Shown in pieces: positions 1 to 64,000 of a stretch of 64,000 bases of DNA. The notes under the pieces are model-generated. The model was given only the letters and a program-made list of their open reading frames with translations. It was not told the origin of the DNA and ran no database searches. This DNA is from Micrococcus flavus (GTDB lineage Bacteria; Actinomycetota; Actinomycetes; Actinomycetales; Micrococcaceae). The first letter of the stretch is position 1. Every line of letters starts with the position of its first letter. The stretch lies in the NCBI RefSeq assembly GCF_014204815.1, contig NZ_JACHMC010000001.1, forward strand, positions 2,108,001 to 2,172,000, in the 5' to 3' direction. A program made the translations under genes and the position numbers.

Positions 1-849
1 ACGACCATGGGCCGCGGCGGCTCGGACACCACCGCGGTGGCGCTGGCGGCCGCGCTCGGCGCGGACGTGTGCGAGATCTACACGGACGTGGACGGCGTGT
101 ACTCGGCGGACCCGCGCGTCGTGCCCTCGGCCCGCAAGCTCGAGCGCCTCTCCTCGGAGGAGACCCTCGAGCTGGCCGCCTCCGGCGCCAAGGTCCTGCA
201 CCTGCGCTCCGTGGAGTACGCCCGCCGGTTCGGCGTGCCGATCCACGTGCGCTCCTCCTTCTCCGACCACGAGGGCACCTGGATCATGCCCGACCCGAAC
301 GACACCATCACCCTCGAGGAAGGCGCTCCCATGGAACAGCCCATCGTCTCCGGCGTGGCCCACGACCGCTCCGAGGCCAAGGTCACGATCGTCGGCGTCC
401 CGGACGTGCCCGGCAAGGCCGCCGAGATCTTCCGCGTGATCGCCGAGTCCAACGTGAACATCGACATGATCGTGCAGAACGTGTCCCGCCAGGGCTCGGG
501 GCGCACGGACATCTCCTTCACCCTGCCGCTCGTGGAGGGCAAGGAGGCCATGGCGGCGCTGCGCGCGGCGCAGGAGCAGATCGGCTTCGAGGAGATCGTC
601 CCGGACCGGGAGATCGGCAAGCTCTCCCTCATCGGCGCGGGCATGCGCTCGAACCCCGGCATCTCGGCCACCTTCTTCAAGGCCCTCTCCGACGCCGGCG
701 TGAACGTGGACCTGATCTCCACCTCGGAGATCCGCATCTCCGTGGTCACCTCCGAGGACAAGCTCGACGACGCCGTCCGCGCCGTGCACACCGCCTTCGG
801 CCTGGACACCGAGGTCGAGGCCACCGTGTACGGGGGCACCGGCCGCTGA
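1..849 (+). CDS. lysC: Aspartate kinase, C-terminal part (5' truncated by window)
   Basis: Phosphorylates L-aspartate as the first step of lysine, threonine and methionine synthesis. The visible 282 residues start inside the kinase domain ([16 protein letters not shown], then [13 protein letters not shown]) and run into two ACT regulatory domains (from about residue 120, with [16 protein letters not shown] and later [12 protein letters not shown]). The gene is open at the left window edge, so the N-terminal lobe is missing. An internal ATG with a good ribosome binding site lies at 331 and could make a separate regulatory beta subunit, as in Corynebacterium. The gene ends just before a strong hairpin terminator. 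Identity is certain from the kinase and ACT motifs. Confidence 0.95.
315..333 (+). promoter_or_regulatory. Internal ribosome binding site and ATG for an aspartokinase beta subunit
   Basis: GAGGAAGG lies about 8 nt before an in-frame ATG at 331-333, whose product would begin [12 protein letters not shown] at the start of the ACT region. In Corynebacterium glutamicum the beta subunit of aspartokinase starts at the equivalent place with a similar N-terminus. Use of this start here is inferred from the site and that precedent. Confidence 0.6.
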
Positions 850-866
850 CCCTCCGCCCACGACGC

Positions 867-903
867 ACGACGCCCGCCCCGGTCGGACCGGGGCGGGCGT
901 CGT
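867..903 (+). terminator. Perfect 16-bp hairpin after lysC
   Basis: Arms 867-882 and 888-903 pair perfectly (ACGACGCCCGCCCCGG with its complement) around a 5-nt loop, 18 nt after the lysC stop. There is no clear T-run, which is usual for high-GC actinobacterial terminators. Confidence 0.75.
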
Positions 904-929
904 CGTCTCCCCGAGTCGCGACCCCGGAC

Positions 930-978
930 ACGACGCCGCCCCCGCACCTTCACGAGGAAGGTGCGGGGGCGGCGTCGT
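930..978 (-). terminator. Perfect 21-bp hairpin after the subtilase gene
   Basis: Arms 930-950 and 958-978 are perfectly complementary with a 7-nt loop. It lies 30 bp beyond the stop codon of the minus-strand protease and back to back with the lysC hairpin, so the two convergent genes each have their own terminator. Confidence 0.75.
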
Positions 979-1007
979 CAGGGGCCGAGCCCGTCAGGGG
1001 TGTCCGA

Positions 1008-3983
1008 TCAGGGGACCGTCACCTCGACGTCGGTGGCGACGCCCTCGGCCCACTGGACCTGGCCGCGCCAGGTGCCGGAGGTCAGGCCGTCCCAGGACAC
1101 GGTGGCCTCGGTCTCCTCACCCACGGTCACGGGGACCGGGTTCGGGGAGACGGTGAGGTTGCCGGCGTCCGTGGTCAGCTGCACGGTCTCCAGGGACGCG
1201 GTGTCCGCGCCGGCCGGGTTCGCGTAGAGCTGGGTCAGCACCAGGTAGGTGCCGGCCTCCGGGTTCTGGATGGTGACGGCCTCATCCGAGGCCGCCGTGG
1301 CGGACGCCAGTTGCTGGCCGGAGGGGGTCTGCACCAGCATGTCCCAGTCGGCGGTGTCCACGCCGGAGTCGACTGCGAAGGTCACGGTCTCCACACCCTC
1401 GCCCACGGTCACCTGGGAGACCTTGGACGCGCCGGGCTCGAGGGTGACCGCCTGGGCGTCCACCTTGTTCAGGCCCAGGACGGTGGGGGTGAGCTCCCCG
1501 CTGAAGCCGGGCTCGATGGTGACCTGCTCGGAGCCCGAGGCCCCGGTGCCCTGCACGGCGGTCTCGGCGAGGGCCGGGACCGACTTGAGGGTGATCGGCG
1601 AGGTCACCGTGGGGACGGCCTTGCCCTTGGCGGTGGACCAGGAGAAGGAGCCGTGGTCCCACTCGTTCAGCGCCGCGTCGGTGCGGGTGATCGTGAGGGT
1701 GACCTCGGCCGACTGACCGGCCTTCAGGTCCAGGACGGACGGGGAGGCGGTGACGTCGTAGCCCGGCATGTCCTCGGAGAACTGCCAGCGGCCGTTCTCC
1801 AGGGCGGTGACGGTGCGCGTCACCGTGGTGGTGCCCAGCACGTCCGGGATGGCCACGGACGCCAGGTTGACGTCACGGCCGCGCAGCTCGCCCATGATCA
1901 GGGCGTCCCACTGCTCGGCGCCCGACTCGTAGACCAGGCCCGGACGGGCGGCGGCCTTCGGGTCGGCCGAGCCGGCACCGGTGGCGAAGTTGTCCTCGTT
2001 GACGGAGCCGTCCGCGTTGTAGACGTCACCGGCCGAGGTCATGAGGGCCGACTTCACAGCCATCGGGGACCAGTCGGGGTACTTGCCGATGAGCAGGGAC
2101 GCCATGCCCGCCAGGTTCGGCGAGGCCATGGAGGTGCCGGACATGAGGCCGAAGGTGTTGCCGTCGTAGGACGGGTCCAGCGGGGAGACGCCGGCGATCA
2201 CGTTGACGCCCGGGGCGGCCACGTCCGGCTTGAGGAACTCCTGGTTCACGGCGTTGGACGGGCCGCGCGAGGAGAACCCGGCGATCTGCGGCAGCGGCTC
2301 CTCCGGCAGGCCGGTGGTGTCCTGCGGGACGATCGTGGCCGTGTAGTCGCCGTTCTTGACCTTCTCGATCAGGGAGGCGTCGTTGGTGTGCACGGTGGGC
2401 ACGGAGTGGATGTCCGCGTCCATGGAGCTCGGGGTCACGTTCACGAGGATCATGCCGATGCCGCCGGCCTCGGCCACGGCCTTGGACTTGTCCACGCGGG
2501 CGATCGCGCCGCGCTCGCAGAGCACGATCTTGCCGGCGGTCTTCGCCGGGTCCAGCGAGCCGGGCACGCAGAGGCGGGCGTCCTCGGCGCTGGCGCCCGC
2601 GGCCGCCACCTCGCTGGAGTGCACGACCTCGGCCGGGCCGACGCCGGTGCGGGCCGAGGATGCACCGCGCACCTTGGTGCCGTCGGAGAGCTCCACGGTG
2701 CCGGTCAGCTCGTTGGAGAACGTCTCGGCGGCCACGGTGGTGACCCACGGGGAGGAGTGGTTCACGGTGTTCGGCGTGGGGCCGGAGTTGCCGCCCGAGG
2801 CGGAGACGAAGATGCCGGCCTCGGCGGCGGAGCGGAAGGCCATGGCCACCGGATCCACCACGGAGGTGTTGTTGCCGGAGATCGAGTAGTTGATCACGTC
2901 CACGTTGTTCTCGATGGCCTGCTCCACGGCGGCCACGGACGCGGAGGTGTAGCAGCCGCCCGTGGACGGGTCGGTGTCCTCCCAGCAGATCTTGTAGGAG
3001 ATCAGCTTCGCGGCGGGGGCCACGCCCGCCCCGGTGCCGAAGGAGTCCCCGTTGATGGTCTGCTCGACGTCCGTGTTGCCGACGATGGTGGTGGCCACGT
3101 GCGTGCCGTGGGAGAAGACGCCCAGCGGAGAGATGCGCTCGTTCGGGTCGCGCTGGTCCACCGGGACGTACTTCTCGAAGTCCTCGGAGAACGCGTAGGC
3201 GCCCAGCAGCTTGGAGTCACAGGAGGAGGCCGGGAAGTCCGGGCCGGTCTCGCACTCGGCGACGGCGGTGGTGCCGTCCGCCTTGAGCATCGCGATCTGG
3301 CCGTCCGCCGTGCGGTACGGCTCGCCGACCTTCGGCTTGCCCTTCAGCGGGCCCACCGGCTCCCCGTCGATGTAGGGGTTGTCCGGGTTGATGCCGGAGT
3401 CGATGACACCGACCACGACGCCCTTGCCGGCGTTGACCGGCTTGCCGTAGGTGGTGTTCCAGGTGCCCTTCTTGCCGGGCAGGCCGAGGAACTCGGTGGA
3501 GGTGTAGTCCGGGGCCACCTGCTCGTCCGGGGTGACGGCGAGGACCGAGGGGTCCTTCGCCAGGGTGGCGGCCTGGTCGGCGGACAGCTCGGCCACGAAC
3601 GCGTTGACGGCGCGCTGGAACTGGAGCTTCGGCTCCACACCGGCCTTGGCGGCCAGCTTGGCCTGCTGGCGCTCGAGCTTGGCCTCGTAGGCCTTCACGC
3701 GCGGGTGCGAGGGGTCGAACTTGGCCTTGGGGGCGGCGCCCGGCGTGGTCTGGCCGCCCTCGGCGACGACGGACGGGGCCTGCTTCAGGACGACGAAGTA
3801 GCGGCCGGCCTCGAAGACGTCGGTCTGGCGGAGCTGCCCCTGCGGGCTCTGCGCGGTGGTGCCGTTGCCGAGGTCGAGGGCGCCGGCGGGGACGGCGAGC
3901 GCGGGGGCGGCCACGAGTCCGAGGCCGGCCACGGCGGCGGCCAGGCGACGGAAGCGCGGTGCGGGGGTGGTGGAACGGGGCAT
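1008..3983 (-). CDS. Secreted subtilisin-like serine peptidase (S8) with propeptide and PA domain
   Basis: A 991-aa extracellular protease. It starts with a Sec signal peptide (Arg-rich n-region, LAAAVAGLGLVAAPALAVPAGA, cut near residue 35), followed by an inhibitor I9-type propeptide (from about 60, GRYFVVLKQAP). The S8 catalytic domain carries Asp in VVVGVIDSGI (about 194), His in SHGTHVATT (about 293) and Ser in MSGTSMASPN (about 616). A protease-associated (PA) domain is inserted between His and Ser, near 420-520. The C-terminal 300 residues are beta-rich, Fn3-like, with no LPXTG anchor or membrane segment, so release into the medium is expected. GGAGG precedes the ATG. The cysteines near the catalytic core suggest disulfides. 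Family is clear; substrate is unknown. Confidence 0.93.
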   Translation of the reverse strand: MPRSTTPAPRFRRLAAAVAGLGLVAAPALAVPAGALDLGNGTTAQSPQGQLRQTDVFEAGRYFVVLKQAPSVVAEGGQTTPGAAPKAKFDPSHPRVKAYEAKLERQQAKLAAKAGVEPKLQFQRAVNAFVAELSADQAATLAKDPSVLAVTPDEQVAPDYTSTEFLGLPGKKGTWNTTYGKPVNAGKGVVVGVIDSGINPDNPYIDGEPVGPLKGKPKVGEPYRTADGQIAMLKADGTTAVAECETGPDFPASSCDSKLLGAYAFSEDFEKYVPVDQRDPNERISPLGVFSHGTHVATTIVGNTDVEQTINGDSFGTGAGVAPAAKLISYKICWEDTDPSTGGCYTSASVAAVEQAIENNVDVINYSISGNNTSVVDPVAMAFRSAAEAGIFVSASGGNSGPTPNTVNHSSPWVTTVAAETFSNELTGTVELSDGTKVRGASSARTGVGPAEVVHSSEVAAAGASAEDARLCVPGSLDPAKTAGKIVLCERGAIARVDKSKAVAEAGGIGMILVNVTPSSMDADIHSVPTVHTNDASLIEKVKNGDYTATIVPQDTTGLPEEPLPQIAGFSSRGPSNAVNQEFLKPDVAAPGVNVIAGVSPLDPSYDGNTFGLMSGTSMASPNLAGMASLLIGKYPDWSPMAVKSALMTSAGDVYNADGSVNEDNFATGAGSADPKAAARPGLVYESGAEQWDALIMGELRGRDVNLASVAIPDVLGTTTVTRTVTALENGRWQFSEDMPGYDVTASPSVLDLKAGQSAEVTLTITRTDAALNEWDHGSFSWSTAKGKAVPTVTSPITLKSVPALAETAVQGTGASGSEQVTIEPGFSGELTPTVLGLNKVDAQAVTLEPGASKVSQVTVGEGVETVTFAVDSGVDTADWDMLVQTPSGQQLASATAASDEAVTIQNPEAGTYLVLTQLYANPAGADTASLETVQLTTDAGNLTVSPNPVPVTVGEETEATVSWDGLTSGTWRGQVQWAEGVATDVEVTVP

Positions 3984-4206
3984 GGGCCTCCGCCTTTCTC
4001 ATCACGGGGTGCGAGTGCAACTGTCCACCGCGGCACGTCATCCCGGGTCAGGAATGCATGATGTGAGGTGGACCACAGTCAGTGGGAGAAATCTACCTGG
4101 TGATCGACGAGTGCGCCAAAAGGATGTCCGGAGTCCGGACAGGGGGCTCACGGGAGGCGCGCACGGCCGGCGTCCGGATCTCCCCGTCCGGGAGAATGGT
4201 CCCGTC

Positions 4207-5226
4207 ATGTCCTCCGCCAGCCCTTCCCCCGCCCTCCCGAGCACCCGCCCCCGGACCGTCCTCGCGCCCGAGGACTGGCGGGCCCGCGCCCGGGCCCACC
4301 GCGAGCGCATCGCCCGCCGCACGGACCCGCTCGTGGCGCTGCGCATGCGCGGCGAGAAGCACCCCGTGCAGGACTTCCTGTTCGGCTACTACACGCACTC
4401 CCCCGCCGCGCTGCAGCGGTGGCATTCGGGAGCCGGCGTCGTCCTCGCCGACGACGACGGCACCGCGGCCGCCGCCGAGGCCGCCGAGCTGGGCACGGCC
4501 CCCCGCGGCGAGTGGAAGCATTGGCGACGCGTCGAGGCGGGCGAGGTGCCCGGCGTCGTGCTGGAGGGGCGCGAGGTGGGCGGCTGGACCGTGGACGTGC
4601 CGGTGTTCCTGGCGGACCGCGCGTCGGGGGCGGCGTTCACCCGGGAGCTGCTGGCGCGCACGGCGCAGCGGGCGGCCCGGCTGGGGTGCTTCGGGCTGCA
4701 CGAGTGGGCCATGGCGTACCGCTCGGACGTGCACGGGGTGCGGCACTCCCAGCTGCCGCTGCGGCTCGGCGCGGCGGGGACGGACGCCGTGGTGGAGGGC
4801 TCGCGGATCCGGTGCACGCACTTCGACGCGTTCCGGTTCTTCGCCCCGGAGGCGCGGGGGCTGAACGAGGGCGAGGACGGCGTCCTGCCCACCCGGGAGG
4901 GGATGCGGGACATGGAGCAGCCCGGCTGCCTGCACGCCGGCATGGACCTCTACAAGTGGGCGTACAAGCTGGTGCCGCTCGTGGACTCGGACCTGCTCGC
5001 GGACTGCTTCGACCTCGCCTGGGACATCCGGCGCCTGGACATGGAGGCCTCCCCCTACGACCTCACCGGCGTGGACGACCTCTCCGACGGACGCGGCGGG
5101 TATGAGGCCGTGCGGATCGAGGAGCCGGCCGGGCGCGCCGAGTACGCCCGGAGGCAGCGGGAGTTCGCCGAGCGGGGCCAGGCGCTGCGGATAAGGCTGC
5201 TGGCGGTGCTGGAGGGGGCCGGGTGA
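4207..5226 (+). CDS. Conserved actinobacterial protein, often annotated 3-methyladenine DNA glycosylase
   Basis: A 339-aa soluble protein. Near residue 50 it has a KHPVQDFLFGYYTHSP motif that I associate with actinobacterial proteins carrying a '3-methyladenine DNA glycosylase' label. I see no helix-hairpin-helix or AlkA/Tag active-site pattern that proves this activity. The start at 4207 is chosen because a -10-like GAGAAT (4192-4197) lies about 10 nt upstream, suggesting a leaderless transcript; the frame stays open upstream but without initiation signals. The gene is monocistronic and converges on a small membrane protein gene across a 61-bp palindromic repeat. Real gene with good confidence; function uncertain. 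Confidence 0.8.
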   Translation: MSSASPSPALPSTRPRTVLAPEDWRARARAHRERIARRTDPLVALRMRGEKHPVQDFLFGYYTHSPAALQRWHSGAGVVLADDDGTAAAAEAAELGTAPRGEWKHWRRVEAGEVPGVVLEGREVGGWTVDVPVFLADRASGAAFTRELLARTAQRAARLGCFGLHEWAMAYRSDVHGVRHSQLPLRLGAAGTDAVVEGSRIRCTHFDAFRFFAPEARGLNEGEDGVLPTREGMRDMEQPGCLHAGMDLYKWAYKLVPLVDSDLLADCFDLAWDIRRLDMEASPYDLTGVDDLSDGRGGYEAVRIEEPAGRAEYARRQREFAERGQALRIRLLAVLEGAG

Positions 5227-5257
5227 GGATGCCGCTCGAGCAGGGGCCAGGACGCTG

Positions 5258-5318
5258 GACCTCCCGTTCTGTTCAGGACCGCGTCCCGAGGGCGAGGTTC
5301 TGAGCACAGCGGGAGGTC
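5258..5318. repeat. 61-bp palindromic repeat, copy 1
   Basis: Imperfect inverted repeat with outer arms GACCTCCCG and CGGGAGGTC. Its left arm is closely related to those of the copies at 8743 and 10028 (shared pattern GACCTCCYG..TGT.CAGGACCGCG). It lies between the convergent genes ending at 5226 and 5433, so here it could act as a bidirectional terminator. Confidence 0.8.
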
Positions 5319-5432
5319 TTGTGTAGTGCGGCTGCTGCGGGCCCGCCCGTCACCCGTCCACGATGCAGAACTCGCCGCCCTCCGGGCCGGGGCGGGAGGA
5401 CCACCGGAGTGCCGACGCCGGGAGGCGGACTC

Positions 5433-5837
5433 TCAGCGGATCGCCGCGTCGGCGTGGGCTTGGGTCAGGGGTGTGACGAGCAGGACGATGGCCGGGAGGA
5501 CGGCGGCGGCCAGCAGGGCCACCACGGCCCACGACCAGGCGGCCGCCCTCTCCGGACGTCCGGTGCGGTGGACGGCGACGGACGCGACGAGCGCGGCGGC
5601 GGTGCAGACCGCCGGACAGGCCCCGAGGGCGAGCTCCCCGAGCGTCACCGCCTGCAGGTCCCGTTCGAGGAGCCCCAGGACCAGCGCGATGCCCGGCGGG
5701 ACCACGAGGAGCAGCGGGATGAGGGCGACCACCCAGGCACGGAGCACACGGTCTCGGGCGGACCCGGTCCGCTCGGCCGGCGTGTGCGGGGCCGGCGACG
5801 GCCGGCAGGGGAACGCGAGGGGCAGGGTGTCAGTCAC
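5433..5837 (-). CDS. Hypothetical membrane protein
   Basis: A 134-aa protein with a short hydrophilic N-terminus and about three hydrophobic segments (WVVALIPLLLVVPPGIALVLG, ALGACPAVCTAAALVASVAV, WAVVALLAAAVLPAIVLLV). AGGAG sits about 8 nt upstream of the start. It is divergent from the DUF952-GNAT gene with an 80-bp gap. No family is recognised; it is called from membrane-type composition and ribosome binding site. Confidence 0.65.
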   Translation of the reverse strand: MTDTLPLAFPCRPSPAPHTPAERTGSARDRVLRAWVVALIPLLLVVPPGIALVLGLLERDLQAVTLGELALGACPAVCTAAALVASVAVHRTGRPERAAAWSWAVVALLAAAVLPAIVLLVTPLTQAHADAAIR

Positions 5838-5917
5838 GGGAGCACTCCTTCGCTGCGGGCCGGCGGCTGCTGTGCCCGGGATGATCTGAGCATAGGCCCC
5901 ACCGGTACCCTGGCGCC

Positions 5918-6931
5918 ATGATCCTGCACATCACCCTGCCGGAGGACTGGGCCGAGGCCCGCCGCACGGGCCGCTACACGGCGTCCACGCGGGACGCGAC
6001 GTTCCCCGAGGTCGGCTTCCTGCACGCCTCCGAGGACGCCCGCCAGGCCGCCGTCGTGGCGGCGGCGGTGTACGCGGACCGGCCGGACGCCTTCCTCGTC
6101 GCGCTCGACGAGGAGGCCCTCACCGGCTCCGGCTTCGCGGTGCGCCGCGAGCCCGGCGACCCTGCCGACCCCGCCTCCGAGCTCTTCCCGCACGTCCACC
6201 CGGGCACGGTGGCCTGGGACCACGTCCCCGTGCAGATGATGCGGCCCGTCGCCGCGCCGGACGCCGAAGCTCGTGTGCTGCGCGAGGACACCGCGGAGGC
6301 GGCCGCCCTGCAGGACGCGGGGTGGACGGAGCGCTCGCGGTCGTGGGGCGCGCGCCTGCATCTGGCCGACGACGCCGACCTCACCCCATACCGCGACCTC
6401 GTCGCCGCGGTGGAGGCGCATGGGGTCGAGGTGCGGGTGCTGGGATCGGCGGACCTGCCCGCCCTCCGCGCGCTCGACGTCGAGGCCGCCCCGCGCTTCC
6501 CGCGCACCGACGGCTCGTTCCACACGCCCCTGCCCGAGGATCTCCAGGCGCGTCTGGAAGAGGAGGACGGGGTCGCCGTCGGGGCGTTCGCCGACGGGGA
6601 GCTGATCGGCTTCACCCTGGTGTTCCGCACGCACGGAGCGGAGGGGGAGGGCCGCTGGGACGTGGACCGGACGGCGGTGGCGCAGCTGCGCGGCAGCCGG
6701 GGCGTGGGGAAGGCCGTGAAGGCGGCCTCGGTGCTGGCCACCCATGCCCGGGGCGGACGGGTCTGGGGCACGGGCGGCGCCGAAGTCAACACGGCCGCCC
6801 TGCGCATGAACGAGGCCCTCGGCTTCGAGCTCGAGCCGCTGTGGCTGGCCCTCGTGCCGCCGACCCCGGCCCACGCTCGGGAGACGTCCACGGACACCAC
6901 CCGGGGCGAAGAGGAAGTCAAGGGTGCTTGA
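5918..6931 (+). CDS. DUF952 domain fused to a GNAT-like acetyltransferase domain
   Basis: A 337-aa two-domain protein. Residues 1-110 match DUF952 (MILHITLPEDW at the start, then GRYTAST and GFLHAS), a small domain usually found alone. Residues 150-315 look like a GNAT N-acetyltransferase, with an acceptor-side region (PRFPRTDGSFHTPLPEDL), the V-A-V-G-A-F strand and an acetyl-CoA loop-like QLRGSRGVGKAVKAA, followed by N-T-A-A-L-R-MNEALGFEL. A -10-like TACCCT at 5906-5911 lies 6 nt before the ATG, which suggests leaderless translation. The last codons overlap an operator-like palindrome for the downstream pair. Substrate unknown. Confidence 0.82.
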   Translation: MILHITLPEDWAEARRTGRYTASTRDATFPEVGFLHASEDARQAAVVAAAVYADRPDAFLVALDEEALTGSGFAVRREPGDPADPASELFPHVHPGTVAWDHVPVQMMRPVAAPDAEARVLREDTAEAAALQDAGWTERSRSWGARLHLADDADLTPYRDLVAAVEAHGVEVRVLGSADLPALRALDVEAAPRFPRTDGSFHTPLPEDLQARLEEEDGVAVGAFADGELIGFTLVFRTHGAEGEGRWDVDRTAVAQLRGSRGVGKAVKAASVLATHARGGRVWGTGGAEVNTAALRMNEALGFELEPLWLALVPPTPAHARETSTDTTRGEEEVKGA

Positions 6932-6956
6932 CGTCCAGCGTGCTTGACTGTCAAGC
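6917..6956 (+). promoter_or_regulatory. Tandem GTCAAG/CTTGAC palindromes, probable XRE operator
   Basis: Two inverted repeats lie 10 bp apart: GTCAAG-N4-CTTGAC (6917-6932) and GCTTGAC-T-GTCAAGC (6942-6956). They sit at the end of the GNAT gene and about 50 bp upstream of the membrane protein/XRE regulator pair. TTGAC-type palindromes are typical operators of small YozG-like XRE regulators, so autoregulation by the regulator at 7557 is inferred. Confidence 0.6.
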
Positions 6957-7007
6957 TTGCTTCACATCGCCGGGCACGGAGCCCGGCACCGCACAAAGGA
7001 GCAGGCC

Positions 7008-7553
7008 ATGACCTCCCCCCACCACACCGATGACCTCGCCGCTCGCGCCGCCGAGGCGCCCCGCACCACCACCGACCCCCGACGGGACACGCGCCCCCGC
7101 TGGGGCAGGTCCGCTCGGCTCGGCGGCGGCACGGGACGGCTGCTCCTCGTGAGCCTGGTGCTGGGCCTGCTCATCGCCCTGCTGATCGGCGCCGCCGCCT
7201 ACGGCCTGGCCGCCCTGCGCGAGCAGCCGGACGCTCGCTACCCCTGGATCATGGGCCTCATCATGGCGGCCACGTCCCTGCCGATCGGCACCGGCGTCGC
7301 CTGGTCCTTGCTCGTGGATCGCACGACCGTCCGCGGCGCGATCCGGGACACCGAGGAGACCGTCGAGGGCCGCTGGCTGGAGAAGGCGCAGTCCGGGGCG
7401 TTTGGTGACCTGCTCGTGGTGATCGGGCTGGGCACGTTCGTGATCGGCATGACCGGGTGGCAGCCGTCCCCGTCCCTGACGGGTGCCACCCTGATCGTCG
7501 TCGCCGCAGCCTCCGCCGCGGTCCGCTACCTCCTGCTGAAGCGGCGGGGCTGA
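7008..7553 (+). CDS. Small integral membrane protein cotranscribed with an XRE regulator
   Basis: A 181-aa protein with a charged N-terminus of about 45 residues followed by four likely transmembrane segments (LLLVSLVLGLLIALLIGAAA; IMGLIMAATSLPIGTGVAWSL; FGDLLVVIGLGTFVIGM; ATLIVVAAASAAVRYLLL). The start at 7008 follows AAAGGAG. It is separated by 3 bp from the downstream XRE gene, an arrangement common for YozG-like regulator and membrane protein pairs. Function unknown. Confidence 0.8.
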   Translation: MTSPHHTDDLAARAAEAPRTTTDPRRDTRPRWGRSARLGGGTGRLLLVSLVLGLLIALLIGAAAYGLAALREQPDARYPWIMGLIMAATSLPIGTGVAWSLLVDRTTVRGAIRDTEETVEGRWLEKAQSGAFGDLLVVIGLGTFVIGMTGWQPSPSLTGATLIVVAAASAAVRYLLLKRRG

Positions 7554-7556
7554 GCC

Positions 7557-7754
7557 GTGGAGAACTCGATCCCCGCCGAGCGCGCCCGCCTGGGCTGGTC
7601 CCAGCAGCGCCTCGCGGACGAGCTCGGCGTCTCCCGCCAGACCGTGATCTCCCTCGAGAAGGGCCGCTACGACCCCTCGCTCCCCCTGGCCTTCCGGCTG
7701 GCCGCCGTGTTCGGCCGGCGCATCGAGGACCTGTTCACCCCGGACGCGGACTGA
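7557..7754 (+). CDS. Short XRE-family helix-turn-helix transcriptional regulator
   Basis: A 65-aa stand-alone HTH protein (SQQRLADELGVSRQTVISLE, then KGRYDPSLPLAFRLA and IEDLFTPD), the layout of the YozG/HipB-like group. GTG start 3 bp after the membrane protein stop, so the two are cotranscribed. It probably represses its own operon through the GTCAAG palindromes at 6917-6956. Confidence 0.92.
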   Translation: MENSIPAERARLGWSQQRLADELGVSRQTVISLEKGRYDPSLPLAFRLAAVFGRRIEDLFTPDAD

Positions 7755-7762
7755 CCCGCCCG

Positions 7763-7768
7763 TAGACT
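7763..7768 (+). promoter_or_regulatory. -10 element TAGACT
   Basis: TAGACT lies 37 bp before the ATG at 7805 and matches actinobacterial -10 boxes. No clear -35 is visible. The same hexamer occurs before purS. Confidence 0.45.
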
Positions 7769-7804
7769 GGCCCGACCCCGACCGGCCCCCACCCCAGGAG
7801 CACC

Positions 7805-7954
7805 ATGACCGGCCTTCCCCCCGAGCTGCGCGACGCCGACCTCACCCCGGACGACTCCCCGCGCCGCACCCGGCCGGTGGTCACGATCGTCGCCCTGCTG
7901 TGCATCGTGGGACTGATCCTGAGCGTGGCCGCCGGGTTCCTCTCCGCATTCTGA
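7805..7954 (+). CDS. 49-aa single-span membrane protein
   Basis: A small gene: MTGLPPELRDADLTPDD at the N-terminus, a basic PRRTRP stretch, then one hydrophobic segment (VVTIVALLCIVGLILSVAAG). AGGAG is placed 5 nt before the ATG and a TAGACT -10 is upstream. Similar short acidic-N-terminus single-TM proteins are frequent in actinobacteria. No function can be given. Confidence 0.7.
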   Translation: MTGLPPELRDADLTPDDSPRRTRPVVTIVALLCIVGLILSVAAGFLSAF

Positions 7955-7985
7955 CCCGCACCGCCCCCGACGACGCGCGCCCGCC

Positions 7986-8501
7986 TCAGCCGGCGACGTC
8001 CCCGTCCACGTAGCGCCAGACGCCGCCTTCGCGCCGGAACCGGCTGTGCTCGGTCATGCGCACCCGACCGCCGGAGGCGTCCTGGCCGAGCGCGGTGAAG
8101 GTCACCGTCCCGACCGTGTCGAACGGGCCGCCGCCGGTCGTGTCCGTGACCGCGAGGCGGGTGAACACGGTGGGCGTCTCCTCCGGCCCCGGGGTCAGGT
8201 CCGCCGCGGCGGGACGCGTCTCGGGTGCCCAGGTGGCCCGCAGGTAGGCGACCATCGCGGCCACGGTGCGGGCGCCGTCGTCGGTGGCGGGGTCCACCTC
8301 GCCGAGGCGGGCGAAGGCCGTGTACCGCGAGCGCATGAGGTCCTCGGCCGTGGGCGCGGCGAGGGTGCCGTTCGCGGCGAAGGCGGCGTGCCAGCGACCG
8401 CAGCAGTCGGGGTAGGCCAGGCCGCGCCCGCACGGGCAGGGCTCGGCGGCGGGCTGCGCGCGGGTCACCGGATCAGGCGCGATCGGTGCCGGCGGCGCCA
8501 C
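7986..8501 (-). CDS. YchJ-like (UPF0225) protein with SEC-C zinc motif
   Basis: Up to 171 aa. The N-terminal SEC-C type motif CPCGRGLAYPDCC is followed by MRSRYTAFA and the NTF2-like YchJ core ending HSRFRREGGVWRYVDGD. The GTG at 8501 overlaps the upstream gene by 29 bp. An in-frame GTG at 8468 leaves a 4-bp gap and is a good alternative start. Family assignment is firm, molecular role unknown. Confidence 0.85.
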   Translation of the reverse strand: MAPPAPIAPDPVTRAQPAAEPCPCGRGLAYPDCCGRWHAAFAANGTLAAPTAEDLMRSRYTAFARLGEVDPATDDGARTVAAMVAYLRATWAPETRPAAADLTPGPEETPTVFTRLAVTDTTGGGPFDTVGTVTFTALGQDASGGRVRMTEHSRFRREGGVWRYVDGDVAG

Positions 8502-8706
8502 GGCGTCCGGCGCGGGCGCGCATGCGGCGGACCGCGGAGAGCGCGACGCCGCCGAGCGCCAGCACCATGGCCGGGCCGAGCGGGCTGACGGGGCGCACGC
8601 GGCCGGAGTCGGGGGCGACGGCGTCGCGGCGGGCGGAGGTCAGGCGGGCGGGACGACGGGTGGCGGCGCGGTCGTCGCGGCGGCGGGGGATGCGGGCCAG
8701 GATCAT
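8473..8706 (-). CDS. Small hypothetical protein with one membrane segment
   Basis: 77 aa: an Arg-rich N-terminus, one hydrophobic stretch (VSPLGPAMVLALGGVALSAV) and a basic tail. It is directly upstream of and probably cotranscribed with the YchJ-like gene. The opposite strand also has an open frame here, so this call rests on operon position and membrane-protein shape only. Confidence 0.45.
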   Translation of the reverse strand: MILARIPRRRDDRAATRRPARLTSARRDAVAPDSGRVRPVSPLGPAMVLALGGVALSAVRRMRARAGRRGAAGTDRA

Positions 8707-8742
8707 GCGTCCAGGCTAGTCGCCGGCCCGGCCTTGCGAGCC

Positions 8743-8803
8743 GACCTCCTGCTGTGCGCAGGACCGCGTGCTAAGGACACGGTCCTGCGCAGAACGGGAG
8801 GTT
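8743..8803. repeat. 61-bp palindromic repeat, copy 2
   Basis: Left arm GACCTCCTGCTGTGCGCAGG continues to ACCGCG; the right arm is the near-complement (ACGGTCCTGCGCAGAACGGG, then AGGT). It lies between divergent genes (starts at 8706 and 8963), so it is not a terminator by position. Same length and arms as copies 1 and 3. Confidence 0.85.
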
Positions 8804-8962
8804 TGACAACCGGAGGGGCAGCGGGGGACGGGGGTCGCCCGGCTCCCGCCCTCCCCGCCCCGCATCCGACCCCTCCTGCACAGGCATCCGCAGGGCCCGG
8901 ACCCTCCCCAGACAGCCGCCCCTCCCCGCGTCGCCTCCCGTCTGCGAAGCGATCCTGCAGTC

Positions 8963-10009
8963 ATGGACGCCGCACCCCTGCTCGAGGACCCATCGATCCG
9001 CACCGGCCGCGGACCGCTCCTGCGGGTGACGGCCCGCACGGACGCGGCCGCTCGCCGACGGGTGGCCCGCGCCTGGGACGCCGGGGCCCTGCTGCGTCTC
9101 ATGCGCGGCGTCTACTGCCCCGTGCCCGACTGGCTCGCGGCCGCTCCCTGGGACCGCTTCACCCTCACGGCGGCGGCAGTGGCGCTCACCCGCCCGGACG
9201 CGGTGTTCACCGGCACGACCGCCGCCCATCTCCATGGGCTGCCCCTGATCGAGACGCCACGGACGCTGCACCTGCGCGCGACGACGCCCCACCACCACGG
9301 GAGGTCTGCCCTCGTCCGACAGGCCCTCGCCCCCGGCGCCGTCCGCACCCCTCCTCCGCCGACCGTCTCCCCCACCTGGAACCCGGTGTCCGCGCCCGGC
9401 CACTCGCCCGAGGAGATCCTGCTGCGGACGTCAGGCGGCGCCCTCCTCGGCATGGCCAGTGCGGAACCGCTGCCCACCGTGCACCTGCAGCTGTCGGCCG
9501 GCCTGCCCCCGCGGGAGATCATGGCCCCGCTGGACCGCCTCGTCCGCGACCGGCCCCGGAAGTGTGCGGAATGGGCGGCCGCCCACGCTGAGGTCCCCGC
9601 TTCCCGAGCGGCCCGCGCACGGTTCGCATGGGCCTGCGCGTTCGCCGACGGTGCGTCCGAGTCGCCCGGGGAGTCGTTGAGCCGCGTGCTCATCCACGAG
9701 CTGGGGTTCGCGCCTCCCGTGCTGCAACACCGCGTCCACGCCGAGGGCACCATGCGAGAGGACCGGCTCGACTTCTGGTGGCCGCAGGTGCGCGTGGGCG
9801 GCGAGTTCGACGGGATCACCAAGTACGACGTCGGCCTGCACGCCTCAGAGGCGGACCGGCGCCGGGCCATCCGAGAGGAGAAGGAACGCGAGATCCGGCT
9901 GCGCCGAGTGCTGTCCGGCCTGGCCCGCTGGACGTGGGAGGACCTCCGTTCCCCTGCCCGGCTGGAGGCCGAGCTGGTGCGCCAGGGCGTGCCCCGGCGT
10001 CGTGGGTGA
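8963..10009 (+). CDS. AbiEi-type winged-helix protein with C-terminal DUF559/PD-(D/E)XK-like domain
   Basis: 348 aa. Residues 20-110 resemble the winged-helix AbiEi antitoxin N-terminal domain common in actinobacteria (ARRRVARAWDAGALLRLMRGVY, then FTGTTAAHLHGLPL). Residues 220-345 resemble a DUF559/Vsr-like nuclease fold: E-S-P-G-E-S-L-S-R, then RLDFWWPQ and GEFDGITKYD, which fits a D...(E/D)xK-like arrangement (D of LDF, E/D of GEFDG, K of ITKY). No AbiEii toxin partner is adjacent, so it is not a classical type IV toxin-antitoxin pair. It is flanked on both sides by copies of the 61-bp palindrome. DNA binding or cleavage is inferred, not proven. Confidence 0.82.
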   Translation: MDAAPLLEDPSIRTGRGPLLRVTARTDAAARRRVARAWDAGALLRLMRGVYCPVPDWLAAAPWDRFTLTAAAVALTRPDAVFTGTTAAHLHGLPLIETPRTLHLRATTPHHHGRSALVRQALAPGAVRTPPPPTVSPTWNPVSAPGHSPEEILLRTSGGALLGMASAEPLPTVHLQLSAGLPPREIMAPLDRLVRDRPRKCAEWAAAHAEVPASRAARARFAWACAFADGASESPGESLSRVLIHELGFAPPVLQHRVHAEGTMREDRLDFWWPQVRVGGEFDGITKYDVGLHASEADRRRAIREEKEREIRLRRVLSGLARWTWEDLRSPARLEAELVRQGVPRRRG

Positions 10010-10027
10010 GCGGGCGCCGCGGCGCAG

Positions 10028-10088
10028 GACCTCCCGTTGTGCACATGCCCTCGTCGTGAGGACGCGGTCCTGCGCACAACAGGAGGTC
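10028..10088. repeat. 61-bp palindromic repeat, copy 3
   Basis: Outer arms GACCTCCCGTTGTGCACATG and, as reverse complement on the right, GACCTCCTGTTGTGCGCAGG. GCAG is repeated directly on both sides (10024-10027 and 10089-10092), possibly a target duplication but short enough to be chance. Lies between the AbiEi-like gene and purS. Confidence 0.85.
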
Positions 10089-10102
10089 GCAGCGAGCGGA
10101 GC

Positions 10103-10126
10103 GGGGCGGGGCGGGGCGGGGCGGGG
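10103..10126 (+). repeat. Five GGGG tracts separated by single C, putative G-quadruplex
   Basis: GGGGC is iterated five times with 1-nt loops. It is a textbook G-quadruplex-forming pattern on the coding strand, immediately upstream of the purS promoter region. Structure formation is inferred from pattern alone. Confidence 0.6.
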
Positions 10127-10142
10127 CCGCACGGCGCCTCGG

Positions 10143-10148
10143 TAGACT
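10143..10148 (+). promoter_or_regulatory. -10 element TAGACT before purSQL
   Basis: TAGACT lies about 115 bp before the purS ATG, implying a leader of about 105 nt. It is identical to the hexamer at 7763. No clear -35. Confidence 0.4.
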
Positions 10149-10263
10149 GGCGGGGCAAGCTCGCGGAGCGTCCGGCGACCCCGGCGTGAGACGGCACCAC
10201 CGCTCTCCTCTGCCCGTCCCGGAGCACCACCCGCACGGCCCCCTCAGACACCAGGAGCGTTGG

Positions 10264-10542
10264 ATGCCCATCATCGTCGTCGACGTCATGCCCAAGCCCG
10301 AGATCCTCGACCCGCAGGGCAAGGCGATCAACGGCGCCCTGCCGCGGCTCGGGTTCACCGAGTTCAGCCAGGTCCGCCAGGGCAAGCGCTTCGAGCTCTC
10401 CGTGGAGGGCGAGGTCACGGAGCAGATCCTGGACCAGGCCCGCAAGGCGGCCGAGGAGATGCTCTCCAACCCGGTCATCGAGGACGTCGTGAACGTCGCC
10501 GTGATCGACGAGTCCGAGACCAACGACGAGGCCCACGCCTGA
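10264..10542 (+). CDS. purS: Phosphoribosylformylglycinamidine synthase subunit PurS
   Basis: 92-aa small subunit that bridges PurL and PurQ in the three-part FGAM synthase of purine synthesis. It shows the PurS pattern [18 protein letters not shown] and the [16 protein letters not shown] strand pair. The ATG at 10264 follows AGGAG; it overlaps purQ by one base at TGATG. First gene of purS-purQ-purL. Confidence 0.96.
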
Positions 10543-11339
10543 TGACCACGGATCTCCCCCTGATCGGCGACTACTCGACGCCGCAGACCCCGCTCAGCGG
10601 TGCCCGGATCGGCGTCGTCACGTTCCCCGGCACCCTCGACGACGTCGACGCCCTCCGCGCCGTGCGCCTCACCGGCGCCGAGGCCGTGTCCCTGTGGCAC
10701 GCCGACGACGACGCCGCGGCCACGCTCGCCGGCCTCGACGCCGTCGTGATCCCGGGCGGCTTCTCCTACGGCGACTACCTGCGGGCCGGCGCGATCTCCC
10801 GGTTCGCGCCCATGATGACCGCGATCGCCGAGGCCGCCGGCGGCCCCGAGGGCTCCGCGGACGGCCTGCCGGTGCTGGGCATCTGCAACGGCTTCCAGAT
10901 CCTCACCGAGTCCCACCTGCTGCCGGGCTCGATGATCAAGAACGACCACCTGCACTTCATCTGCCGGGACCAGCAGCTGCGCGTGGAGAACACGGACACC
11001 GCCTGGACCCGCGACTTCGAGCAGGGCCAGACCATCACCGTCCCGCTGAAGAACCAGGACGGCCAGTACGTGGCGGACGAGGCCACCCTGGACCGTCTCG
11101 AGGGCGAGGGCCGCGTGGTGTTCCGCTACGTGGGCTGGAACCCGAACGGCTCGCGCCGGGACATCGCCGGCATCGCCAACCCCGCGGGCAACGTGGTCGG
11201 CCTGATGCCGCACCCGGAGCACGCGATCGAGGTCGGCTTCGGCCCGGACACCGAGCACGGCGTCCGCACGGGCACCGACGGCCTGTCCTTCTTCACCTCC
11301 GTCCTGACCACCCTCGCGAGCCGGGGAGGCGCCGCATGA
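10542..11339 (+). CDS. purQ: Phosphoribosylformylglycinamidine synthase glutaminase PurQ
   Basis: 265-aa class I glutamine amidotransferase that supplies ammonia to Pur[16 protein letters not shown] at the start, nucleophile Cys in GICNGFQIL (about residue 115) and His/Glu in MPHPEHA (about 223) form the triad. Normal length. Start overlaps purS and stop overlaps the purL start (ATGA), so the three subunits are translationally coupled. Confidence 0.97.
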
Positions 11340-13642
11340 GCCAGCAGTTCACCATCGAGACGGTCGACCAGGCCGCCGCGCACCCGGACCTCGAGCAGCC
11401 CTGGGCCGAGCTCGGCCTCAAGGAGGACGAGTACGCCCGGATCCGCGAGATCCTGGGCCGCCGCCCCACCGCGGCCGAGCTGGCCATGTACTCCGTCATG
11501 TGGTCCGAGCACTGCTCGTACAAGTCCTCCAAGGTGCACCTGCGCCAGTTCGGGGACAAGCTCACGGACGAGATGAAGCGGCACATGATGGTCGGCATCG
11601 GCGAGAACGCCGGCGTGACCGACCTCGGCGACGGCTGGGCCGTGACCTTCAAGGTCGAGTCCCACAACCACCCGTCCTTCGTGGAGCCCTACCAGGGCGC
11701 GGCCACCGGCATCGGCGGCATCGTGCGCGACATCATCTCGATGGGCGCCCGCCCCGTGGCCGTGATGGACCCGCTGCGCTTCGGCGCGATCGACCACCCG
11801 GACACCGCGCGCGTGGTGCACGGCGTCGTCGCGGGCATCGGCGGCTACGGCAACTCGCTGGGCCTGCCGAACATCGGCGGCGAGGTCGCCTTCGACTCCT
11901 CCTACCAGGGCAACCCGCTGGTCAACGCCCTGGCGGTGGGCGTGCTCAAGCACGGGGACCTGCGCCTGGCGAACGCGTCCGGCGTCGGGAACAAGGTGGT
12001 CCTGTTCGGCGCCCGCACGGGCGGCGACGGCATCGGCGGCGCCTCGGTGCTCGCCTCGGAGTCCTTCGACGACGGCGGCAAGCCCGCCAAGCGTCCGTCC
12101 GTGCAGGTCGGCGACCCGTTCGCGGAGAAGGTGCTGATCGAGTGCTGCCTCGAGCTGTTCCGGGACTCCCTCGTGGAGGGCATCCAGGACCTCGGCGCGG
12201 CCGGCATCTCCTGCGCCACCTCCGAGCTCGCCTCCAACGGCGAGGGCGGGATGCGCGTGGAGCTGACCCACGTGCTGCTGCGCGACCCCACCCTGACCCC
12301 GGGCGAGATCCTCATGTCCGAGTCGCAGGAGCGCATGATGGCCGTGGTCACCCCCGAGAACGTGGCCGCGTTCGAGGCCGTCATGGCCACGTGGGACGTG
12401 GAGTACTCCTGGCTCGGCGAGGTCACCGGCGACGGCCGCCTGGTCATCACGTGGGACGGCGAGACCATCGTGGACGTCGACCCCCGCACCGTGGCCCACG
12501 ACGGCCCCGTGTACGAGCGCCCGTACCACCGCCCCTCCTTCCAGGACGCCCTCCAGGCGGACACCTTCCGCTCCTCCGCGGCCGGGCAGGACCTGCCGAC
12601 CACGGACGAGGAGCTGCGCGCCGCCGTCCTCGAGCTGATGGCCTCGCCGAACCTGGCGGACGTCTCCTGGATCACCCGCCAGTACGACCGCTACGTGCGC
12701 GGCAACACCGCCCTCTCCGCCCCGGACGACGCCGGCGTGGTCCGCGTGGACGAGGAGACCGGCATGGGCGTGGCCGTGGCCACGGACTGCAACGACCGCT
12801 ACGCCTACCTGGACCCGTACGCGGGCGCGCAGCTCTCCCTCGCGGAGGCCTACCGCAACGTGACCACGGTGGGCGCCGTGCCGCTGGCGGTCACCGACTG
12901 CCTCAACTTCGGCTCCCCCGAGGACCCGGAGGTCATGTGGCAGTTCGCCGAGGCCGTGCGCGGGCTCGCGGATGCCTGCCAGGTGCTGGGCGTGCCCGTC
13001 ACCGGCGGCAACGTGTCCCTGTACAACCAGACCGGCGGCGTCGCCATCCACCCCACCCCCACCGTGGGCGTGCTGGGCCGGTTCGACGACGTCCTGCGCC
13101 GCACCCCCTCGGGCTTCGGCCGGGACGCGGACGGCCAGGCCGTGTACCTGCTCGGTGAGACCCGCGACGAGCTGGACGGCTCCGAGTACGCGAACCTGCG
13201 CGGCCACCTCGGCGGCGTGCCCCCGCGCGTGGACCTGGAGCGGGAGCGCCTGCTGGGCGAGCTGCTGGTCAACATGTCCCGCGACGGGATGGTCGACGCC
13301 GCGCACGACGTCTCCAAGGGCGGCCTCGCCGCCACCCTGGCGGACATGGTCCTGCGCTTCGGCGTGGGCGCCCGGATCGTGCTCGACGAGCTGATGCGCC
13401 GCGACGGCGTGGACGCCTTCACCGCCCTGTTCTCCGAGACCCAGGGCCGCGCCGTGGTCTCCGTGCCGCGCACCGAGGAGGTCCGCTTCACGGACATGAC
13501 CACGGCCCGCGGGTACACCGTCGCGCGCCTGGGCGTGGTGGACGCGGAGTCCGAGGCGCTCGAGGTGCAGGGGCAGTTCACCCTGCCGATCGCCGAGCTG
13601 CGCGAGGCCTGGGAGGCCACGTTGCCGAAGCACTTCGGCTGA
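11336..13642 (+). CDS. purL: Phosphoribosylformylglycinamidine synthase large subunit PurL
   Basis: 768 aa, the small-type PurL that makes FGAM from FGAR, ATP and ammonia. Motifs include [12 protein letters not shown], the nucleotide-binding [29 protein letters not shown] and [14 protein letters not shown]. Overlaps purQ by 4 bp. A perfect hairpin terminator follows, so the operon ends here. Confidence 0.97.
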
Positions 13643-13680
13643 GCCGGGATCCGGGCCGGATCGGACCGGCGCCGGACGCA

Positions 13681-13717
13681 CCGCGGGCGGGAGAGGGGTC
13701 CCCTCTCCCGCCCGCGG
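13681..13717 (+). terminator. 18-bp palindrome terminator after purL
   Basis: CCGCGGGCGGGAGAGGGG is followed after one base by its exact complement. It starts 39 bp past the purL stop. Steric constraints on the loop reduce the usable stem to about 16 bp. Confidence 0.75.
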
Positions 13718-13823
13718 CGTCTCACCCCTGGCCGGACCCCTGACCCGCGGAGATAAGGTCACAGAGCAGGGAGGCGTCCCCTCCACGGGGCGCGCCTCCG
13801 CCACCCGTAGCGAGAGGACCACC

Positions 13824-14609
13824 ATGGCCCAGAAGAACCGACCCCAGCCCTCCCACGCGGCGACGCCGCAGCGCGCCGCGAACGCGACCCGCACCCCGGA
13901 GCACGGCTCCTCCACGGTGCACGAGACCGTGGCCGCGCACGACGACGCCGCCCGCGACTCCTGGCTCGGCACCGACCGCGGCCACCGCCCCTCGAACATC
14001 TCGTGGGGTGCGATCCTGGCCGGCGTCGTGACGTTCCTGGCGGTGCTCGTCCTCCTGGGCGTGCTCGCCACCGCGCTGGGCCTGAGCGCCGTGGGCGGCA
14101 CCGCCGTGGGCATCTGGTCGCTCGTGACCCTGGTGCTCGGCCTGGCCGCCGCCGGCTTCGTGGCCGGCGCGCTCGCCGTGCGCGGGGGCCTGCTGCACGG
14201 GCTCGTGACGTGGGCGACCTCGCTCATCGGCCTCCTGCTGCTCGTGGGCCTGCTCGGCTCCTCGCTGCTGGGCACCGTGGGCGGCGTGGTGGGCGGCATC
14301 GCCAACACCGCGGCCCAGGCCACCCAGGTCTCCCCGGAGCAGATCGGCGCCGCCGCGCAGGACGCGCAGGGGCAGGTCAGCGAGCAGGACGTACAGCAGG
14401 CCCAGGACCAGGCCCAGCAGGCCGCCGACGAGGCGGCCCGGACCTTCGAGGAGAACCGCGACGAGCTCGCCCAGGGCGCCTGGTGGACCTTCGGCGGTCT
14501 GCTGCTCGGCGGCCTCGTGTCCTCCCTCGCCGGTGTGGCCGGCGCGCGTGCGGTGCACCGCCGCGAGACGGAGCTGCGCAACGGCACCGGCCGTCGCGTC
14601 GACGCCTGA
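13824..14609 (+). CDS. Membrane protein with internal coiled-coil-like segment
   Basis: 261 aa. A hydrophilic N-terminus of about 55 residues, then three or four transmembrane segments (ISWGAILAGVVTFLAVLVLL, GIWSLVTLVLGLAAAGFVAG, TSLIGLLLLVGLLGSSLLG). A Gln/Ala-rich soluble stretch follows (about 170-215, repeats of QDAQGQ and QQAQDQ), then a final TM (WWTFGGLLLGGLVSSLAGVA). A GAGAGGACC ribosome binding site precedes the ATG. Similar actinobacterial proteins are annotated only as membrane proteins; function unknown. Confidence 0.85.
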   Translation: MAQKNRPQPSHAATPQRAANATRTPEHGSSTVHETVAAHDDAARDSWLGTDRGHRPSNISWGAILAGVVTFLAVLVLLGVLATALGLSAVGGTAVGIWSLVTLVLGLAAAGFVAGALAVRGGLLHGLVTWATSLIGLLLLVGLLGSSLLGTVGGVVGGIANTAAQATQVSPEQIGAAAQDAQGQVSEQDVQQAQDQAQQAADEAARTFEENRDELAQGAWWTFGGLLLGGLVSSLAGVAGARAVHRRETELRNGTGRRVDA

Positions 14610-14623
14610 TCCGTCATCACCCT

Positions 14624-14678
14624 CGGGCTCCCCGCACGGGAGCCCGCCGCAGGCCCCGAGGCATCGCCTCGGGGCCTG
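14624..14678 (+). terminator. Two tandem hairpins
   Basis: First stem 14624-14632/14638-14646 (9 bp), second stem 14650-14662/14666-14678 (13 bp, CAGGCCCCGAGGC and complement). They follow the membrane protein stop at 14609 and separate it from the DUF4397 gene. Confidence 0.65.
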
Positions 14679-14833
14679 TCCCGTGCCCGGTAGGAGCGCC
14701 CCGGAGCAGGCCGCGCAGAATTTCTTCTGCCGATCTGCAACCGGACCGCCTCCACGCCGGTAGTCCTGGTGTGAGCACATCCCGTGCCGCATCCGACCCG
14801 CCCCCCGGGGCGACGACGAAGAGGACTGATCCC

Positions 14834-15652
14834 ATGCGCAAGACCCTTCCCGCCGCTGTGACCGCTGCCGTCGGCCTCGCCGTGATGGCCCCCCTGTCCG
14901 CCGCCGCCATGGACCACGACGACTACGCGGAGCTGTCCGTCCTGCACGGCGTGCCCGGCCTGACCGTGGACGTCTACGTGGACGGCGAACTGACCCTCGA
15001 CGACTTCGAGCCCGGCGAGCTGGCCGGCCCGCTTGAGCTTCCCGCCGGGGACTACGAGGTGGCCATCACCGCCGCCGACGCCGAGGACGACTCCGACCCG
15101 GTGCTGGGCCCGGTGGACCTGACCCTTGAGGAGGACGGGAACTACACCGCCGCGGCCCACCTGGACGCCGAGGGCGCCCCCACCGTCACCGCGTTCGAGA
15201 ACGACACCGACGAGCTGGCCGCCGGCGAGGGCCGTCTGACCGTGCGCCACATCGCCGCCGCCCCGGCCGTGGACGTGTGGGCCGGCGACGAGGTCGTCGT
15301 GCCGGGCCTGGAGAACCCGGATGAGGCCTCCCTCGAGATCCCCGCCGGCACCGTCCCCGCCGCGATCTCCGTGGCCGGCACCACCGAGCCCGTCCTGGGC
15401 CCGGCCGACGTCGAGGTGGCCGAGGGCATGACCACGATCGCCTACGCCTGGGGCTCCGCCGAGGACGGCACCCTGGCCCTGGCCACCCAGGCCGTCGAGG
15501 CCGAGCACATGGCGCCGACCGCCGTGTCCGCCGACGTGGACGTGGCCCCCGCCGGTCCGTCCGCGGGTCTGCTGGCCGCCGGCGGCGCCGCCCTCGCCGC
15601 GCTGGCCGCCGGCTCCTGGACCGTGGCCCGCCGCCGGGCGGCCCATGCCTGA
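14834..15652 (+). CDS. Secreted DUF4397 protein with C-terminal membrane anchor
   Basis: 272 aa. Signal peptide (MRKTLPAAVTAAVGLAVMAPLSAAA), then two DUF4397-type repeats (LSVLHGVPGLTVDVYVDGE near 35 and LTVRHIAAAPAVDVWAGDE near 140). A C-terminal hydrophobic segment is followed by ARRR, the shape of a cell-wall anchor region. I see no LPXTG; the sequence before the hydrophobic stretch is VAPAGPSAG. It overlaps the class F sortase gene by 8 bp, which strongly suggests it is that enzyme's substrate or partner at the cell surface. Confidence 0.88.
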   Translation: MRKTLPAAVTAAVGLAVMAPLSAAAMDHDDYAELSVLHGVPGLTVDVYVDGELTLDDFEPGELAGPLELPAGDYEVAITAADAEDDSDPVLGPVDLTLEEDGNYTAAAHLDAEGAPTVTAFENDTDELAAGEGRLTVRHIAAAPAVDVWAGDEVVVPGLENPDEASLEIPAGTVPAAISVAGTTEPVLGPADVEVAEGMTTIAYAWGSAEDGTLALATQAVEAEHMAPTAVSADVDVAPAGPSAGLLAAGGAALAALAAGSWTVARRRAAHA

Positions 15653-16397
15653 CGTCCACGCACAGAGCGGTCGCCGTCGCCGCCGGACGGGGCTCGTCCC
15701 CACCCTGGTGGCGGCGGCGGCCGTCCTGCTGGCCTCCTCCGGCTGCGCCCCGGCCGACGGCATCGCCGTCGGCGCGGGGGCGCCGGGGACCGCCGAACCG
15801 CTCTCGTCGGTGGCGGGCCGTCCTGACGCGTCGACGTCCGCCTCGGTCGCTCCGCCGCAGGATCCGCCGTCCGTCACGGCATCGGCCGGGTCGAGCAGGA
15901 CACCGGTCCCGGTCCGCCCCGCCACGGACGCGCCCCCGACGCGCACCGCCGCACCCGTCCGGCTCGTCTACCCGGCGATCGGGACGGACATGGAGGTGGT
16001 GCCCACCGGCGTTCTCGCGGACGGCGGGATGGAGCTCCCCGACGACCCGGACGTCGCCGGCTGGTACCGCCACGGGCCCGCGCCCGGGGACGCCGCCGGA
16101 TCGGCCGTGATCGCCTCCCACTCGGGCTCGCCGCGCAATCCCGTGGGCCGGCTCTACGCCCTGCGGGAGTCGGAGGTGGGCGACGAGCTGACGGTCGTGG
16201 ACGCCGAGGGTGTCGAACGCCGGCACGTCGTCACGTCGGTGGCCGCGTTCGGCAAGGCGGGATTGGACTTCACCCCCCACTTCCGCCGGACCGGGGACCC
16301 GGTGCTGACCCTGATCACGTGCGGCGGCGAATGGGACGAGGCCACCGGTCACTACACGGACAACATCGTGGTGACCGCCACACCGGTGGCGGACTGA
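15645..16397 (+). CDS. Class F sortase
   Basis: 250-aa transpeptidase-like protein. N-terminal signal/anchor ending in LLASSGCAP, which looks like a lipobox. A Pro/Thr/Ser-rich linker follows (about 45-105), then the sortase domain (YPAIGTDMEVVPTG) with His in IASHSGSP (about 165) and Cys in LITCGGEW (about 225). The expected Arg of the triad is not obvious in the C-terminal HYTDNIVVTA region. It starts inside the DUF4397 gene and precedes the sigma/anti-sigma pair. Confidence 0.88.
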   Translation: MPDVHAQSGRRRRRTGLVPTLVAAAAVLLASSGCAPADGIAVGAGAPGTAEPLSSVAGRPDASTSASVAPPQDPPSVTASAGSSRTPVPVRPATDAPPTRTAAPVRLVYPAIGTDMEVVPTGVLADGGMELPDDPDVAGWYRHGPAPGDAAGSAVIASHSGSPRNPVGRLYALRESEVGDELTVVDAEGVERRHVVTSVAAFGKAGLDFTPHFRRTGDPVLTLITCGGEWDEATGHYTDNIVVTATPVAD

Positions 16398-16483
16398 GCG
16401 TTACCCTGGACGGACGTGCGGAGACACCGACGCGGATGGACGCCGCCCGGTTCCGAGGGAGCCGTGCGGTGAGGAGAACGCCC

Positions 16484-17023
16484 ATGCACCACGACGACGT
16501 CGCCCGGCGCTTCGCCGACGGGGACCCCGAGGCGATGCGGCAGGCCTACGACCGGCACGGCACGCTTGTCTTCTCCCTGTGCGCCGCGTCGCTACGGCAC
16601 CGGGAGGACGCCGAGGACGCGGCGCAGCAGGTCTTCACCCGCGCCTGGCGGTCCCGGGGGACCTACGACCCGTCCCGCCCCCTGGGCGCCTGGCTCACCG
16701 GCATCACGCGCCGGGTCGTGGCGGACGTCGGCGCGGCGCGGATCCGCCAGGCCCGCACCGTCGAGGCCGAGGCGGGCCACCTGCCCCGCGAGGACGCCAC
16801 AGGGGACAGGGTCAGCGAGTCCGCCGTGGCGTCCCTGGTGGTCCGGCAGGCGCTGGACCGGCTCGGCCCGCCGCAGGACGAGGTGCTGCGGCTGGCGTTC
16901 CTGGAGGACCTGTCCTACCCGCAGATCGCCGAGCGGCTCTCCCTGCCGCTCGGCACCGTCAAGTCCCATGTCCACCGCGGCCTGGCCGCGCTGAGGAAGA
17001 GCCTGGAGGTGTCCGGTGTCTGA
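16484..17023 (+). CDS. ECF-type RNA polymerase sigma factor
   Basis: 179 aa with region 2 (AMRQAYDRHGTLVFSLC, then EDAEDAAQQVFTRAWRS) and region 4 (LEDLSYPQIAERLSLPLGTVKSHVHRGLAAL). The ATG at 16484 follows GAGGAG at 16471. It overlaps the anti-sigma gene by 8 bp. The pairing with an RskA-like anti-sigma factor and a surface protein/sortase resembles SigK-type systems; signal and regulon are unknown. Confidence 0.93.
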   Translation: MHHDDVARRFADGDPEAMRQAYDRHGTLVFSLCAASLRHREDAEDAAQQVFTRAWRSRGTYDPSRPLGAWLTGITRRVVADVGAARIRQARTVEAEAGHLPREDATGDRVSESAVASLVVRQALDRLGPPQDEVLRLAFLEDLSYPQIAERLSLPLGTVKSHVHRGLAALRKSLEVSGV

Positions 17024-17879
17024 GCATCCCCCGCAGCAGGGCCGCCTGGCCGAGGACCAGGTGGCCGACCTCGCCGTGCGCCTGCACCGGGACCACGCGG
17101 TCCGCGGCCTCTCCGGCCCCGCCCCCGTCCCGGACGACGTCGCGGTCGGGCTCGATGCGCGCTCCCTCGAAGAGCTGCACGGCACGCTGCGCGTCCTCGC
17201 CGCCCTCGCCGACCCGGCGCCCGACCTCGTCGCGCCGCCGGCGGGCCTGTGGGATCGGATCGTCGCGGACCTGGACACCCCGGAGCGGGCGGACGCGGCC
17301 CCCGACGCCGTGGTCGCCTCCACGGCCCGGACGGACGGGCGCGACGACGTCGTGGTCCCCTTGACCGAGAGCCGTGCCGCCCGCGCCGCGGCGCGGACGG
17401 AGCGGACCCGCTGGTGGCCGGTGGCCGCCGCCGCGGCGGCCGGCCTGGTGGTCGGCGGCCTCGGCGTGGGCATGGCCCTGTCCGGGAGCGAGGGCGGCAC
17501 GGACGGCGCCCCGGTGGCCCAGCCGACCCCGACCGAGGAGCTGCTCGGCGACGCGCGGCTGGATCCGGTCGCGCAGGGCGGGACCCTGGCCCGGGCGGAG
17601 ATGCGCCGCGAGTCGGACGGGGAGATGCGGCTCGCCGTCCATGTGCCCACCGTGCCCGACGCCGAGGACGGCTACCTCGAGGTGTGGTTGCGGGACGAGG
17701 CGGCCAGCCGGATGATCTCCCTGGGCACGGTGACCTCGGAGGACGCCGTGCTGACCGTCCCCGAGGGCGTGCAGCTCGGGGAGTACCCGGTGGTGGACGT
17801 CTCCCACGAGCACTTCGACGGCGATCCCACCCACTCCGGCACGTCGCTGTGGGTGGGCGAGATGGTCCGCCGGTCCTGA
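17016..17879 (+). CDS. Membrane anti-sigma factor, RskA-like
   Basis: 287 aa. Cytosolic N-terminal domain (about 1-130) with a region resembling the anti-sigma binding fold, a single membrane span (WWPVAAAAAAGLVVGGLGVGM, about 135), and an extracytoplasmic anti-sigma-K C-terminal domain ending DVSHEHFDGDPTHSG. No zinc-binding HxxxCxxC motif is visible. GTG start inside the sigma gene implies translational coupling and stoichiometric production. Confidence 0.88.
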   Translation: MSEHPPQQGRLAEDQVADLAVRLHRDHAVRGLSGPAPVPDDVAVGLDARSLEELHGTLRVLAALADPAPDLVAPPAGLWDRIVADLDTPERADAAPDAVVASTARTDGRDDVVVPLTESRAARAAARTERTRWWPVAAAAAAGLVVGGLGVGMALSGSEGGTDGAPVAQPTPTEELLGDARLDPVAQGGTLARAEMRRESDGEMRLAVHVPTVPDAEDGYLEVWLRDEAASRMISLGTVTSEDAVLTVPEGVQLGEYPVVDVSHEHFDGDPTHSGTSLWVGEMVRRS

Positions 17880-17900
17880 GCCCCGGGCGGGGCTCAGGAC
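17873..17900 (+). terminator. 12-bp hairpin covering the anti-sigma stop codon
   Basis: GTCCTGAGCCCC pairs with GGGGCTCAGGAC around a 4-nt loop. The TGA stop lies in the 5' arm, so the operon appears to end here. Confidence 0.7.
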
Positions 17901-17957
17901 CCGTCACCGTGTGACCCCGGGCACCCGGGTCCGCGTCCCCCGCACGAGGCTTCCGGC

Positions 17958-18797
17958 ATGGCAGACCCCGCGCGTTCCGCGCCCCCTTCCGCCGCTGGCA
18001 CGCTCCGCTCGGGCGCCGACACCGCCCGCCGCGCCACCCGGTCGGAGATGTTCCGCCGCCTGGCCCGACTGGGCCACGTGGCCAACGGCATCCTGCACGT
18101 CCTGATCGGCCTGCTCGCCTTCGACCTCGCCCGGGGCGGAGGCGGCGACGCCGACCAGTCCGGCGCCGCCGGACTCCTGGCGGACAACCCGGCGGGCCTC
18201 GTCCTGCTGTGGATCACGGTGGCCGGATGCGCCTCGCTGTCCGTCTGGCACCTGGCCGCCGCCGTGTGGGGCGGGGACGAGACCCTGGATCGCGTGAAGG
18301 ACGCCGGCAAGGCGGTGGTGTTCGCCGCCGTCGCGAGCACGTTCGCCGCCGCCGGCGTGGGTGCGGGCCGGGACTCGGGCGAGGCCACCCGGTCCTTCAC
18401 CGCCACGCTCCTGGAGCACCCGGCGGGCGCGACGCTCCTCGTGGCGATCGGCCTGGTGATCGTGGGCATCGGCGGCCACCACATCCACAAGGGCATGACC
18501 CGCCGTTTCGTGAAGGACCTCACCTCCCCGTCCCGCGAGGACGTGTCCCGAGCGCTCACGGTGACCGGCGTGGTGGGGTACACGGCCAAGGGCATCGTGC
18601 TGGCCCTGGTGGGGGCCCTCTTCGTCCTGGCGGTGGTCCAGCACGATCCCTCGCAGAGCACGGGCATGGACGGCGCCCTGAAGACGCTGCTGGCGCAGCC
18701 CTTCGGGCCCTGGCTGCTGGGCGCGGTGGGGCTGGGCCTGGTCCTCTACGGCGTCTACGAGTTCCTGCGCTCACGCTACGACCGCATGCCCGGCTGA
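17958..18797 (+). CDS. DUF1206 family membrane protein
   Basis: 279 aa with six hydrophobic segments arranged as repeated pairs, each beginning with an RxGxxxxGxxxxxxG-like pattern (ARLGHVANGILHVLIGLLAF; VTGVVGYTAKGIVLALVGAL), the hallmark of DUF1206. No enzymatic motif. Starts 78 bp after the anti-sigma stop and beyond its hairpin. Confidence 0.9.
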   Translation: MADPARSAPPSAAGTLRSGADTARRATRSEMFRRLARLGHVANGILHVLIGLLAFDLARGGGGDADQSGAAGLLADNPAGLVLLWITVAGCASLSVWHLAAAVWGGDETLDRVKDAGKAVVFAAVASTFAAAGVGAGRDSGEATRSFTATLLEHPAGATLLVAIGLVIVGIGGHHIHKGMTRRFVKDLTSPSREDVSRALTVTGVVGYTAKGIVLALVGALFVLAVVQHDPSQSTGMDGALKTLLAQPFGPWLLGAVGLGLVLYGVYEFLRSRYDRMPG

Positions 18798-18953
18798 TCC
18801 TCCCGCCGCCGCCCCGGGCCCGACTCCCGCGTCATCATGCGCTCGGATGTTGACGCGGCGGCCCCGGGGGGCCAAGGTGGACCCGACGGCGCCGGACGGG
18901 CGCCCCGAGCCCGACCCTCGCGGTCGGGCCGCCACAACTCAGAAGGAGACACC

Positions 18954-19334
18954 ATGCGTTGGTTCACTCTCGCCGTCGGCGCCGCCGCCGGCTACCTGCT
19001 CGGCAGCGCCGAGGGCCGCCAGAACCTCCAGAAGATGACCCAGAACGCCCAGACGCTCTGGAACGATCCGAAGACCCAGGAGAAGGTCGGCCAGGCCAAG
19101 GAGAAGGCCCAGGCCGTCGCCTCCGACGCCAAGGACAAGACCCAGGAGAAGGCCGCCGAGGTGAAGGCCACGGCGGAGGAGAAGAAGGAGTCCGACGTGA
19201 ACGAGGACAAGAAGGACCAGGTCACCGTCTCGAACAACGAGAACGTCCCGGCCGCCAACGCCACCGGCGCCGACCCGGACATCATCTCGGACCCCTCCAC
19301 CGCGCTCGGCGACGAGGGCCCCGCGAACGCCTGA
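18954..19334 (+). CDS. YtxH-like small protein with N-terminal anchor
   Basis: 126 aa. Short N-terminal hydrophobic segment (FTLAVGAAAGYLLGSAEGR) with the GYLLGS motif of YtxH-type proteins, then a Lys/Glu/Ala-rich helical region (about 35-85) and an acidic tail. AGAAGGAG precedes the ATG at 18954; a weak hairpin (18909-18929) lies upstream. Probably envelope or stress related by family; not established. Confidence 0.8.
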   Translation: MRWFTLAVGAAAGYLLGSAEGRQNLQKMTQNAQTLWNDPKTQEKVGQAKEKAQAVASDAKDKTQEKAAEVKATAEEKKESDVNEDKKDQVTVSNNENVPAANATGADPDIISDPSTALGDEGPANA

Positions 19335-19377
19335 TCCGGCGGACGCCCGGTCCCGGCGCCTGAGCGCCGGACCCACA

Positions 19378-19417
19378 CGACGACGCCCCACCTCCTCGCG
19401 GAGGTGGGGCGTCGTCG
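19378..19417. terminator. 17-bp hairpin between convergent genes
   Basis: CGACGACGCCCCACCTC at 19378-19394 pairs with 19401-19417 around a 6-nt loop. It serves the YtxH-like gene (plus) and the lipoprotein gene (minus, stop at 19454). Confidence 0.75.
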
Positions 19418-19453
19418 CGTGTCCACCCGGAGCCGCAGGCCCCGGCCGGGTGA

Positions 19454-20233
19454 TCAACCGGCCGGGGCGGGCTCCGGCGCGGCGGGCGGGGCGGCGATCT
19501 CGTCCGCCGCGGGCGCCTCGACGGGCTCGACGGCGTTCCAGTCCGAGAACGTCACCGTGCCCTCGGTACCGGGCGCCACGGTCTCCACGGTGAGGAGGGC
19601 GCCGTCGTCCTCGGCCACCGTGAACGCCTTCAGACGGGTGGTCCCGTCCCCGGCGCCGGCCACCGGCTGCTCGAGGACGTAGCGCACGGCGTCCTCGCCG
19701 CTGCGACGGATCCCGTCCGCCTCCGCGGCGGCGCCCTCGAGGCCGCCGGCGGCGGGCACGCCCGCGAGCAGCCCGTCCACCACGGCGCGCATGCTCAGGC
19801 CCTGGCCCACCGGGACCTCCTGCCACTTCTGCGCGTACTCGGGGCGCTCGGGGCCGGCGACGCCGCCGCGCTCCTCCACGACGAACCGGTGGTACTGCTT
19901 CCCGCCCACCACGCGGATCTCGTCCCGGGCGGTGTGCTGCCCGGCGCGGAACTCGCCGGTGTAGAGCAGGTCCCCGCCGTCCACGGCGCCGGCCACCTCG
20001 GTGGCGTCCGGGACGCCCATCCCACCGCCGGCCACGCCGGCGTCGGTGCCGACCTCCGTGGTCATGCGGACGGACTGGGCGCCCTCGAGCTGGGCGCGGG
20101 CGCGGTCCCACGCGCCGGAGGCGTCCTCGCCGGAGGCGCCGCACGCGGTCAGGGCCAGTGCGGCGCCGAGCCCGAGCACGGCCGCGGGCACGGCGCGACG
20201 GGCGGGGACGCGGGGGCTGCGGTCGGGGCGCAT
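19454..20233 (-). CDS. Lipoprotein, paralogue of the upstream gene
   Basis: 259 aa. Signal peptide with lipobox ALTACG (Cys about 33), then a soluble domain sharing AWDRARAQLEGAQSVRMT with the gene upstream (AWEQARAQIDGAESVRMS) and the ending VTFSDWNAVEPVEAP versus LTLTDWNQIDPAEVP. The fold resembles LppX/LprAFG-type lipoproteins by general layout only. Start overlaps the upstream stop by one base. Pro/Ala-rich C-terminal tail. Confidence 0.85.
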   Translation of the reverse strand: MRPDRSPRVPARRAVPAAVLGLGAALALTACGASGEDASGAWDRARAQLEGAQSVRMTTEVGTDAGVAGGGMGVPDATEVAGAVDGGDLLYTGEFRAGQHTARDEIRVVGGKQYHRFVVEERGGVAGPERPEYAQKWQEVPVGQGLSMRAVVDGLLAGVPAAGGLEGAAAEADGIRRSGEDAVRYVLEQPVAGAGDGTTRLKAFTVAEDDGALLTVETVAPGTEGTVTFSDWNAVEPVEAPAADEIAAPPAAPEPAPAG

Positions 20234-20940
20234 CACTGCTCCACCTCCTCCGGCACCTCGGCCGGGTCGATCTGGTTCCAGTCGGTCAGCGTGAGCTCCT
20301 GGATCTGCGTCCCGTCCTCCACGCGCAGGCCCACGAGCGAGCCGTCCTCGTCCACCGTGAAGGCGCGCACGGTGAACGCGTCCCCCTCCTGGCGGGCGGC
20401 CTCGGCGGCCTGCGAGGGCACCTGGTAGCGGTGGGCGGTCCCCCCGGACCACTCGACCTCCTCGGGCTGCACATCGGCCCCGGCGAGGGCGTCCGCGGCG
20501 GGCAGGGCGATGCTCTCGAGGGTCCCCCCGATCGGGCTCCCCTGGGACGGGGGGGCCGTCTCGCGCCACCCGTCGGTGTTGTACTGCGCGGCCACCTGGG
20601 CCGGCACGTCCTGTCCCTGCGTGGTGATGCGCGCGTAGGAGCGGCCGTCCACGGTGCGGGTGTCCACGGTCATCCAAGAGTCGTCGCCCACGAGCATCGA
20701 GGCCTCCGTGGTGCCGTCCGTGCCCTCGAGCGGTCCGGCGAGGTCCCACGTGATCACGCGGGGCGTCTGCGAGCCGTCGGTGCTCACGAAGGACATCCGG
20801 ACGGACTCCGCGCCGTCGATCTGGGCGCGGGCCTGCTCCCAGGCCTCGCCGGCGGCGGGCGGCTGGCTCGCGCACCCGGCGAGGACGAGGGCCCCCAGGG
20901 CCCCCAGCCCGGCCGCGTGGACGGCACGTCTGCGCTGCAT
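20233..20940 (-). CDS. Lipoprotein, first of tandem paralogous pair
   Basis: 235 aa with signal peptide and lipobox VLAGC (Cys about 23). AGGAGGAG lies just before the ATG. Conserved pattern with its neighbour points to tandem duplication. Extracytoplasmic, membrane attached; no ligand can be assigned. Confidence 0.85.
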   Translation of the reverse strand: MQRRRAVHAAGLGALGALVLAGCASQPPAAGEAWEQARAQIDGAESVRMSFVSTDGSQTPRVITWDLAGPLEGTDGTTEASMLVGDDSWMTVDTRTVDGRSYARITTQGQDVPAQVAAQYNTDGWRETAPPSQGSPIGGTLESIALPAADALAGADVQPEEVEWSGGTAHRYQVPSQAAEAARQEGDAFTVRAFTVDEDGSLVGLRVEDGTQIQELTLTDWNQIDPAEVPEEVEQ

Positions 20941-21028
20941 GTTCTCCTCCTGAGGGACGGGTCGGCGGGCGGACCGCCGCTGTGCTGGGCCTCACCCTAC
21001 CCAGCGCGGCTGGACGCGGCCCGGACGC

Positions 21029-21072
21029 ACGACGGAGCCCGGCCCCTCGCGCGGAGGGGCGGGCGCCGTCGT
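21029..21072 (-). terminator. Imperfect long hairpin after the LLM monooxygenase
   Basis: ACGACGG...CCCCTC pairs with GAGGGGC...CCGTCGT with small bulges. It lies just beyond the minus-strand stop at 21089. Confidence 0.55.
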
Positions 21073-21088
21073 CGGGCGGAGTCCCCGG

Positions 21089-22525
21089 TCAGCCCTGCCG
21101 GTGGCGCAGCGCGAAGGACGCGCCGTGGTGGTTCCGGGGCAGGTGGTCACCGCGGCCGAAGAGCTTCTGACGCAGCGTGCCGTCCGTGTACCCGGTCTTG
21201 TAGCGGCCGAGCTCCTGCAGCTCGGGCACCACGAACTCCACGATGTCCTCGAAGGTTCCCGGGGTGATGTGGTACGCCAGGTTGAAGCCGTCCACGTCCG
21301 TCTCGTCCGCCCACTCGGCCAGCTGCCGGGCTGCCGATGCGCCGCCGCCCACGATCACCGGGCCGAAGCCGCCGATGCCCACCCACTCGGCCAGCTTGCG
21401 GACCGTCCACTCCTCGTCCGTGCCAGAGGCCTTCTGGAAGGTCTCCACCGCGGACTGGATGGCGTTGGACTGCACGTCGCCGATCGGCTCGTCCAGCTCG
21501 TACTGCGAGAGGTCGATGCCCATCCAGCCGGACATCAGCACGAGGCCGCCGAGCGGGTCCACGTACTGGGCGAGGTCGTCGTACTTGGCGCGGGCGTCGT
21601 CGTCGGTGGCGCCGGTGACCACGGTCTGCATGGCGAAGACCTTGACGTCGTAGGGGTCGCGGCCAGCCTCGACGAGGGCCTGGCGGATCTTCGCGGTGGT
21701 GGCCTTGGCCAGCTCCTTCGTGGGGGAGTTGATGAAGACCGCCTCGGCGTGCTTGCCCGCGAAGGCGCGGCCGCGCGTCGAGGCGCCGGCCTGGTAGATC
21801 ACGGGGGTGCGCTGCGCGGACGGCTCGGTCACGGCGTGGCCGGGGACCTTGAAGTACTTGCCCTCGTGGGCGATGTCGTGGACCTTGGCCGGGTCCGCGA
21901 ACACGCCGGTCTCCTTGTCGTAGACCACCGCGTCGTCCTCCCACGAGCCCTCGAGGAGCTTGTAGACGACGTCGAGGTACTCGTCCGCGTGCTCGTAGCG
22001 CTCGTCGTGCTCCATCTGGTCGTCCTGGCCCATGTTCTGGGCCGCCGAGGGCAGGTAGCCGGTGACGACGTTCCAGCCCACGCGGCCGCCCGTGAGGTGG
22101 TCCAGCGTGGCCAGGCGGCGGGCGAACGGGTACGGGTGCTCGTAGGCGGTGCCGGCGGTGACCCCGAAGCCGAGGTGCTCGGTGACGGCGGCCATCGCCG
22201 AGACCAGCAGGAACGGGTCGTTGACCGGGGTCTGCGCACCAGTGCGGATGGCGGCCTCGGAGGTGCCCCCGTAGACGGAGTAGGGGCCGAGCACGTCCGC
22301 GATGAACAGGCCGTCGAAGAGACCCTGCTCAAGGGTCTTGGCCAGGTGCGTCCAGTAGCCCAGCGTGTTGTAGTCGCGGGCGTGGTCGTCCGGATGGCGC
22401 CACAGGCCCGGCGACTGATGGGCCACGCAGTTCATGTCGAAGGCGTTGAAGAGCAGCTCGCGGCCGCGGCCCGGGGCCGGGGGGGCGGCGGGGACGGCGG
22501 GCTGGGCGGTGTTCTCGGTGGTCAT
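21089..22525 (-). CDS. LLM-class FMN-dependent monooxygenase, NtaA/DmoA/DszA type
   Basis: 478-aa bacterial-luciferase-like enzyme using reduced FMN and oxygen. Family signatures are FNAFDMNCVAHQSPGLWRHP at the start, GLFDGLFIADVLGPYSVYGG, GRVGWNVVTGYLPSAAQNMG and IYQAGASTRGRAFA. Members cleave C-S or C-N bonds (dimethyl sulfide, dibenzothiophene sulfone, nitrilotriacetate). Placement after metNIQ in a SAM-riboswitch operon favours a sulfur substrate. It follows metQ by 181 bp on the same strand. No dedicated FMN reductase is adjacent. Exact substrate unknown. Confidence 0.88.
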   Translation of the reverse strand: MTTENTAQPAVPAAPPAPGRGRELLFNAFDMNCVAHQSPGLWRHPDDHARDYNTLGYWTHLAKTLEQGLFDGLFIADVLGPYSVYGGTSEAAIRTGAQTPVNDPFLLVSAMAAVTEHLGFGVTAGTAYEHPYPFARRLATLDHLTGGRVGWNVVTGYLPSAAQNMGQDDQMEHDERYEHADEYLDVVYKLLEGSWEDDAVVYDKETGVFADPAKVHDIAHEGKYFKVPGHAVTEPSAQRTPVIYQAGASTRGRAFAGKHAEAVFINSPTKELAKATTAKIRQALVEAGRDPYDVKVFAMQTVVTGATDDDARAKYDDLAQYVDPLGGLVLMSGWMGIDLSQYELDEPIGDVQSNAIQSAVETFQKASGTDEEWTVRKLAEWVGIGGFGPVIVGGGASAARQLAEWADETDVDGFNLAYHITPGTFEDIVEFVVPELQELGRYKTGYTDGTLRQKLFGRGDHLPRNHHGASFALRHRQG

Positions 22526-22706
22526 GGCAGGAGGTCCTTCGGGAGTGGAGGGCAGAAGAGGTCGGACGCTCAGTCCAGCCCCGGCCGATGCGGGGGGCAA
22601 TTCGGGGTGGCGGCGAGGCGCGCGCAACGTCACCTTCGCCGCGCCCTGCACGGGAGGGCCGCGCGGCCGCCGGCGTGTGACCCGGGGTTGCGGGGTGCCC
22701 GACGGG

Positions 22707-23636
22707 TCAGTCCTCGGAGACGGGGGTGAGCACGCCGGCGACCAGGGGATCGTCGGTGGTCTCGAGGTACTCCTTGAACTTCGGGTCGCTGAAGACCTCC
22801 TGCAGCTTTTTGGTCTCCGGCGACTCCACGGCGTCGGTGGCGACGATCAGGCGGGAGGCGAAGCTCCGGGGCGGGTCCGGGAAGAGGATCCCCTTGTCCC
22901 GGCTCACCTTGCCGGCGTCGAACAGGTTCGTGTATCCGACGGCGACGTCCACCGAGTCCAGGGTCCGCGGCATGGACAGCAGGTCGATCTCCTGGAAGTC
23001 GAAGCCGCGGGGGTTCGCGGTGACGTCCTTGAGGCGGGCAGTACGCGGCTCGATCGACGGGTCCAGCTCGATCAGGCCCTCACGCTCGAGCAGCCACAAC
23101 GCCTGCCCCTGGTTCGCGAGGTCCGTGGGCACGGCCACCACGGCCCCGGCGGGGACGCCGTCCAGGGAGTCGTAGCGGGAGGAGTACAGGCCGAACGCCC
23201 ACTGGTACAGCTCCGTGGTGGGCGTCAGGTCGAACCCATTCCCGTCCGCCACCTGTTTCATGTACCACTGATGCTCGAAGATGGTGGCGTCCACCTCACC
23301 CGTGGCCACCGCGCGGTTCGCCTGGACCGCGTCCGCGATCCCGACCGGCTCGATGGTGACACCGTGCTGCGGCGCGATCTCCGCCGCCACGTACTCGAGG
23401 ATGCGCTCCTCGCCTGCCATGGCGGGCTCGTAGTGGACCCGCAGGGGCCGGTCGACGGCCGCCGCCGATCCGCCGGCGGCCACCGCCGGATGGGCCGCAC
23501 CCCGCATCAGGATGACCCCCAGAGCCAGGGCGACGATCGCGGCGACGGCGGCCACGGTCCAGGGGAGGCGGTCGGTGCGCCGCCGCAGGGTGAACCCGTG
23601 GTCGTGGCCGGTGGTGGACGAAGTGGAACGCGGCAA
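22707..23636 (-). CDS. metQ: MetQ/NlpA-type substrate-binding protein, TM-anchored
   Basis: 309 aa, solute-binding component of a methionine ABC importer. Binding domain from about residue 60 (RPLRVHYEPAMAGEERILEYV, IFEHQWYMKQV, VAVPTDLANQGQALWLLE, AVGYTNLFDAGKV). The start is TTG at 23636, chosen because AGGAGG lies 8 nt upstream and no ATG fits. The N-terminus has one hydrophobic helix (WTVAAVAAIVALALGVIL) but no lipobox Cys, unlike most MetQ. Third gene of metN-metI-metQ. Confidence 0.88.
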   Translation of the reverse strand: MPRSTSSTTGHDHGFTLRRRTDRLPWTVAAVAAIVALALGVILMRGAAHPAVAAGGSAAAVDRPLRVHYEPAMAGEERILEYVAAEIAPQHGVTIEPVGIADAVQANRAVATGEVDATIFEHQWYMKQVADGNGFDLTPTTELYQWAFGLYSSRYDSLDGVPAGAVVAVPTDLANQGQALWLLEREGLIELDPSIEPRTARLKDVTANPRGFDFQEIDLLSMPRTLDSVDVAVGYTNLFDAGKVSRDKGILFPDPPRSFASRLIVATDAVESPETKKLQEVFSDPKFKEYLETTDDPLVAGVLTPVSED

Positions 23637-23725
23637 GGGGTGCCTCCTGATGAGGTCGAGCGGGCGAGAGGAAGGGCGAGGATGAGAACGTGGGCGTCCC
23701 GGCGAGGACGCCCGGCTGTGATCGG

Positions 23726-24427
23726 TCACGGGCGTTCCAGGGACCGGGCGAGGCGGTCGCCGGCGAACTGGACCAGCTGCACGCTGACGATCAGCACGAC
23801 GATGGTCGCCGCCATGACGGTCATGTCGAACCGCTGGTAGCCGTAGGTGACGGCCAGATAGCCGATGCCGCCGGCACCGATGGTCCCCGCGATGGCCGAG
23901 TACTCGAGCATCGAGATCGTGTTGAGGGTGAGGGCCGAGACGAGGCCCGGCACCGCCTCCCGCAGCTGGGTCTGCAGGATGATCTGGACCGGCGAGCTGC
24001 CGGTGACGAGGCCGACGGCGAGGTTCTCCCGAGGGAGGTCGTTCAGAGTGTTCTGGACGAGCCGGGCGAAGAAGGGGACGCCGGCGATGACCATGGGCAC
24101 CACGGCGGCACGGATGCCCAGGGTGGTCCCCGTGATCCACGCGGTGAACGGGATGATCGCGGCCATCAGGACGAGGAAGGGGAGCGAGCGCCCCATGTTG
24201 GCGACCCAGCTGAGGACGCCGTGCCAGCGGGGATGGGGGAAGAGCCCACGGGAGGACGTGTTGTACAGCAGCACGCCTCCGATCCCGCCGAAGGCCACGA
24301 CGAAGACCATGACGATCCCGACCATCGCCCAGGTCTCGCCGTAGGCCGGGAGCAGGAGCGCAGGGATCTCGCTCCACGGGGTGTCGAAGGTGAGCGGCTC
24401 GGAGGCGGCGGCGGCGAGCGCGATCAT
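23726..24427 (-). CDS. metI: Methionine-type ABC transporter permease
   Basis: 233 aa with five membrane segments and the MetI-type permease signatures NMGRSLPFLVLM and EYSAIAGTIGAGGIGYLAVTYGY. Its start overlaps the metN stop by 4 bp, so the two are coupled. Confidence 0.93.
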   Translation of the reverse strand: MIALAAAASEPLTFDTPWSEIPALLLPAYGETWAMVGIVMVFVVAFGGIGGVLLYNTSSRGLFPHPRWHGVLSWVANMGRSLPFLVLMAAIIPFTAWITGTTLGIRAAVVPMVIAGVPFFARLVQNTLNDLPRENLAVGLVTGSSPVQIILQTQLREAVPGLVSALTLNTISMLEYSAIAGTIGAGGIGYLAVTYGYQRFDMTVMAATIVVLIVSVQLVQFAGDRLARSLERP

Positions 24428-25488
24428 GCCGCGACCCCTGCGACCTCACGCGTCAGGTCGGCGTCGGCCGGACGCCCGCGCACGGGCACGTCGGCACCGC
24501 CCTCCACGATCACCCGGAGCCCGGCGGCGTCCAGAACCGCGACGGCGGCGGCGACCTGCCGCTGATCGTCGGTGTCGAGCCCGATCACCAGCCGGCCGAG
24601 CGGACGGGTGCCGTGGTCCTCGAGGGTGCCGCCCAGCAGGCTCACCCCCGCGGACACGGCGCGGGCGAGGTCGCCGAACCAAGCGGGGTCGACGGGGACG
24701 GAGCCCAGGGAGACGCGCAGGACGGTGCGCACACCGGGCACCCGCTCCACCGGGTGGACGGGCAGGAGCTGGCCGGCCGCCGGAGAGTCCCCGCGTCCGA
24801 TCAGGTCGGCGACCCGTCCGTGCTCCGCGATCCGCCCGTGGTCCAGGAAGGCCACCTCGTCGGCCGCGGCCCGGACGGCCTCCATCTCGTGGGTGATGAG
24901 GACGATCGAGACTCCGAGGTCGGCGCGCAGCTCGGTGAGGAGGCGGAGGATCTGATGGGTCGAGCGCGGATCGAGACCTGAGGTGGACTCGTCCGAGAGG
25001 AGGATGCGAGGTCGAAGAGCGAGCGCCCGGGCGATGCCGACCCGCTGCGCCTGACCACCCGAGAGCTGGCCGGGGTAGGCGTCCGCCTTGTGCAGCAGAT
25101 CCACCCGTTCCAGGAGCTCCGCCACCCGCGCCTCCATCTCCCCGTGCTCCACTCCGAGGTTGCGCAGCGGCAGTGCGACGTTCTCAGCGACGGTGATCCG
25201 GCGCAGCAGCGCCGAGTGCTGGAAGATCGTCCCGATCGAGCGGCGGCTGTCCCGCAGCGCACGCCCGGAGAGCTCGGACAGGTTGCGCCCGTCTACGAGG
25301 ATCTGCCCGGAGGAGGGCATCTCCAGGAGGGAGATGCAGCGGGACAGGGTGGACTTGCCGGCCCCCGACGGACCGACCACGGCGGTGATGGATCCGTCCG
25401 GCACCGTCAGGTCGATGCCCTTCAACACCTCGACCGGTCGCCCGGTCTTCAACTCGTATCTCTTGTGCAGATCGACGATCTCCAGCAC
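24424..25488 (-). CDS. metN: Methionine-type ABC transporter ATP-binding protein
   Basis: 354 aa. Walker A GPSGAGKST, signature LSGGQAQRV, Walker B ILLSDEST, D-loop SGLDP, and a C-terminal NIL (ACT-like) domain (about 260-335) that in MetN senses methionine. GTG start at 25488 with GAAGGAG upstream. First gene of metNIQ and preceded by a SAM-I riboswitch at 25574-25680, which supports methionine or a precursor as the substrate. Confidence 0.93.
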   Translation of the reverse strand: MLEIVDLHKRYELKTGRPVEVLKGIDLTVPDGSITAVVGPSGAGKSTLSRCISLLEMPSSGQILVDGRNLSELSGRALRDSRRSIGTIFQHSALLRRITVAENVALPLRNLGVEHGEMEARVAELLERVDLLHKADAYPGQLSGGQAQRVGIARALALRPRILLSDESTSGLDPRSTHQILRLLTELRADLGVSIVLITHEMEAVRAAADEVAFLDHGRIAEHGRVADLIGRGDSPAAGQLLPVHPVERVPGVRTVLRVSLGSVPVDPAWFGDLARAVSAGVSLLGGTLEDHGTRPLGRLVIGLDTDDQRQVAAAVAVLDAAGLRVIVEGGADVPVRGRPADADLTREVAGVAA

Positions 25489-25573
25489 GGCGTCTCCTTC
25501 ATCGGGTCGCGACCGGCGCACGGGTTCTCGCGTCGGGCCGCCGCACGGCGAGGCCCGGGAAGCGTGGACGCGT

Positions 25574-25680
25574 CCATCGGTCCTGGCGGGAGCACCCTGG
25601 CCCTCGCCCGGCCTGCGGGAGGCGGGTGAGGCGGGTTGCTGCGGCGTCGTCGAGCCAGATCTCTCGGCCGCTCTGGATGG
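25574..25680 (-). promoter_or_regulatory. SAM-I (S-box) riboswitch upstream of metNIQ
   Basis: Read on the minus strand: P1 arms CCATC and GATGG close the element. The 5' half has CCATCCAGAGCGGCCGAGAG and the invariant GCAGCAACC junction; the 3' half has GGTGCTCCCGCCAGGACCGA. All match the S-box layout. Between P1 and the metN start are about 85 nt with a GC hairpin (GGGCC...GGCCC) that may be the expression platform. Expected effect, from the family, is repression by SAM. Confidence 0.85.
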
Positions 25681-25783
25681 GTGGCTCCAGCTGACCACAG
25701 GCCGCGTCGCGGGCGGGTCCACCTCGGCGTCTGAGGACGCGCGACACCCGCCGGACGGCACGCCGTCCCGCGGCCGGGCCTAG

Positions 25784-26720
25784 GGCGTGTCTGAGAATAG
25801 ATGCACGAGTCAGCTGAGACCCTGGGGACATGTCCCGGTTCCAGATGCTCTCCGACGCCCAATGGGAGTTGATCGCCCCGATGCTCCCGACCCGGACCGG
25901 CCGCGCCGGCAGGCCGTTCGCCGACGCCCGCACCATGGTGGAGGCGATCATCTACCGGTACCGGTGCGGAATCGCTTGGAGGGATCTGCCCGAGGTCTAC
26001 GGGCCCTGGCAGACCGTGTGGACCTGGCATCGGCGCTTGGCCGAAAAAGGCACATGGGACACGGTGCTGGCCACGCTGACCGCCGCCGCTGACGCCGAAG
26101 GCCTGATCGATTGGTCGGTCTCGGTGGACTCCACGATCGCCCGCGCCCACCAGCACGCGACGAACATCACCCGCCACACAGGGGGATGGATCGAACTACA
26201 AGAATCCGCGTGAGGAGCCGGCCGATCACGGCATCGGGCGCTCCCGTGGCGGGCTGAGCACGAAGATCCATCAGCTCGTCGATGGGACCGGGCTGCCGCT
26301 GGTCAGCCTGATCACCCCCGGCCAGGCAGGGGACTCCCCGATGCTGCTTCCTCTTCTGGAGCAGCTGCGCGTGCCCCGGCCAGTAGGGCGGCCCCGGACC
26401 CGCCCCGAGGCCGTGCTGGGCGATAAGGCGTACTCCTCCCGGGCGATCCGCACCCACCTACGTGCCCGTGGGATCAAAGCGGTCATCCCCGAACCGGCCG
26501 ACCAGCAGGGCCACCGCAGACGGCGCGGTGCCCGCGGCGGGCGCCCCGTCAGCCTCGACGCGGACGCCTACAAGGGCCGCAACGTCATCGAGCGTCAGTA
26601 CGCTCACCTGAAGCAGTGGCGGGGTCTGGCGACCCGGTATGACAAGTACGCGATCATCTACAGGGCCGCTGTGGTCCTGAATGCTGTGCTCGCGTGGTCA
26701 AAACGATTGTCAGACATGCC
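25784..26720 (+). mobile_element. IS5 family, IS427-group insertion sequence
   Basis: 937-bp element with terminal inverted repeats GGCGTGTCTGAGAAT (left) and GGCATGTCTGACAAT (right, reverse complement), 13 of 15 matching, flanked by a CTAG direct repeat (25780-25783 and 26721-26724) as expected for this group. It sits between the metNIQ riboswitch leader and ssuBAC, about 100 bp upstream of the riboswitch. Apparently complete. Confidence 0.92.
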
Positions 26721-26724
26721 CTAG
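25830..26724 (+). CDS. IS5/IS427 transposase encoded in two frames
   Basis: DDE transposase split in two overlapping frames. Frame A (25830-26213) carries the N-terminal domain and first Asp (SVSVDSTIARAHQHA). Frame B continues through NYKNPREEPADHGIGRSRGG and carries the second Asp (VLGDKAYSS) and Glu (NVIERQYAHLKQWRG), ending at 26724. A CAGGGGGATGG run near 26179 is the likely slip site; the required shift is +1 (or -2). IS427-group elements use translational frameshifting, so this may be functional rather than broken. The TAG stop is supplied by the right-hand CTAG target duplication. Confidence 0.85.
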
Positions 26725-26833
26725 ATGACGTGCCAGGTCACGTGCGCTGGAGCGCGGCGCCGTCGTCATGGTGAGGTCGGGGAGCCCCTCCCCCGCGCCG
26801 ACCGCGCGGCCCGGCCCGACGACCCCGGGGCGT

Positions 26834-26867
26834 CCCACCCCGTTCCCGGAGGGAGCGAGCGGGTGGG
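26834..26867 (+). other. Hairpin in the ssuB leader
   Basis: CCCACCCCG and CGGGTGGG form an 8-bp stem with one bulge in the otherwise featureless 180-bp gap between the IS and ssuB. No riboswitch consensus is recognised here. An ACGTG-N6-CACGT pair lies at about 26728-26743. Confidence 0.35.
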
Positions 26868-26904
26868 CGCCACGCCTGCACACCGATGGGACGACACACG
26901 TTCG

Positions 26905-27789
26905 ATGCCTGCACACACCCTCAGCCCCGCTGACCGATCCCCCAGGACCGCGAACCGTCCGGCGGACGCCGCCGCGACAGCCCCCGCGCCTCGACGGGAC
27001 AGCCTCGGCGTCGCCTTCCACGGCGTCGGGCGCACCTTCAGCACGGCGAACGGACCGCGCGTCGTGCTGCGGGACGTGGACCTCACGGTGTCCCCCGGAG
27101 AGGTGCTGGCGATCATCGGCGCCTCCGGCTGCGGCAAGTCCACGCTGCTGCGCGCCGTCGGTGGGCTGGACAGCGGCTTCGACGGCCGGCTCCTGATCGG
27201 CGGCTCCCCCGTGCTGCCGTTCGATGAGCGCACCGCCGTCGGCTTCCAGGAGCCCCGTCTGCTGCCCTGGCGCACGATCCGTCGCAACGTGGAGCTGGGT
27301 CTGCCCCGTGGGCTGAACCGCGCCGAGGGCCGCGAGCGCGTCCAGCACCTGCTCGAACTCGTCGGCCTGGCCCCGTTCGCGGACCACCGGCCGCGCGAGG
27401 TCTCCGGTGGCATGGCGCAACGGGCGTCCCTGGCCCGCGCGTTGGCCCGCCGCCCCGGCGTCCTCCTGCTCGACGAGCCCTTCGGAGCGCTCGACGCCCT
27501 CACCCGGCTCAAGATGCAGGACCTGCTGCTGGACGTCCACGCCGCCACCGGCACCACCGTGCTGCTCGTGACGCACGACGTCGAGGAGGCCCTCCAGTTG
27601 GCCGACCGGGTCCTTCTGCTCTCCCGCCCCCAGACGGATCGCGGGCAGCCCGCCCCCGCCCCCGGGGCCACGGTCGGACGGATCGTCGAGGTCCCCGGCA
27701 CCCGGCCGCGCGACCGCGCCGACGCCGACCTCGCCCGCCTGCGCTCCGAGCTCCTCGCGGGCCTGGGCATCGCTTCCCACTCCCACTGA
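26905..27789 (+). CDS. ssuB: Aliphatic sulfonate-type ABC transporter ATP-binding protein
   Basis: 294 aa. Walker A GASGCGKST, signature VSGGMAQRAS, Walker B VLLLDEP, FGALD, and H-loop THDVEEAL; FQEPRLLPW is typical of the SsuB/TauB group. Start at ATG 26905 is the most reasonable; the N-terminal 30 residues are low complexity and the true start could be later. First gene of ssuB-ssuA-ssuC, 20 bp before ssuA. Confidence 0.9.
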   Translation: MPAHTLSPADRSPRTANRPADAAATAPAPRRDSLGVAFHGVGRTFSTANGPRVVLRDVDLTVSPGEVLAIIGASGCGKSTLLRAVGGLDSGFDGRLLIGGSPVLPFDERTAVGFQEPRLLPWRTIRRNVELGLPRGLNRAEGRERVQHLLELVGLAPFADHRPREVSGGMAQRASLARALARRPGVLLLDEPFGALDALTRLKMQDLLLDVHAATGTTVLLVTHDVEEALQLADRVLLLSRPQTDRGQPAPAPGATVGRIVEVPGTRPRDRADADLARLRSELLAGLGIASHSH

Positions 27790-27808
27790 CCCCCTGAAAG
27801 GCACACCC

Positions 27809-28831
27809 ATGCGCACCCTTCGCCCTGCCCTCCCCCTGACCGCCCTGCTCGCCGCCTCCGCCCTCGCGCTCACGGCCTGCGCCGGAGAGGACGCCCCGTC
27901 CGCCGCCGGCTCGAGCGCCGGAACGGCCGCCGCGTCCCAGACGCTGTCCATCGACTTCGCGACCTACAACCCCCTCTCCCTGGTCATCAAGGACCAGGGG
28001 TGGCTTGAGGAGGAGCTCTCCGACGACGGCGTCACGGTGGAATGGGTGCAGTCGGCCGGTTCGAACAAGGCCAACGAGGCCCTGCGGTCGGGCGCGATCG
28101 ACGTCGGCTCCACCGCAGGCTCCGCGGCCCTCCTCAACCGGGCCAACGGGGCGCCGATCAAGACCATCGTCGTCGCGAACCAGCCGGAGTGGTCCGCACT
28201 CCTGACCGGGCCGGACTCCGACATCACGTCCATCGAGCAGCTCGAGGGTCGGTCGGTGGCCGCGACCAAGGGCACCGACCCGTACTTCTTCCTGATCCAG
28301 GCCCTCGAGGGCGCGGGGGTCGAGCCGTCCTCGGTCACGGTGCAGAACCTCCAGCACGCGGACGGACGCGCAGCCCTGGAGAACGGCTCCGTGGACGCGT
28401 GGGCCGGGCTCGATCCGATCATGGCCGCCGCCGAGGCGAACGGGGCGCGGTTCGTGCACCGCGACCCCGACCTGAACAGCTACAGCGTGGTGAACGCCAC
28501 GGAGGACTTCCTCACGGAGAGCCCGGAGACGGCGCAGGTGGTCGCCGACACGTACGAGCGCGCGCGCCGGTGGGCCGTCGAGAACCCCGAGGAGACGGCC
28601 CGGATCCTGGCCGAGGTCGCCGGCCTGGAGGAGTCGGTGGCCACCCAGGTCATCGCGGAGCGGACCAACCTGGACATCTCACCCGTGCCCGGCAAGGACC
28701 AGCGGAGGGTGCTCTCCGCCATCGGCCCGATCTTCGTCGACACGGGCGACGTCCCCGATCAGGAGCAGGTCGACGAGGCGCTCGAGACCCTCTTCGATCC
28801 GACCTTCGCCGAGAAGGCCGAGTCGAAGTGA
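27809..28831 (+). CDS. ssuA: Aliphatic sulfonate-type ABC transporter substrate-binding lipoprotein
   Basis: 340 aa. Lipoprotein signal with ALTACA (Cys about 25), then an SsuA/NMT1-like periplasmic-binding domain (IDFATYNPLSLVIKDQGWLE, GAIDVGSTAGSAALLNRANG, YFFLIQALEGAGV). GAAAGG upstream. The GTG of ssuC overlaps its stop. Sulfonate or sulfate-ester uptake inferred from family and from the surrounding monooxygenases. Confidence 0.9.
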   Translation: MRTLRPALPLTALLAASALALTACAGEDAPSAAGSSAGTAAASQTLSIDFATYNPLSLVIKDQGWLEEELSDDGVTVEWVQSAGSNKANEALRSGAIDVGSTAGSAALLNRANGAPIKTIVVANQPEWSALLTGPDSDITSIEQLEGRSVAATKGTDPYFFLIQALEGAGVEPSSVTVQNLQHADGRAALENGSVDAWAGLDPIMAAAEANGARFVHRDPDLNSYSVVNATEDFLTESPETAQVVADTYERARRWAVENPEETARILAEVAGLEESVATQVIAERTNLDISPVPGKDQRRVLSAIGPIFVDTGDVPDQEQVDEALETLFDPTFAEKAESK

Positions 28832-29655
28832 GCGCGTCCACGACCGTCGGCGCCCCCGAGACGACGCCGACCCCTGCGGGCGCGCCGCGTCCGGAGGCGC
28901 TGTCCCGACCGGGAGTGCGCGCCGCCGTCGGACTCGCGGTCCCCGTGCTGCTCCTGCTGGCGTGGTGGGCCGCCACCGCGGCGGGTGCCTTCTCGGCGGT
29001 GCAGCTGCCCTCCCCGCAGGCGGTCGTTCGGGCCGGGGCCGACCTGGCCGGACGCGGCGATCTGTGGACCCACATCGGGATCTCGACGCAGCGCGTGCTG
29101 CTGGGCTTCGCGATCGGCGCGGTCCTCGGCCTGGCCGTGGGATCGGCCCTGGGGCTGTCCCGCTGGGCGGACGCCCTGCTGGCCCCGCTGATCGGAGCGT
29201 TGCGGGCCGTGCCGTCCCTCGCCTGGGTGCCCCTGCTGATCCTGTGGATGCAGATCGGCGAGGACTCGAAGGTCACCCTGATCGCGATCGGTGCGTTCTT
29301 CCCCGTGTTCACCACTGTCCACTCCGCGCTGCGGCACGTCGACCCGCATCTCGTGGAAGCGGGCCGCGCGTTCGGCTACCACGGGCTCTCGCTCCTGCGG
29401 ACGGTGCAGCTGCCGGCCGTGGTGCCCGCCGTGTTCTCCGGCCTGCGGCTGGCCCTCGCCCAGGCCTGGCTGTTCCTGGTGGCTGCGGAGCTGATCGCCT
29501 CCTCCATGGGGCTGGGCTTCCTGCTCACGGATTCGCAGAACAACGGCCGGACGGACCGGCTAATCCTCGCGATCATCCTGCTCGCGGTGCTCGGGAAGGT
29601 GTCCGACTGGGGGCTCGGCCTCGTGGAGCGCTGGGCGCTGCGCCGCTGGAGCTGA
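28828..29655 (+). CDS. ssuC: Aliphatic sulfonate-type ABC transporter permease
   Basis: 275 aa, six membrane segments, BPD-type permease loop LVEAGRAFGYHGLSLLRTVQLP and SsuC-like SLAWVPLLILWMQIGEDSK. GTG start overlaps ssuA by 4 bp. Completes the importer. The next gene is on the other strand, ending 37 bp downstream. Confidence 0.92.
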   Translation: MSASTTVGAPETTPTPAGAPRPEALSRPGVRAAVGLAVPVLLLLAWWAATAAGAFSAVQLPSPQAVVRAGADLAGRGDLWTHIGISTQRVLLGFAIGAVLGLAVGSALGLSRWADALLAPLIGALRAVPSLAWVPLLILWMQIGEDSKVTLIAIGAFFPVFTTVHSALRHVDPHLVEAGRAFGYHGLSLLRTVQLPAVVPAVFSGLRLALAQAWLFLVAAELIASSMGLGFLLTDSQNNGRTDRLILAIILLAVLGKVSDWGLGLVERWALRRWS

Positions 29656-29691
29656 CCCCGAGCTCGCCCCGCCGCCCGGCGCGGCCGCCGC

Positions 29692-30954
29692 TCACACCTC
29701 CTCGGCGACGTCCCCCGCGGAGGTGTAGGCCACGGGCGGGGTGCCGTTGACCAGCCAGTCCCCGGCCATGCGCACCTTGAACGCGGCCGGGTCGTGGGTG
29801 GCGAGGGTGCGGGCGTTGCGCCAGTGCCTGTCCAGCTGCAGTGCCGCGGAGGTCGCCGAGGCGCCAAGGGTGTCGAAGATGCGCGTGCACACGTCCAGCA
29901 CGGCGCTCGGGACCACGGCCTGCGCGCGGTAGGCGGCGGCCATGGCCTCCTGCACCAGGGCGGCGTCCCAGGCGGGGGCGGCGTCGTCGTCGCCGTGTCC
30001 CGGGGCGGCCTCCGCGGCCTCATCCAGCAGGCGACCGATGGCGCGCACCATCTCCTCCGCCGCGGCCTGCTGCCCGGCCAGCTGGCCCATGATCTCCAGC
30101 AGCTGGGGGTCCTGGGCGGGGACGTCGGCGGTGCCCGTGTTGAAGGTGCGGCGGCGGGTGCGCAGCAGCTCGGCGCCCTCCGCGAGCGCCGCCCGCCCGA
30201 CGCCGGCCAGCAGCGCCAGCAGGGTGGCCTCGAGGAAGACGGGCACGGGCCCGTCCGCGCGGGGCACCTCGAGCAGGTCCTCGGCCGCGGCGCCGTCCAG
30301 GATCACGGAGCCGGTGGCGGTGAGGCGCTGGCCGAAGCCGTCCCAGTCGTCCTTCACGCGCACCCGCGGCTGACGCACGCGCACGACGGCGACCGCCCGG
30401 TCCGGCTCGCGGACCACGCCCCCGGCGCGCTTGGAGTTGCGGCGGGAGACGAGCCCGGCGCCGTCGATGCCCACCGTGGCGATGGTCCACGTGGCGAAGG
30501 CCGTGCCGGTGGCGTAGTACTTCTGCCCCGTGACCACCCAGGTGCCGCCCTCGTCTCGCGCGGCACGGGTGGCGGCCCGGCCCGGGGCCGCGCCCGCCCG
30601 CTCGGCCAGCGCGGAGCCGGCCCAGTCGCCCGCCACGACCCGGCGCAGCCAGGGCCCGCGCAGCCGGGCCGGCTGGTCCAGCACGGTGGCGATGAACACC
30701 AGATGCGAGCGCCACAGGTGGGCGGTGTTCACGTCCCGGCCGGCGAGGTCCATGAGCAGCCGCAGCACGGTCTCGGACCCGCCGCCCTCGCCGCCGTCCG
30801 CCACGGGCACCCCCACGCGGCCGAAGCCCGACTCGCGCAGCCCCTGCTGCACCGCGAAGGGCAGGTGCCGGCCGACCTCGCGGGCGCGTTCACCGTGCCC
30901 CACGGCGTCGAGGGCGTCGGCGTAGCGGGCGGCGAGGTCGGCGTAGCTGGTCAT
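29692..30954 (-). CDS. SfnB/DszC-type flavin-dependent monooxygenase (acyl-CoA dehydrogenase fold)
   Basis: 420 aa. Acyl-CoA dehydrogenase fold with an N-terminal helical domain, a middle beta domain (WVVTGQKYYATGTAFATWTIA, then DDWDGFGQRLTATGS) and a C-terminal four-helix bundle (RTRRRTFNTG, DRHWRNARTLATHDP). The NARTLATHDP/RRRTFNTG pair is typical of DszC and SfnB monooxygenases rather than true dehydrogenases. Likely oxidises a sulfur compound using reduced flavin. Last gene of a minus-strand operon begun by the paralogue at 35264. The intact Trp204 here is the residue lost to a stop codon in that paralogue. Confidence 0.85.
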   Translation of the reverse strand: MTSYADLAARYADALDAVGHGERAREVGRHLPFAVQQGLRESGFGRVGVPVADGGEGGGSETVLRLLMDLAGRDVNTAHLWRSHLVFIATVLDQPARLRGPWLRRVVAGDWAGSALAERAGAAPGRAATRAARDEGGTWVVTGQKYYATGTAFATWTIATVGIDGAGLVSRRNSKRAGGVVREPDRAVAVVRVRQPRVRVKDDWDGFGQRLTATGSVILDGAAAEDLLEVPRADGPVPVFLEATLLALLAGVGRAALAEGAELLRTRRRTFNTGTADVPAQDPQLLEIMGQLAGQQAAAEEMVRAIGRLLDEAAEAAPGHGDDDAAPAWDAALVQEAMAAAYRAQAVVPSAVLDVCTRIFDTLGASATSAALQLDRHWRNARTLATHDPAAFKVRMAGDWLVNGTPPVAYTSAGDVAEEV

Positions 30955-31030
30955 GACTCCACTCTGACACGGGATGACGCGGGGCTCGCGCCCCTGCGGA
31001 GCATGAGGAACAGGGTCCGCTCCCCGAGCG

Positions 31031-32455
31031 TCAGGAGCGCCCGGGGCGGAACCGCACACCCCGGTGGCCGGCGGGCAGCCGGGGGCCGTCCCCGGTGAGG
31101 TTCTCCCGCAGGGTCCTGCCGGCTTCGGGCTCACGGAGCAGCCCGCGACGGCGCAGCTCCGGGCTCACGAGGGCGGAGAACCGCTCCAGGTCCGCCGGGC
31201 GGACGGCGGCGCAGATGTTGAACCCGTCCACTCCGGTCTGGTCCCGCCACCGCTGCAGCTCGTCCGCCACGGTGGCCGGCGATCCGACGATCACCGGGCC
31301 GCGGCCGCCGATGCTGACAAACTCCGCCACCTCCCGCACCGTCCACACCCGGTCCGGTGACTCGGTGGTGAATGCCGCGAGCGCCGTCCGGGAAGCCTCG
31401 TTCTCTACATGCTCGAGGGGGACATCCGGGTCCAGCCCAGACAGGTCCACGCCGGTCCAGCCGCCGAAGAGCGCGAGGGCCCCCTCGATGTCCACATGCT
31501 CCCGGTAGCCCACCAGCCGGGCCTGCGCCTCCTCGTCCGTCTCGGAGACCACCACGGTGACCATGGCGAACACCCGGATCGCGCCCGGCTCGCGCCCGGC
31601 CGTCTGCAGCTCCGAGCGCGTCTGGTCCACGAAGCGGCGGACGTGCGCCGTCGTCGGGCCGATGTAGAAGGCGGCCTCGGCATGCTCCCGGGCGAACCGG
31701 CGGCCGCGCGGGGAGCCGCCGGCCTGGAACAGGAACGGGGTGCCCTGCGGGCCCGGATGCGCCAGGGCGACACCGGGCACGCGGACGTGCTCGCCGTCGG
31801 CGCCGGTGGGGTGGACCTTCGCCGGGTCCGCGAAGATCCCGGCCACGGCGTCGGCGCGGACCGCGCCCGGCTCCACGGAGCCCTCGAACTGGCGGTAGAT
31901 CGCATCGAGGTACTCGTCGGCCCGGTCGTAGCGCTCGTCATGCGGCAGCTGCTGCTCAAGCCCCAGGTTGCGGGCCGCGGAGTCCTGGTAGCTGGTGACG
32001 ATGTTCCAGCCGATCCGCCCTGCCGTGAAGTGGTCGAGCGACGCGAGGGTGCGAGCCAGCAGGTACGGCTGCTCGTAGGTGACGGAGGCGGTGACGCCGA
32101 ACCCGAGGCGGTCCGTCACGGCGCCCATCGCGGAGACCGCCGTGAACGGGTCCAGCAGCGGCCACTGCACGCCGCCGCGGACGGTGGCGTCCACCCCGCC
32201 GCCGTAGACGTCGTAGAGGCCGAGGATGTCCGCGAGGAACAGGGCGGAGAAGCCGCCGCCCTCCAGGGTGCGGGCCAGGTCCGTCCAGTAGGAAAGCCGG
32301 TCGAACGCGGCGATCCGGGACTCCGGGTGGCGCCACAGCCCCGGGGACTGGTGCACCGGCGTCATCATGTCGAACGCGCAGAGACGGAACGGGACAGGGG
32401 CGGGCACAGACTGGGCCTCGGAGTCGTGGGGATGCGGGGCGGGCACAGCGGTCAT
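31031..32455 (-). CDS. LLM-class FMN-dependent monooxygenase, NtaA/DmoA/DszA type (second copy)
   Basis: 474 aa, about half identical by eye to the enzyme at 21089: CAFDMMTPVHQSPGLWRHPE, ALFLADILGLYDVYGGG, GRIGWNIVTSYQDSAARNLG, LFQAGGSPRGRRFA. Start overlaps the stop of the MFS gene (ATGA). It sits between the MFS transporter and the SfnB-like enzyme, the arrangement of sulfone/sulfonate desulfurisation loci. Substrate unknown. Confidence 0.88.
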   Translation of the reverse strand: MTAVPAPHPHDSEAQSVPAPVPFRLCAFDMMTPVHQSPGLWRHPESRIAAFDRLSYWTDLARTLEGGGFSALFLADILGLYDVYGGGVDATVRGGVQWPLLDPFTAVSAMGAVTDRLGFGVTASVTYEQPYLLARTLASLDHFTAGRIGWNIVTSYQDSAARNLGLEQQLPHDERYDRADEYLDAIYRQFEGSVEPGAVRADAVAGIFADPAKVHPTGADGEHVRVPGVALAHPGPQGTPFLFQAGGSPRGRRFAREHAEAAFYIGPTTAHVRRFVDQTRSELQTAGREPGAIRVFAMVTVVVSETDEEAQARLVGYREHVDIEGALALFGGWTGVDLSGLDPDVPLEHVENEASRTALAAFTTESPDRVWTVREVAEFVSIGGRGPVIVGSPATVADELQRWRDQTGVDGFNICAAVRPADLERFSALVSPELRRRGLLREPEAGRTLRENLTGDGPRLPAGHRGVRFRPGRS

Positions 32456-33855
32456 CGGGCCTCCTGGGTCACGAGGTGGTCGGTCGGGTGGTCCTCGGCG
32501 GAGGGGGTGGCAGGGGCGGGACGAGCCTCCGGAACGCGGGGGTCGCCGGCGCCGACCAGGTCCACGTCGTCGGCGCCGCGGGGGTCACGGGCGAGGACGG
32601 AGGCCGCCAGGGACAGCACCGCCAGCAGGGTGAGGTAGGCGGCGATCAGCCACGGGGTGCCGTTGCCCGCCTGGAAGAGCAGGGCGGCGATGAACGGGGC
32701 GAATCCTCCGCCCACCACGGTGCCGAGCTGGTATCCGAGATTCACGCCGGAGTAGCGCACGCGGACCGGGAACTGCTCGGCGAACCACGCGGCCTGCGGG
32801 CCGTACACGGAGTCATGGGCAACGTTGATCACGAGCACCACCACCAGCGGCAGCAGGGACAGGGCCCCGGCCTCGGCCACGAAGAACAGGACCCACCCGG
32901 CCACCGCGGTCAGGCAGTAGCCGAGCTGGGACACGCGGCGCCGTCCGTACCGGTCGGACAGGGCTCCCCAGAACGGGGTGGAGATCAGGCCGATCGCCGA
33001 GGCGATCATGGTGGCCTCCAGCAGGACCGAGCTGTCCAGACCCTTCAGCACCAGATAGCTGACCAGGTAGGTGGTCACCAGGTAGTAGAGGCCGTTCTGC
33101 CCCAGGCGCAGGCCGGCGGTGACCAGCACCGGGCGGGTGTGGTGGCGCAGCAGCTCCAGCACCGGGGCGCTGCTGACGCCGTCGGCCTCCCGCAGCTGCC
33201 GGAACTCCTCCGCGTCCTCCACGCCGAGGCGGATGAGCAGGCCGACCACCACGAGCACGGCGGAGGCCAGGAACGGGATGCGCCAGCCGAACGCCGCGAA
33301 CTGCTCCGGCGTGCTCAGCGCCGTGGTGACGGTGAAGGCACCGGTGGCCAGGAGCATGCCGGCCGAGGATCCGACCTGGGTGAAGGAGCCGAAGAAGCCG
33401 CGCCGGCCGGCCGGAGCGTGCTCCACGGACGTCAGGGCGGCGCCGCCCCACTCCATGCCGGCGGACAGGCCCTGCAGGCAGCGCAGCAGCACCAGCCCGA
33501 CGACGGACCACCATCCGACCTGCTCGAAGGTCGGCAGCAGGCCGATGCCCACGGAGGCCACCCCCATGACCACCAGGGAGACCACCAGGAGCGACTTGCG
33601 TCCGACGCGGTCGCCGAAGTGCCCGGCGAGGATGCCGCCCAGGGGGCGAACGACCACACCGACAGCCAGGGTCGCGAAGGAGGCGATCGATCCGCCCAGA
33701 GGTGTGGAGCCGGGGAAGAACTGGACGTTGAACACGAGCGCCGCGGCGAGGCCGTAGAGGTAGAAGTCGTACCACTCGATGGTGGTGCCCACGAACGAGC
33801 CGAACACGGCCCGCAGCCGGGTGCGGCGGATGCTCTGGACGGTCTGCGCGCTCAT
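32452..33855 (-). CDS. MFS transporter, metabolite:H+ symporter (MHS) type
   Basis: 467 aa, 12 membrane segments. MHS signatures are GTTIEWYDFYLYG near the N-terminus, RPLGGILAGHFGDRVGRKSLLV in loop 2-3 and LSDRYGRRRVSQ in loop 8-9. ATGA overlaps on both sides couple it to the upstream SfnB-like reading frame and the downstream LLM gene, implying uptake of the substrate of those oxygenases. Confidence 0.92.
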   Translation of the reverse strand: MSAQTVQSIRRTRLRAVFGSFVGTTIEWYDFYLYGLAAALVFNVQFFPGSTPLGGSIASFATLAVGVVVRPLGGILAGHFGDRVGRKSLLVVSLVVMGVASVGIGLLPTFEQVGWWSVVGLVLLRCLQGLSAGMEWGGAALTSVEHAPAGRRGFFGSFTQVGSSAGMLLATGAFTVTTALSTPEQFAAFGWRIPFLASAVLVVVGLLIRLGVEDAEEFRQLREADGVSSAPVLELLRHHTRPVLVTAGLRLGQNGLYYLVTTYLVSYLVLKGLDSSVLLEATMIASAIGLISTPFWGALSDRYGRRRVSQLGYCLTAVAGWVLFFVAEAGALSLLPLVVVLVINVAHDSVYGPQAAWFAEQFPVRVRYSGVNLGYQLGTVVGGGFAPFIAALLFQAGNGTPWLIAAYLTLLAVLSLAASVLARDPRGADDVDLVGAGDPRVPEARPAPATPSAEDHPTDHLVTQEAR

Positions 33856-35264
33856 CGTGGGTCTCCCTGGGCTGCGGTGCCCTCGGCACCGGCCGCGCCC
33901 TCGCCCCCGGCACCGGTCGTGGCAGCACCGGGGGCGTCTCCGATGGCGTTGAGCCCCTCGGGCAGGGTGCCGTTGACGAACCAGTCGCCCACGGAGCGGG
34001 CGCGGAACGGGATGGGGTTGTGGGTGGCCACGGTCTGCGCGTTGCGCCAGAACCGGTCCAGGGCCTTGCCGGCCCGGGTGTGGGAGGCACCACCGGCGTG
34101 GAACAGCTCAGAGGTCGCGCGGATGGCGGCCTCCGGGACCGTCACCTGCGCCTGCTCGACGGCCAGCTCGGCCGCGTAGATCTCCAGGGCCAGGTCCTGT
34201 TCCGCGTCGCCGCCCCCGCCGCGGCGGTCGGCCCGGGCCTCGTCGACCGCGGCGATCGCGGCGTCCAGGGCGTCGGCGGCGTGCAGCACCGTGGCGGTCA
34301 CGGAGAACGCGGTGGAGGCGATCCTGCCGACCGCCTCCTGGATCAGCGGGTCGTCCCGGTAGCGGGCGCCGGAGCCGGTGTTGAAGGTGCGGGTGCGGCG
34401 GCGGACCAGCTCCGCCGCGGTGTCCCGGGCCCCGGTGGCGATGCCGGCGAGCACGGCGAGCAGGAACAGCTGGAAGTAGGCGGCCTCGATCACGGCCTCG
34501 GCCGTACCGGTCTGCCGCTCGAACACGTCGGCCCGGTCCACGGGGACGCGGGTGAACACGGCGGTGCCGGTGGCGGTGAGCCGCTGGCCGAAGCCGTCCT
34601 AGTCGTCGTAGAGCTCGACGCCCTCCTGGTCCACGGGCACCACAGCGAAGCAGCGTCCCGTGGTGGGGCGGCCGTCGTCGTCCGTCACGGCGGCGGAGAC
34701 GCGGGTGTGGGTGGAGAACAGAGAGGCGGTGGCGTAGCCCTTGCGGCCGGTCAGCAGGGCGGTGCCGTCCGGTCCCTGCTCGAGCGTGGTGTTCAGGGTG
34801 CCCAGGGCATTGCCCGAGGTCTCCGTGGACGCATTGCCCACCGTGGCGCCCTCCAAAACCAGCCGGTACCAGCGGTCCTGCTGCGCTGCGTCCTTGTGGC
34901 GCAGGGACTCGAGGAAGCCGTAGTGGGAGCGGTACTGGTGGGCCACGTTGGAGTCGGCGGCGGCCAGGTCCACCAGCAGTGCGGTCAGGGTCCGCACGCT
35001 CACCTCGGGACCCCCGTGGGAGCGCGGTACCCGGAGGGTCGCGAAGCCCGCCGCGTTGAGCTCGCGGATCTCCGCGTAGGGCAGGGTGCGGTGCACGTCC
35101 CGCTCGGCGGCGCCGGCGGCGATCCGCTCGACGATCGGGGCGAAGCGCCGGCGGAGCAGGGCGAGGTCGGCGGTGTCCGGGACGTCCGGCACCGCCGCGA
35201 GCGGCGGCCGGCCGGGGACCGCGTTGACGGTCGGATCGTGGGCGTTGGCTGTGGGCACAGGCAT
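33852..35264 (-). pseudogene. SfnB/DszC-type monooxygenase interrupted by one in-frame TAG
   Basis: A 471-codon frame with one internal TAG at 34599-34601 (codon 222). Both halves stay in the same frame and each matches the paralogue at 29692. The N-terminal half has FATLRVPRSHGGPEVSVRT and LLTGRKGYATASLF; the C-terminal half has RRRTRTFNTG and DRFWRNAQTVATHNP. The context reads LYDD-stop-DGFGQRLTATG, where the paralogue has DDWDGFGQRLTATG, so TGG became TAG by a single base change. It is the first gene behind a SAM-I riboswitch (35280-35379). It could be a recent loss, a sequencing error or a readthrough site. GAGGAG precedes the ATG. Confidence 0.88.
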
Positions 35265-35279
35265 GGAGATGCTCCTCTT

Positions 35280-35379
35280 CCATCGGTCCCGGCGGTAGCA
35301 CCGTCGCGTTCCTGCGGAGCAGGGCTGCGGGGGTTGCTGCGGCGTCGTCGATCCGGGTCTCTCGGCCGCTCTGGATGGG
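35280..35379 (-). promoter_or_regulatory. SAM-I riboswitch upstream of the SfnB-like operon
   Basis: On the minus strand: P1 arms CCATC/GATGG, CCATCCAGAGCGGCCGAGAG, the GCAGCAACC junction and GGTGCTACCGCCGGGACCGA. The P1 3' strand ends only 15 nt before the start codon and the GAGGAG ribosome binding site follows it directly, so control of translation is more likely than a terminator. Confidence 0.87.
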
Positions 35380-35569
35380 TCTGCCCCAGCACAGCACGGC
35401 CGGCCCCTGCCCCGGAATCCCCCGCAGGATCCGGTGTCATCCCCGCCCCCGCCGGACGCCCTGAACCGCCCGGCACCGCCCATGTGACCGTCCGCGACCG
35501 CTTCCACCCCGACCGACGACCCCGGGCACCGTGCCGGACCCCCGCCGGGCCTACAGTGGCTCGCGCACA
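35380..35569. promoter_or_regulatory. Divergent promoter region between two SAM-I riboswitches
   Basis: A 190-bp gap without coding signals. A -10-like TACAGT (35552-35557) lies 12 nt before the plus-strand riboswitch. TGCTGT sits at the same 12-nt distance from the minus-strand riboswitch, and TGTGGT (25694-25699 on the minus strand) before the metNIQ one. No convincing -35 boxes. Confidence 0.4.
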
Positions 35570-35664
35570 CCATCCAGAGCGGCACCAGAGACCTGGCTCC
35601 TCGACGCCGCAGCAACCCGGGCCCGCGGTCAGCGGACTGCGGGTGCTCCCGCCAGGACCGATGG
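35570..35664 (+). promoter_or_regulatory. SAM-I riboswitch upstream of acetyl-CoA synthetase
   Basis: P1 arms CCATC (35570) and GATGG (to 35664), 5' half CCATCCAGAGCGGCACCAGAG, junction GCAGCAACC, 3' half GGGTGCTCCCGCCAGGACCG. AAGGAG begins at the next base and the ATG is 14 nt past the element, so SAM-dependent masking of the ribosome binding site is the likely mechanism. Confidence 0.87.
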
Positions 35665-35678
35665 AAGGAGAACGACGC

Positions 35679-37835
35679 ATGTCCGCGTCCCCGCACACCA
35701 CCACCGCCCCGGCACCCGAAGCCGCCGTCCGCGGCCCCAACGACGGCGTGCCCACCGCCGCCCTGGCGACCCTGCCGGGCCCGCTGCCGCAGCACCTGGT
35801 GGATGCGGCGGACCCGGATGTCCATCCGGGACGTCCCGCGGACCTGTTGCACGGAGGACGAGGCAACGGGGCCGTCGTCGCCGAGTCCGACCGGCTGGCC
35901 TTCTGGGAGGCGGTGGGCCGCCGGCTGACCTGGGACACGGACTTCACCCAGGTGAACGACACCGTCCCCACGGACGCCGCCACGGGCACCGCCCCGCAGA
36001 TCCGCTGGTACGCGGACGGCCGGCTCAACGTGGCCGTGAACTGCGTGGACCGGCACGTGGCGGCGGGGCGCGGGGAGAAGGTCGCCCTGTACTTCGAGGG
36101 CGAGCCCGGGGACCGCCGCACCGTGACCTACACGCAGCTGCTGGCAGAGGTCTCCCAGGCGGCGAACGCCCTCGAGGAGCTCGGCATCCGCCCCGGGGAC
36201 CGCGTGGTCGTGTACCTGCCGGTGCTCGTGGAGACCATCGTGATCGCCCTGGCGTGCGCGCGGATCGGCGCGGTGCACTCGCTGGTGTTCGGCGGGTTCT
36301 CCGCGGACGCGCTGCGCTTCCGCGTGGAGGACACGGGCGCCAAGCTCCTGGTCACCACGGACGGCCAGTTCCGCCGCGGCACGGCCGTCCCGGTGAAGGC
36401 CCACGCGGACGAGGCCGTGTCCGGGGACAACGCGATCGAGCACGTGCTGGTGCTGGACCGCACCGGCCAGCGGGACATCCCGTGGACCGAGGGCCGGGAC
36501 CTGTGGTGGCACGACGTCGTCGACCGCCAGCCCACCACCCACGCGGCGCGGGCCTTCGACGCCGAGCACCCGCTGTTCATCATGTACACCTCCGGCACCA
36601 CGGGACAGCCCAAGGGCCTCGTGCACACCTCCGCCGGGTACCTCGCGGCCGCCTCCTGGACGCACGACCTCCTGTTCTCGCACCCGGACGTGTCCCGGCG
36701 GGACACGGACGTGCACTGGTGCACCGCGGACCTGGCCTGGGTCACCGCCCACACCTACGAGATCTACGGACCGCTCTCCAACGGCGTCACCCAGGTGATC
36801 TACGAGGGCGTGCCCAACGCCCCGCACCCGGGCCGGCACTTCGAGGTGATCGAGCGCTACGGCGTGACCAGCTACTACACGGCCCCCACGCTGATCCGCT
36901 CCCTCATGGGCTGGCATCCGGACGGCATCCCCGCGCGCGAGGACGGCGGCCCCGACCTGTCCTCCATCCGCCTGATCGGCACCGTGGGCGAAGCCGTGAA
37001 CCCCGAGGCCTGGGTGTGGGCGCGCACGCAGATCGGACGGGACGCCCTCGGCCCCGACGACCCGCGGGACGGCTCCGCCGGCGTGCCCATGGTGGACACG
37101 TGGTGGCAGTCCGAGACCGGCTCCACCGTGATCTCCCCGCGCCCCACGGACACCTCGTTCAAGCCCGGCTGCGGCTCCCGCCCCCTGCCGGGACTGGACG
37201 TGGCCGTGGTGGACGACGACGGCGCGCCCGTCCCCGCGGACGTCCAAGGCAGGATCGTGGTCACCCGCACGTCGCCGTCGATGGCCCGCACCGTGTGGGG
37301 CGACCCGGCGCGCTTCTTCCACTCCTATTGGGAGGACTACGCGGAGCAGGGCTGGTTCCTCGCCGGCGACGGCGCCAAGCACGACGCGGACGGGGACGTC
37401 TGGATCCTCGGCCGGATCGACGACGTCATCAACATCTCCGGGCACCGGCTGTCCACCATCGAGATCGAGTCCGCGCTGGTCTCCCACCCCGAGGTGATCG
37501 AGGCCGGCGTGTGCCCGGTGCCGGACCCGAGGACCGGCCACGCCGCCGTCGCCTTCGTGGTGGCGCACGCCCGCTGGGCGGCCGGCGACGACGCCGCGGC
37601 CGCCGAGCGGGCCCAGGAGCTGCGGGCGCACGTGGGCCGGGTGATCGGCCCGGTGGCCAAGCCGGCCGACGTGGTGTTCGTCCCCGACGTGCCGAAGACC
37701 CGCTCGGGCAAGATCATGCGCCGCCTGCTCACCCAGCTGCACCGGGGCAGCCCCCTGGGCGACACCACGAGCCTGCAGAACGAGCCGTGCATCGCGCAGA
37801 TCGCCAACGTCATGGCCGCCCGCCGCGCCTCCTGA
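35679..37835 (+). CDS. acsA: Acetyl-CoA synthetase (AMP-forming)
   Basis: 718 aa; activates acetate, or a related short acid, to the CoA thioester via acyl-AMP. Motifs: YTSGTTGQPKG (about 303), WCTADLAWVTAHTY, TWWQSETGS, GRIDDVINISGHRLSTIEIES, and the catalytic Lys region RSGKIMRRLL (about 676), which is also the usual acetylation site. The N-terminus is about 60 residues longer than typical Acs. The start is fixed by AAGGAG at 35665-35670. It is preceded by a SAM-I riboswitch and divergent from a sulfur monooxygenase operon, which is unusual and suggests a role linked to sulfur or methionine metabolism. Confidence 0.93.
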   Translation: MSASPHTTTAPAPEAAVRGPNDGVPTAALATLPGPLPQHLVDAADPDVHPGRPADLLHGGRGNGAVVAESDRLAFWEAVGRRLTWDTDFTQVNDTVPTDAATGTAPQIRWYADGRLNVAVNCVDRHVAAGRGEKVALYFEGEPGDRRTVTYTQLLAEVSQAANALEELGIRPGDRVVVYLPVLVETIVIALACARIGAVHSLVFGGFSADALRFRVEDTGAKLLVTTDGQFRRGTAVPVKAHADEAVSGDNAIEHVLVLDRTGQRDIPWTEGRDLWWHDVVDRQPTTHAARAFDAEHPLFIMYTSGTTGQPKGLVHTSAGYLAAASWTHDLLFSHPDVSRRDTDVHWCTADLAWVTAHTYEIYGPLSNGVTQVIYEGVPNAPHPGRHFEVIERYGVTSYYTAPTLIRSLMGWHPDGIPAREDGGPDLSSIRLIGTVGEAVNPEAWVWARTQIGRDALGPDDPRDGSAGVPMVDTWWQSETGSTVISPRPTDTSFKPGCGSRPLPGLDVAVVDDDGAPVPADVQGRIVVTRTSPSMARTVWGDPARFFHSYWEDYAEQGWFLAGDGAKHDADGDVWILGRIDDVINISGHRLSTIEIESALVSHPEVIEAGVCPVPDPRTGHAAVAFVVAHARWAAGDDAAAAERAQELRAHVGRVIGPVAKPADVVFVPDVPKTRSGKIMRRLLTQLHRGSPLGDTTSLQNEPCIAQIANVMAARRAS

Positions 37836-37849
37836 CCCCCGCCCCCCGC

Positions 37850-38063
37850 TTTCGTTCGGGAAACGGCACTTCCCCGAGCGTTTTCGTTCGGAAAGCAGCG
37901 CCTCCCCACGCATCCCGTGCGGGAGACGGTGCCCGCCGACGGGCGCCCGCGTCTCCGCCTGGAGGGTGTCCTCGGCGTGGTCCGTGGGCGGCGCCGTCAC
38001 CGGCGGCGCCCGTTTCCCGAACGACAGCGTTCCAGCGGGTGCCGTTCCCCGAACGACGACGTT
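37850..38063. repeat. Cluster of four CGTTCGGGAAACGG-type repeats in inverted arrangement
   Basis: Two copies read forward (TTTCGTTCGGGAAACGGCAC at 37850-37869; TTTCGTTCGGAAAGCAGCG at 37882-37900). Two read in reverse (CCCGTTTCCCGAACGACAGC at 38010-38029; GTGCCGTTCCCCGAACGACG at 38039-38058). Each is itself a near-palindrome (CGTTCGGGAAACG). They fill the convergent gap between acsA and the siderophore-interacting protein gene and may terminate both. Confidence 0.75.
37936..37985 (-). pseudogene. Remnant duplicate of the 3' end of the siderophore-interacting protein gene
   Basis: About 50 bp here match 38121-38171, inside the neighbouring gene, with about seven differences. Translated on the minus strand the remnant reads AEDTLQAETRAPVG against AEDAFQAEKRTPVG in the intact gene. 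It lies between the forward and reversed halves of the repeat cluster. Probably a decayed tandem copy or duplicated gene end. Confidence 0.65.
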
Positions 38064-38087
38064 CTCGAGCGCGCTTCTTCGGTTCGC

Positions 38088-38978
38088 TCAGCCCCCGGTG
38101 GCGCCGTCGTCGAAGATCTGCCCGACGGGCGTGCGCTTCTCCGCCTGGAAGGCGTCCTCGGCGCGGCCGTGCGCCCAGTACGCGGAGACCGAGAGCGCCC
38201 GCCGCTCGATGCCGCGCACGTCGGTCAGGTGGGCCCGCGCGCGCTTGACCTGCCCGCGCTCGCCGTGGACGAACACCTGGACGCGGCCGTCCCGCCACTC
38301 GACGTCCTCGACGGCGGCCGCGAACCGGGACGTCTCCGGGGTGAACGGGCCGCCGCGGTGCAGCCAGCGCACCTGGACCCCGGCCGAGGCCGTCAGGTCC
38401 AGCTCCTCCTCGGGGCCCGCCACCTCCACCAGCGCGACGCCGACCGCGCCCGGAGCGGTCGCGGCCAGGTCCTCGAGGGCCGCCGCGATCGCCGGGAGCG
38501 CGGACTCGTCCCCGGCCAGCAGGTGCCAGTCCGCCGCCGGGTCCGGGCGGTACATGCCGCCGGGGCCCAGGAACGCCACCCGGTCCCCCACCGGCAGGGA
38601 CGCGGCCCACGGACCGGCGAGGCCGGCGTCGTCGTCGCCCGCCTCCCCGTGGACCACGAAGTCCACGTCCACCGTGCCCGCCGCCGCGTCCACGGAGCGC
38701 ACCGTGTAGGTGCGGGTCACGGGCATCTGCTCGGGGGCGAGGCGCTCGCGGAGGGTGTCCATGTCATAGGGCGGCTCGAGACCGAGCGCGGGGTCCGCGA
38801 ACAGCAGCTTGAGGTACTGGTCCGTGGCGCCCTTCTCCGCCCAGCGGGCGTGGAACGTCGCGAACCCCTCCCCGCCGAGCGTGAGCCGCACCAGGTGCGG
38901 GGTGAGACGGCGCGCCGCCTGCACGGTGAGCACGGTCTGCGGGCGGGGTGGGCGGTCGGGGGCGACAGGACGGGACAT
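38088..38978 (-). CDS. Siderophore-interacting protein (FAD-dependent ferric-siderophore reductase family)
   Basis: 296 aa. FAD-binding barrel (PVTRTYTVRSVDAAAGTVDVDFVVHGE, about 85-115), the GPWAASLPVGDRVAFLGPGG segment and a C-terminal NAD(P)H-binding SIP domain (WHLLAGDESALPAIAAALE; QVFVHGERGQVKRARAHL). Releases iron from siderophores by reduction. AGGAGG before the ATG at 38978. Confidence 0.92.
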   Translation of the reverse strand: MSRPVAPDRPPRPQTVLTVQAARRLTPHLVRLTLGGEGFATFHARWAEKGATDQYLKLLFADPALGLEPPYDMDTLRERLAPEQMPVTRTYTVRSVDAAAGTVDVDFVVHGEAGDDDAGLAGPWAASLPVGDRVAFLGPGGMYRPDPAADWHLLAGDESALPAIAAALEDLAATAPGAVGVALVEVAGPEEELDLTASAGVQVRWLHRGGPFTPETSRFAAAVEDVEWRDGRVQVFVHGERGQVKRARAHLTDVRGIERRALSVSAYWAHGRAEDAFQAEKRTPVGQIFDDGATGG

Positions 38979-39175
38979 GCGGGCCTCCTGGCGGTGGGTG
39001 CGGGCCGGTCGTCGGCCCACTCTGTCACGACGGCGTCGGGTCGGCTCCCGGCGGCCGTCGGCCCGGCACGGCCCCGGGACCCGTCCTAGGGCGTCCAGTA
39101 GCATCGGGGGAGCCGTGCCGGCGCCGGACCCCGCCGGACTCCCGGCACTCCCGCCCGCGATCCCCGGAGGAACCC

Positions 39176-39727
39176 ATGACGTCACTGGCCGAGCTCGCCG
39201 GAACGTGGACCCTGGATCCGGAGCACACGAGCATCGGCTTCTCGGCGCGTCATGCGATGGTGACGAAGGTGCGCGGGGCGTTCAACGACGTCGCCGGCAC
39301 CCTGGTCATCGACCCCCGGGGCCTGGAGCACTCCCACGTGAGCGTCACGGCCATGGCGGAGAGCATCGACACCCGCAACGAGAACCGGGACGAGCACCTG
39401 CGCTCCCGCGACTTCTTCGACGTCGCCACGTATCCGGACATCACGTTCCGCTCCACCTCGACCGTGGAGCGCGGGGACTGGAGCTTCCTGGTGGTCGGGG
39501 ACCTCACGCTGCGCGGGGTCGCCCACGAGGTGATCGTGCCGCTCGAGCTGGTGGGCGTGGACGTGGACCCGTTCGGCCTCACCCGCGCGGGCTTCGAGGG
39601 CTCGCGCCGCGTGGACCGCCGGCAGTGGGGCCTCGAGTGGAACACCCCCCTGGACTTCGGCGGCGTCCTGATCTCCGAGCGCATCACCCTGGAGTTCGAG
39701 CTCTCCCTGATCCGCGACGCCGCGTGA
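39176..39727 (+). CDS. YceI family protein
   Basis: 183 aa, lipocalin-like isoprenoid-binding family: WTLDPEHTSIGFSARHAMVTKVRG, NENRDEHLRSRDFFDVATYP and GDLTLRGVAHEV are diagnostic. No signal peptide, so cytoplasmic, as in most actinobacterial members. GGAGG before the ATG; the next gene starts at the overlapping GTGA. Confidence 0.93.
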   Translation: MTSLAELAGTWTLDPEHTSIGFSARHAMVTKVRGAFNDVAGTLVIDPRGLEHSHVSVTAMAESIDTRNENRDEHLRSRDFFDVATYPDITFRSTSTVERGDWSFLVVGDLTLRGVAHEVIVPLELVGVDVDPFGLTRAGFEGSRRVDRRQWGLEWNTPLDFGGVLISERITLEFELSLIRDAA

Positions 39728-41190
39728 GCCGCGCCTCCGACGCCGACCGCGCCCCGTCCGACCCCCTCCTCGTCCCGGGCCCTCCTGCGGGCACCGGGCG
39801 TCTGCTGTCCCTGCTGGTCGCCGCCGCGTTCGTGGTGATCCTCAACGAGACGATCATGTCCGTGGCCCTGCCCACGCTCATGCAGGAGTTCGCCGTCACG
39901 GCCGCCACCGCCCAGTGGCTCACCACCGGCTTCATGCTCACCATGGCCGTGGTCATCCCGTTCACCGGGTGGCTGCTCACCCGGCTGCCGCTGCGGGCCG
40001 TGTTCGTGCTCGCCATGTCCACGTTCCTCGCGGGCACCGTCATGGCGGGCCTCGCTCCCGTGTTCGGCGTGCTGATCGCCGGGCGGGTGGTGCAGGCCGT
40101 GGGAACCGCACTGATGATGCCGCTGCTGATGACCACCGTGATGAATGTGGTCCCCGTGACCCGGCGCGGCGCCACCATGGGCGTGATCTCCGTGGTCATC
40201 TCGGTGGCCCCGGCGACCGGGCCCACCGTGGGCGGGGTGATCCTCGAGCACCTGACGTGGCGGTGGATGTTCGGCACCGTGGCGCCGATCGCCCTGGCCG
40301 CCCTGGTGGCCGGGTCGGTGTGGGTGCGCGACGTGACGGAGCGGCGGCGGGTGCCCCTCGACGTCGTCTCGGGCCTGCTCTCCGCCGCCGGGTTCGCCTC
40401 CCTCGTCTTCGGGCTGTCCTCGATCGGCGAGGCCGCCGCCGGCCATGCGCCGCTGCCCCCGGTGCTGCCGATCGCCGCCGGTGTCGTGGTCCTGTCCGTG
40501 TTCGCGGCGCGCCAGCTCCGCCTGGGGGACGCGGCCCTGCTCGACCTGCGGGTCCTCGCCCGCCCCGGGTACGCGGTGCCCCTGGGCGTGCTGCTCGTGG
40601 GGATGATGGCCCTGTTCGGCACACTGATCCTCCTGCCGCTCTACCTGCAGTCCGTGCTCGGCTGGGACGCCCAGGCCACGGGGCTGGCCCTGCTGCCCGG
40701 CGGCCTGGTGATGGCCTCGGTGGCCTACGTCACCGGCCGGGCCTACGACCGCGTGGGCCCGCGCCCCCTCGTGCGCCCCGGCGCCGTCCTCGCCGCCGCC
40801 GGGCTGTGGGGCTACGCGCTCCTCCTCGGCCCGGCGACGACGGCCGGCCTGGTGACGGCCCTGCACGTCACCCTGTCCGCGGGGCTGGGGCTGCTGTTCG
40901 GGCCGCTGATGACCACCGCCCTGGGCGCCCTCGACCGCCCGCAGTACCCGCACGGCTCGGCGCTGCTCTCCACGCTCCAGCAGGTGGCCGCCGCGACGGG
41001 CACCGCCGTGTTCATCACCGTGCTCACCGTGGGCACGGCCGCGGGCCTGGCGGCCGGGGCCGGTCAGATGGAGGCCACCATGCGCGGCGTCCACACCGCC
41101 TTCCTCACCGGCGCCGTCGTGCACCTCGTCTCCCTGGTCGGCGCGTTCCGGGTGCGCCGGCCGGCACCGGCGCCTGAGACGGCGGGCTGA
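39724..41190 (+). CDS. MFS transporter, DHA2 (EmrB/QacA) type
   Basis: 488 aa, 14 predicted spans. NETIMSVALPTLMQEFAVTAATAQWLTTGFML and the motif C-like GPTVGGVILEHLTWRWMF typify proton-driven drug exporters of this group. GTG start overlaps the YceI stop by 4 bp, so cotranscribed; followed 4 bp later by an EamA exporter. Confidence 0.92.
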   Translation: MSRASDADRAPSDPLLVPGPPAGTGRLLSLLVAAAFVVILNETIMSVALPTLMQEFAVTAATAQWLTTGFMLTMAVVIPFTGWLLTRLPLRAVFVLAMSTFLAGTVMAGLAPVFGVLIAGRVVQAVGTALMMPLLMTTVMNVVPVTRRGATMGVISVVISVAPATGPTVGGVILEHLTWRWMFGTVAPIALAALVAGSVWVRDVTERRRVPLDVVSGLLSAAGFASLVFGLSSIGEAAAGHAPLPPVLPIAAGVVVLSVFAARQLRLGDAALLDLRVLARPGYAVPLGVLLVGMMALFGTLILLPLYLQSVLGWDAQATGLALLPGGLVMASVAYVTGRAYDRVGPRPLVRPGAVLAAAGLWGYALLLGPATTAGLVTALHVTLSAGLGLLFGPLMTTALGALDRPQYPHGSALLSTLQQVAAATGTAVFITVLTVGTAAGLAAGAGQMEATMRGVHTAFLTGAVVHLVSLVGAFRVRRPAPAPETAG

Positions 41191-41194
41191 GGCC

Positions 41195-42109
41195 GTGCCC
41201 CTGGTCCTGCTCGTCCTCGTCTCCCTGCTGAGCCAGCAGCTGGGCGCCTCCGTGGCGGGCCTGCTCTTCGACGACGTCGGCTCGGCCGGCATGGTCGCGC
41301 TGCGCATCGTCTTCTCCGCCGCGGTCCTGCTCGCCGTCACCCGGCCCTCGCGTGCCACGCTGGCCGGGCTCGGCCGGCCCGGGTGGGCCGCCGTCGTCGG
41401 GCTCGGGGCCGCGATGACCGGCATGAACCTGATGATCTACGAGGCGTTCGCGCGCATCCCACAGGGCGTGGCGGTGACGTTCGAGGTGCTCGGCCCGCTG
41501 GCGCTGTCCGTGCTGGCCCGGCCGTCCTGGCGCTCGGGGCTGTGGGCGGCGATCGCCCTGGCGGGCATCGCCGTGCTGGGACGGGACGGGTTCTCCCCCG
41601 AGAGCGGGATCCACGCCGCCGGCCTGGATCCCGTGGGCGTGGCGCTCGCCCTGGGCGCGGCGGCGTGCTGGGCCGGGTACATCGTGCTGTCCCGACGCGC
41701 GGGCACCCATCTGCCCGGTGTGCAGGGCCTGGCCCTGGCGGCGGCGGCGGGGTCGCTGCTCGCGGTGCCGGTGGGCGTGGGGACGGCCGGGACCGCGCTG
41801 GCCGACCCCGTGGTGCTGGCGGTGGGCCTGGCGGTGGCGCTGCTGTCCACGGCCGTGCCGTACGGGATCGAGATGCAGGTGCTGCGGCGCATGCCCACAG
41901 CCCTGTTCTCCCTGCTGACCTGCCTGTCCCCCGTGGCCGCGGCGCTGACGGCCTGGGCCGTGCGCGGCCAGGAGCTCGGCGGGCCGGACCTGGCGGGGAT
42001 GGCGCTGGTGATCGCCGCCTGCGCGGCCGCCGTGTGGACCGGCCGCGAACGCCCGGTCCGGGGCGCGGGTTCCGGGCTGGGCGGCCGCGGCGCGCTCAGC
42101 GGGCGCTGA
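41195..42109 (+). CDS. EamA family transporter, RhtA-like
   Basis: 304 aa, ten membrane segments in two EamA halves (MNLMIYEAFARIPQGVAVTFEVLGPL; VPYGIEMQVLRRMPTALFSLLTCLSPV), the pattern of the RhtA threonine/homoserine exporter group. GTG start 4 bp after the MFS gene. The 3' end overlaps the convergent DUF1648 gene by 14 bp. Confidence 0.9.
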   Translation: MPLVLLVLVSLLSQQLGASVAGLLFDDVGSAGMVALRIVFSAAVLLAVTRPSRATLAGLGRPGWAAVVGLGAAMTGMNLMIYEAFARIPQGVAVTFEVLGPLALSVLARPSWRSGLWAAIALAGIAVLGRDGFSPESGIHAAGLDPVGVALALGAAACWAGYIVLSRRAGTHLPGVQGLALAAAAGSLLAVPVGVGTAGTALADPVVLAVGLAVALLSTAVPYGIEMQVLRRMPTALFSLLTCLSPVAAALTAWAVRGQELGGPDLAGMALVIAACAAAVWTGRERPVRGAGSGLGGRGALSGR

Positions 42110-42923
42110 AGGCCGCGATCCAGAGGACGGCCGGGAGGGCCACGGCGATCAGTGCGAAGAAGCCGACCACGAGGGCCCGTCCGCCGCGGGAGCCCACGTT
42201 CACCGTGGTGCCGACGCCGTAGCCGGGACGCTTGGGCACCATGACGCGAGAGTCCTCGGGGTCCTTCATCAGGCCCGCCGCGGTCCAGCGGGCGTCCTCG
42301 GCCTCGTCCTCCGGGGTGGGTCGGACCCCGGCCTCGGCGGCCCGCGCACGCATGGCCCGCTGCTGCCACGCGACGATCGGGCCCATGGCCAGCAGCGTGC
42401 CACCCAGGACGAGGGTGGCGCCCAGGGGCATGACCCACCACGGCAGGGCGCCGTCCCCGCCGCCGAGCACGGTGAGGGTGGTCGGGACCGTGAGCAGGGA
42501 GACCAGGAGCATCACCACGCCCACCAGCACCGTGGTGCCGCGCGCGGTCCCCTCGGTCTGGAAGCGCCGCCATGGGTTCGGCTCGGCCGGGCCGTGTGCG
42601 CCGGCGGCGGTCGGCTGCCCCGCACCCATGCGGACCAGCGGGATGGTCAGGGCCATGACCGCGCACGTGCCGAGGGAGATGAGCGGGCCCAGCGCGAGCG
42701 AGCCGAGCGAGGTGTCCTCCCACGCGTCGGGGCGGCCGTCGGGGCCCCAGTGCGTGGGGATCCGGTCCGGCAGGCCGGGCAGGGCGAGCCACGCGGCCAC
42801 GATCAGGCCGAGGTTGAGCAGGGCCGCGGCCAGCAGCGGCAGCCAGGAGCGGCCACGACCGGCGCGGAGGGCGTCGGCGTACGGGTCGGACGGCCCGGGC
42901 GAGGGCGGAGTGTCATGAGTCAC
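42096..42923 (-). CDS. DUF1648 domain membrane protein
   Basis: 275 aa. First membrane segment followed by LPGLPDRIPTHWGPDGRPDAWED, the DUF1648 signature, then further TM segments near 80, 130, 155 and at the C-terminus. Family role unknown (some members are sensors in Bacillus). A 78-bp gap separates it from the next minus-strand gene. Confidence 0.87.
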   Translation of the reverse strand: MTHDTPPSPGPSDPYADALRAGRGRSWLPLLAAALLNLGLIVAAWLALPGLPDRIPTHWGPDGRPDAWEDTSLGSLALGPLISLGTCAVMALTIPLVRMGAGQPTAAGAHGPAEPNPWRRFQTEGTARGTTVLVGVVMLLVSLLTVPTTLTVLGGGDGALPWWVMPLGATLVLGGTLLAMGPIVAWQQRAMRARAAEAGVRPTPEDEAEDARWTAAGLMKDPEDSRVMVPKRPGYGVGTTVNVGSRGGRALVVGFFALIAVALPAVLWIAAFSAR

Positions 42924-43001
42924 ACCCTCAGCCTATGGGGTCCATGTGCGGGGGCCGTGTCCGGGCCCACCCTCGCAGGGCGGGACCTCCGGCCCGCCCG
43001 G

Positions 43002-43469
43002 TTACGCGGTTCCCGTGAGGGCGAGGACCGCGTAGACCAGCATCGGGGAGGCGAGGGCCACGCCGGCCACCGCGGTCCACCGCCAGGCGACACGAGCCGA
43101 GGACGTCAGGAAGGTCCGCACGGTCGCCACCACCGCCGCGGCCAGGCCGAGCAGGGCCACCACCACGATGCGTGATTCGATCCGTGCCACCGCGTCCTCC
43201 GTGCCCCAGGGAGCGGAGAGGCCCTGGACGAAGGTGAGGGCGAGGAGCAAGAAGCACACCAGCACCGCCGAGGGCGTGCCCAGCAGCACCCAAGCCGCCA
43301 CCGCCGTGATGCGGGCCGTCACCAGGGAGCGTGGGGTCGGCTCACGCGGCGGGGCCCACCCACCACCCGCAACCGGCGGGGTCGGTGGCGACGGCGACCC
43401 GTCACCGCGCCCCGGCGTCCCCCCGCCCGTCCCCGTTCCGGGGTCGTGTCCGGCTCCTGCCTGCATCAT
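43002..43469 (-). CDS. Hypothetical membrane protein
   Basis: 155 aa. A Gly/Pro-rich N-terminus of about 45 residues, then three hydrophobic segments (AVAAWVLLGTPSAVLVCFLLLAL; IVVVALLGLAAAVVATV; TAVAGVALASPMLVYAVLAL). Divergent from the phosphodiesterase gene. No family recognised. Confidence 0.7.
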   Translation of the reverse strand: MMQAGAGHDPGTGTGGGTPGRGDGSPSPPTPPVAGGGWAPPREPTPRSLVTARITAVAAWVLLGTPSAVLVCFLLLALTFVQGLSAPWGTEDAVARIESRIVVVALLGLAAAVVATVRTFLTSSARVAWRWTAVAGVALASPMLVYAVLALTGTA

Positions 43470-43509
43470 GGCCCCCTCCGTCTCGGCTCCAGGATGTCAG
43501 GATGGCCGG

Positions 43510-44052
43510 ATGAGCGCAGAGTTCTCCACAGGCACCCGACTGCTCCTGATCGCGGACACCCACATCCCGAAGAAGGCGCGCGCCATGCCCGCCCAGGTGT
43601 GGGAGGAGGTGGCGCGGGCCGACGTCGTGCTCCACGCCGGCGACTGGGTGGACGAGGCCGTCCTGGACGAGCTCGAGGCGCGCGCGGCGCGCGTGGTGGG
43701 CGTGTGGGGCAACAACGACGGGCCCGCCCTGCGGGGGCGGCTGCCGGAGGTGGCGCGCGTGGAGCTGGGCGGCGTGCGGATCGCGATGGTCCACGAGACG
43801 GGCGCGGCCGCGGGACGCGAGAAGCGCATGGCCGCGGCGTTCGACGACGTGGACGTGCTGGTGTTCGGGCACAGCCACATCCCGTGGGACACCGTCGCCG
43901 GCCCCGAGACCGCGAACCCCGGGCTGCGCCTGCTCAACCCCGGCTCCTGCACGGACCGCCGCCGCCAGCCCGTGTGCACGCTGTTGCGGGCGGTGGCGCA
44001 GGACGGCGAGCTGACCGAGGTGGAGCTGGTGCCGGTGGACCGCACCCCCTGA
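43510..44052 (+). CDS. YfcE/MJ0936-type metallophosphoesterase
   Basis: 180 aa. Metal-binding motifs in order: IADTHIP, HAGDWVD, GNNDG, VHETG, FGHSHIP, as in small calcineurin-like phosphodiesterases. Cytoplasmic. The start at 43510 is chosen to fit family length; no good ribosome binding site, so perhaps leaderless. Substrate unknown. Confidence 0.9.
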   Translation: MSAEFSTGTRLLLIADTHIPKKARAMPAQVWEEVARADVVLHAGDWVDEAVLDELEARAARVVGVWGNNDGPALRGRLPEVARVELGGVRIAMVHETGAAAGREKRMAAAFDDVDVLVFGHSHIPWDTVAGPETANPGLRLLNPGSCTDRRRQPVCTLLRAVAQDGELTEVELVPVDRTP

Positions 44053-44200
44053 CCCCCGGCCGCCCCTGCGTGACGCCGGGTGTCGTCCGCGACTCCGCCC
44101 CCGCCGCGCCCGGGCCGGAGAATGGGCTGCAGACGACGGCGGCCCCGCGCCCGCGCGCCCCGCCGCCCCCGCTCCGCCGGCCCCCACCGAAAGGACCCCC

Positions 44201-45565
44201 GTGGCTGACCACGAGTTCGGCTTCCGCACGAAGGCCCTCCATGCGGGCGCCGTGCCGGACGCCGTGCACGGCTCCCGCGCCGTGCCGATCCACCAGACCA
44301 GCTCGTTCGTGTTCGAGTCGGCGGACGACGCGGCCAACCTCTTCGCGCTGCAGAAGTACGGCAACATCTACAGCCGCATCGGCAACCCCACGGTGGCGGC
44401 CTTCGAGGAGCGGATCGCCACGCTCGAGGGCGGCATCGGCGCGGTGGCCACCGCCTCCGGCATGGCCGCGGAGTTCATCACCTTCGCGGCCCTGTGCCAG
44501 GCGGGGGACCACATCGTGGCCTCGGCCAAGCTCTACGGCGGCACCATCACCCAGCTGGACGTGTCCCTGCGCCGGTTCGGCGTGGAGACGACGTTCGTGG
44601 ACTCCACGGAGGCGGCCGACTTCGAGGCGGCGATCCGGGAGGACACCAAGGCCGTCTACACGGAGATCGTGGCCAACCCCTCCGGCGACGTCGTGGACCT
44701 GCCGGGCCTGGCCGACGTCGCGCACCGCCACGGGATCCCGCTCGTGGTGGACGCCACGCTGACGCCGCCGTACCTGATCCGGCCCATCGAGCACGGCGCC
44801 GACATCGTGATCCACTCGGCCACGAAGTTCCTCGGCGGGCACGGCACCACGCTCGGCGGCGTGGTGGTGGAGTCCGGCCGCTTCCCGTGGGACAACGGGA
44901 GGTTCCCGTCCATGACGGAGCCGGTACCCTCCTACGGCGGCGTGTCCTGGTGGGGCAACTTCGGCGAGTACGGCTTCCTCACCAAGCTGCGCTCCGAGCA
45001 GCTGCGCGACTTCGGCCCCTCCCTGGCCCCGCAGTCGGCGTTCCAGCTGATGATCGGCGTCGAGACGCTGGCCCAGCGCATGGACGCCCACCTGGCCAAC
45101 GCCCAGGCCGTCGCCGAGTGGCTCGACGCCGACCCGCGCGTGTCCTGGGTGTCCTACGCGGGCCTGCCGCACCACCCGCACCACGCCCGCGCGCAGGAGC
45201 TGCTGCCCCTCGGCGTCGGCTCGGTGTTCAGCTTCGGCGTGGCCCCCGGTGAGGACGGCGACGGGCGCGCCGCCGGCGGGCGCTTCATCGGCGCGCTGCG
45301 GCTGGCCAGCCACCTGGCCAACATCGGGGACGCGAAGACCCTCGTGCTGCACCCCGCCTCCACGACCCACCAGCAGCTCACCGCGGAGCAGCTCGTGGCC
45401 GGCGGCGTGCCGGAGGACCTGATCCGCATCTCGGTGGGCATCGAGGACGTCGCGGACATCCTGTGGGACCTGGACCAGGCCCTCACCGCAGCCACGGGAC
45501 GCACCCGCGAGAGCGCCCCCGCCCCCACCGACGACGCCGCCCCCGCGAAGGAGGACCCGCGATGA
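44201..45565 (+). CDS. metY: O-acetylhomoserine sulfhydrylase / aminocarboxypropyltransferase
   Basis: 454-aa PLP enzyme making homocysteine from O-acetylhomoserine and sulfide. FRTKALHAGAVPD at the start, ATASGMAAEF, VDATLTPPYLIRPIEHGADI, PLP-binding Lys in HSATKFLGGHG (about 208), and long family-typical C-terminus (LASHLANIGDAKTLVLHPAST). GTG start after AAAGGA. It overlaps the CoA-binding protein gene by 4 bp. A -10-like GAGAAT lies at 44118. No SAM riboswitch is visible upstream, unlike the other methionine-linked operons here. Confidence 0.95.
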   Translation: MADHEFGFRTKALHAGAVPDAVHGSRAVPIHQTSSFVFESADDAANLFALQKYGNIYSRIGNPTVAAFEERIATLEGGIGAVATASGMAAEFITFAALCQAGDHIVASAKLYGGTITQLDVSLRRFGVETTFVDSTEAADFEAAIREDTKAVYTEIVANPSGDVVDLPGLADVAHRHGIPLVVDATLTPPYLIRPIEHGADIVIHSATKFLGGHGTTLGGVVVESGRFPWDNGRFPSMTEPVPSYGGVSWWGNFGEYGFLTKLRSEQLRDFGPSLAPQSAFQLMIGVETLAQRMDAHLANAQAVAEWLDADPRVSWVSYAGLPHHPHHARAQELLPLGVGSVFSFGVAPGEDGDGRAAGGRFIGALRLASHLANIGDAKTLVLHPASTTHQQLTAEQLVAGGVPEDLIRISVGIEDVADILWDLDQALTAATGRTRESAPAPTDDAAPAKEDPR

Positions 45566-46077
45566 GCACCCCTCTGCCCGAGCGCGCCTGGACCGGCCCG
45601 TCCGCCCCCGAGCGCCTGGCGCTGCTGCGCCGCACGCGCTCCATCGCGATCGTGGGCGCCTCGGACAAGCCGGAGCGCGCGTCCTACTTCGTGGCGACCT
45701 ACCTGCTGAGCTCCACCACGTTCGACGTGTACTTCGTGAACCCCGTGCTCGCGGAGGCGGGCAAGCAGATCCTGGGCCACCGCGTGTACGCCACGCTCGA
45801 GGACCTGCCCGTGGTGCCGGACCTCGTGGAGGTCTTCCGCAAGGCCGCGGACGCCCCCGGCGTGGTGGCGGACGCCCACGCGGTGGGCGCGAAGGCCGTG
45901 TGGCTGCAGCTGGGCATCTGGAACGAGGACGCCGCGGCCCTGGCCGAGTCCCACGGCATGGACGTGGTGATGGACCGCTGCGTGAAGATCGAGCATGCCC
46001 GATTCCACGGCGGCCTCAACCTGGCCGGGTTCAACACCGGCGTCATCTCCTCGAAGCGTCAGCCACTGGACCGCTGA
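45562..46077 (+). CDS. CoA-binding (YccU-like) protein
   Basis: 171 aa with a Rossmann-type CoA-binding domain: SIAIVGASDKPERASYFVATYLL, YFVNPVLAEAGKQILGHRVYATLEDLP, AVWLQLGIWNEDAAALAES and VVMDRCVKIEHARF. GAAGGAG upstream and ATGA overlap with metY, a pairing often seen in actinobacteria. Function unknown. Confidence 0.92.
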   Translation: MSTPLPERAWTGPSAPERLALLRRTRSIAIVGASDKPERASYFVATYLLSSTTFDVYFVNPVLAEAGKQILGHRVYATLEDLPVVPDLVEVFRKAADAPGVVADAHAVGAKAVWLQLGIWNEDAAALAESHGMDVVMDRCVKIEHARFHGGLNLAGFNTGVISSKRQPLDR

Positions 46078-46145
46078 GCCTCTGCTCCGCCGACCCTCGC
46101 AGGCGTCGACTTGGCGACCGGTCGGCGGTGCGGTGGGATGGACCC

Positions 46146-47144
46146 ATGAGCTCCGATCTCCCCTCCTCCCCTGTCAGCGGCTGGTCCGGCCGTGTGGACG
46201 GCACCGCGCCCGAGCACCTGCGCTGGCATCAGGCGGTCCGCCCGGCCGACGACAACGCCGCCACCACCGACGACGCTCCCGGGCGCTCCACCGCGCTGGT
46301 CGGCTTCGCCTCCGACGAGGGCGTGCGCCGCAACCACGGCCGCGTCGGCGCCTCCGAGGGTCCGGCCGCGCTGCGCGCCGCCCTGTCCTCCCTTGCGGTG
46401 CTCGAGGGGACGGGCGCGCTCGTGGACGCGGGCGACGTCGTCGTGGAGATGGGCTCCGAGGACGCCCCCGGCGACCTCGAGGGCGGCCAGGAGGAGCTCG
46501 CCGGCCGGATCGCCGGGCTGCTGGACGCGCACACGCTGACGGTGGTGCTCGGAGGCGGCCACGAGACGGCCTACGCCTCCGCCACGGGCCTGGTGCGCTC
46601 GGGCCGCGTGGCCGCGGGCACCCGCGTAGGCATCCTCAACCTGGACGCGCACTTCGACCTGCGGGAGGCGCCCCGGCCGAGCTCCGGCACCCCGTTCCTC
46701 CAGGCCCTGCGCGACGCCGACGCAGCCGAGCACGAGATCGCCTACGCGATCGTGGGCATCAGCGAGGCGAACAACACCCGCGTCCTGTTCGACACGGCCC
46801 GCGAGCGCGGCGTCACCTGGCTCACGGACGAGCAGTCGCAGACCGCCGACGTCACCGGCGTCCGCCGCTTCGTGCGCGCGTTCATCGACGCCGTGGACGT
46901 CCTCTACCTGACGATCGACCTGGACGTGCTGCCGGCCGCCGTCGCGCCGGGCGTGAGCGCCCCGGCCGGCTTCGGCGTGCCGTACGAGGTGATCCACGCG
47001 TGCGCGGCCGAGGCCACGGAGTCCGGCAAGCTGGCCCTGGCCGACGTCGTGGAGCTCAACCCGTCCCTCGACGTGGACGGGCGCACCGCGAAGTCCGCGG
47101 CCCGGCTGATCCACACGATCGTCTCGCGGCACCGCCGCGGCTGA
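46146..47144 (+). CDS. hutG: Formimidoylglutamase (arginase family)
   Basis: 332 aa. Hydrolyses N-formimidoyl-L-glutamate to glutamate and formamide in histidine breakdown. Mn-binding motifs GGGHETAYA, ILNLDAHFDLR and TIDLDVLPAAVAPG. The arginase-family assignment to HutG is supported by the hutHIU genes 11 kb away on the opposite strand. It converges on the GntR gene with 5 bp between stops. Confidence 0.9.
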   Translation: MSSDLPSSPVSGWSGRVDGTAPEHLRWHQAVRPADDNAATTDDAPGRSTALVGFASDEGVRRNHGRVGASEGPAALRAALSSLAVLEGTGALVDAGDVVVEMGSEDAPGDLEGGQEELAGRIAGLLDAHTLTVVLGGGHETAYASATGLVRSGRVAAGTRVGILNLDAHFDLREAPRPSSGTPFLQALRDADAAEHEIAYAIVGISEANNTRVLFDTARERGVTWLTDEQSQTADVTGVRRFVRAFIDAVDVLYLTIDLDVLPAAVAPGVSAPAGFGVPYEVIHACAAEATESGKLALADVVELNPSLDVDGRTAKSAARLIHTIVSRHRRG

Positions 47145-47149
47145 CGCCG

Positions 47150-47818
47150 TCAGACGCGCGGGGAGGGCGGCAGGAACCGGGCCTGCTCCGCCCTCCGCCG
47201 CGCCCAGTCCAGGGCGGAGTCGGCCAGGTGGTCGTGCAGGAGGAGGATCGCCTCCCGCGCTCCGGCCGCGTCCTGACGCACGACGGCCCCGAGAGCGGGC
47301 GTGTAGAGGGACCGGCCGATCTCCACCTCGTCCTGCCGGTCCCGAGTGGTGGCCAGCCAGAAGCGGCGGGAGAGGCCCTGGAGCGGCTGGAGGGCGTCGG
47401 CCAGGTGGTCGTTGTTCGCCAGCCCGCGGATCAGCTCGTGGGAGCGGGCGAGGGCGCTCAGGTAGTCCTCGTGGTCCCGCACGTCCGCCAGGGCCCGCAT
47501 GTGCTCGCCCACGGCCGCCAGCTGCCGCGCGTCGGCCCGGACGGCGGCGAGCTCCACGGCGAGGACCTCGAGGGGGCGTCGCACCTCGAGCCGGGCCAGC
47601 TGGTCGTCCAGGGAGATCGGGGGGACCCGCAGGCCGCGGCCCGTGCCCGCCTCGAGCCAGCGCTCGCGCAGCAGACGCTGGAGCGCCTCGCGCAGCGGGG
47701 TGCGGCCCGTGTCCGCGGCGGCCATGAGGGAGGCCTCGGTCAGCACGGCCCCCGGGTCGAGGTCTCCGCGCTCGATCATCGTGGCGATGCGGACGTAGGC
47801 GGAGGCGGCCATGCTCAT
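47150..47818 (-). CDS. GntR family transcriptional regulator (FCD type)
   Basis: 222 aa. Winged helix N-terminus (YVRIATMIERGDLDPGAVLTEASLMAAADTGRTPLREALQRL) and an all-helical FCD ligand domain (about 85-215). Starts at ATG 47818 (GGGAG upstream) or 47812. Divergent from the flavin reductase/MFS pair, which it probably controls; convergent with hutG. Confidence 0.9.
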   Translation of the reverse strand: MSMAASAYVRIATMIERGDLDPGAVLTEASLMAAADTGRTPLREALQRLLRERWLEAGTGRGLRVPPISLDDQLARLEVRRPLEVLAVELAAVRADARQLAAVGEHMRALADVRDHEDYLSALARSHELIRGLANNDHLADALQPLQGLSRRFWLATTRDRQDEVEIGRSLYTPALGAVVRQDAAGAREAILLLHDHLADSALDWARRRAEQARFLPPSPRV

Positions 47819-47925
47819 GCTCCCAGAGTAGACATCGGGGGACCGCCCGCCGGACGGTTGATATATCCGAGGTATGCACTCTAGTGTGTGATGCGCCACA
47901 TCCGCGTCCCTTCCCTGGAGGACCC
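47819..47925. promoter_or_regulatory. Divergent promoter/operator region
   Basis: A 107-bp gap with an AT-rich core (TTGATATATCC near 47857-47867, TATGCACTCTAGTGTGTGATG near 47873) that stands out in this GC-rich DNA. It is the expected site for GntR binding and for the promoters of both flanking transcripts. No exact operator consensus is claimed. Confidence 0.5.
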
Positions 47926-48588
47926 ATGAAGTACCGCCCGCAGCACGAGGCCAACCCCCTGCCCTTCTCCCCCTTCAAGAGCTCCACCGTGCCGCGGCCC
48001 ATCGGCTGGCTGTCCTCCGTGAGCACGGACGGCATGGAGAACATCGCCCCCTACAGCCAGTGGCAGAACCTCACCTTCGACCCGCCCATGGTGATGTTCT
48101 CCGCGAACCAGTACCCGGACGGACGCCGCAAGGACACCGTCCTCAACGCGGAGCAGACCGGCTGGTTCGTGTGGAACATGGCCACCTACGACCTGCGCGA
48201 GGCCGTCAACGTCTCCGCCATGGCCCTGGAGCCGGGCGAGAGCGAGTGGGACCGCATCGCCGAGCACGGCGTCACCAAGGTCTACGCGGACAACCACCCC
48301 ATCCCCATGGTCGCCGAGTCCCCCGTGCGCTTCGAGTGTCGCTACCACTCGACGCACCGCATCAAGGGCGACTCGAACGTCGGCACCATCGACGTGGTCT
48401 TCGCCCACGTGGACACCATCCACATCGACGACGACGTCATCACCGCCGACGGCCGCATCGACATCCCGCGCATCCAGCCGATCGCCCGCCTGGGCTACTT
48501 CGACTACACCGTGGTGCGGGAGACCTTCGAGATGCGGGTTCCCGGCGCCGACGGCGATGCCCAGGCCGGCCTCGAGGGGCGGTCATGA
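47926..48588 (+). CDS. Flavin reductase-like domain protein (FMN-binding split barrel)
   Basis: 220 aa: STVPRPIGWLSSVSTDGMENIAPYSQWQNLTFDPPMVMFS is typical of the flavin-reductase-like family, followed by KDTVLNAEQTGWFVWNM. TGGAGG before the ATG at 47926. ATGA overlap with the MFS gene. Could be a flavin reductase or an FMN-dependent enzyme of a catabolic pathway; the MFS partner favours the latter. Confidence 0.85.
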   Translation: MKYRPQHEANPLPFSPFKSSTVPRPIGWLSSVSTDGMENIAPYSQWQNLTFDPPMVMFSANQYPDGRRKDTVLNAEQTGWFVWNMATYDLREAVNVSAMALEPGESEWDRIAEHGVTKVYADNHPIPMVAESPVRFECRYHSTHRIKGDSNVGTIDVVFAHVDTIHIDDDVITADGRIDIPRIQPIARLGYFDYTVVRETFEMRVPGADGDAQAGLEGRS

Positions 48589-49946
48589 ATCCCCCTCGTA
48601 CGCGGGCCACCGCTCCTATGGAGAACACGCAGGCGGGCAGCAAGCGCCCCCACCGCCGCGTGAAGGACATGATCGCGGTCAACTTCGGCAACGCCCTCGA
48701 GTGGTACGACTGGAACGTCTACACGATCTTCGCCCCCGTCTTCGCAGCGCAGATCTTCCGCTCCGGCGACCCCACGTCTGACCTGCTGGCGACGCTGGCC
48801 GTCTTCGCGGTGGGCTTCGTCGCCCGCCCCGTCGGCGGCTTCCTCTTCGGCGCCTACGCGGACCGCGTGGGCCGCAAGAAGAGCCTCTTCGTCGCGATGC
48901 TCATCACGGCCGGCGGCAGCCTCATGATCGCACTGACCCCCACCTTCGAGACCGCCGGCGTCCTCGCTGCCGTCATGCTCGTGACGGCCCGCCTGGTGCA
49001 GGGCCTGGCCCACGGCGGTGAGATGGGCACCGCCGTCACATACCTCGTGGAGCGGGCTCCGGACGGTCGTCGCGCGCTGTTCGGCGCGACCTCATGGGTG
49101 TCCGTCATCCTGGGCACGATGATCGCCACCCTGGTCGGGCTGGGGATCAACGCCATGCTGACTCCGGAGCAGGTAGCGGCCTGGGGCTGGCGCCTGGCGT
49201 TTGGCCTCGGCGGCGTCTTGGGCCTCTACGCCCTCTACCTGCGTCGCAGCATCGCGGAGTCGGAGACCTTCACCCAGTCGCTGCCCCAGGTCTCGGGCGG
49301 CGGCGACACGCCTGCTGCCACGGTCCGTGAGGACGTGGACCGGACATCGCGCCGCTTCGGCGCGCGTTCCGTCTGGGCAGGGCTGGCGGTCATCTTCGCC
49401 GTGTCCGCGGGCGGGTCGCTCATGTTCTACACCTGGCTGATCTACCTGCCGACATACGCGCAGGTGAACCACGGCATGAGCCCCCAGCAGACGTTGGGCG
49501 CGTCCCTGGTGGCCCAGCTGGTGTTCCTCGCCGCGATCATCGGTGCCGGTCTGCTCGGTGACCGGGTCGGACGCAAGCCGATGGTGATCGTCTTCGGTGC
49601 GGCGTTCGTGGTGCTGCCCTTCGTGCTATTCCGTCTCCTCGACGGCGGCGTCGCGTCGTTCCTGCTGGTGCAGATCGTCGCGCTGGTCGCTATCGCCGCC
49701 CTGTTCGGCGTCAACGGCGCGGTGTGGTCCGAGGTGCTCCCGGTCCGCGTGCGAGCCAAGGGCGTCGCGGCCACGCTGTCCCTGGCGACGGCGGTGTTCG
49801 GCGGCACCGCCCCGTACGTGATCACCTGGCTCGCGCAGCGGGACCTGAGCCACGTGTTCTCCTGGTACCTCGCGGCGATCGCCGCGGTCACCCTGGCCGC
49901 GGGGCTGCTCATGCGGGAGACCCGACACGCGGATCTCACCCTCTGA
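48585..49946 (+). CDS. MFS transporter, metabolite:H+ symporter (MHS) type
   Basis: 453 aa, 12 spans. NFGNALEWYDWNVYTIFAPVF, RPVGGFLFGAYADRVGRKKSLF and LGDRVGRKPMVI are MHS signatures. Start ATG 48585 overlaps the reductase stop; a second in-frame ATG lies at 48618. Likely imports the compound sensed by the divergent GntR protein. Confidence 0.92.
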   Translation: MNPPRTRATAPMENTQAGSKRPHRRVKDMIAVNFGNALEWYDWNVYTIFAPVFAAQIFRSGDPTSDLLATLAVFAVGFVARPVGGFLFGAYADRVGRKKSLFVAMLITAGGSLMIALTPTFETAGVLAAVMLVTARLVQGLAHGGEMGTAVTYLVERAPDGRRALFGATSWVSVILGTMIATLVGLGINAMLTPEQVAAWGWRLAFGLGGVLGLYALYLRRSIAESETFTQSLPQVSGGGDTPAATVREDVDRTSRRFGARSVWAGLAVIFAVSAGGSLMFYTWLIYLPTYAQVNHGMSPQQTLGASLVAQLVFLAAIIGAGLLGDRVGRKPMVIVFGAAFVVLPFVLFRLLDGGVASFLLVQIVALVAIAALFGVNGAVWSEVLPVRVRAKGVAATLSLATAVFGGTAPYVITWLAQRDLSHVFSWYLAAIAAVTLAAGLLMRETRHADLTL

Positions 49947-50034
49947 CGCACCACGGCGATCGTCGCCTGAGCGAGCGGGGCTGAATCGCTGGTGAAGCCG
50001 TGGGGGCAAGGTCACGTCCGCACGGCCTCACCGA

Positions 50035-53000
50035 TCAGGCGACGACGTCCTCCTCGCCGGGCTCCCGCGGAAGCCCGTCCACCATCGCCGCCTGACGCAC
50101 CCGTTCCAGGCGGTCCCGCAGGGCGAAGACCTGGGCCTCCTCGAAGAGTCCGAGGGGGCCGTCAGCGACGTCATCCGTATAGGGGGACTCGAAGAGCCGC
50201 CCGGCGTCCATCACCCCGTTGGCGGTCAGCTCCTCCACCACGTGGCCGAGGAAGCGAATTTGCGTCTGCGTGAGGGTCTGTCCCTGGTGGAAGTCGGCGA
50301 CGACGCCCTGTGCGGCGCTCCGGTCCAGGCCCACCAGCTTGCGCACGAACAGGCCCAGCTGCCCCTCGGCCTCGGACTTCGCCTCCTGGAGCAGGGGGTC
50401 GTCGGCCCCGTGACGGCGGAGCAGGTCCTCCAAGGAGTCCAGGTCCAACTCGGTCAACTGTTCCCCTCGGCGCAGCTTCTGCAGGGCGAGCGTGTCCTCG
50501 TCCTGGCGCAGCGGCTCCGTGACCTTCGCCCAGAACCGTGCGACGTCCACGCCGGGCGTCACCGTCTGGATTTCCACGTGCTCCATGTCCGTGAGCGTGT
50601 CAGCGAAGTCCGTGTACACGCGGGAGCGCCGCGTCTTCTCGATGAACTGGATGAGTCCGCGCAGCTTCTTCCGGGCGTGTTCGAGCATGCCCAGGGTGAC
50701 GTCCTCCCACCATTCGTCACCGGCCACCGCCTCCAGGAGCACGAGCTGTTCCCGCACCGAGGGGATCGCGTCCTTGGAGAGCAGGTTCTCGGCCAGGGAC
50801 TGCACGGTGGACCGGATGCGTTCGGCCGTGCCCGCGTCGCCCGTCAGCTGTGCGAGCTGGCGGCGCACGATCAGCAGGTCGAAGCGTTTGGCGTCCACGT
50901 CCTCCCCCGGAAGCCCGGTCACCAGTCCGGCCAGGCTGCGGACCCGTTCCGCCTTCTGCCTGCTCAGCCGGGTCCAGGCGTCGTCCTGCTGGAACTCCTC
51001 GAGCTCGCGACGGTGGGGACGCACGAGCACGTTGGCGAGCGTCAGGCGGTGGACGGCGTCGCGGAGCTCGTCTGCGGCCGCCTTCCGCACCGGGTGGCCT
51101 TCCTGCGCGGCATCGTCGCCCGTCTCCGCGCCGGCGCTCCCCTCGTCGAGGGCGACGACGAGCTCGAGGCGGTCCTCGAAGAGCCGCTGGCTGAGGGACT
51201 TCTGCGTGGAGCCGGCGGACTCGGGAAGGTCTTGGTTGAAGAACTCGAGGTTCTGGCAGACGTCGAAGACGAGGAAGTCCTCCTTGTCCCTCCCCGGCCC
51301 GTACAGATCCGGGCGCAGGCGGGTGCCGCGGCCGATCATCTGCCAGAACTTGGTCTTCGAGCGCAGAAGCTTGAAGAACACAAGGTTCACCACATCGGGT
51401 ACGTCCACGCCGGTGTCCAGCATGTCCACGCTGATGGCGATGTGCGGCGCCTTGCCCGGGGTTCTGAACTCGTCGATCAGGGTCTCGGCGTACCGGCTGC
51501 CGTGGGTGACGACCTGGGCGTGCGTGCCGCCGAGCTCGGGCCACTGGGCGTCGAAGCGCTCCTTGATGAAGTCCGCGTGGGCCTGGTTCTTGGCGAAGAC
51601 GATGGTCTTGCCGATCCGCTCGCCGTCGGCCACCTTGTGGCCGTGCTCCATGAGCACGCCGAGGACCTGGTCCACGGTGTCCGCGTTGAAGAGGAAGCGG
51701 TTGATCTCCTCGCTGGTCACCTCCTCGGGCGCGCCCTCCTCCCCCCAGTCCAGGGCGTCCCACGCCTCCTGCTCCTCGTCTGGGAGGTCGTCGTACCGGA
51801 TGCCCTCGCGGAGGAAGCCCGTGCCCACGGAGACGCCGCGCGGGGGCACCAGGTACCCGTCCGCCACGGCCTCCTCGAGGCTGTAGGCGTCCGTGGGGAC
51901 GCCCGCCTCCAGTCCGAAGAGCGCGTAGGTGTTCCGGTCGATCTCGTCCTTGGGCGTGGCGGTGAGGCCGACGAGGAGGGCGTCGAAGTGGCGGAAGATC
52001 TCGCCGTACTTCGCGTAGACGGAGCGGTGTGCCTCGTCCACGATCACCAGGTCGAAGTAGCCGGGGCCGAAGCGAGCGCCCTCCCGGTTCGATTCCTGGA
52101 TGAGGTTGAGCATGGTGGGGTACGTGGACGCGTAGACGCGGCCCTCGCCGTGGCGGTTCTTCAGGAGGTTGACGGTGGTCCCCTCGAAGCCGTTCTCCAC
52201 GAAGGCGTTGGCAGCCTGCTTCACCAGCGTGGTGCGGTCGGCGAGGAACAGGGCCCGCTTGATCCAGCCTGCACGAGCGAGCTGGTCCACCAGGGCGACG
52301 GCGGTGCGCGTCTTCCCGGTGCCCGTGGCCATGACCAGCAGCGCGGCGCGGCGTTTGTTCTCGAACGCCTCGCCGATGGCTCGGATGGCCCGCTCCTGGT
52401 AGGGGCGGCCGGCGATCTCGGCATTGACGGGGGTCTGGGAGAGCGGCCGGCGCGCGTGGCGTCGGCGGATGAGGGTCTCGAGCTGGCTGCGCGTGTAGAA
52501 GCCACGCACCTGGCGGGGCGGGTAGCCGGCGGCGTCGTCCCAGAGGTAGTGCTCCACGCCGTTGGTGTAGAAGATCACGGGGCGGCGCCCGAACCGGGAT
52601 TGGAGGGCGTCAGCGTAGCGTGCGGCCTGGTCCTGGCCGAGCTGCACGCTGGCCGTGGTCCGTTTCGCCTCGACCACGGCGAGGGGGAGGCCGTCGGCGC
52701 CCCACAGCACGTAGTCCACGTACCCGTCCCCGGTGGGGGTGGGCATGCCGGTGACGGGGAACTCGCGGTCCCGGGGTTCCGTGAGCGGCCAGCCGGCCTC
52801 GTTCAGGAGGTGATCGATGAACAGGTCCCGGGTCTGGTTCTCGGTGTAGTCACGGGGATCGACGACGGCGGCGGCCTGCGTGGCCTTCGCCTGCGCGAGA
52901 GCCTCACGGGCGGCGGCGAGCTCGGCCTCCAGATCCTGGCGCGCCTGCTCCGAGGCGGCCAGTGCCGCCGCGGCCTCGGCGTCCTTCTGCTCGAACAGGG

Positions 53001-53469
53001 CGTTGAGCCGGACCACCTCATCCAGCGAGAGGGGGGCCGCCTGGGGCGCGAGCGAGGGATCGAAGCGGGCCTGCATGTCCAGCGAGGCCGCCGCGGTGGA
53101 GTGCCGGAAGGCGGCCCACAGGAGCACGTGGTGGAGCTCCTCCAGCACGAAGGCGGCCGTGCGCGGGTCGACCTCCTTGAGCTGGTGCACGGCATCGTTG
53201 CCGCGCTGCCGGATCACGTTCAGCTTGCTCACGATCCGCGGCTCCGCCTCGCGCAGGAAGGCGTCCGCATTGATCCGGGCCGCGAGGTCGGCCTTGTACG
53301 GCTCGGGGAGGCCGCGGAGCCGGTAGATGCCCTCGACCGCCAGTTCTGCGGTGCGCCGGGCATAGAAGCAGGCCGAACGGGGATCCGTGTGCAGGTAGGA
53401 CTCGGCGCGCGAGGCGTTCTCGAAGACCTTCGGCCATACCGCGGCCAGGAAGTCGAAGTTACTGCTCAT
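50035..53469 (-). CDS. hsdR: Type I restriction enzyme, R subunit
   Basis: 1144 aa. N-terminal DUF4145-like region (YARRTAELAVEGIYRLRGLP). A PD-(D/E)XK nuclease follows with D near 251 (GYVDYVLWG) and VVEAKR near 267. The SF2 translocase has Walker A MATGTGKT (about 381), DEAH (about 477), LTATPKDE and motif VI QMIGRGTRLR. The EcoEI-type C-terminal helical domain is last. All motifs intact. Last gene of hsdM-hsdS-hsdR, 55 bp after hsdS. Confidence 0.95.
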   Translation of the reverse strand: MSSNFDFLAAVWPKVFENASRAESYLHTDPRSACFYARRTAELAVEGIYRLRGLPEPYKADLAARINADAFLREAEPRIVSKLNVIRQRGNDAVHQLKEVDPRTAAFVLEELHHVLLWAAFRHSTAAASLDMQARFDPSLAPQAAPLSLDEVVRLNALFEQKDAEAAAALAASEQARQDLEAELAAAREALAQAKATQAAAVVDPRDYTENQTRDLFIDHLLNEAGWPLTEPRDREFPVTGMPTPTGDGYVDYVLWGADGLPLAVVEAKRTTASVQLGQDQAARYADALQSRFGRRPVIFYTNGVEHYLWDDAAGYPPRQVRGFYTRSQLETLIRRRHARRPLSQTPVNAEIAGRPYQERAIRAIGEAFENKRRAALLVMATGTGKTRTAVALVDQLARAGWIKRALFLADRTTLVKQAANAFVENGFEGTTVNLLKNRHGEGRVYASTYPTMLNLIQESNREGARFGPGYFDLVIVDEAHRSVYAKYGEIFRHFDALLVGLTATPKDEIDRNTYALFGLEAGVPTDAYSLEEAVADGYLVPPRGVSVGTGFLREGIRYDDLPDEEQEAWDALDWGEEGAPEEVTSEEINRFLFNADTVDQVLGVLMEHGHKVADGERIGKTIVFAKNQAHADFIKERFDAQWPELGGTHAQVVTHGSRYAETLIDEFRTPGKAPHIAISVDMLDTGVDVPDVVNLVFFKLLRSKTKFWQMIGRGTRLRPDLYGPGRDKEDFLVFDVCQNLEFFNQDLPESAGSTQKSLSQRLFEDRLELVVALDEGSAGAETGDDAAQEGHPVRKAAADELRDAVHRLTLANVLVRPHRRELEEFQQDDAWTRLSRQKAERVRSLAGLVTGLPGEDVDAKRFDLLIVRRQLAQLTGDAGTAERIRSTVQSLAENLLSKDAIPSVREQLVLLEAVAGDEWWEDVTLGMLEHARKKLRGLIQFIEKTRRSRVYTDFADTLTDMEHVEIQTVTPGVDVARFWAKVTEPLRQDEDTLALQKLRRGEQLTELDLDSLEDLLRRHGADDPLLQEAKSEAEGQLGLFVRKLVGLDRSAAQGVVADFHQGQTLTQTQIRFLGHVVEELTANGVMDAGRLFESPYTDDVADGPLGLFEEAQVFALRDRLERVRQAAMVDGLPREPGEEDVVA

Positions 53470-53524
53470 GGCCGTGGCCCCTTCCCGTTCGTACGCCGCG
53501 TCATCTCAGGCGGTGCTCAGCTTC

Positions 53525-54667
53525 TCAGAGTTCGCCCTGGAAGGCACGGGACTGGAGGGAGGCGAAGAGGCCCCGAGCACGATGTTGCCGAGCTGACCGC
53601 CGTACTCGCAGTTCTTCGACCTGCTCACAAAAACGCCGAAATTCACTTTGCTTCTCCGTCGAGATGATCGGTATTCGCAACCCGCGGATTGCATCGAAAT
53701 TCAGCCCATCTTTTGTCTGACCTCGATTCGCACCCCGCATTTGACGCACGCCTTCGGGAGACTCCAGAAACGCTGCGAGGAAGTGCGGGTCAAGTGACCG
53801 CGTGCGCAATATCGCCAGGTGCTGACTAATATACCCATCAATGAGTTCATCCCGAACGATCCCAGCTCGTCCGAGATCCGCCGTGATGCTTAGCAAGACA
53901 TCATCCCGCTGAACGCGAACCCGCCTCTCTTCAGCCCCCTCCGGAGGGGTCACTCGAGCCAATCCATCAAGCTCAATCCGCCCCCTGCCGACATTCTGAA
54001 TACGAATGAAAGGAAATCCATCTGGCGTCGTGAATTTCCCCCACCCGCGCGGACCACTAGTAAGGAATTCCAGCTGATCACCCAGGGCAACGGTGGCAGT
54101 CGAGTTGCCGATCAGTGTCCCAAGAGCGGAATCCAGGACGGCACCCTCCGCAACCGCCGACTTGCCCATAGAAGCGATGACCCTCTTGGCAACGTCAAGA
54201 ATCGCGGCAATGCGGCGTTGCTCTTCGAGCGACGGGAGGGGCACTCCGACTTTCTTGAGTTCAACCGCACTGATCCGTGGCAAGTTAGCCCCAGTCGCCC
54301 GCGAGGCGACGTGATTGATCACGTCCGGCTGACTCAAGAAGTGAAGAACGAATTCAGGGGACGCTACGTCCTCATTGACGCGCAGAGGAAGGATGTCCGT
54401 ACTGCAGAGGCCACTGAACTTGGGGCGGGCGATCTTCCCCAGGTTGGGGCGGAGCTTTCCATACAAGATCTGACCGGCATCGAATCGAAACTTGTTGCTT
54501 CTCGGTCCAGCCTCACCGACTGTCATGCCGCCGAGAATGCGACCGCCTCGTTCAATGTGTTCCAATCCAAGATACCGCTCCTCGGCCTGCATGTCCGCCG
54601 GGGAGACGGTCCTTCGAACCACCTCCGCCACCTCCCCCAGCGCCACCGTCGTCCAGCCGGGCTTCAC
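53525..54667 (-). CDS. hsdS: Type I restriction enzyme, specificity (S) subunit
   Basis: 380 aa with two target-recognition domains (about 1-130 and 195-325), separated by a conserved helix region (LKKVGVPLPSLEEQRRIAAILDVAKR) and ending with a second one (GLRIPIISTEKQSEFRRF). Clearly lower GC (near 50-55% across the recognition domains) than hsdM and hsdR, with codons such as ATA, AGA and TTA uncommon elsewhere in the window. This is consistent with acquisition or domain swapping. The start overlaps the hsdM stop by 4 bp. Confidence 0.93.
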   Translation of the reverse strand: MKPGWTTVALGEVAEVVRRTVSPADMQAEERYLGLEHIERGGRILGGMTVGEAGPRSNKFRFDAGQILYGKLRPNLGKIARPKFSGLCSTDILPLRVNEDVASPEFVLHFLSQPDVINHVASRATGANLPRISAVELKKVGVPLPSLEEQRRIAAILDVAKRVIASMGKSAVAEGAVLDSALGTLIGNSTATVALGDQLEFLTSGPRGWGKFTTPDGFPFIRIQNVGRGRIELDGLARVTPPEGAEERRVRVQRDDVLLSITADLGRAGIVRDELIDGYISQHLAILRTRSLDPHFLAAFLESPEGVRQMRGANRGQTKDGLNFDAIRGLRIPIISTEKQSEFRRFCEQVEELRVRRSARQHRARGLFASLQSRAFQGEL

Positions 54668-56133
54668 TGCAGCATCTCCTTGAGCTCAGCCAGACCCGCG
54701 CGGATCTCGTCGTCGAGCTGCTCCAGTTCCGCGATGATCTCCAGCGGGTCCCGGTGCTCTACCTCCTCGACCTCGATCTCTTTGTACCGGTTCAGGGAGA
54801 GGTCGTAGCTGTTGTCCACGATCTCCTGCTTGGGCACCAGGAAGGACTGCTCCGTGCGAGCAAGGCCGACCTCCTCCGCGCGGTTCTGCCACCGCTGGAG
54901 CACGTCCGACAGGTCGTTCTCCCCCACCGGATTCCGCTTGTCGTCCAGAGAGAACCCGTCCGCACGGACGTCGTAGAACCACACGTCTTCCGTGCCCCCG
55001 GTGCCCGTCTTCGTGAAGAAGAGCACCGCCGTCGAGACCCCCGCATACGGCTTGAACACACCGGAGGGGAGCTTCACCACCGCCTCCAGCAGGTGCTCCT
55101 CCACCAGGAGCCGCCGGATCTCCTTGTGCGCCTTGGTGGAGCCGAAGAGCACGCCGTCCGGCACGATCACCGCCGCCCGGCCACCGGGCTTGAGCAGCCG
55201 CAGGAACAGGGCCATGAACAGCAGCTCGGTCTTCTTGGTCTTCACCACACGCTGAAGGTCCGCCGCCGTGGAGTCATAGTCCAGAGAGCCCGTGAACGGC
55301 GGATTCGCCAGGATCAGCGTGTACTTCTCCGAATCCCCCGCCGCGCCTTCGGACAGCGAGTCCCGGTAGCGAATGTCCGGGGACTCGACGCCGTGCAGGA
55401 GCATGTTCATGGAGCCGATCCGCAGCATCGTGGAGTCGAAGTCGTAGCCGTGGAACATGGAGCGGTGGAAGTGCTCCCGCTGCTGCGCGTCCACCAGCGC
55501 CTGTGGGTGCTCCTCCCGGATGAACTCGGAGGCCGCCACCAGGAAGCCCGCGGTGCCGCACGCCGGATCGCAGATCTCATCCGCCGGCGTCGGCGCCGTC
55601 ATCCGCACCATCAGGTCGATGATGTGCCGCGGGGTGCGGAACTGGCCGTTCACACCGGACGAAGCCAGCTTGGAGAGCAGGTACTCGTAGAGGTCCCCGT
55701 TCGTGTCCCGGTCCGCCATGGGGAGCTGGTCCACCAGGTCCACCACCGTGGCCAGCAGGCCCGCGTTGGGGATGGTGAAGCGGGCGTCCTTCATGTGCGC
55801 CGAGTACGTGGAATCCTCCCCTCCCACCTGACGGCCGTACTCCCGCAGGAATGGGAACACCGCGTCGGACACCGTGAGGTACATGGTGTCCGGGTCCAGC
55901 TCCCTGAAGCGAGACCAGCGTAGGTGATCCTGCTCCGGGGTGAACTTCGGGTCCTCGATGGGCCGCTTCATGAACGCGGCGCGCTTCTCCTGGGCCGTGT
56001 GCAGCTCATCGAGGCGCCGCAGAAACAGCAGGTAGGTCATCTGCTCGATGACCTCCAGGGGATTCGAGATGCCGCCCGTCCAGAACGTGTTCCAGACGCG
56101 GTCCACCTTGGTCTTGAGGTCTCCGGTGATCAC
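54664..56133 (-). CDS. hsdM: Type I restriction enzyme, methyltransferase (M) subunit
   Basis: 489 aa N6-adenine methyltransferase. The GTG at 56133 gives the classic N-terminus ITGDLKTKVDRVWNTFWTGGISNPLEVIEQ. SAM motif DPACGTAGF (about 189), catalytic NPPF (about 277), YSAHMKD and GQFRTPRHIIDLM are all present. A promoter (TACGCT ending 6 nt before the GTG, TTGTCG 16 nt further up) suggests leaderless expression. First gene of hsdMSR. Confidence 0.95.
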   Translation of the reverse strand: MITGDLKTKVDRVWNTFWTGGISNPLEVIEQMTYLLFLRRLDELHTAQEKRAAFMKRPIEDPKFTPEQDHLRWSRFRELDPDTMYLTVSDAVFPFLREYGRQVGGEDSTYSAHMKDARFTIPNAGLLATVVDLVDQLPMADRDTNGDLYEYLLSKLASSGVNGQFRTPRHIIDLMVRMTAPTPADEICDPACGTAGFLVAASEFIREEHPQALVDAQQREHFHRSMFHGYDFDSTMLRIGSMNMLLHGVESPDIRYRDSLSEGAAGDSEKYTLILANPPFTGSLDYDSTAADLQRVVKTKKTELLFMALFLRLLKPGGRAAVIVPDGVLFGSTKAHKEIRRLLVEEHLLEAVVKLPSGVFKPYAGVSTAVLFFTKTGTGGTEDVWFYDVRADGFSLDDKRNPVGENDLSDVLQRWQNRAEEVGLARTEQSFLVPKQEIVDNSYDLSLNRYKEIEVEEVEHRDPLEIIAELEQLDDEIRAGLAELKEMLQ

Positions 56134-56193
56134 CCGGACAGCGTAGGCCACCGGGGTTCCGCGACAATCCGCGGTGTGTGAGAATCGCACACA
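56134..56193. promoter_or_regulatory. Divergent promoter and palindromic operator between hsdM and the XRE-IrrE gene
   Basis: TGTGTG-N7-CACACA at 56175-56193 is a perfect inverted repeat that covers a -10-like GAGAAT (56180-56185) and touches the ATG at 56193, so binding would block that leaderless promoter. The hsdM -35 (TTGTCG, minus strand 56162-56167) begins 8 bp away and its -10 (TACGCT) is at 56140-56145. The XRE protein encoded at 56193 is the natural candidate to bind here. Confidence 0.6.
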
Positions 56194-57305
56194 TGGCTCT
56201 CACCACCGCTCAGGCCCTCGGATCACGTCTGCGTGCCGCACGAGAGCGCCGCGGACTCTCGCAACAGGCGCTGGCGGACGCCGTCGGACTCGACCGGACC
56301 ATGGTCAATCGGATCGAGGGCGGCCAGCGCAAGGTCACCGCCCTCGAGCTGGCGGCGATCGCGGACGCGTTACAGGCCCGGATGCAGTCGTTCTTCACGG
56401 ACCCTGCCCCGTCGATCGTCTCCCATCGCTCCGCCCAAGGGTTGGACGCCACCGAGTCCGCCGTGGACCACCTGCTGACCGAGTTGGCTGCCGCCGTTGA
56501 GTTCCTGCACGGCCTGCGTCCCATCCAGGGCCTCGCCACGCGGGAGCCGTGGGAGCCTCCCACGTCTACGGAGGCCGTGGAGGGCATGGCCGCCCGCGCC
56601 CGCGCGGAGGCGGGATACGGCCCGGATGAGCCGGCCAAGAATCTCCAGGATCACCTGGCCACCGCGGGTCTGCTCGTGTTCTCGCAGGACTTCGGAGCTG
56701 ACGCCGCCGATGCGGGGTCCGTCCTTCTGGAAGAAGGCGGGGTGGCCATCGTGAATTCCGCGCCGAAAGTCGGACGGCGCCGCCTTTCCGCCGTCCACGA
56801 ATTCGGGCACTACCTCCTCGCGGACGAGTACACCGTGGACTGGCGCACCGCCCACACCGGCCCGGACATCGAGGGGCGCATCGATCGGTTCGCTCGAGCC
56901 TTCCTCCTGCCGGCCACCGCCATGGCGTCAGTCTGGCCGCGTGCCGTGACCGCGAACGGCACCCGCACGGCCGCTGTGACGATTGCGGGGTCCTACCTCG
57001 TCGACATGTCGACTCTGGCGCGCCGGCTTCAGGACCTCGACCTCGTGGACGCCTCGACGGCGAATGACATCCGCGCCGTGCAGACCACGCAGACGGACAT
57101 CGTCACGCATGACCTCTACCCCTCCCATGAGCTGGAGGGCCTCACACAGCCCCGGACCTACCAGAAACACGTCCTGGCACTCTTCGAGGCCGAGAGGATC
57201 TCGCGCGACCGTGCGCTCGGACTCCTCGGCGGCACTTTCACAGATGCGGACCTCCCCGAGCTTCCCCCGCGCCAGGAGCAGGAGATCTGGGAGTACGTCT
57301 CGTGA
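56193..57305 (+). CDS. XRE-type HTH protein with ImmA/IrrE metallopeptidase domain
   Basis: 370 aa. HTH at about 8-65 (LGSRLRAARERRGLSQQALADAVGLDRTMVNRIE). The ImmA/IrrE-like Zn peptidase domain has the HExxH motif VHEFGHYLLAD (His about 202) and a helix with RIDRFARAFLLP. Such proteins cleave or relieve repressors, and in toxin-antitoxin-like pairs act as the antitoxin. An alternative GTG lies at 56178. Its stop overlaps the PIN gene start, and it is divergent from hsdMSR. Confidence 0.9.
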   Translation: MALTTAQALGSRLRAARERRGLSQQALADAVGLDRTMVNRIEGGQRKVTALELAAIADALQARMQSFFTDPAPSIVSHRSAQGLDATESAVDHLLTELAAAVEFLHGLRPIQGLATREPWEPPTSTEAVEGMAARARAEAGYGPDEPAKNLQDHLATAGLLVFSQDFGADAADAGSVLLEEGGVAIVNSAPKVGRRRLSAVHEFGHYLLADEYTVDWRTAHTGPDIEGRIDRFARAFLLPATAMASVWPRAVTANGTRTAAVTIAGSYLVDMSTLARRLQDLDLVDASTANDIRAVQTTQTDIVTHDLYPSHELEGLTQPRTYQKHVLALFEAERISRDRALGLLGGTFTDADLPELPPRQEQEIWEYVS

Positions 57306-57841
57306 CGGAAGGCCCGGTGACCCACGTGTTCGACACGGGGCCACTGCGTCATTTCACCCTGAACGGGTGGCTCGGCGTGCTCAAGTTCTTGACCGGCGGG
57401 TGCATCGTGATCCCGGAGAGCGTGGAGCGGGAGATCAAGGACCAACAGCATCAGCATGCTGCGCTCCGCCAGATCCTCGACGCCGACTGGATCACGGTGG
57501 ACCGCAGCGACGACCTGGAATACCTGGCCGCGTTCGCCCGGTACGAGGAGCACCTCGTGGACGGCGGAAGGAATCGGGGCGAATGCGGGGTCCTCGCGCT
57601 CGGCCGAACACGTGGACATCGCATCGTGATCGACGACAACGTGCCCCGCGTGTTGGCCAAGAACGAGAAGCTTGACTGCACGGGCACCCTCGGGCTCCTT
57701 TGCGAGGCGATCCGTGCGGACAAGCTGACCGTCTCCCTGGTCGAGAGCCTCGCCGACGATCTCATGGCGAGTGAGTACCGACTCCCCTTCGGTCCAGGCG
57801 GGTTCCGGCAGTGGGCTGCCGAGAACGGGCTGCTCACGTGA
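57302..57841 (+). CDS. PIN-like nuclease domain protein, putative toxin
   Basis: 179 aa. Acidic residues fit a PIN fold: Asp in HVFDTGPLRHF (about 11), Glu in IPESVEREI (about 43), Glu in NRGECGVLALG (about 96) and Asp pair in IVIDDNVPR (about 113). The fold is an RNase in many toxins. GTG start overlaps the XRE-IrrE gene by 4 bp, so production is coupled. Role as toxin is inferred from family and pairing. Confidence 0.8.
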   Translation: MTEGPVTHVFDTGPLRHFTLNGWLGVLKFLTGGCIVIPESVEREIKDQQHQHAALRQILDADWITVDRSDDLEYLAAFARYEEHLVDGGRNRGECGVLALGRTRGHRIVIDDNVPRVLAKNEKLDCTGTLGLLCEAIRADKLTVSLVESLADDLMASEYRLPFGPGGFRQWAAENGLLT

Positions 57842-57870
57842 TGACGCGCTAGCCCACTTTCCCACCCCCT

Positions 57871-57927
57871 GTTGTGCTCACGACTCGCCGCGCGCCCGAA
57901 TGGCAGACGGCGAGTCGTGAGCACAAC
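57871..57927. terminator. Perfect 20-bp inverted repeat between PIN gene and hutH
   Basis: GTTGTGCTCACGACTCGCCG at 57871-57890 and its exact complement at 57908-57927, with a 17-nt loop. It lies between convergent genes, so a bidirectional terminator is plausible. It shares only GTTGTGC with the 61-bp repeats and is treated as a different element. Confidence 0.7.
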
Positions 57928-57952
57928 GCGAGAGACGGGGCTTTCTGCCCCC

Positions 57953-59572
57953 TCAGTGCCCCTCGGCCTCGGCGCCCCGCGCGCCGGCGGAGAGGTCCTC
58001 GGCGCGCTCATCCACCGGGTCCTCGGCATCGGCGAGCGCCTCCGCCACGGCGGCCAGCACGGACCCGTCGCGCAGGGCCTGCTCGGCGGCGGCCAGCTGG
58101 GGGGCCATGTACTGGTCCGGGCCGGGGCCGGGGACGCCGGCCGCGCGGATCACGCGGACGGCGGCGCCGGTCGCGGCGGAGGGCTGCAGCGGGGCGCGCA
58201 GCTCGATCGCGCGGGCGGCGGCCACGAGCTCGACGGCGAGCACGCGGCGGAAGTTCTCCACGGCCGAGCGCAGCTTGCGGGCGGCGTGCCAGCCCATGGA
58301 GACGTGGTCCTCCTGCATCGCGGAGGACGGGATGGAGTCCACGGACGCGGGCACGGCCAGGCGCTTCATGTCCGAGACGAGCCCGGCCTGCGTGTACTGG
58401 GCGATCATCATGCCGGAGTCCACGCCCGGGTCGTCCACGAGGAACGCGGGCAGCCCGTGCGAGCGGGCCGGGTCCAGCATGCGGTCGGTGCGGCGCTCGG
58501 ACATGCTGGCGACGTCGGCCACCGGGATGGCCAGGAAGTCCAGCACGTACGCCACGGGCGCCCCGTGGAAGTTGCCGTTCGAGCTCACCCGGCCGTCGTC
58601 GAGCACCACCGGGTTGTCCACGGTCGCGGCGAGCTCGCGCTCGGCCACGGTGCGCACGTACGCGAGGGTGTCGCGCAGGCCGCCGGCCACCTGCGGGGCG
58701 CAGCGCAGCGAGTAGGCGTCCTGCACGCGGGAGTCGCCCTCCTTGTGGCTGGCCACGATCGGCGAGCCCGCCAGGATCTTCAGCATCCGGTCGGCGGAGG
58801 TCGCCTGGCCCGGGTGGGGGCGCAGCGGCAGGTGCAGCTCCGGCACGAATACGCGGTCGGTGCCGAGCAGCGCCTCCACGGACATCGCGGCGGTGAGGTC
58901 CACGGTGTCGGCGAGCTCCTCGAGGTCGGCCAGCGCCATGATCAGCATGCCGAGCATGCCCTCAGTGCCGTTGACGAGGGCCAGGCCCTCCTTCTCCCGC
59001 AGCTCGACCGGCTCGATCCCGGCCTCGGCGAGCGCCTCGCCGGCCGGACGCAGCGCGCCGTCCGTCCCGACGACGTCGCCCTCGCCCATCAGCGCCAGGG
59101 CCACGTGGGAGAGCGGGGCGAGGTCGCCGGAACAGCCCAGCGAGCCGAACTCGCGCACGGCCGGGGTGATGCCCGCGTTGAGCATGGCCACGAAGGTCTC
59201 GACCACCACGGGGCGCACGCCCGTGCGGCCGGAGGCCAGCGTGGTGGCGCGCAGGAACATCAGCGCGCGGACGACCTCGCGCTCCACCACGGGGCCCATG
59301 CCGGCGGCGTGGGAGCGGATCAGCGACTTCTGCAGCTGCGCGCGGGACTCGAGCGGGATGTGCTTGTCCGCGAGCGCGCCGAAGCCGGTGGACACGCCGT
59401 AGGTGGGCGTCTCGGCCTCGGCCAGTGCCTCGACGTGGCGGCGCACCGCGCCGACGGTCTCGAGCACGTCGTCGGCGAGCACCACGCGGGCGTCGTGGCG
59501 GGCCACGGCGACGACGTCGTCCAGGGTGGCCCCGGACGTGCCGAGCGTGACGGTGACGGGAGGGGTGGTCAT
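57953..59572 (-). CDS. hutH: Histidine ammonia-lyase
   Basis: 539 aa. Converts histidine to urocanate. Family motifs YGVSTGFGALAD, NFHGAPVAYVLDFLAIPVAD and SIPSSAMQEDHVSMG. The electrophilic MIO-forming tripeptide region reads GSLGCSGDLAPLSH, i.e. Cys147-Ser-Gly instead of the common Ala-Ser-Gly; the lyase signature tolerates Cys here. The C-terminal tail after DALADAEDP is acidic. 29 bp after hutI on the same strand. Confidence 0.96.
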   Translation of the reverse strand: MTTPPVTVTLGTSGATLDDVVAVARHDARVVLADDVLETVGAVRRHVEALAEAETPTYGVSTGFGALADKHIPLESRAQLQKSLIRSHAAGMGPVVEREVVRALMFLRATTLASGRTGVRPVVVETFVAMLNAGITPAVREFGSLGCSGDLAPLSHVALALMGEGDVVGTDGALRPAGEALAEAGIEPVELREKEGLALVNGTEGMLGMLIMALADLEELADTVDLTAAMSVEALLGTDRVFVPELHLPLRPHPGQATSADRMLKILAGSPIVASHKEGDSRVQDAYSLRCAPQVAGGLRDTLAYVRTVAERELAATVDNPVVLDDGRVSSNGNFHGAPVAYVLDFLAIPVADVASMSERRTDRMLDPARSHGLPAFLVDDPGVDSGMMIAQYTQAGLVSDMKRLAVPASVDSIPSSAMQEDHVSMGWHAARKLRSAVENFRRVLAVELVAAARAIELRAPLQPSAATGAAVRVIRAAGVPGPGPDQYMAPQLAAAEQALRDGSVLAAVAEALADAEDPVDERAEDLSAGARGAEAEGH

Positions 59573-59601
59573 GGTGATGCGTTCTCCTTGCTGTCGGTCG
59601 A

Positions 59602-60807
59602 TCAGACGGCCCGGCGGCCGGCACGCCAGACCGCGTGGGTCAGCGGCATGCCGGGGCGGTAGGCCAGGTGGATGGCGGCGGGGGCGTCGAGCACGTGCAG
59701 GTCGGCGCGCTTGCCGACCTCCAGGCTGCCGACGCGGTCCTGCGTCCGCAGGCCGAGGGCCCCGCCGAGGGTGGCGGCGCGCACGGCCTCGGCGAGGGTC
59801 AGGTGCATCTGCAGCACGGCGGTGCCCACGTTGAAGTTCATGGACGTGGTGTAGCTGGTGCCCGGGTTGCAGTTCGAGGCCAGGGAGACCTCGATGCCGG
59901 CGTCGAGCAGGCGACGCGCGGGCGCCAGCGGGGCGCGGGTGGACAGGTCGCACGCGGGCAGGCAGCCGGCCACGGTGCCGGGCGTGCCGGTGGCCGAGGC
60001 GCGGTCCCAGCCGGTCCAGGTGCCGGCCAGGGCCTCGACGTCCGTGTCGGAGAGGTGGTTGACGTGGTCCACGGAGGCGGCGCCGAACTCCACGGCCACG
60101 CCCACGCCCGGGCCCTGCTCGATCTGGTTCCCGTGCAGGCGCACGCCCAGGCCCGCCGCCACGCCGGCGGCGAGCACGCGGCGGGTCTGCTCGGCGTCGA
60201 AGGCGCCGGTGTCGCAGAACACGTCCACCCAGCCCGCGTGCTCGCGCACGGCCTCGAGCATCGGCCCGACGACGTCGTCGAGGTAGTCCTCCGCGTCCCG
60301 GCCCGGGGGCACGAGGTGGGCGCCGAGGAAGGTCACCTCGTCCACGAGGCCCTCCTCGCGCAGCCCGGCCAGCAGGCGCGCGTGGCGCGCCTCCTCCTCC
60401 ACGGTGAGCCCGTAGCCGGTCTTGGTCTCGAGGTAGGTGGTGCCGCCGGCCACCGCGTCGGCCACCCGGCCGCGGACCAGCTCGGCCAGGCGGTCGTCCG
60501 AGGCGGCGCGGGTGGCGGAGGTGGTCACGCCGATGCCGCCGGCCGCGTAGGACTCGCCGGCCATGCGGGCCTCGAACTCGGCGGAGCGGTCCCCGTCGAA
60601 CACGAGGTGCGTGTGGGAGTCCACCCAGCCGGGCAGCACGGCACGGCCCTCGACGGACACCCGGTCGTCCGCGTCCGGGGCGTCCGCGGCGGGGCCGATC
60701 CAGGCGATGCGCTCGTCCTCGACGACGACGGCCGCGTCCGTGAGCACCCGCCCTTCGGGGTCGACGGTGGTCAGCTCGGCGATGTCGGTGATGAGCGTGG
60801 AGCGCAT
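59602..60807 (-). CDS. hutI: Imidazolonepropionase
   Basis: 401 aa amidohydrolase that opens imidazolonepropionate to formimidoylglutamate. Metal-site motifs DSHTHLVFDGDRS, ETKTGYGL, VRLHGNQIE, VDHVNHLS and SNCNPGTSYTTSMNF. Upstream of hutH and downstream of the transporter gene. Confidence 0.96.
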   Translation of the reverse strand: MRSTLITDIAELTTVDPEGRVLTDAAVVVEDERIAWIGPAADAPDADDRVSVEGRAVLPGWVDSHTHLVFDGDRSAEFEARMAGESYAAGGIGVTTSATRAASDDRLAELVRGRVADAVAGGTTYLETKTGYGLTVEEEARHARLLAGLREEGLVDEVTFLGAHLVPPGRDAEDYLDDVVGPMLEAVREHAGWVDVFCDTGAFDAEQTRRVLAAGVAAGLGVRLHGNQIEQGPGVGVAVEFGAASVDHVNHLSDTDVEALAGTWTGWDRASATGTPGTVAGCLPACDLSTRAPLAPARRLLDAGIEVSLASNCNPGTSYTTSMNFNVGTAVLQMHLTLAEAVRAATLGGALGLRTQDRVGSLEVGKRADLHVLDAPAAIHLAYRPGMPLTHAVWRAGRRAV

Positions 60808-60854
60808 GGGGGCCTCTCTGCGGGACGGACGGGGGTGGGGCGGTGGGGTGGTCC

Positions 60855-62231
60855 TCAGGTGAGCGCGGCCACCAGGTGGGCCAGCGGCGTGGCCAGCACG
60901 ATGGTGAGCGCCACGCGCTCGACCCAGATCACCAGGAGGTGCCACATCTTCACGGGGATGTCCGTGGCCAGGATGGCAGGAACCACCGCGGAGAAGAAGA
61001 TGATCGCGGAGACGCAGACGACGCCGATCACGAACCGGGCGACGAGGTCCTCGTGACCGGCCGCCATCGTGGCCGGGATGAACATCTCGGCGATCGAGGT
61101 GGCGGAGGCCGAGGCCAGCAGGCCGGGGTCGGAGTAGCCGAGCGCCCAGAACAGCGGGTAGAAGATCACGCCGATCCACTCGAACACGGGCGTGTAGGTG
61201 GCCAGGACCAGGGCGATCAGGCCCACGGACATGATGGAGGGCAGGATCTGGAGCACCATCACGAGGCCGTCCCGGAAGTTGACCCAGATGTTCTTCGGCA
61301 GGGACGGGGCCTCGGCGAGGGTCTGCTCGGCGGCGCGCAGGGCCACGCGGAAGCGGTCCCGGGTGACCGCCTGCTCGGGCGAGTGCACCGCGCCGGGGTA
61401 CACCTCGTCCGGGATGCGGCTCAGCGGCGGGATGCGCACCGTGATGGCGGTGACCGTGAACGTCACCGCGAGGGTGCCGAAGAAGTACCAGAGCCAGATG
61501 TCCATCAGGCCCAGCGTCTTGGCCACGATCACCATGAAGGTGGCGGACACCGTGGAGAAGCCGGCGGCGATGATCGCCGCCTCGCGGGCCGTGTAACGGC
61601 CGCTGGTGTACATGCGGTTGGTGAGCAGCAGGCCCAGGGCGTAGGAGCCCACGAAGGAGGCGACGGCGTCGACGGCGGCGCGGCCGGGCACGCGCCAGAT
61701 CGGCCGCATGGCCGGGCGCAGGTAGACGCCCACGAACTCCATGATGCCGTAGCCGATCACGAGGGCCAGGAAGACGCCGCCGATGGGCACGATCAGGCCC
61801 ACGGGCACCACGAGCTTGTCCATCAGGAAGGGGCCGATGCTCTTGTCCAGGATCCAGCTCGGGCCCACGCCGAACACGACCATCGCCGAGGCGACCAGGC
61901 CGAGCACGGCGAGGAGGGCGAAGACCGTCCGCGTGGTGCTGGTCCGCCAGCGGCCCGAGGCGAACGGGTACACGGCGCCGGCGGCGATGATGGCCAGGCC
62001 CACCCAGCGGTCGGCCGGGCCGAGCAGCCCGCGCACCCAGGTCACCAGGTGGTCCAGGGGGATGGTGCTCGCCCCGTTGATCGTGATGGGCACGAAGAAC
62101 ATGACGATGCCGATCGCCGAGTAGACGATCATGCGCCAGCGCGCCGGCGGGCGGGGCGCGTCGGCCTCGATCGCGGCCATCGCGGTGGTGTCGGTGTGCA
62201 GCTCGTGGTCTGCGGGGCGGGACGAGTCCAT
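60855..62231 (-). CDS. YjiH family (Gate/nucleoside-recognition domain) membrane protein, candidate histidine-pathway transporter
   Basis: 458 aa with about ten membrane segments; Gate-domain-like AVASFVGSYALGLLLTNRMYTSGRYTAREAAIIAAGFSTVSA and a second half GYSDPGLLASASATSIAEMFIPA. AAAGGAC before the ATG at 62231. It lies inside the hut operon between hutU and hutI, so transport of histidine or urocanate is inferred; the biochemical role of YjiH proteins is not established. Confidence 0.85.
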   Translation of the reverse strand: MDSSRPADHELHTDTTAMAAIEADAPRPPARWRMIVYSAIGIVMFFVPITINGASTIPLDHLVTWVRGLLGPADRWVGLAIIAAGAVYPFASGRWRTSTTRTVFALLAVLGLVASAMVVFGVGPSWILDKSIGPFLMDKLVVPVGLIVPIGGVFLALVIGYGIMEFVGVYLRPAMRPIWRVPGRAAVDAVASFVGSYALGLLLTNRMYTSGRYTAREAAIIAAGFSTVSATFMVIVAKTLGLMDIWLWYFFGTLAVTFTVTAITVRIPPLSRIPDEVYPGAVHSPEQAVTRDRFRVALRAAEQTLAEAPSLPKNIWVNFRDGLVMVLQILPSIMSVGLIALVLATYTPVFEWIGVIFYPLFWALGYSDPGLLASASATSIAEMFIPATMAAGHEDLVARFVIGVVCVSAIIFFSAVVPAILATDIPVKMWHLLVIWVERVALTIVLATPLAHLVAALT

Positions 62232-62249
62232 CGTGGTGTCCTTTCGATC

Positions 62250-62336
62250 GCGAGCCGGACGGGCGGGCGCCCGTCCGGCTCGCGGCGGTGAAGTCGTCGG
62301 ACGGCGACGGCGCGGCGGCACCGTCGCCCGACGACG
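62250..62336 (-). other. Two hairpins in the hutU-transporter gap
   Basis: A perfect 15-bp stem (62250-62264/62269-62283) and a second, bulged stem (about 62293-62336, GTCGTCGG...CCGACGAC). They lie in the 114-bp gap between hutU and the transporter, so they may attenuate or process the hut mRNA rather than end it. Confidence 0.5.
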
Positions 62337-62345
62337 TGACCGGGG

Positions 62346-64000
<1,655 letters not shown>

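Follow-up and report, generated by a model that had tools for sequence, protein, structure and literature searches.

A SAM-clan riboswitch aptamer, S-box-like and devoid of helix P4, lies immediately before acs2, a gene for an AMP-forming acetate–CoA ligase, in the 64,000-nt stretch of Micrococcus flavus DNA analyzed here (the window, to which coordinates refer unless a contig is named). At the level of sequence, we observed the aptamer itself, its family-wide conservation before acs2, an acetate-type pocket in the encoded enzyme, and a gene neighborhood that includes ssuBAC and metY. The best explanation for these observations, and in our view a moderately probable one, is a SAM-dependent OFF-switch that would co-induce the recapture of acetate with sulfur scavenging.

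The aptamer occupies positions 35567..35667 on the plus strand, where the SAM-I model RF00162 aligned end to end (model positions 1–108) with a score of 33.3 bits (E 6.3e-6 in a 321-nt scan, 1.2e-5 genome-wide). The RF00162 check proposed in the initial annotation thus gave a low E-value but a score under the Rfam gathering score of 44.4 bits. Genome-wide, RF00162 found four S-box copies scoring 43, 39.6, 39 and 33.3 bits, of which the acs copy is the weakest; all are sub-threshold, which is why a gathering scan of the window came back empty. Among Rfam matches at E ≤10 for the acs leader, with overlapping same-clan matches shown as the best only, RF00162 stood alone. A family-specific model, R1, was built from an alignment (A2) of 25 Micrococcaceae aptamers, including the other three copies of this genome and one row (L015) that is 9 nt short; the acs leader of the window was excluded, and acs leaders of other genomes may be among the members. 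R1 scored the window leader at 70.9 bits (E 4.9e-17) and recovered genome-wide the same four copies plus one match at E 0.28.

Two of the other copies lie within the window on the minus strand, one divergent from acs2 before an SfnB-like gene (35277..35381; RF00162 39 bits, R1 77.1 bits) and one before metN (25571..25683; RF00162 43 bits, R1 80.2 bits), both being members of R1. The initial annotation had described an S-box leader at 35570..35664 nearly identical to these two, and this description was borne out: the P1 arms CCATC (35570..35574) and GATGG (35660..35664), GCAGCAACC and GGTGCTCCCGCCAGGACCGATGG are all in place, and GACGCCGCAGCAACC has three matches in the window, exact in the metN, SfnB-like and acs leaders, in a scan that allowed 2 mismatches (chance mean 0.52; three matches reached by 1 of 100 shuffles). 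A longer gapped core pattern likewise matched three times in the window, with a chance mean of 0.00. A chance match was ruled out by this gapped pattern, the E-value under R1, and the comparison of base pairs with shuffles given below; the evidence makes it virtually certain that the aptamer is real, and it is predicted to bind SAM.

The putative structure begins with P1, whose 5’ arm (35570..35574) pairs with the 3’ arm at 35660..35664. The following element (35579..35610), placed by the RF00162 alignment and pair counts among acs leaders, comprises P2a (35579–35583 with 35606–35610) and P2b (35588–35590 with 35597–35599), which encloses the pseudoknot loop CCTGG (35592–35596). The conserved core GCAACC (35612..35617) faces GGTGC (35642–35646), and CCAGG (35652..35656), the 3’ partner of the pseudoknot PK-1, is followed by a 3-nt linker, ACC, at the position of P4. 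We analyzed these pairs in A3, an alignment of 30 acs leaders (29 distinct) that omits L074 (a weak match of 34.6 bits), L085 (odd length), and L084 and L086 (near-copies of L082). Across 20 named pairs, 98.6% of cells were paired. Both-side changes affect five pairs, a number that none of 500 shuffles attained (slid controls gave zero or one such pair), and occur in 18 cells versus 4.2 in the shuffles. Of the five measures compared, four were never equaled in the 500 shuffles, and the remaining one, further pair types, was equaled in 6. PK-1, between the P2b loop and J3/4, supplies 11 of the 18 cells, with three of its five pairs changing on both sides and 95.9% of its cells paired; its variants are CCTGG/CCAGG in the window, CCCGG/CCGGG in L127 and TCTGG/CCAGA in many leaders. 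The five P1 pairs are invariant across the 29 distinct leaders, that is, conserved without covariation. In the kink-turn region, the window has CA facing GA and one extra base, and many relatives have GA facing GA. Against the highly conserved SAM-I positions listed in PMC3764141, the window aptamer departs, on our reading, at U4 (with the pair kept), at G19 in the kink-turn, and at A61.

With SAM-I, the leaders share the core sequence, P1, P2a and P2b, the J1/2–J2/3–P3 core (P3 being judged on its two closing pairs), PK-1 and the GCAACC/GGTGC core, but they lack P4 and precede acs: only 3–4 nt separate PK-1 from P1 in all 30 leaders, and by inspection this stretch is likewise short in the 25 aptamers of A2. 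PMC6890682 describes SAM-IV as keeping PK-1, missing P4 and adding P5/PK-2, and SAM-I/IV as having P4 and missing PK-1. By this description, SAM-IV (RF00634) resembles the acs leaders in clan, in PK-1 and in the lack of P4, but it has PK-2 and, as the RF00634 structure line shows, P5 3’ of P1, whereas nearly all acs leaders reach the start codon, by eye, within about 20 nt past P1; SAM-I/IV (RF01725), of the same clan, presents the opposite combination. RF00634 gave no match to the acs leader at E ≤1, its matches in this genome lying elsewhere, and RF01725 none in the genome at E ≤1. These results ruled out either identity. Because none of the three classes combines PK-1 with the absence of P4 and scant space for P5 ahead of most start codons, we filed the acs aptamer as a putative P4-less SAM-I-like variant and not as canonical SAM-I; P4-less members may already be known to specialists. 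Thus, the original call of a SAM-I riboswitch stood insofar as an S-box element precedes an Acs gene, but the element scores below the Rfam cut-off and is without P4.

The predicted acs promoter is a −10-like TACAGT (35552..35557, plus strand), 12 nt before P1. Of 30 acs leaders, 12 have a TANNNT site 8–18 nt before P1 and 18 have none, compared with a mean of 4.4 and a maximum of 11 sites in 500 shuffles of these upstream sequences, and this enrichment suggests that the aptamer probably starts the acs transcript. At its other end, only 14 nt separate P1 from the acs start: the 3’ arm GATGG runs straight into the Shine-Dalgarno sequence AAGGAG (35665..35670, plus strand; 8 nt from GGAG to the ATG at 35679), and in many relatives GGAG overlaps P1, as judged by eye. 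A leader belonging to another transcript was thought unlikely, given that the Shine-Dalgarno sequence abuts P1 and that this arrangement recurs in other genera, and the aptamer very probably controls acs2. A ribosome-binding site within the 3’ side of P1 has a SAM-I precedent in PMC2258182, and we infer OFF logic with occlusion of the ribosome site at acs2. Folding of the leader without pseudoknot or ligand, however, placed the Shine-Dalgarno sequence in a hairpin when the leader was free and partly opened it when P1 was forced, the opposite of a simple occlusion model; this folding did not support a clean occlusion switch and counts against it.

The gene behind the leader (35679..37835, plus strand; 718 aa) had been read as an acetyl-CoA synthetase, and family models and structures agree: Acs2 scores 755.6 bits against TIGR02188 (cut-off 724.95), passes the NF001208 cut-off, carries the Pfam domains ACAS_N, AMP-binding and AMP-binding_C, and aligns over residues 71–705 with the Salmonella enterica Acs structures 2p20 and 1pg3/1pg4, whereas it stays far under the cut-offs of the propionate and acetoacetate ligase models. 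The near full-length match to S. enterica Acs (1pg4/2p20) includes the acetate pocket and lysine 609, the acetylation site of Acs, but the N-terminus of Acs2 is about 37 aa longer (its residue 71 aligns with residue 34). Acs2 further differs in its sulfur-gene context, its S-box leader and its branch, which is separate from that of the other Acs encoded in this genome. According to PMC8511477, V310, T311, V386 and W414 of S. enterica Acs lie within 4 Å of the acetyl group, and their mutation changes specificity. With numbering carried over from the structural alignment, these four residues, together with N521 and K609, are kept in all 82 Acs2 rows (L041 and L121 being one genome), and the four also in 11 of 11 rows of the paralogue Acs1. 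These predictions make acetate a highly probable substrate of Acs2.

Acs1 is 55% identical to Acs2, and a third, PrpE-like relative in the genome (40%) differs at two of the four pocket positions and falls under every curated cut-off listed. Every one of the 11 searched genus genomes has a single Acs1 and a single Acs2. A tree of 101 rows, made by a quick method with L064 and L122 omitted as too short, unites the 82 Acs2 rows on one branch (SH-aLRT 100) and places the 11 Acs1 rows on a separate one (94, drawn open). No R1 aptamer was found at acs1 in the 1.5-kb flanks of 11 loci, nor in L007–L010. The acs2 gene is a paralogue in its own clade, and its product would be a dedicated acetate-activating enzyme grouped with sulfur-scavenging genes.

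We followed the link between aptamer and acs2 through the best 80 of at least 587 matches, comprising 53 Micrococcaceae Acs2 loci, 20 Acs2 loci of other families and 7 outgroup loci. The survey of Micrococcaceae acs leaders called for in the initial annotation found an R1 aptamer directly before acs (<300 nt upstream of the match) in 31 of the 53, among them four Rothia nasimurium strains and the weak match L074; in 14 it lies 2.8–3.1 kb upstream, heading ssuB-ssuA-ssuC-acs, and in L041 4.4 kb upstream, before ssuB. It was not found in the other 7, but L042 has no sequence before the gene, L075 and L076 reach just 1.5 and 3.5 kb upstream, and L045 breaks off within ssuB, so that an operon-head aptamer may have been missed in these loci. 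The three direct leaders of relatives scanned with Rfam all pass the RF00162 cut-off (L043, 47.6 bits; L049, 47.9; L065, 47.1). Carriers belong to Micrococcus, Citricoccus, Auritidibacter, Enteractinococcus, Zafaria, Yaniella, Paeniglutamicibacter, Sinomonas, Arthrobacter, Pseudarthrobacter, Glutamicibacter, Pseudoglutamicibacter, Kocuria and Rothia, and the aptamer also lies just upstream of acs2 in 19 of 24 further loci from family genomes, some of these genomes being shared with the 53. R1, a Micrococcaceae model, detected no aptamer at either the 20 Acs2 loci from other families or the 7 outgroup loci, and an all-Rfam scan of L083, L096 and L107 from other families returned nothing above cut-off.

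Within the genus, the aptamer precedes acs2 in only 3 of the 10 genomes with readable upstream DNA (this genome, G090, locus L123, and G014, locus L127), implying that this control is dispensable; the acs2 locus of G166 (L122) ends at a contig edge and stands outside this count. The distribution fits an ancestral aptamer–acs2 link with subsequent losses, although the tree would also allow more gains; the direct arrangement requires 12 changes, fewer than in any of 500 shuffles. More broadly, RF00162 matched at E ≤0.01 in 248 of 295 family genomes and above cut-off in 219. Acs2 occurs in 81 of the 98 family genomes that have RF00162 matches and in 2 of the 22 that have none (Fisher p 8.7e-11, uncorrected for kinship), presence in these 120 genomes being taken as a best E ≤1e-220, a cut set in a gap of the score list, with G029 (82% complete) counted as lacking both. 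The initial annotation had considered Acs an unusual S-box target. We found no earlier report of a SAM riboswitch before an acetyl-CoA synthetase, which is weak evidence of novelty from a search mostly without subscription papers; the arrangement is no quirk of one genome, being family-wide yet absent from 7 of the 10 genus genomes.

Genes were called in the window and the other loci with an ORF-calling script, and neighbor genes of relatives are tblastn matches to window proteins. In the window, ssuB-ssuA-ssuC, a sulfonate-type ABC transporter (26905..29655; SsuA TIGR01728 200.3 bits, cut-off 163.5; Pfam; synteny), ends 6.0 kb upstream of acs2, and metY, an OAH/OAS sulfhydrylase gene (TIGR01326 577.7 bits, cut-off 495.1; synteny), lies with a gene for a CoA_binding_2 protein (PF13380) 6.4 kb downstream (44201..46077). 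All are on the plus strand, in the order ssuBAC, acs2, metY-CoA_binding_2, with minus-strand genes in between, so that here they are neighbors and not one operon; by synteny, ssuBAC is directly upstream of acs2 in many relatives, and metY is closer in several than in the window. Either ssu upstream or metY downstream was found in 39 of 53 Micrococcaceae loci and 10 of 20 other Acs2 loci (49 of 73), and in none of the 7 outgroup loci; the respective counts are 28/53, 8/20 and 0/7 for ssu and 19/53, 6/20 and 0/7 for metY. The flank examined held neither in 10 of the 20 Acs2 loci outside Micrococcaceae. The full series ssuBAC-acs-metY-CoA_binding_2 occurs without an R1 aptamer in L096, L107, L108 and L110, the last two being near-copies.

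The fourth S-box copy lies outside the window at C1:2186011, before a gene that we take, by eye, to be metY-like and that is followed on the same strand by three further ORFs, the first presumably metB-like. A metX-like gene scores 421.7 bits against TIGR01392, under the 500-bit cut-off, which 0 of 14 control genomes reach; it forms a metY-metX pair, in which metY was presumptively named by eye, behind a SAM-IV element (RF00634, C1:1724497, 99.3 bits), indicating that acs2 is not co-transcribed with metX. In this genome, the labor seems to be split between the two classes of SAM riboswitch, SAM-IV serving core synthesis and the S-box scavenging.

OAH/OAS sulfhydrylases of the MetY type release acetate, one per sulfur fixed, and we therefore read Acs2 as a recycling enzyme. 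The P4-less SAM-I-like riboswitch would make up nearly the whole 5’ leader of acs2. With SAM plentiful, the aptamer would close P1, the helix with its 3’ arm against the Shine-Dalgarno sequence, and acs2 would be translated less; with SAM (methionine, sulfur) in short supply, the regulon with its organosulfur importers, FMN monooxygenases and MetY-type enzymes would be expressed, Acs2 among them. Acs2 would then convert the acetate from sulfhydrylation of O-acetylhomoserine or O-acetylserine to acetyl-CoA, the acyl donor of those same O-acetyl pathways. That Acs2 recycles or supplies acetyl-CoA for sulfur assimilation appears reasonably likely.

The acetate-based explanations offered in the initial annotation fit both the pocket and the ssu and MetY neighbors, whereas its suggestion of a sulfur-containing acid, for example 3-methylthiopropionate (or, similarly, sulfoacetate), is not supported by the pocket. 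The regulon context would suit such a substrate, but acyl-specificity residues as in Acs (roles per PMC8511477), the TIGR02188 equivalog cut-off passed and the distant propionate and acetoacetate models disfavor a sulfur-acid ligase, and we regard it as highly improbable. Alternatively, Acs2 might salvage a short acid from the carbon skeleton of sulfonates (such as ethanesulfonate via acetaldehyde to acetate) and not acetate from MetY or CysK. In favor of this reading, 14 Micrococcaceae loci have ssuBAC between the aptamer and acs2, 8 of the 20 loci from other families have it immediately before acs2 but lack the aptamer, and the window encodes two NtaA/DmoA-family FMN monooxygenases. It is nonetheless unlikely: in the one locus tested (L053), the gene between acs2 and metY encodes the dimethylsulfone monooxygenase SfnG (625 bits), whose C1 substrate yields no C2 acid, and in L099 and L111 acs2 stands beside metY with no ssu found in the flank examined.

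Acs2 could also draw mainly on outside acetate, activating it for the acetylation of homoserine and serine once sulfur metabolism is switched on, with recycling as a secondary role. The pocket and neighborhood bear equally on this reading, and the sub-cut-off metX-like gene would accord with it, but acetyl-CoA is normally abundant, all 11 genus genomes searched have another Acs besides, and nothing ties the acs2 and metX transcripts together, making it quite unlikely. The chance is slim that the acs aptamer of this genome is a decaying, no longer functional relic of the regulon, as might be read from the lowest RF00162 score of the four copies, the kink-turn and J3/4 changes, and the aptamer-less acs2 genes of the genus; the leader still has intact P1, PK-1, GCAACC and GGTGC, with the Shine-Dalgarno sequence next to P1, and its aptamer form is shared by the orthologue in G090.

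More tentatively, with our doubts slightly outweighing our confidence, Micrococcaceae might harbor a fourth SAM-clan architecture (PK-1, no P4, no P5/PK-2), acting as a compact translational switch of a sulfur-scavenging regulon that includes a dedicated Acs for recycling the acetate of O-acetyl-amino-acid sulfhydrylation. The Rfam cut-off misses this P4-less aptamer in this genome, where all four copies are sub-threshold. If the acetate-recycling reading is true, a riboswitch for one metabolite would tune by-product recovery in its own pathway, central acetate metabolism would join the targets of SAM riboswitches, and a paralogous Acs would gain a testable physiological role. It would also mark ssuBAC-acs-metY as a gene set that extends beyond Micrococcaceae.

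The S-box aptamer of the sulfonate-type transporter and acetate--CoA ligase paralogue genes is placed differently in two Micrococcus species. In M. lacusdianchii, it precedes ssuB (positions 510-614 of its locus), and no aptamer was found before acs2 (4700-5060), whereas in M. flavus it precedes acs2 (window 35567-35667), and none was found before ssuB (26730-26905). From the sequences of the two loci, this arrangement appears to be a regulatory swap. Directly 5' of ssuB in M. flavus, at 26882-26891, only ACCGATGGGA is left, which resembles the last part of the P1 stem of an S-box, whereas M. lacusdianchii carries the entire aptamer there. Between the metN leader and ssuB lies a putative transposase-like insertion, named by eye (25780-26724), the ends of which match each other (CTAGGGC(G/A)TGTCTGA).

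The SfnB-like gene, the minus-strand neighbor of acs2, occupies 33852-35258 (-) as two ORFs, one corresponding to the N-terminal half of TIGR04022 and the other to its C-terminal half. This split probably reflects either a strain frameshift or an assembly error.

The M. flavus genome combines four SAM-I-like riboswitches with two SAM-IV riboswitches that score over the cut-off, both on the minus strand of contig NZ_JACHMC010000001.1, one upstream of a metY-metX pair (1724497-1724613) and the other at 284689-284807. Separately, in the Sinomonas cellulolyticus acs2 locus, a SAM-IV (1413-1524, -) and a SAM-I element (1664-1756, +) are divergently oriented, with about 140 nt between them.

Directly after metY, the window encodes a small CoA_binding_2 protein (45562-46077). 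Its relatives also follow metY in those acs2-metY loci that have a sufficiently long flank.
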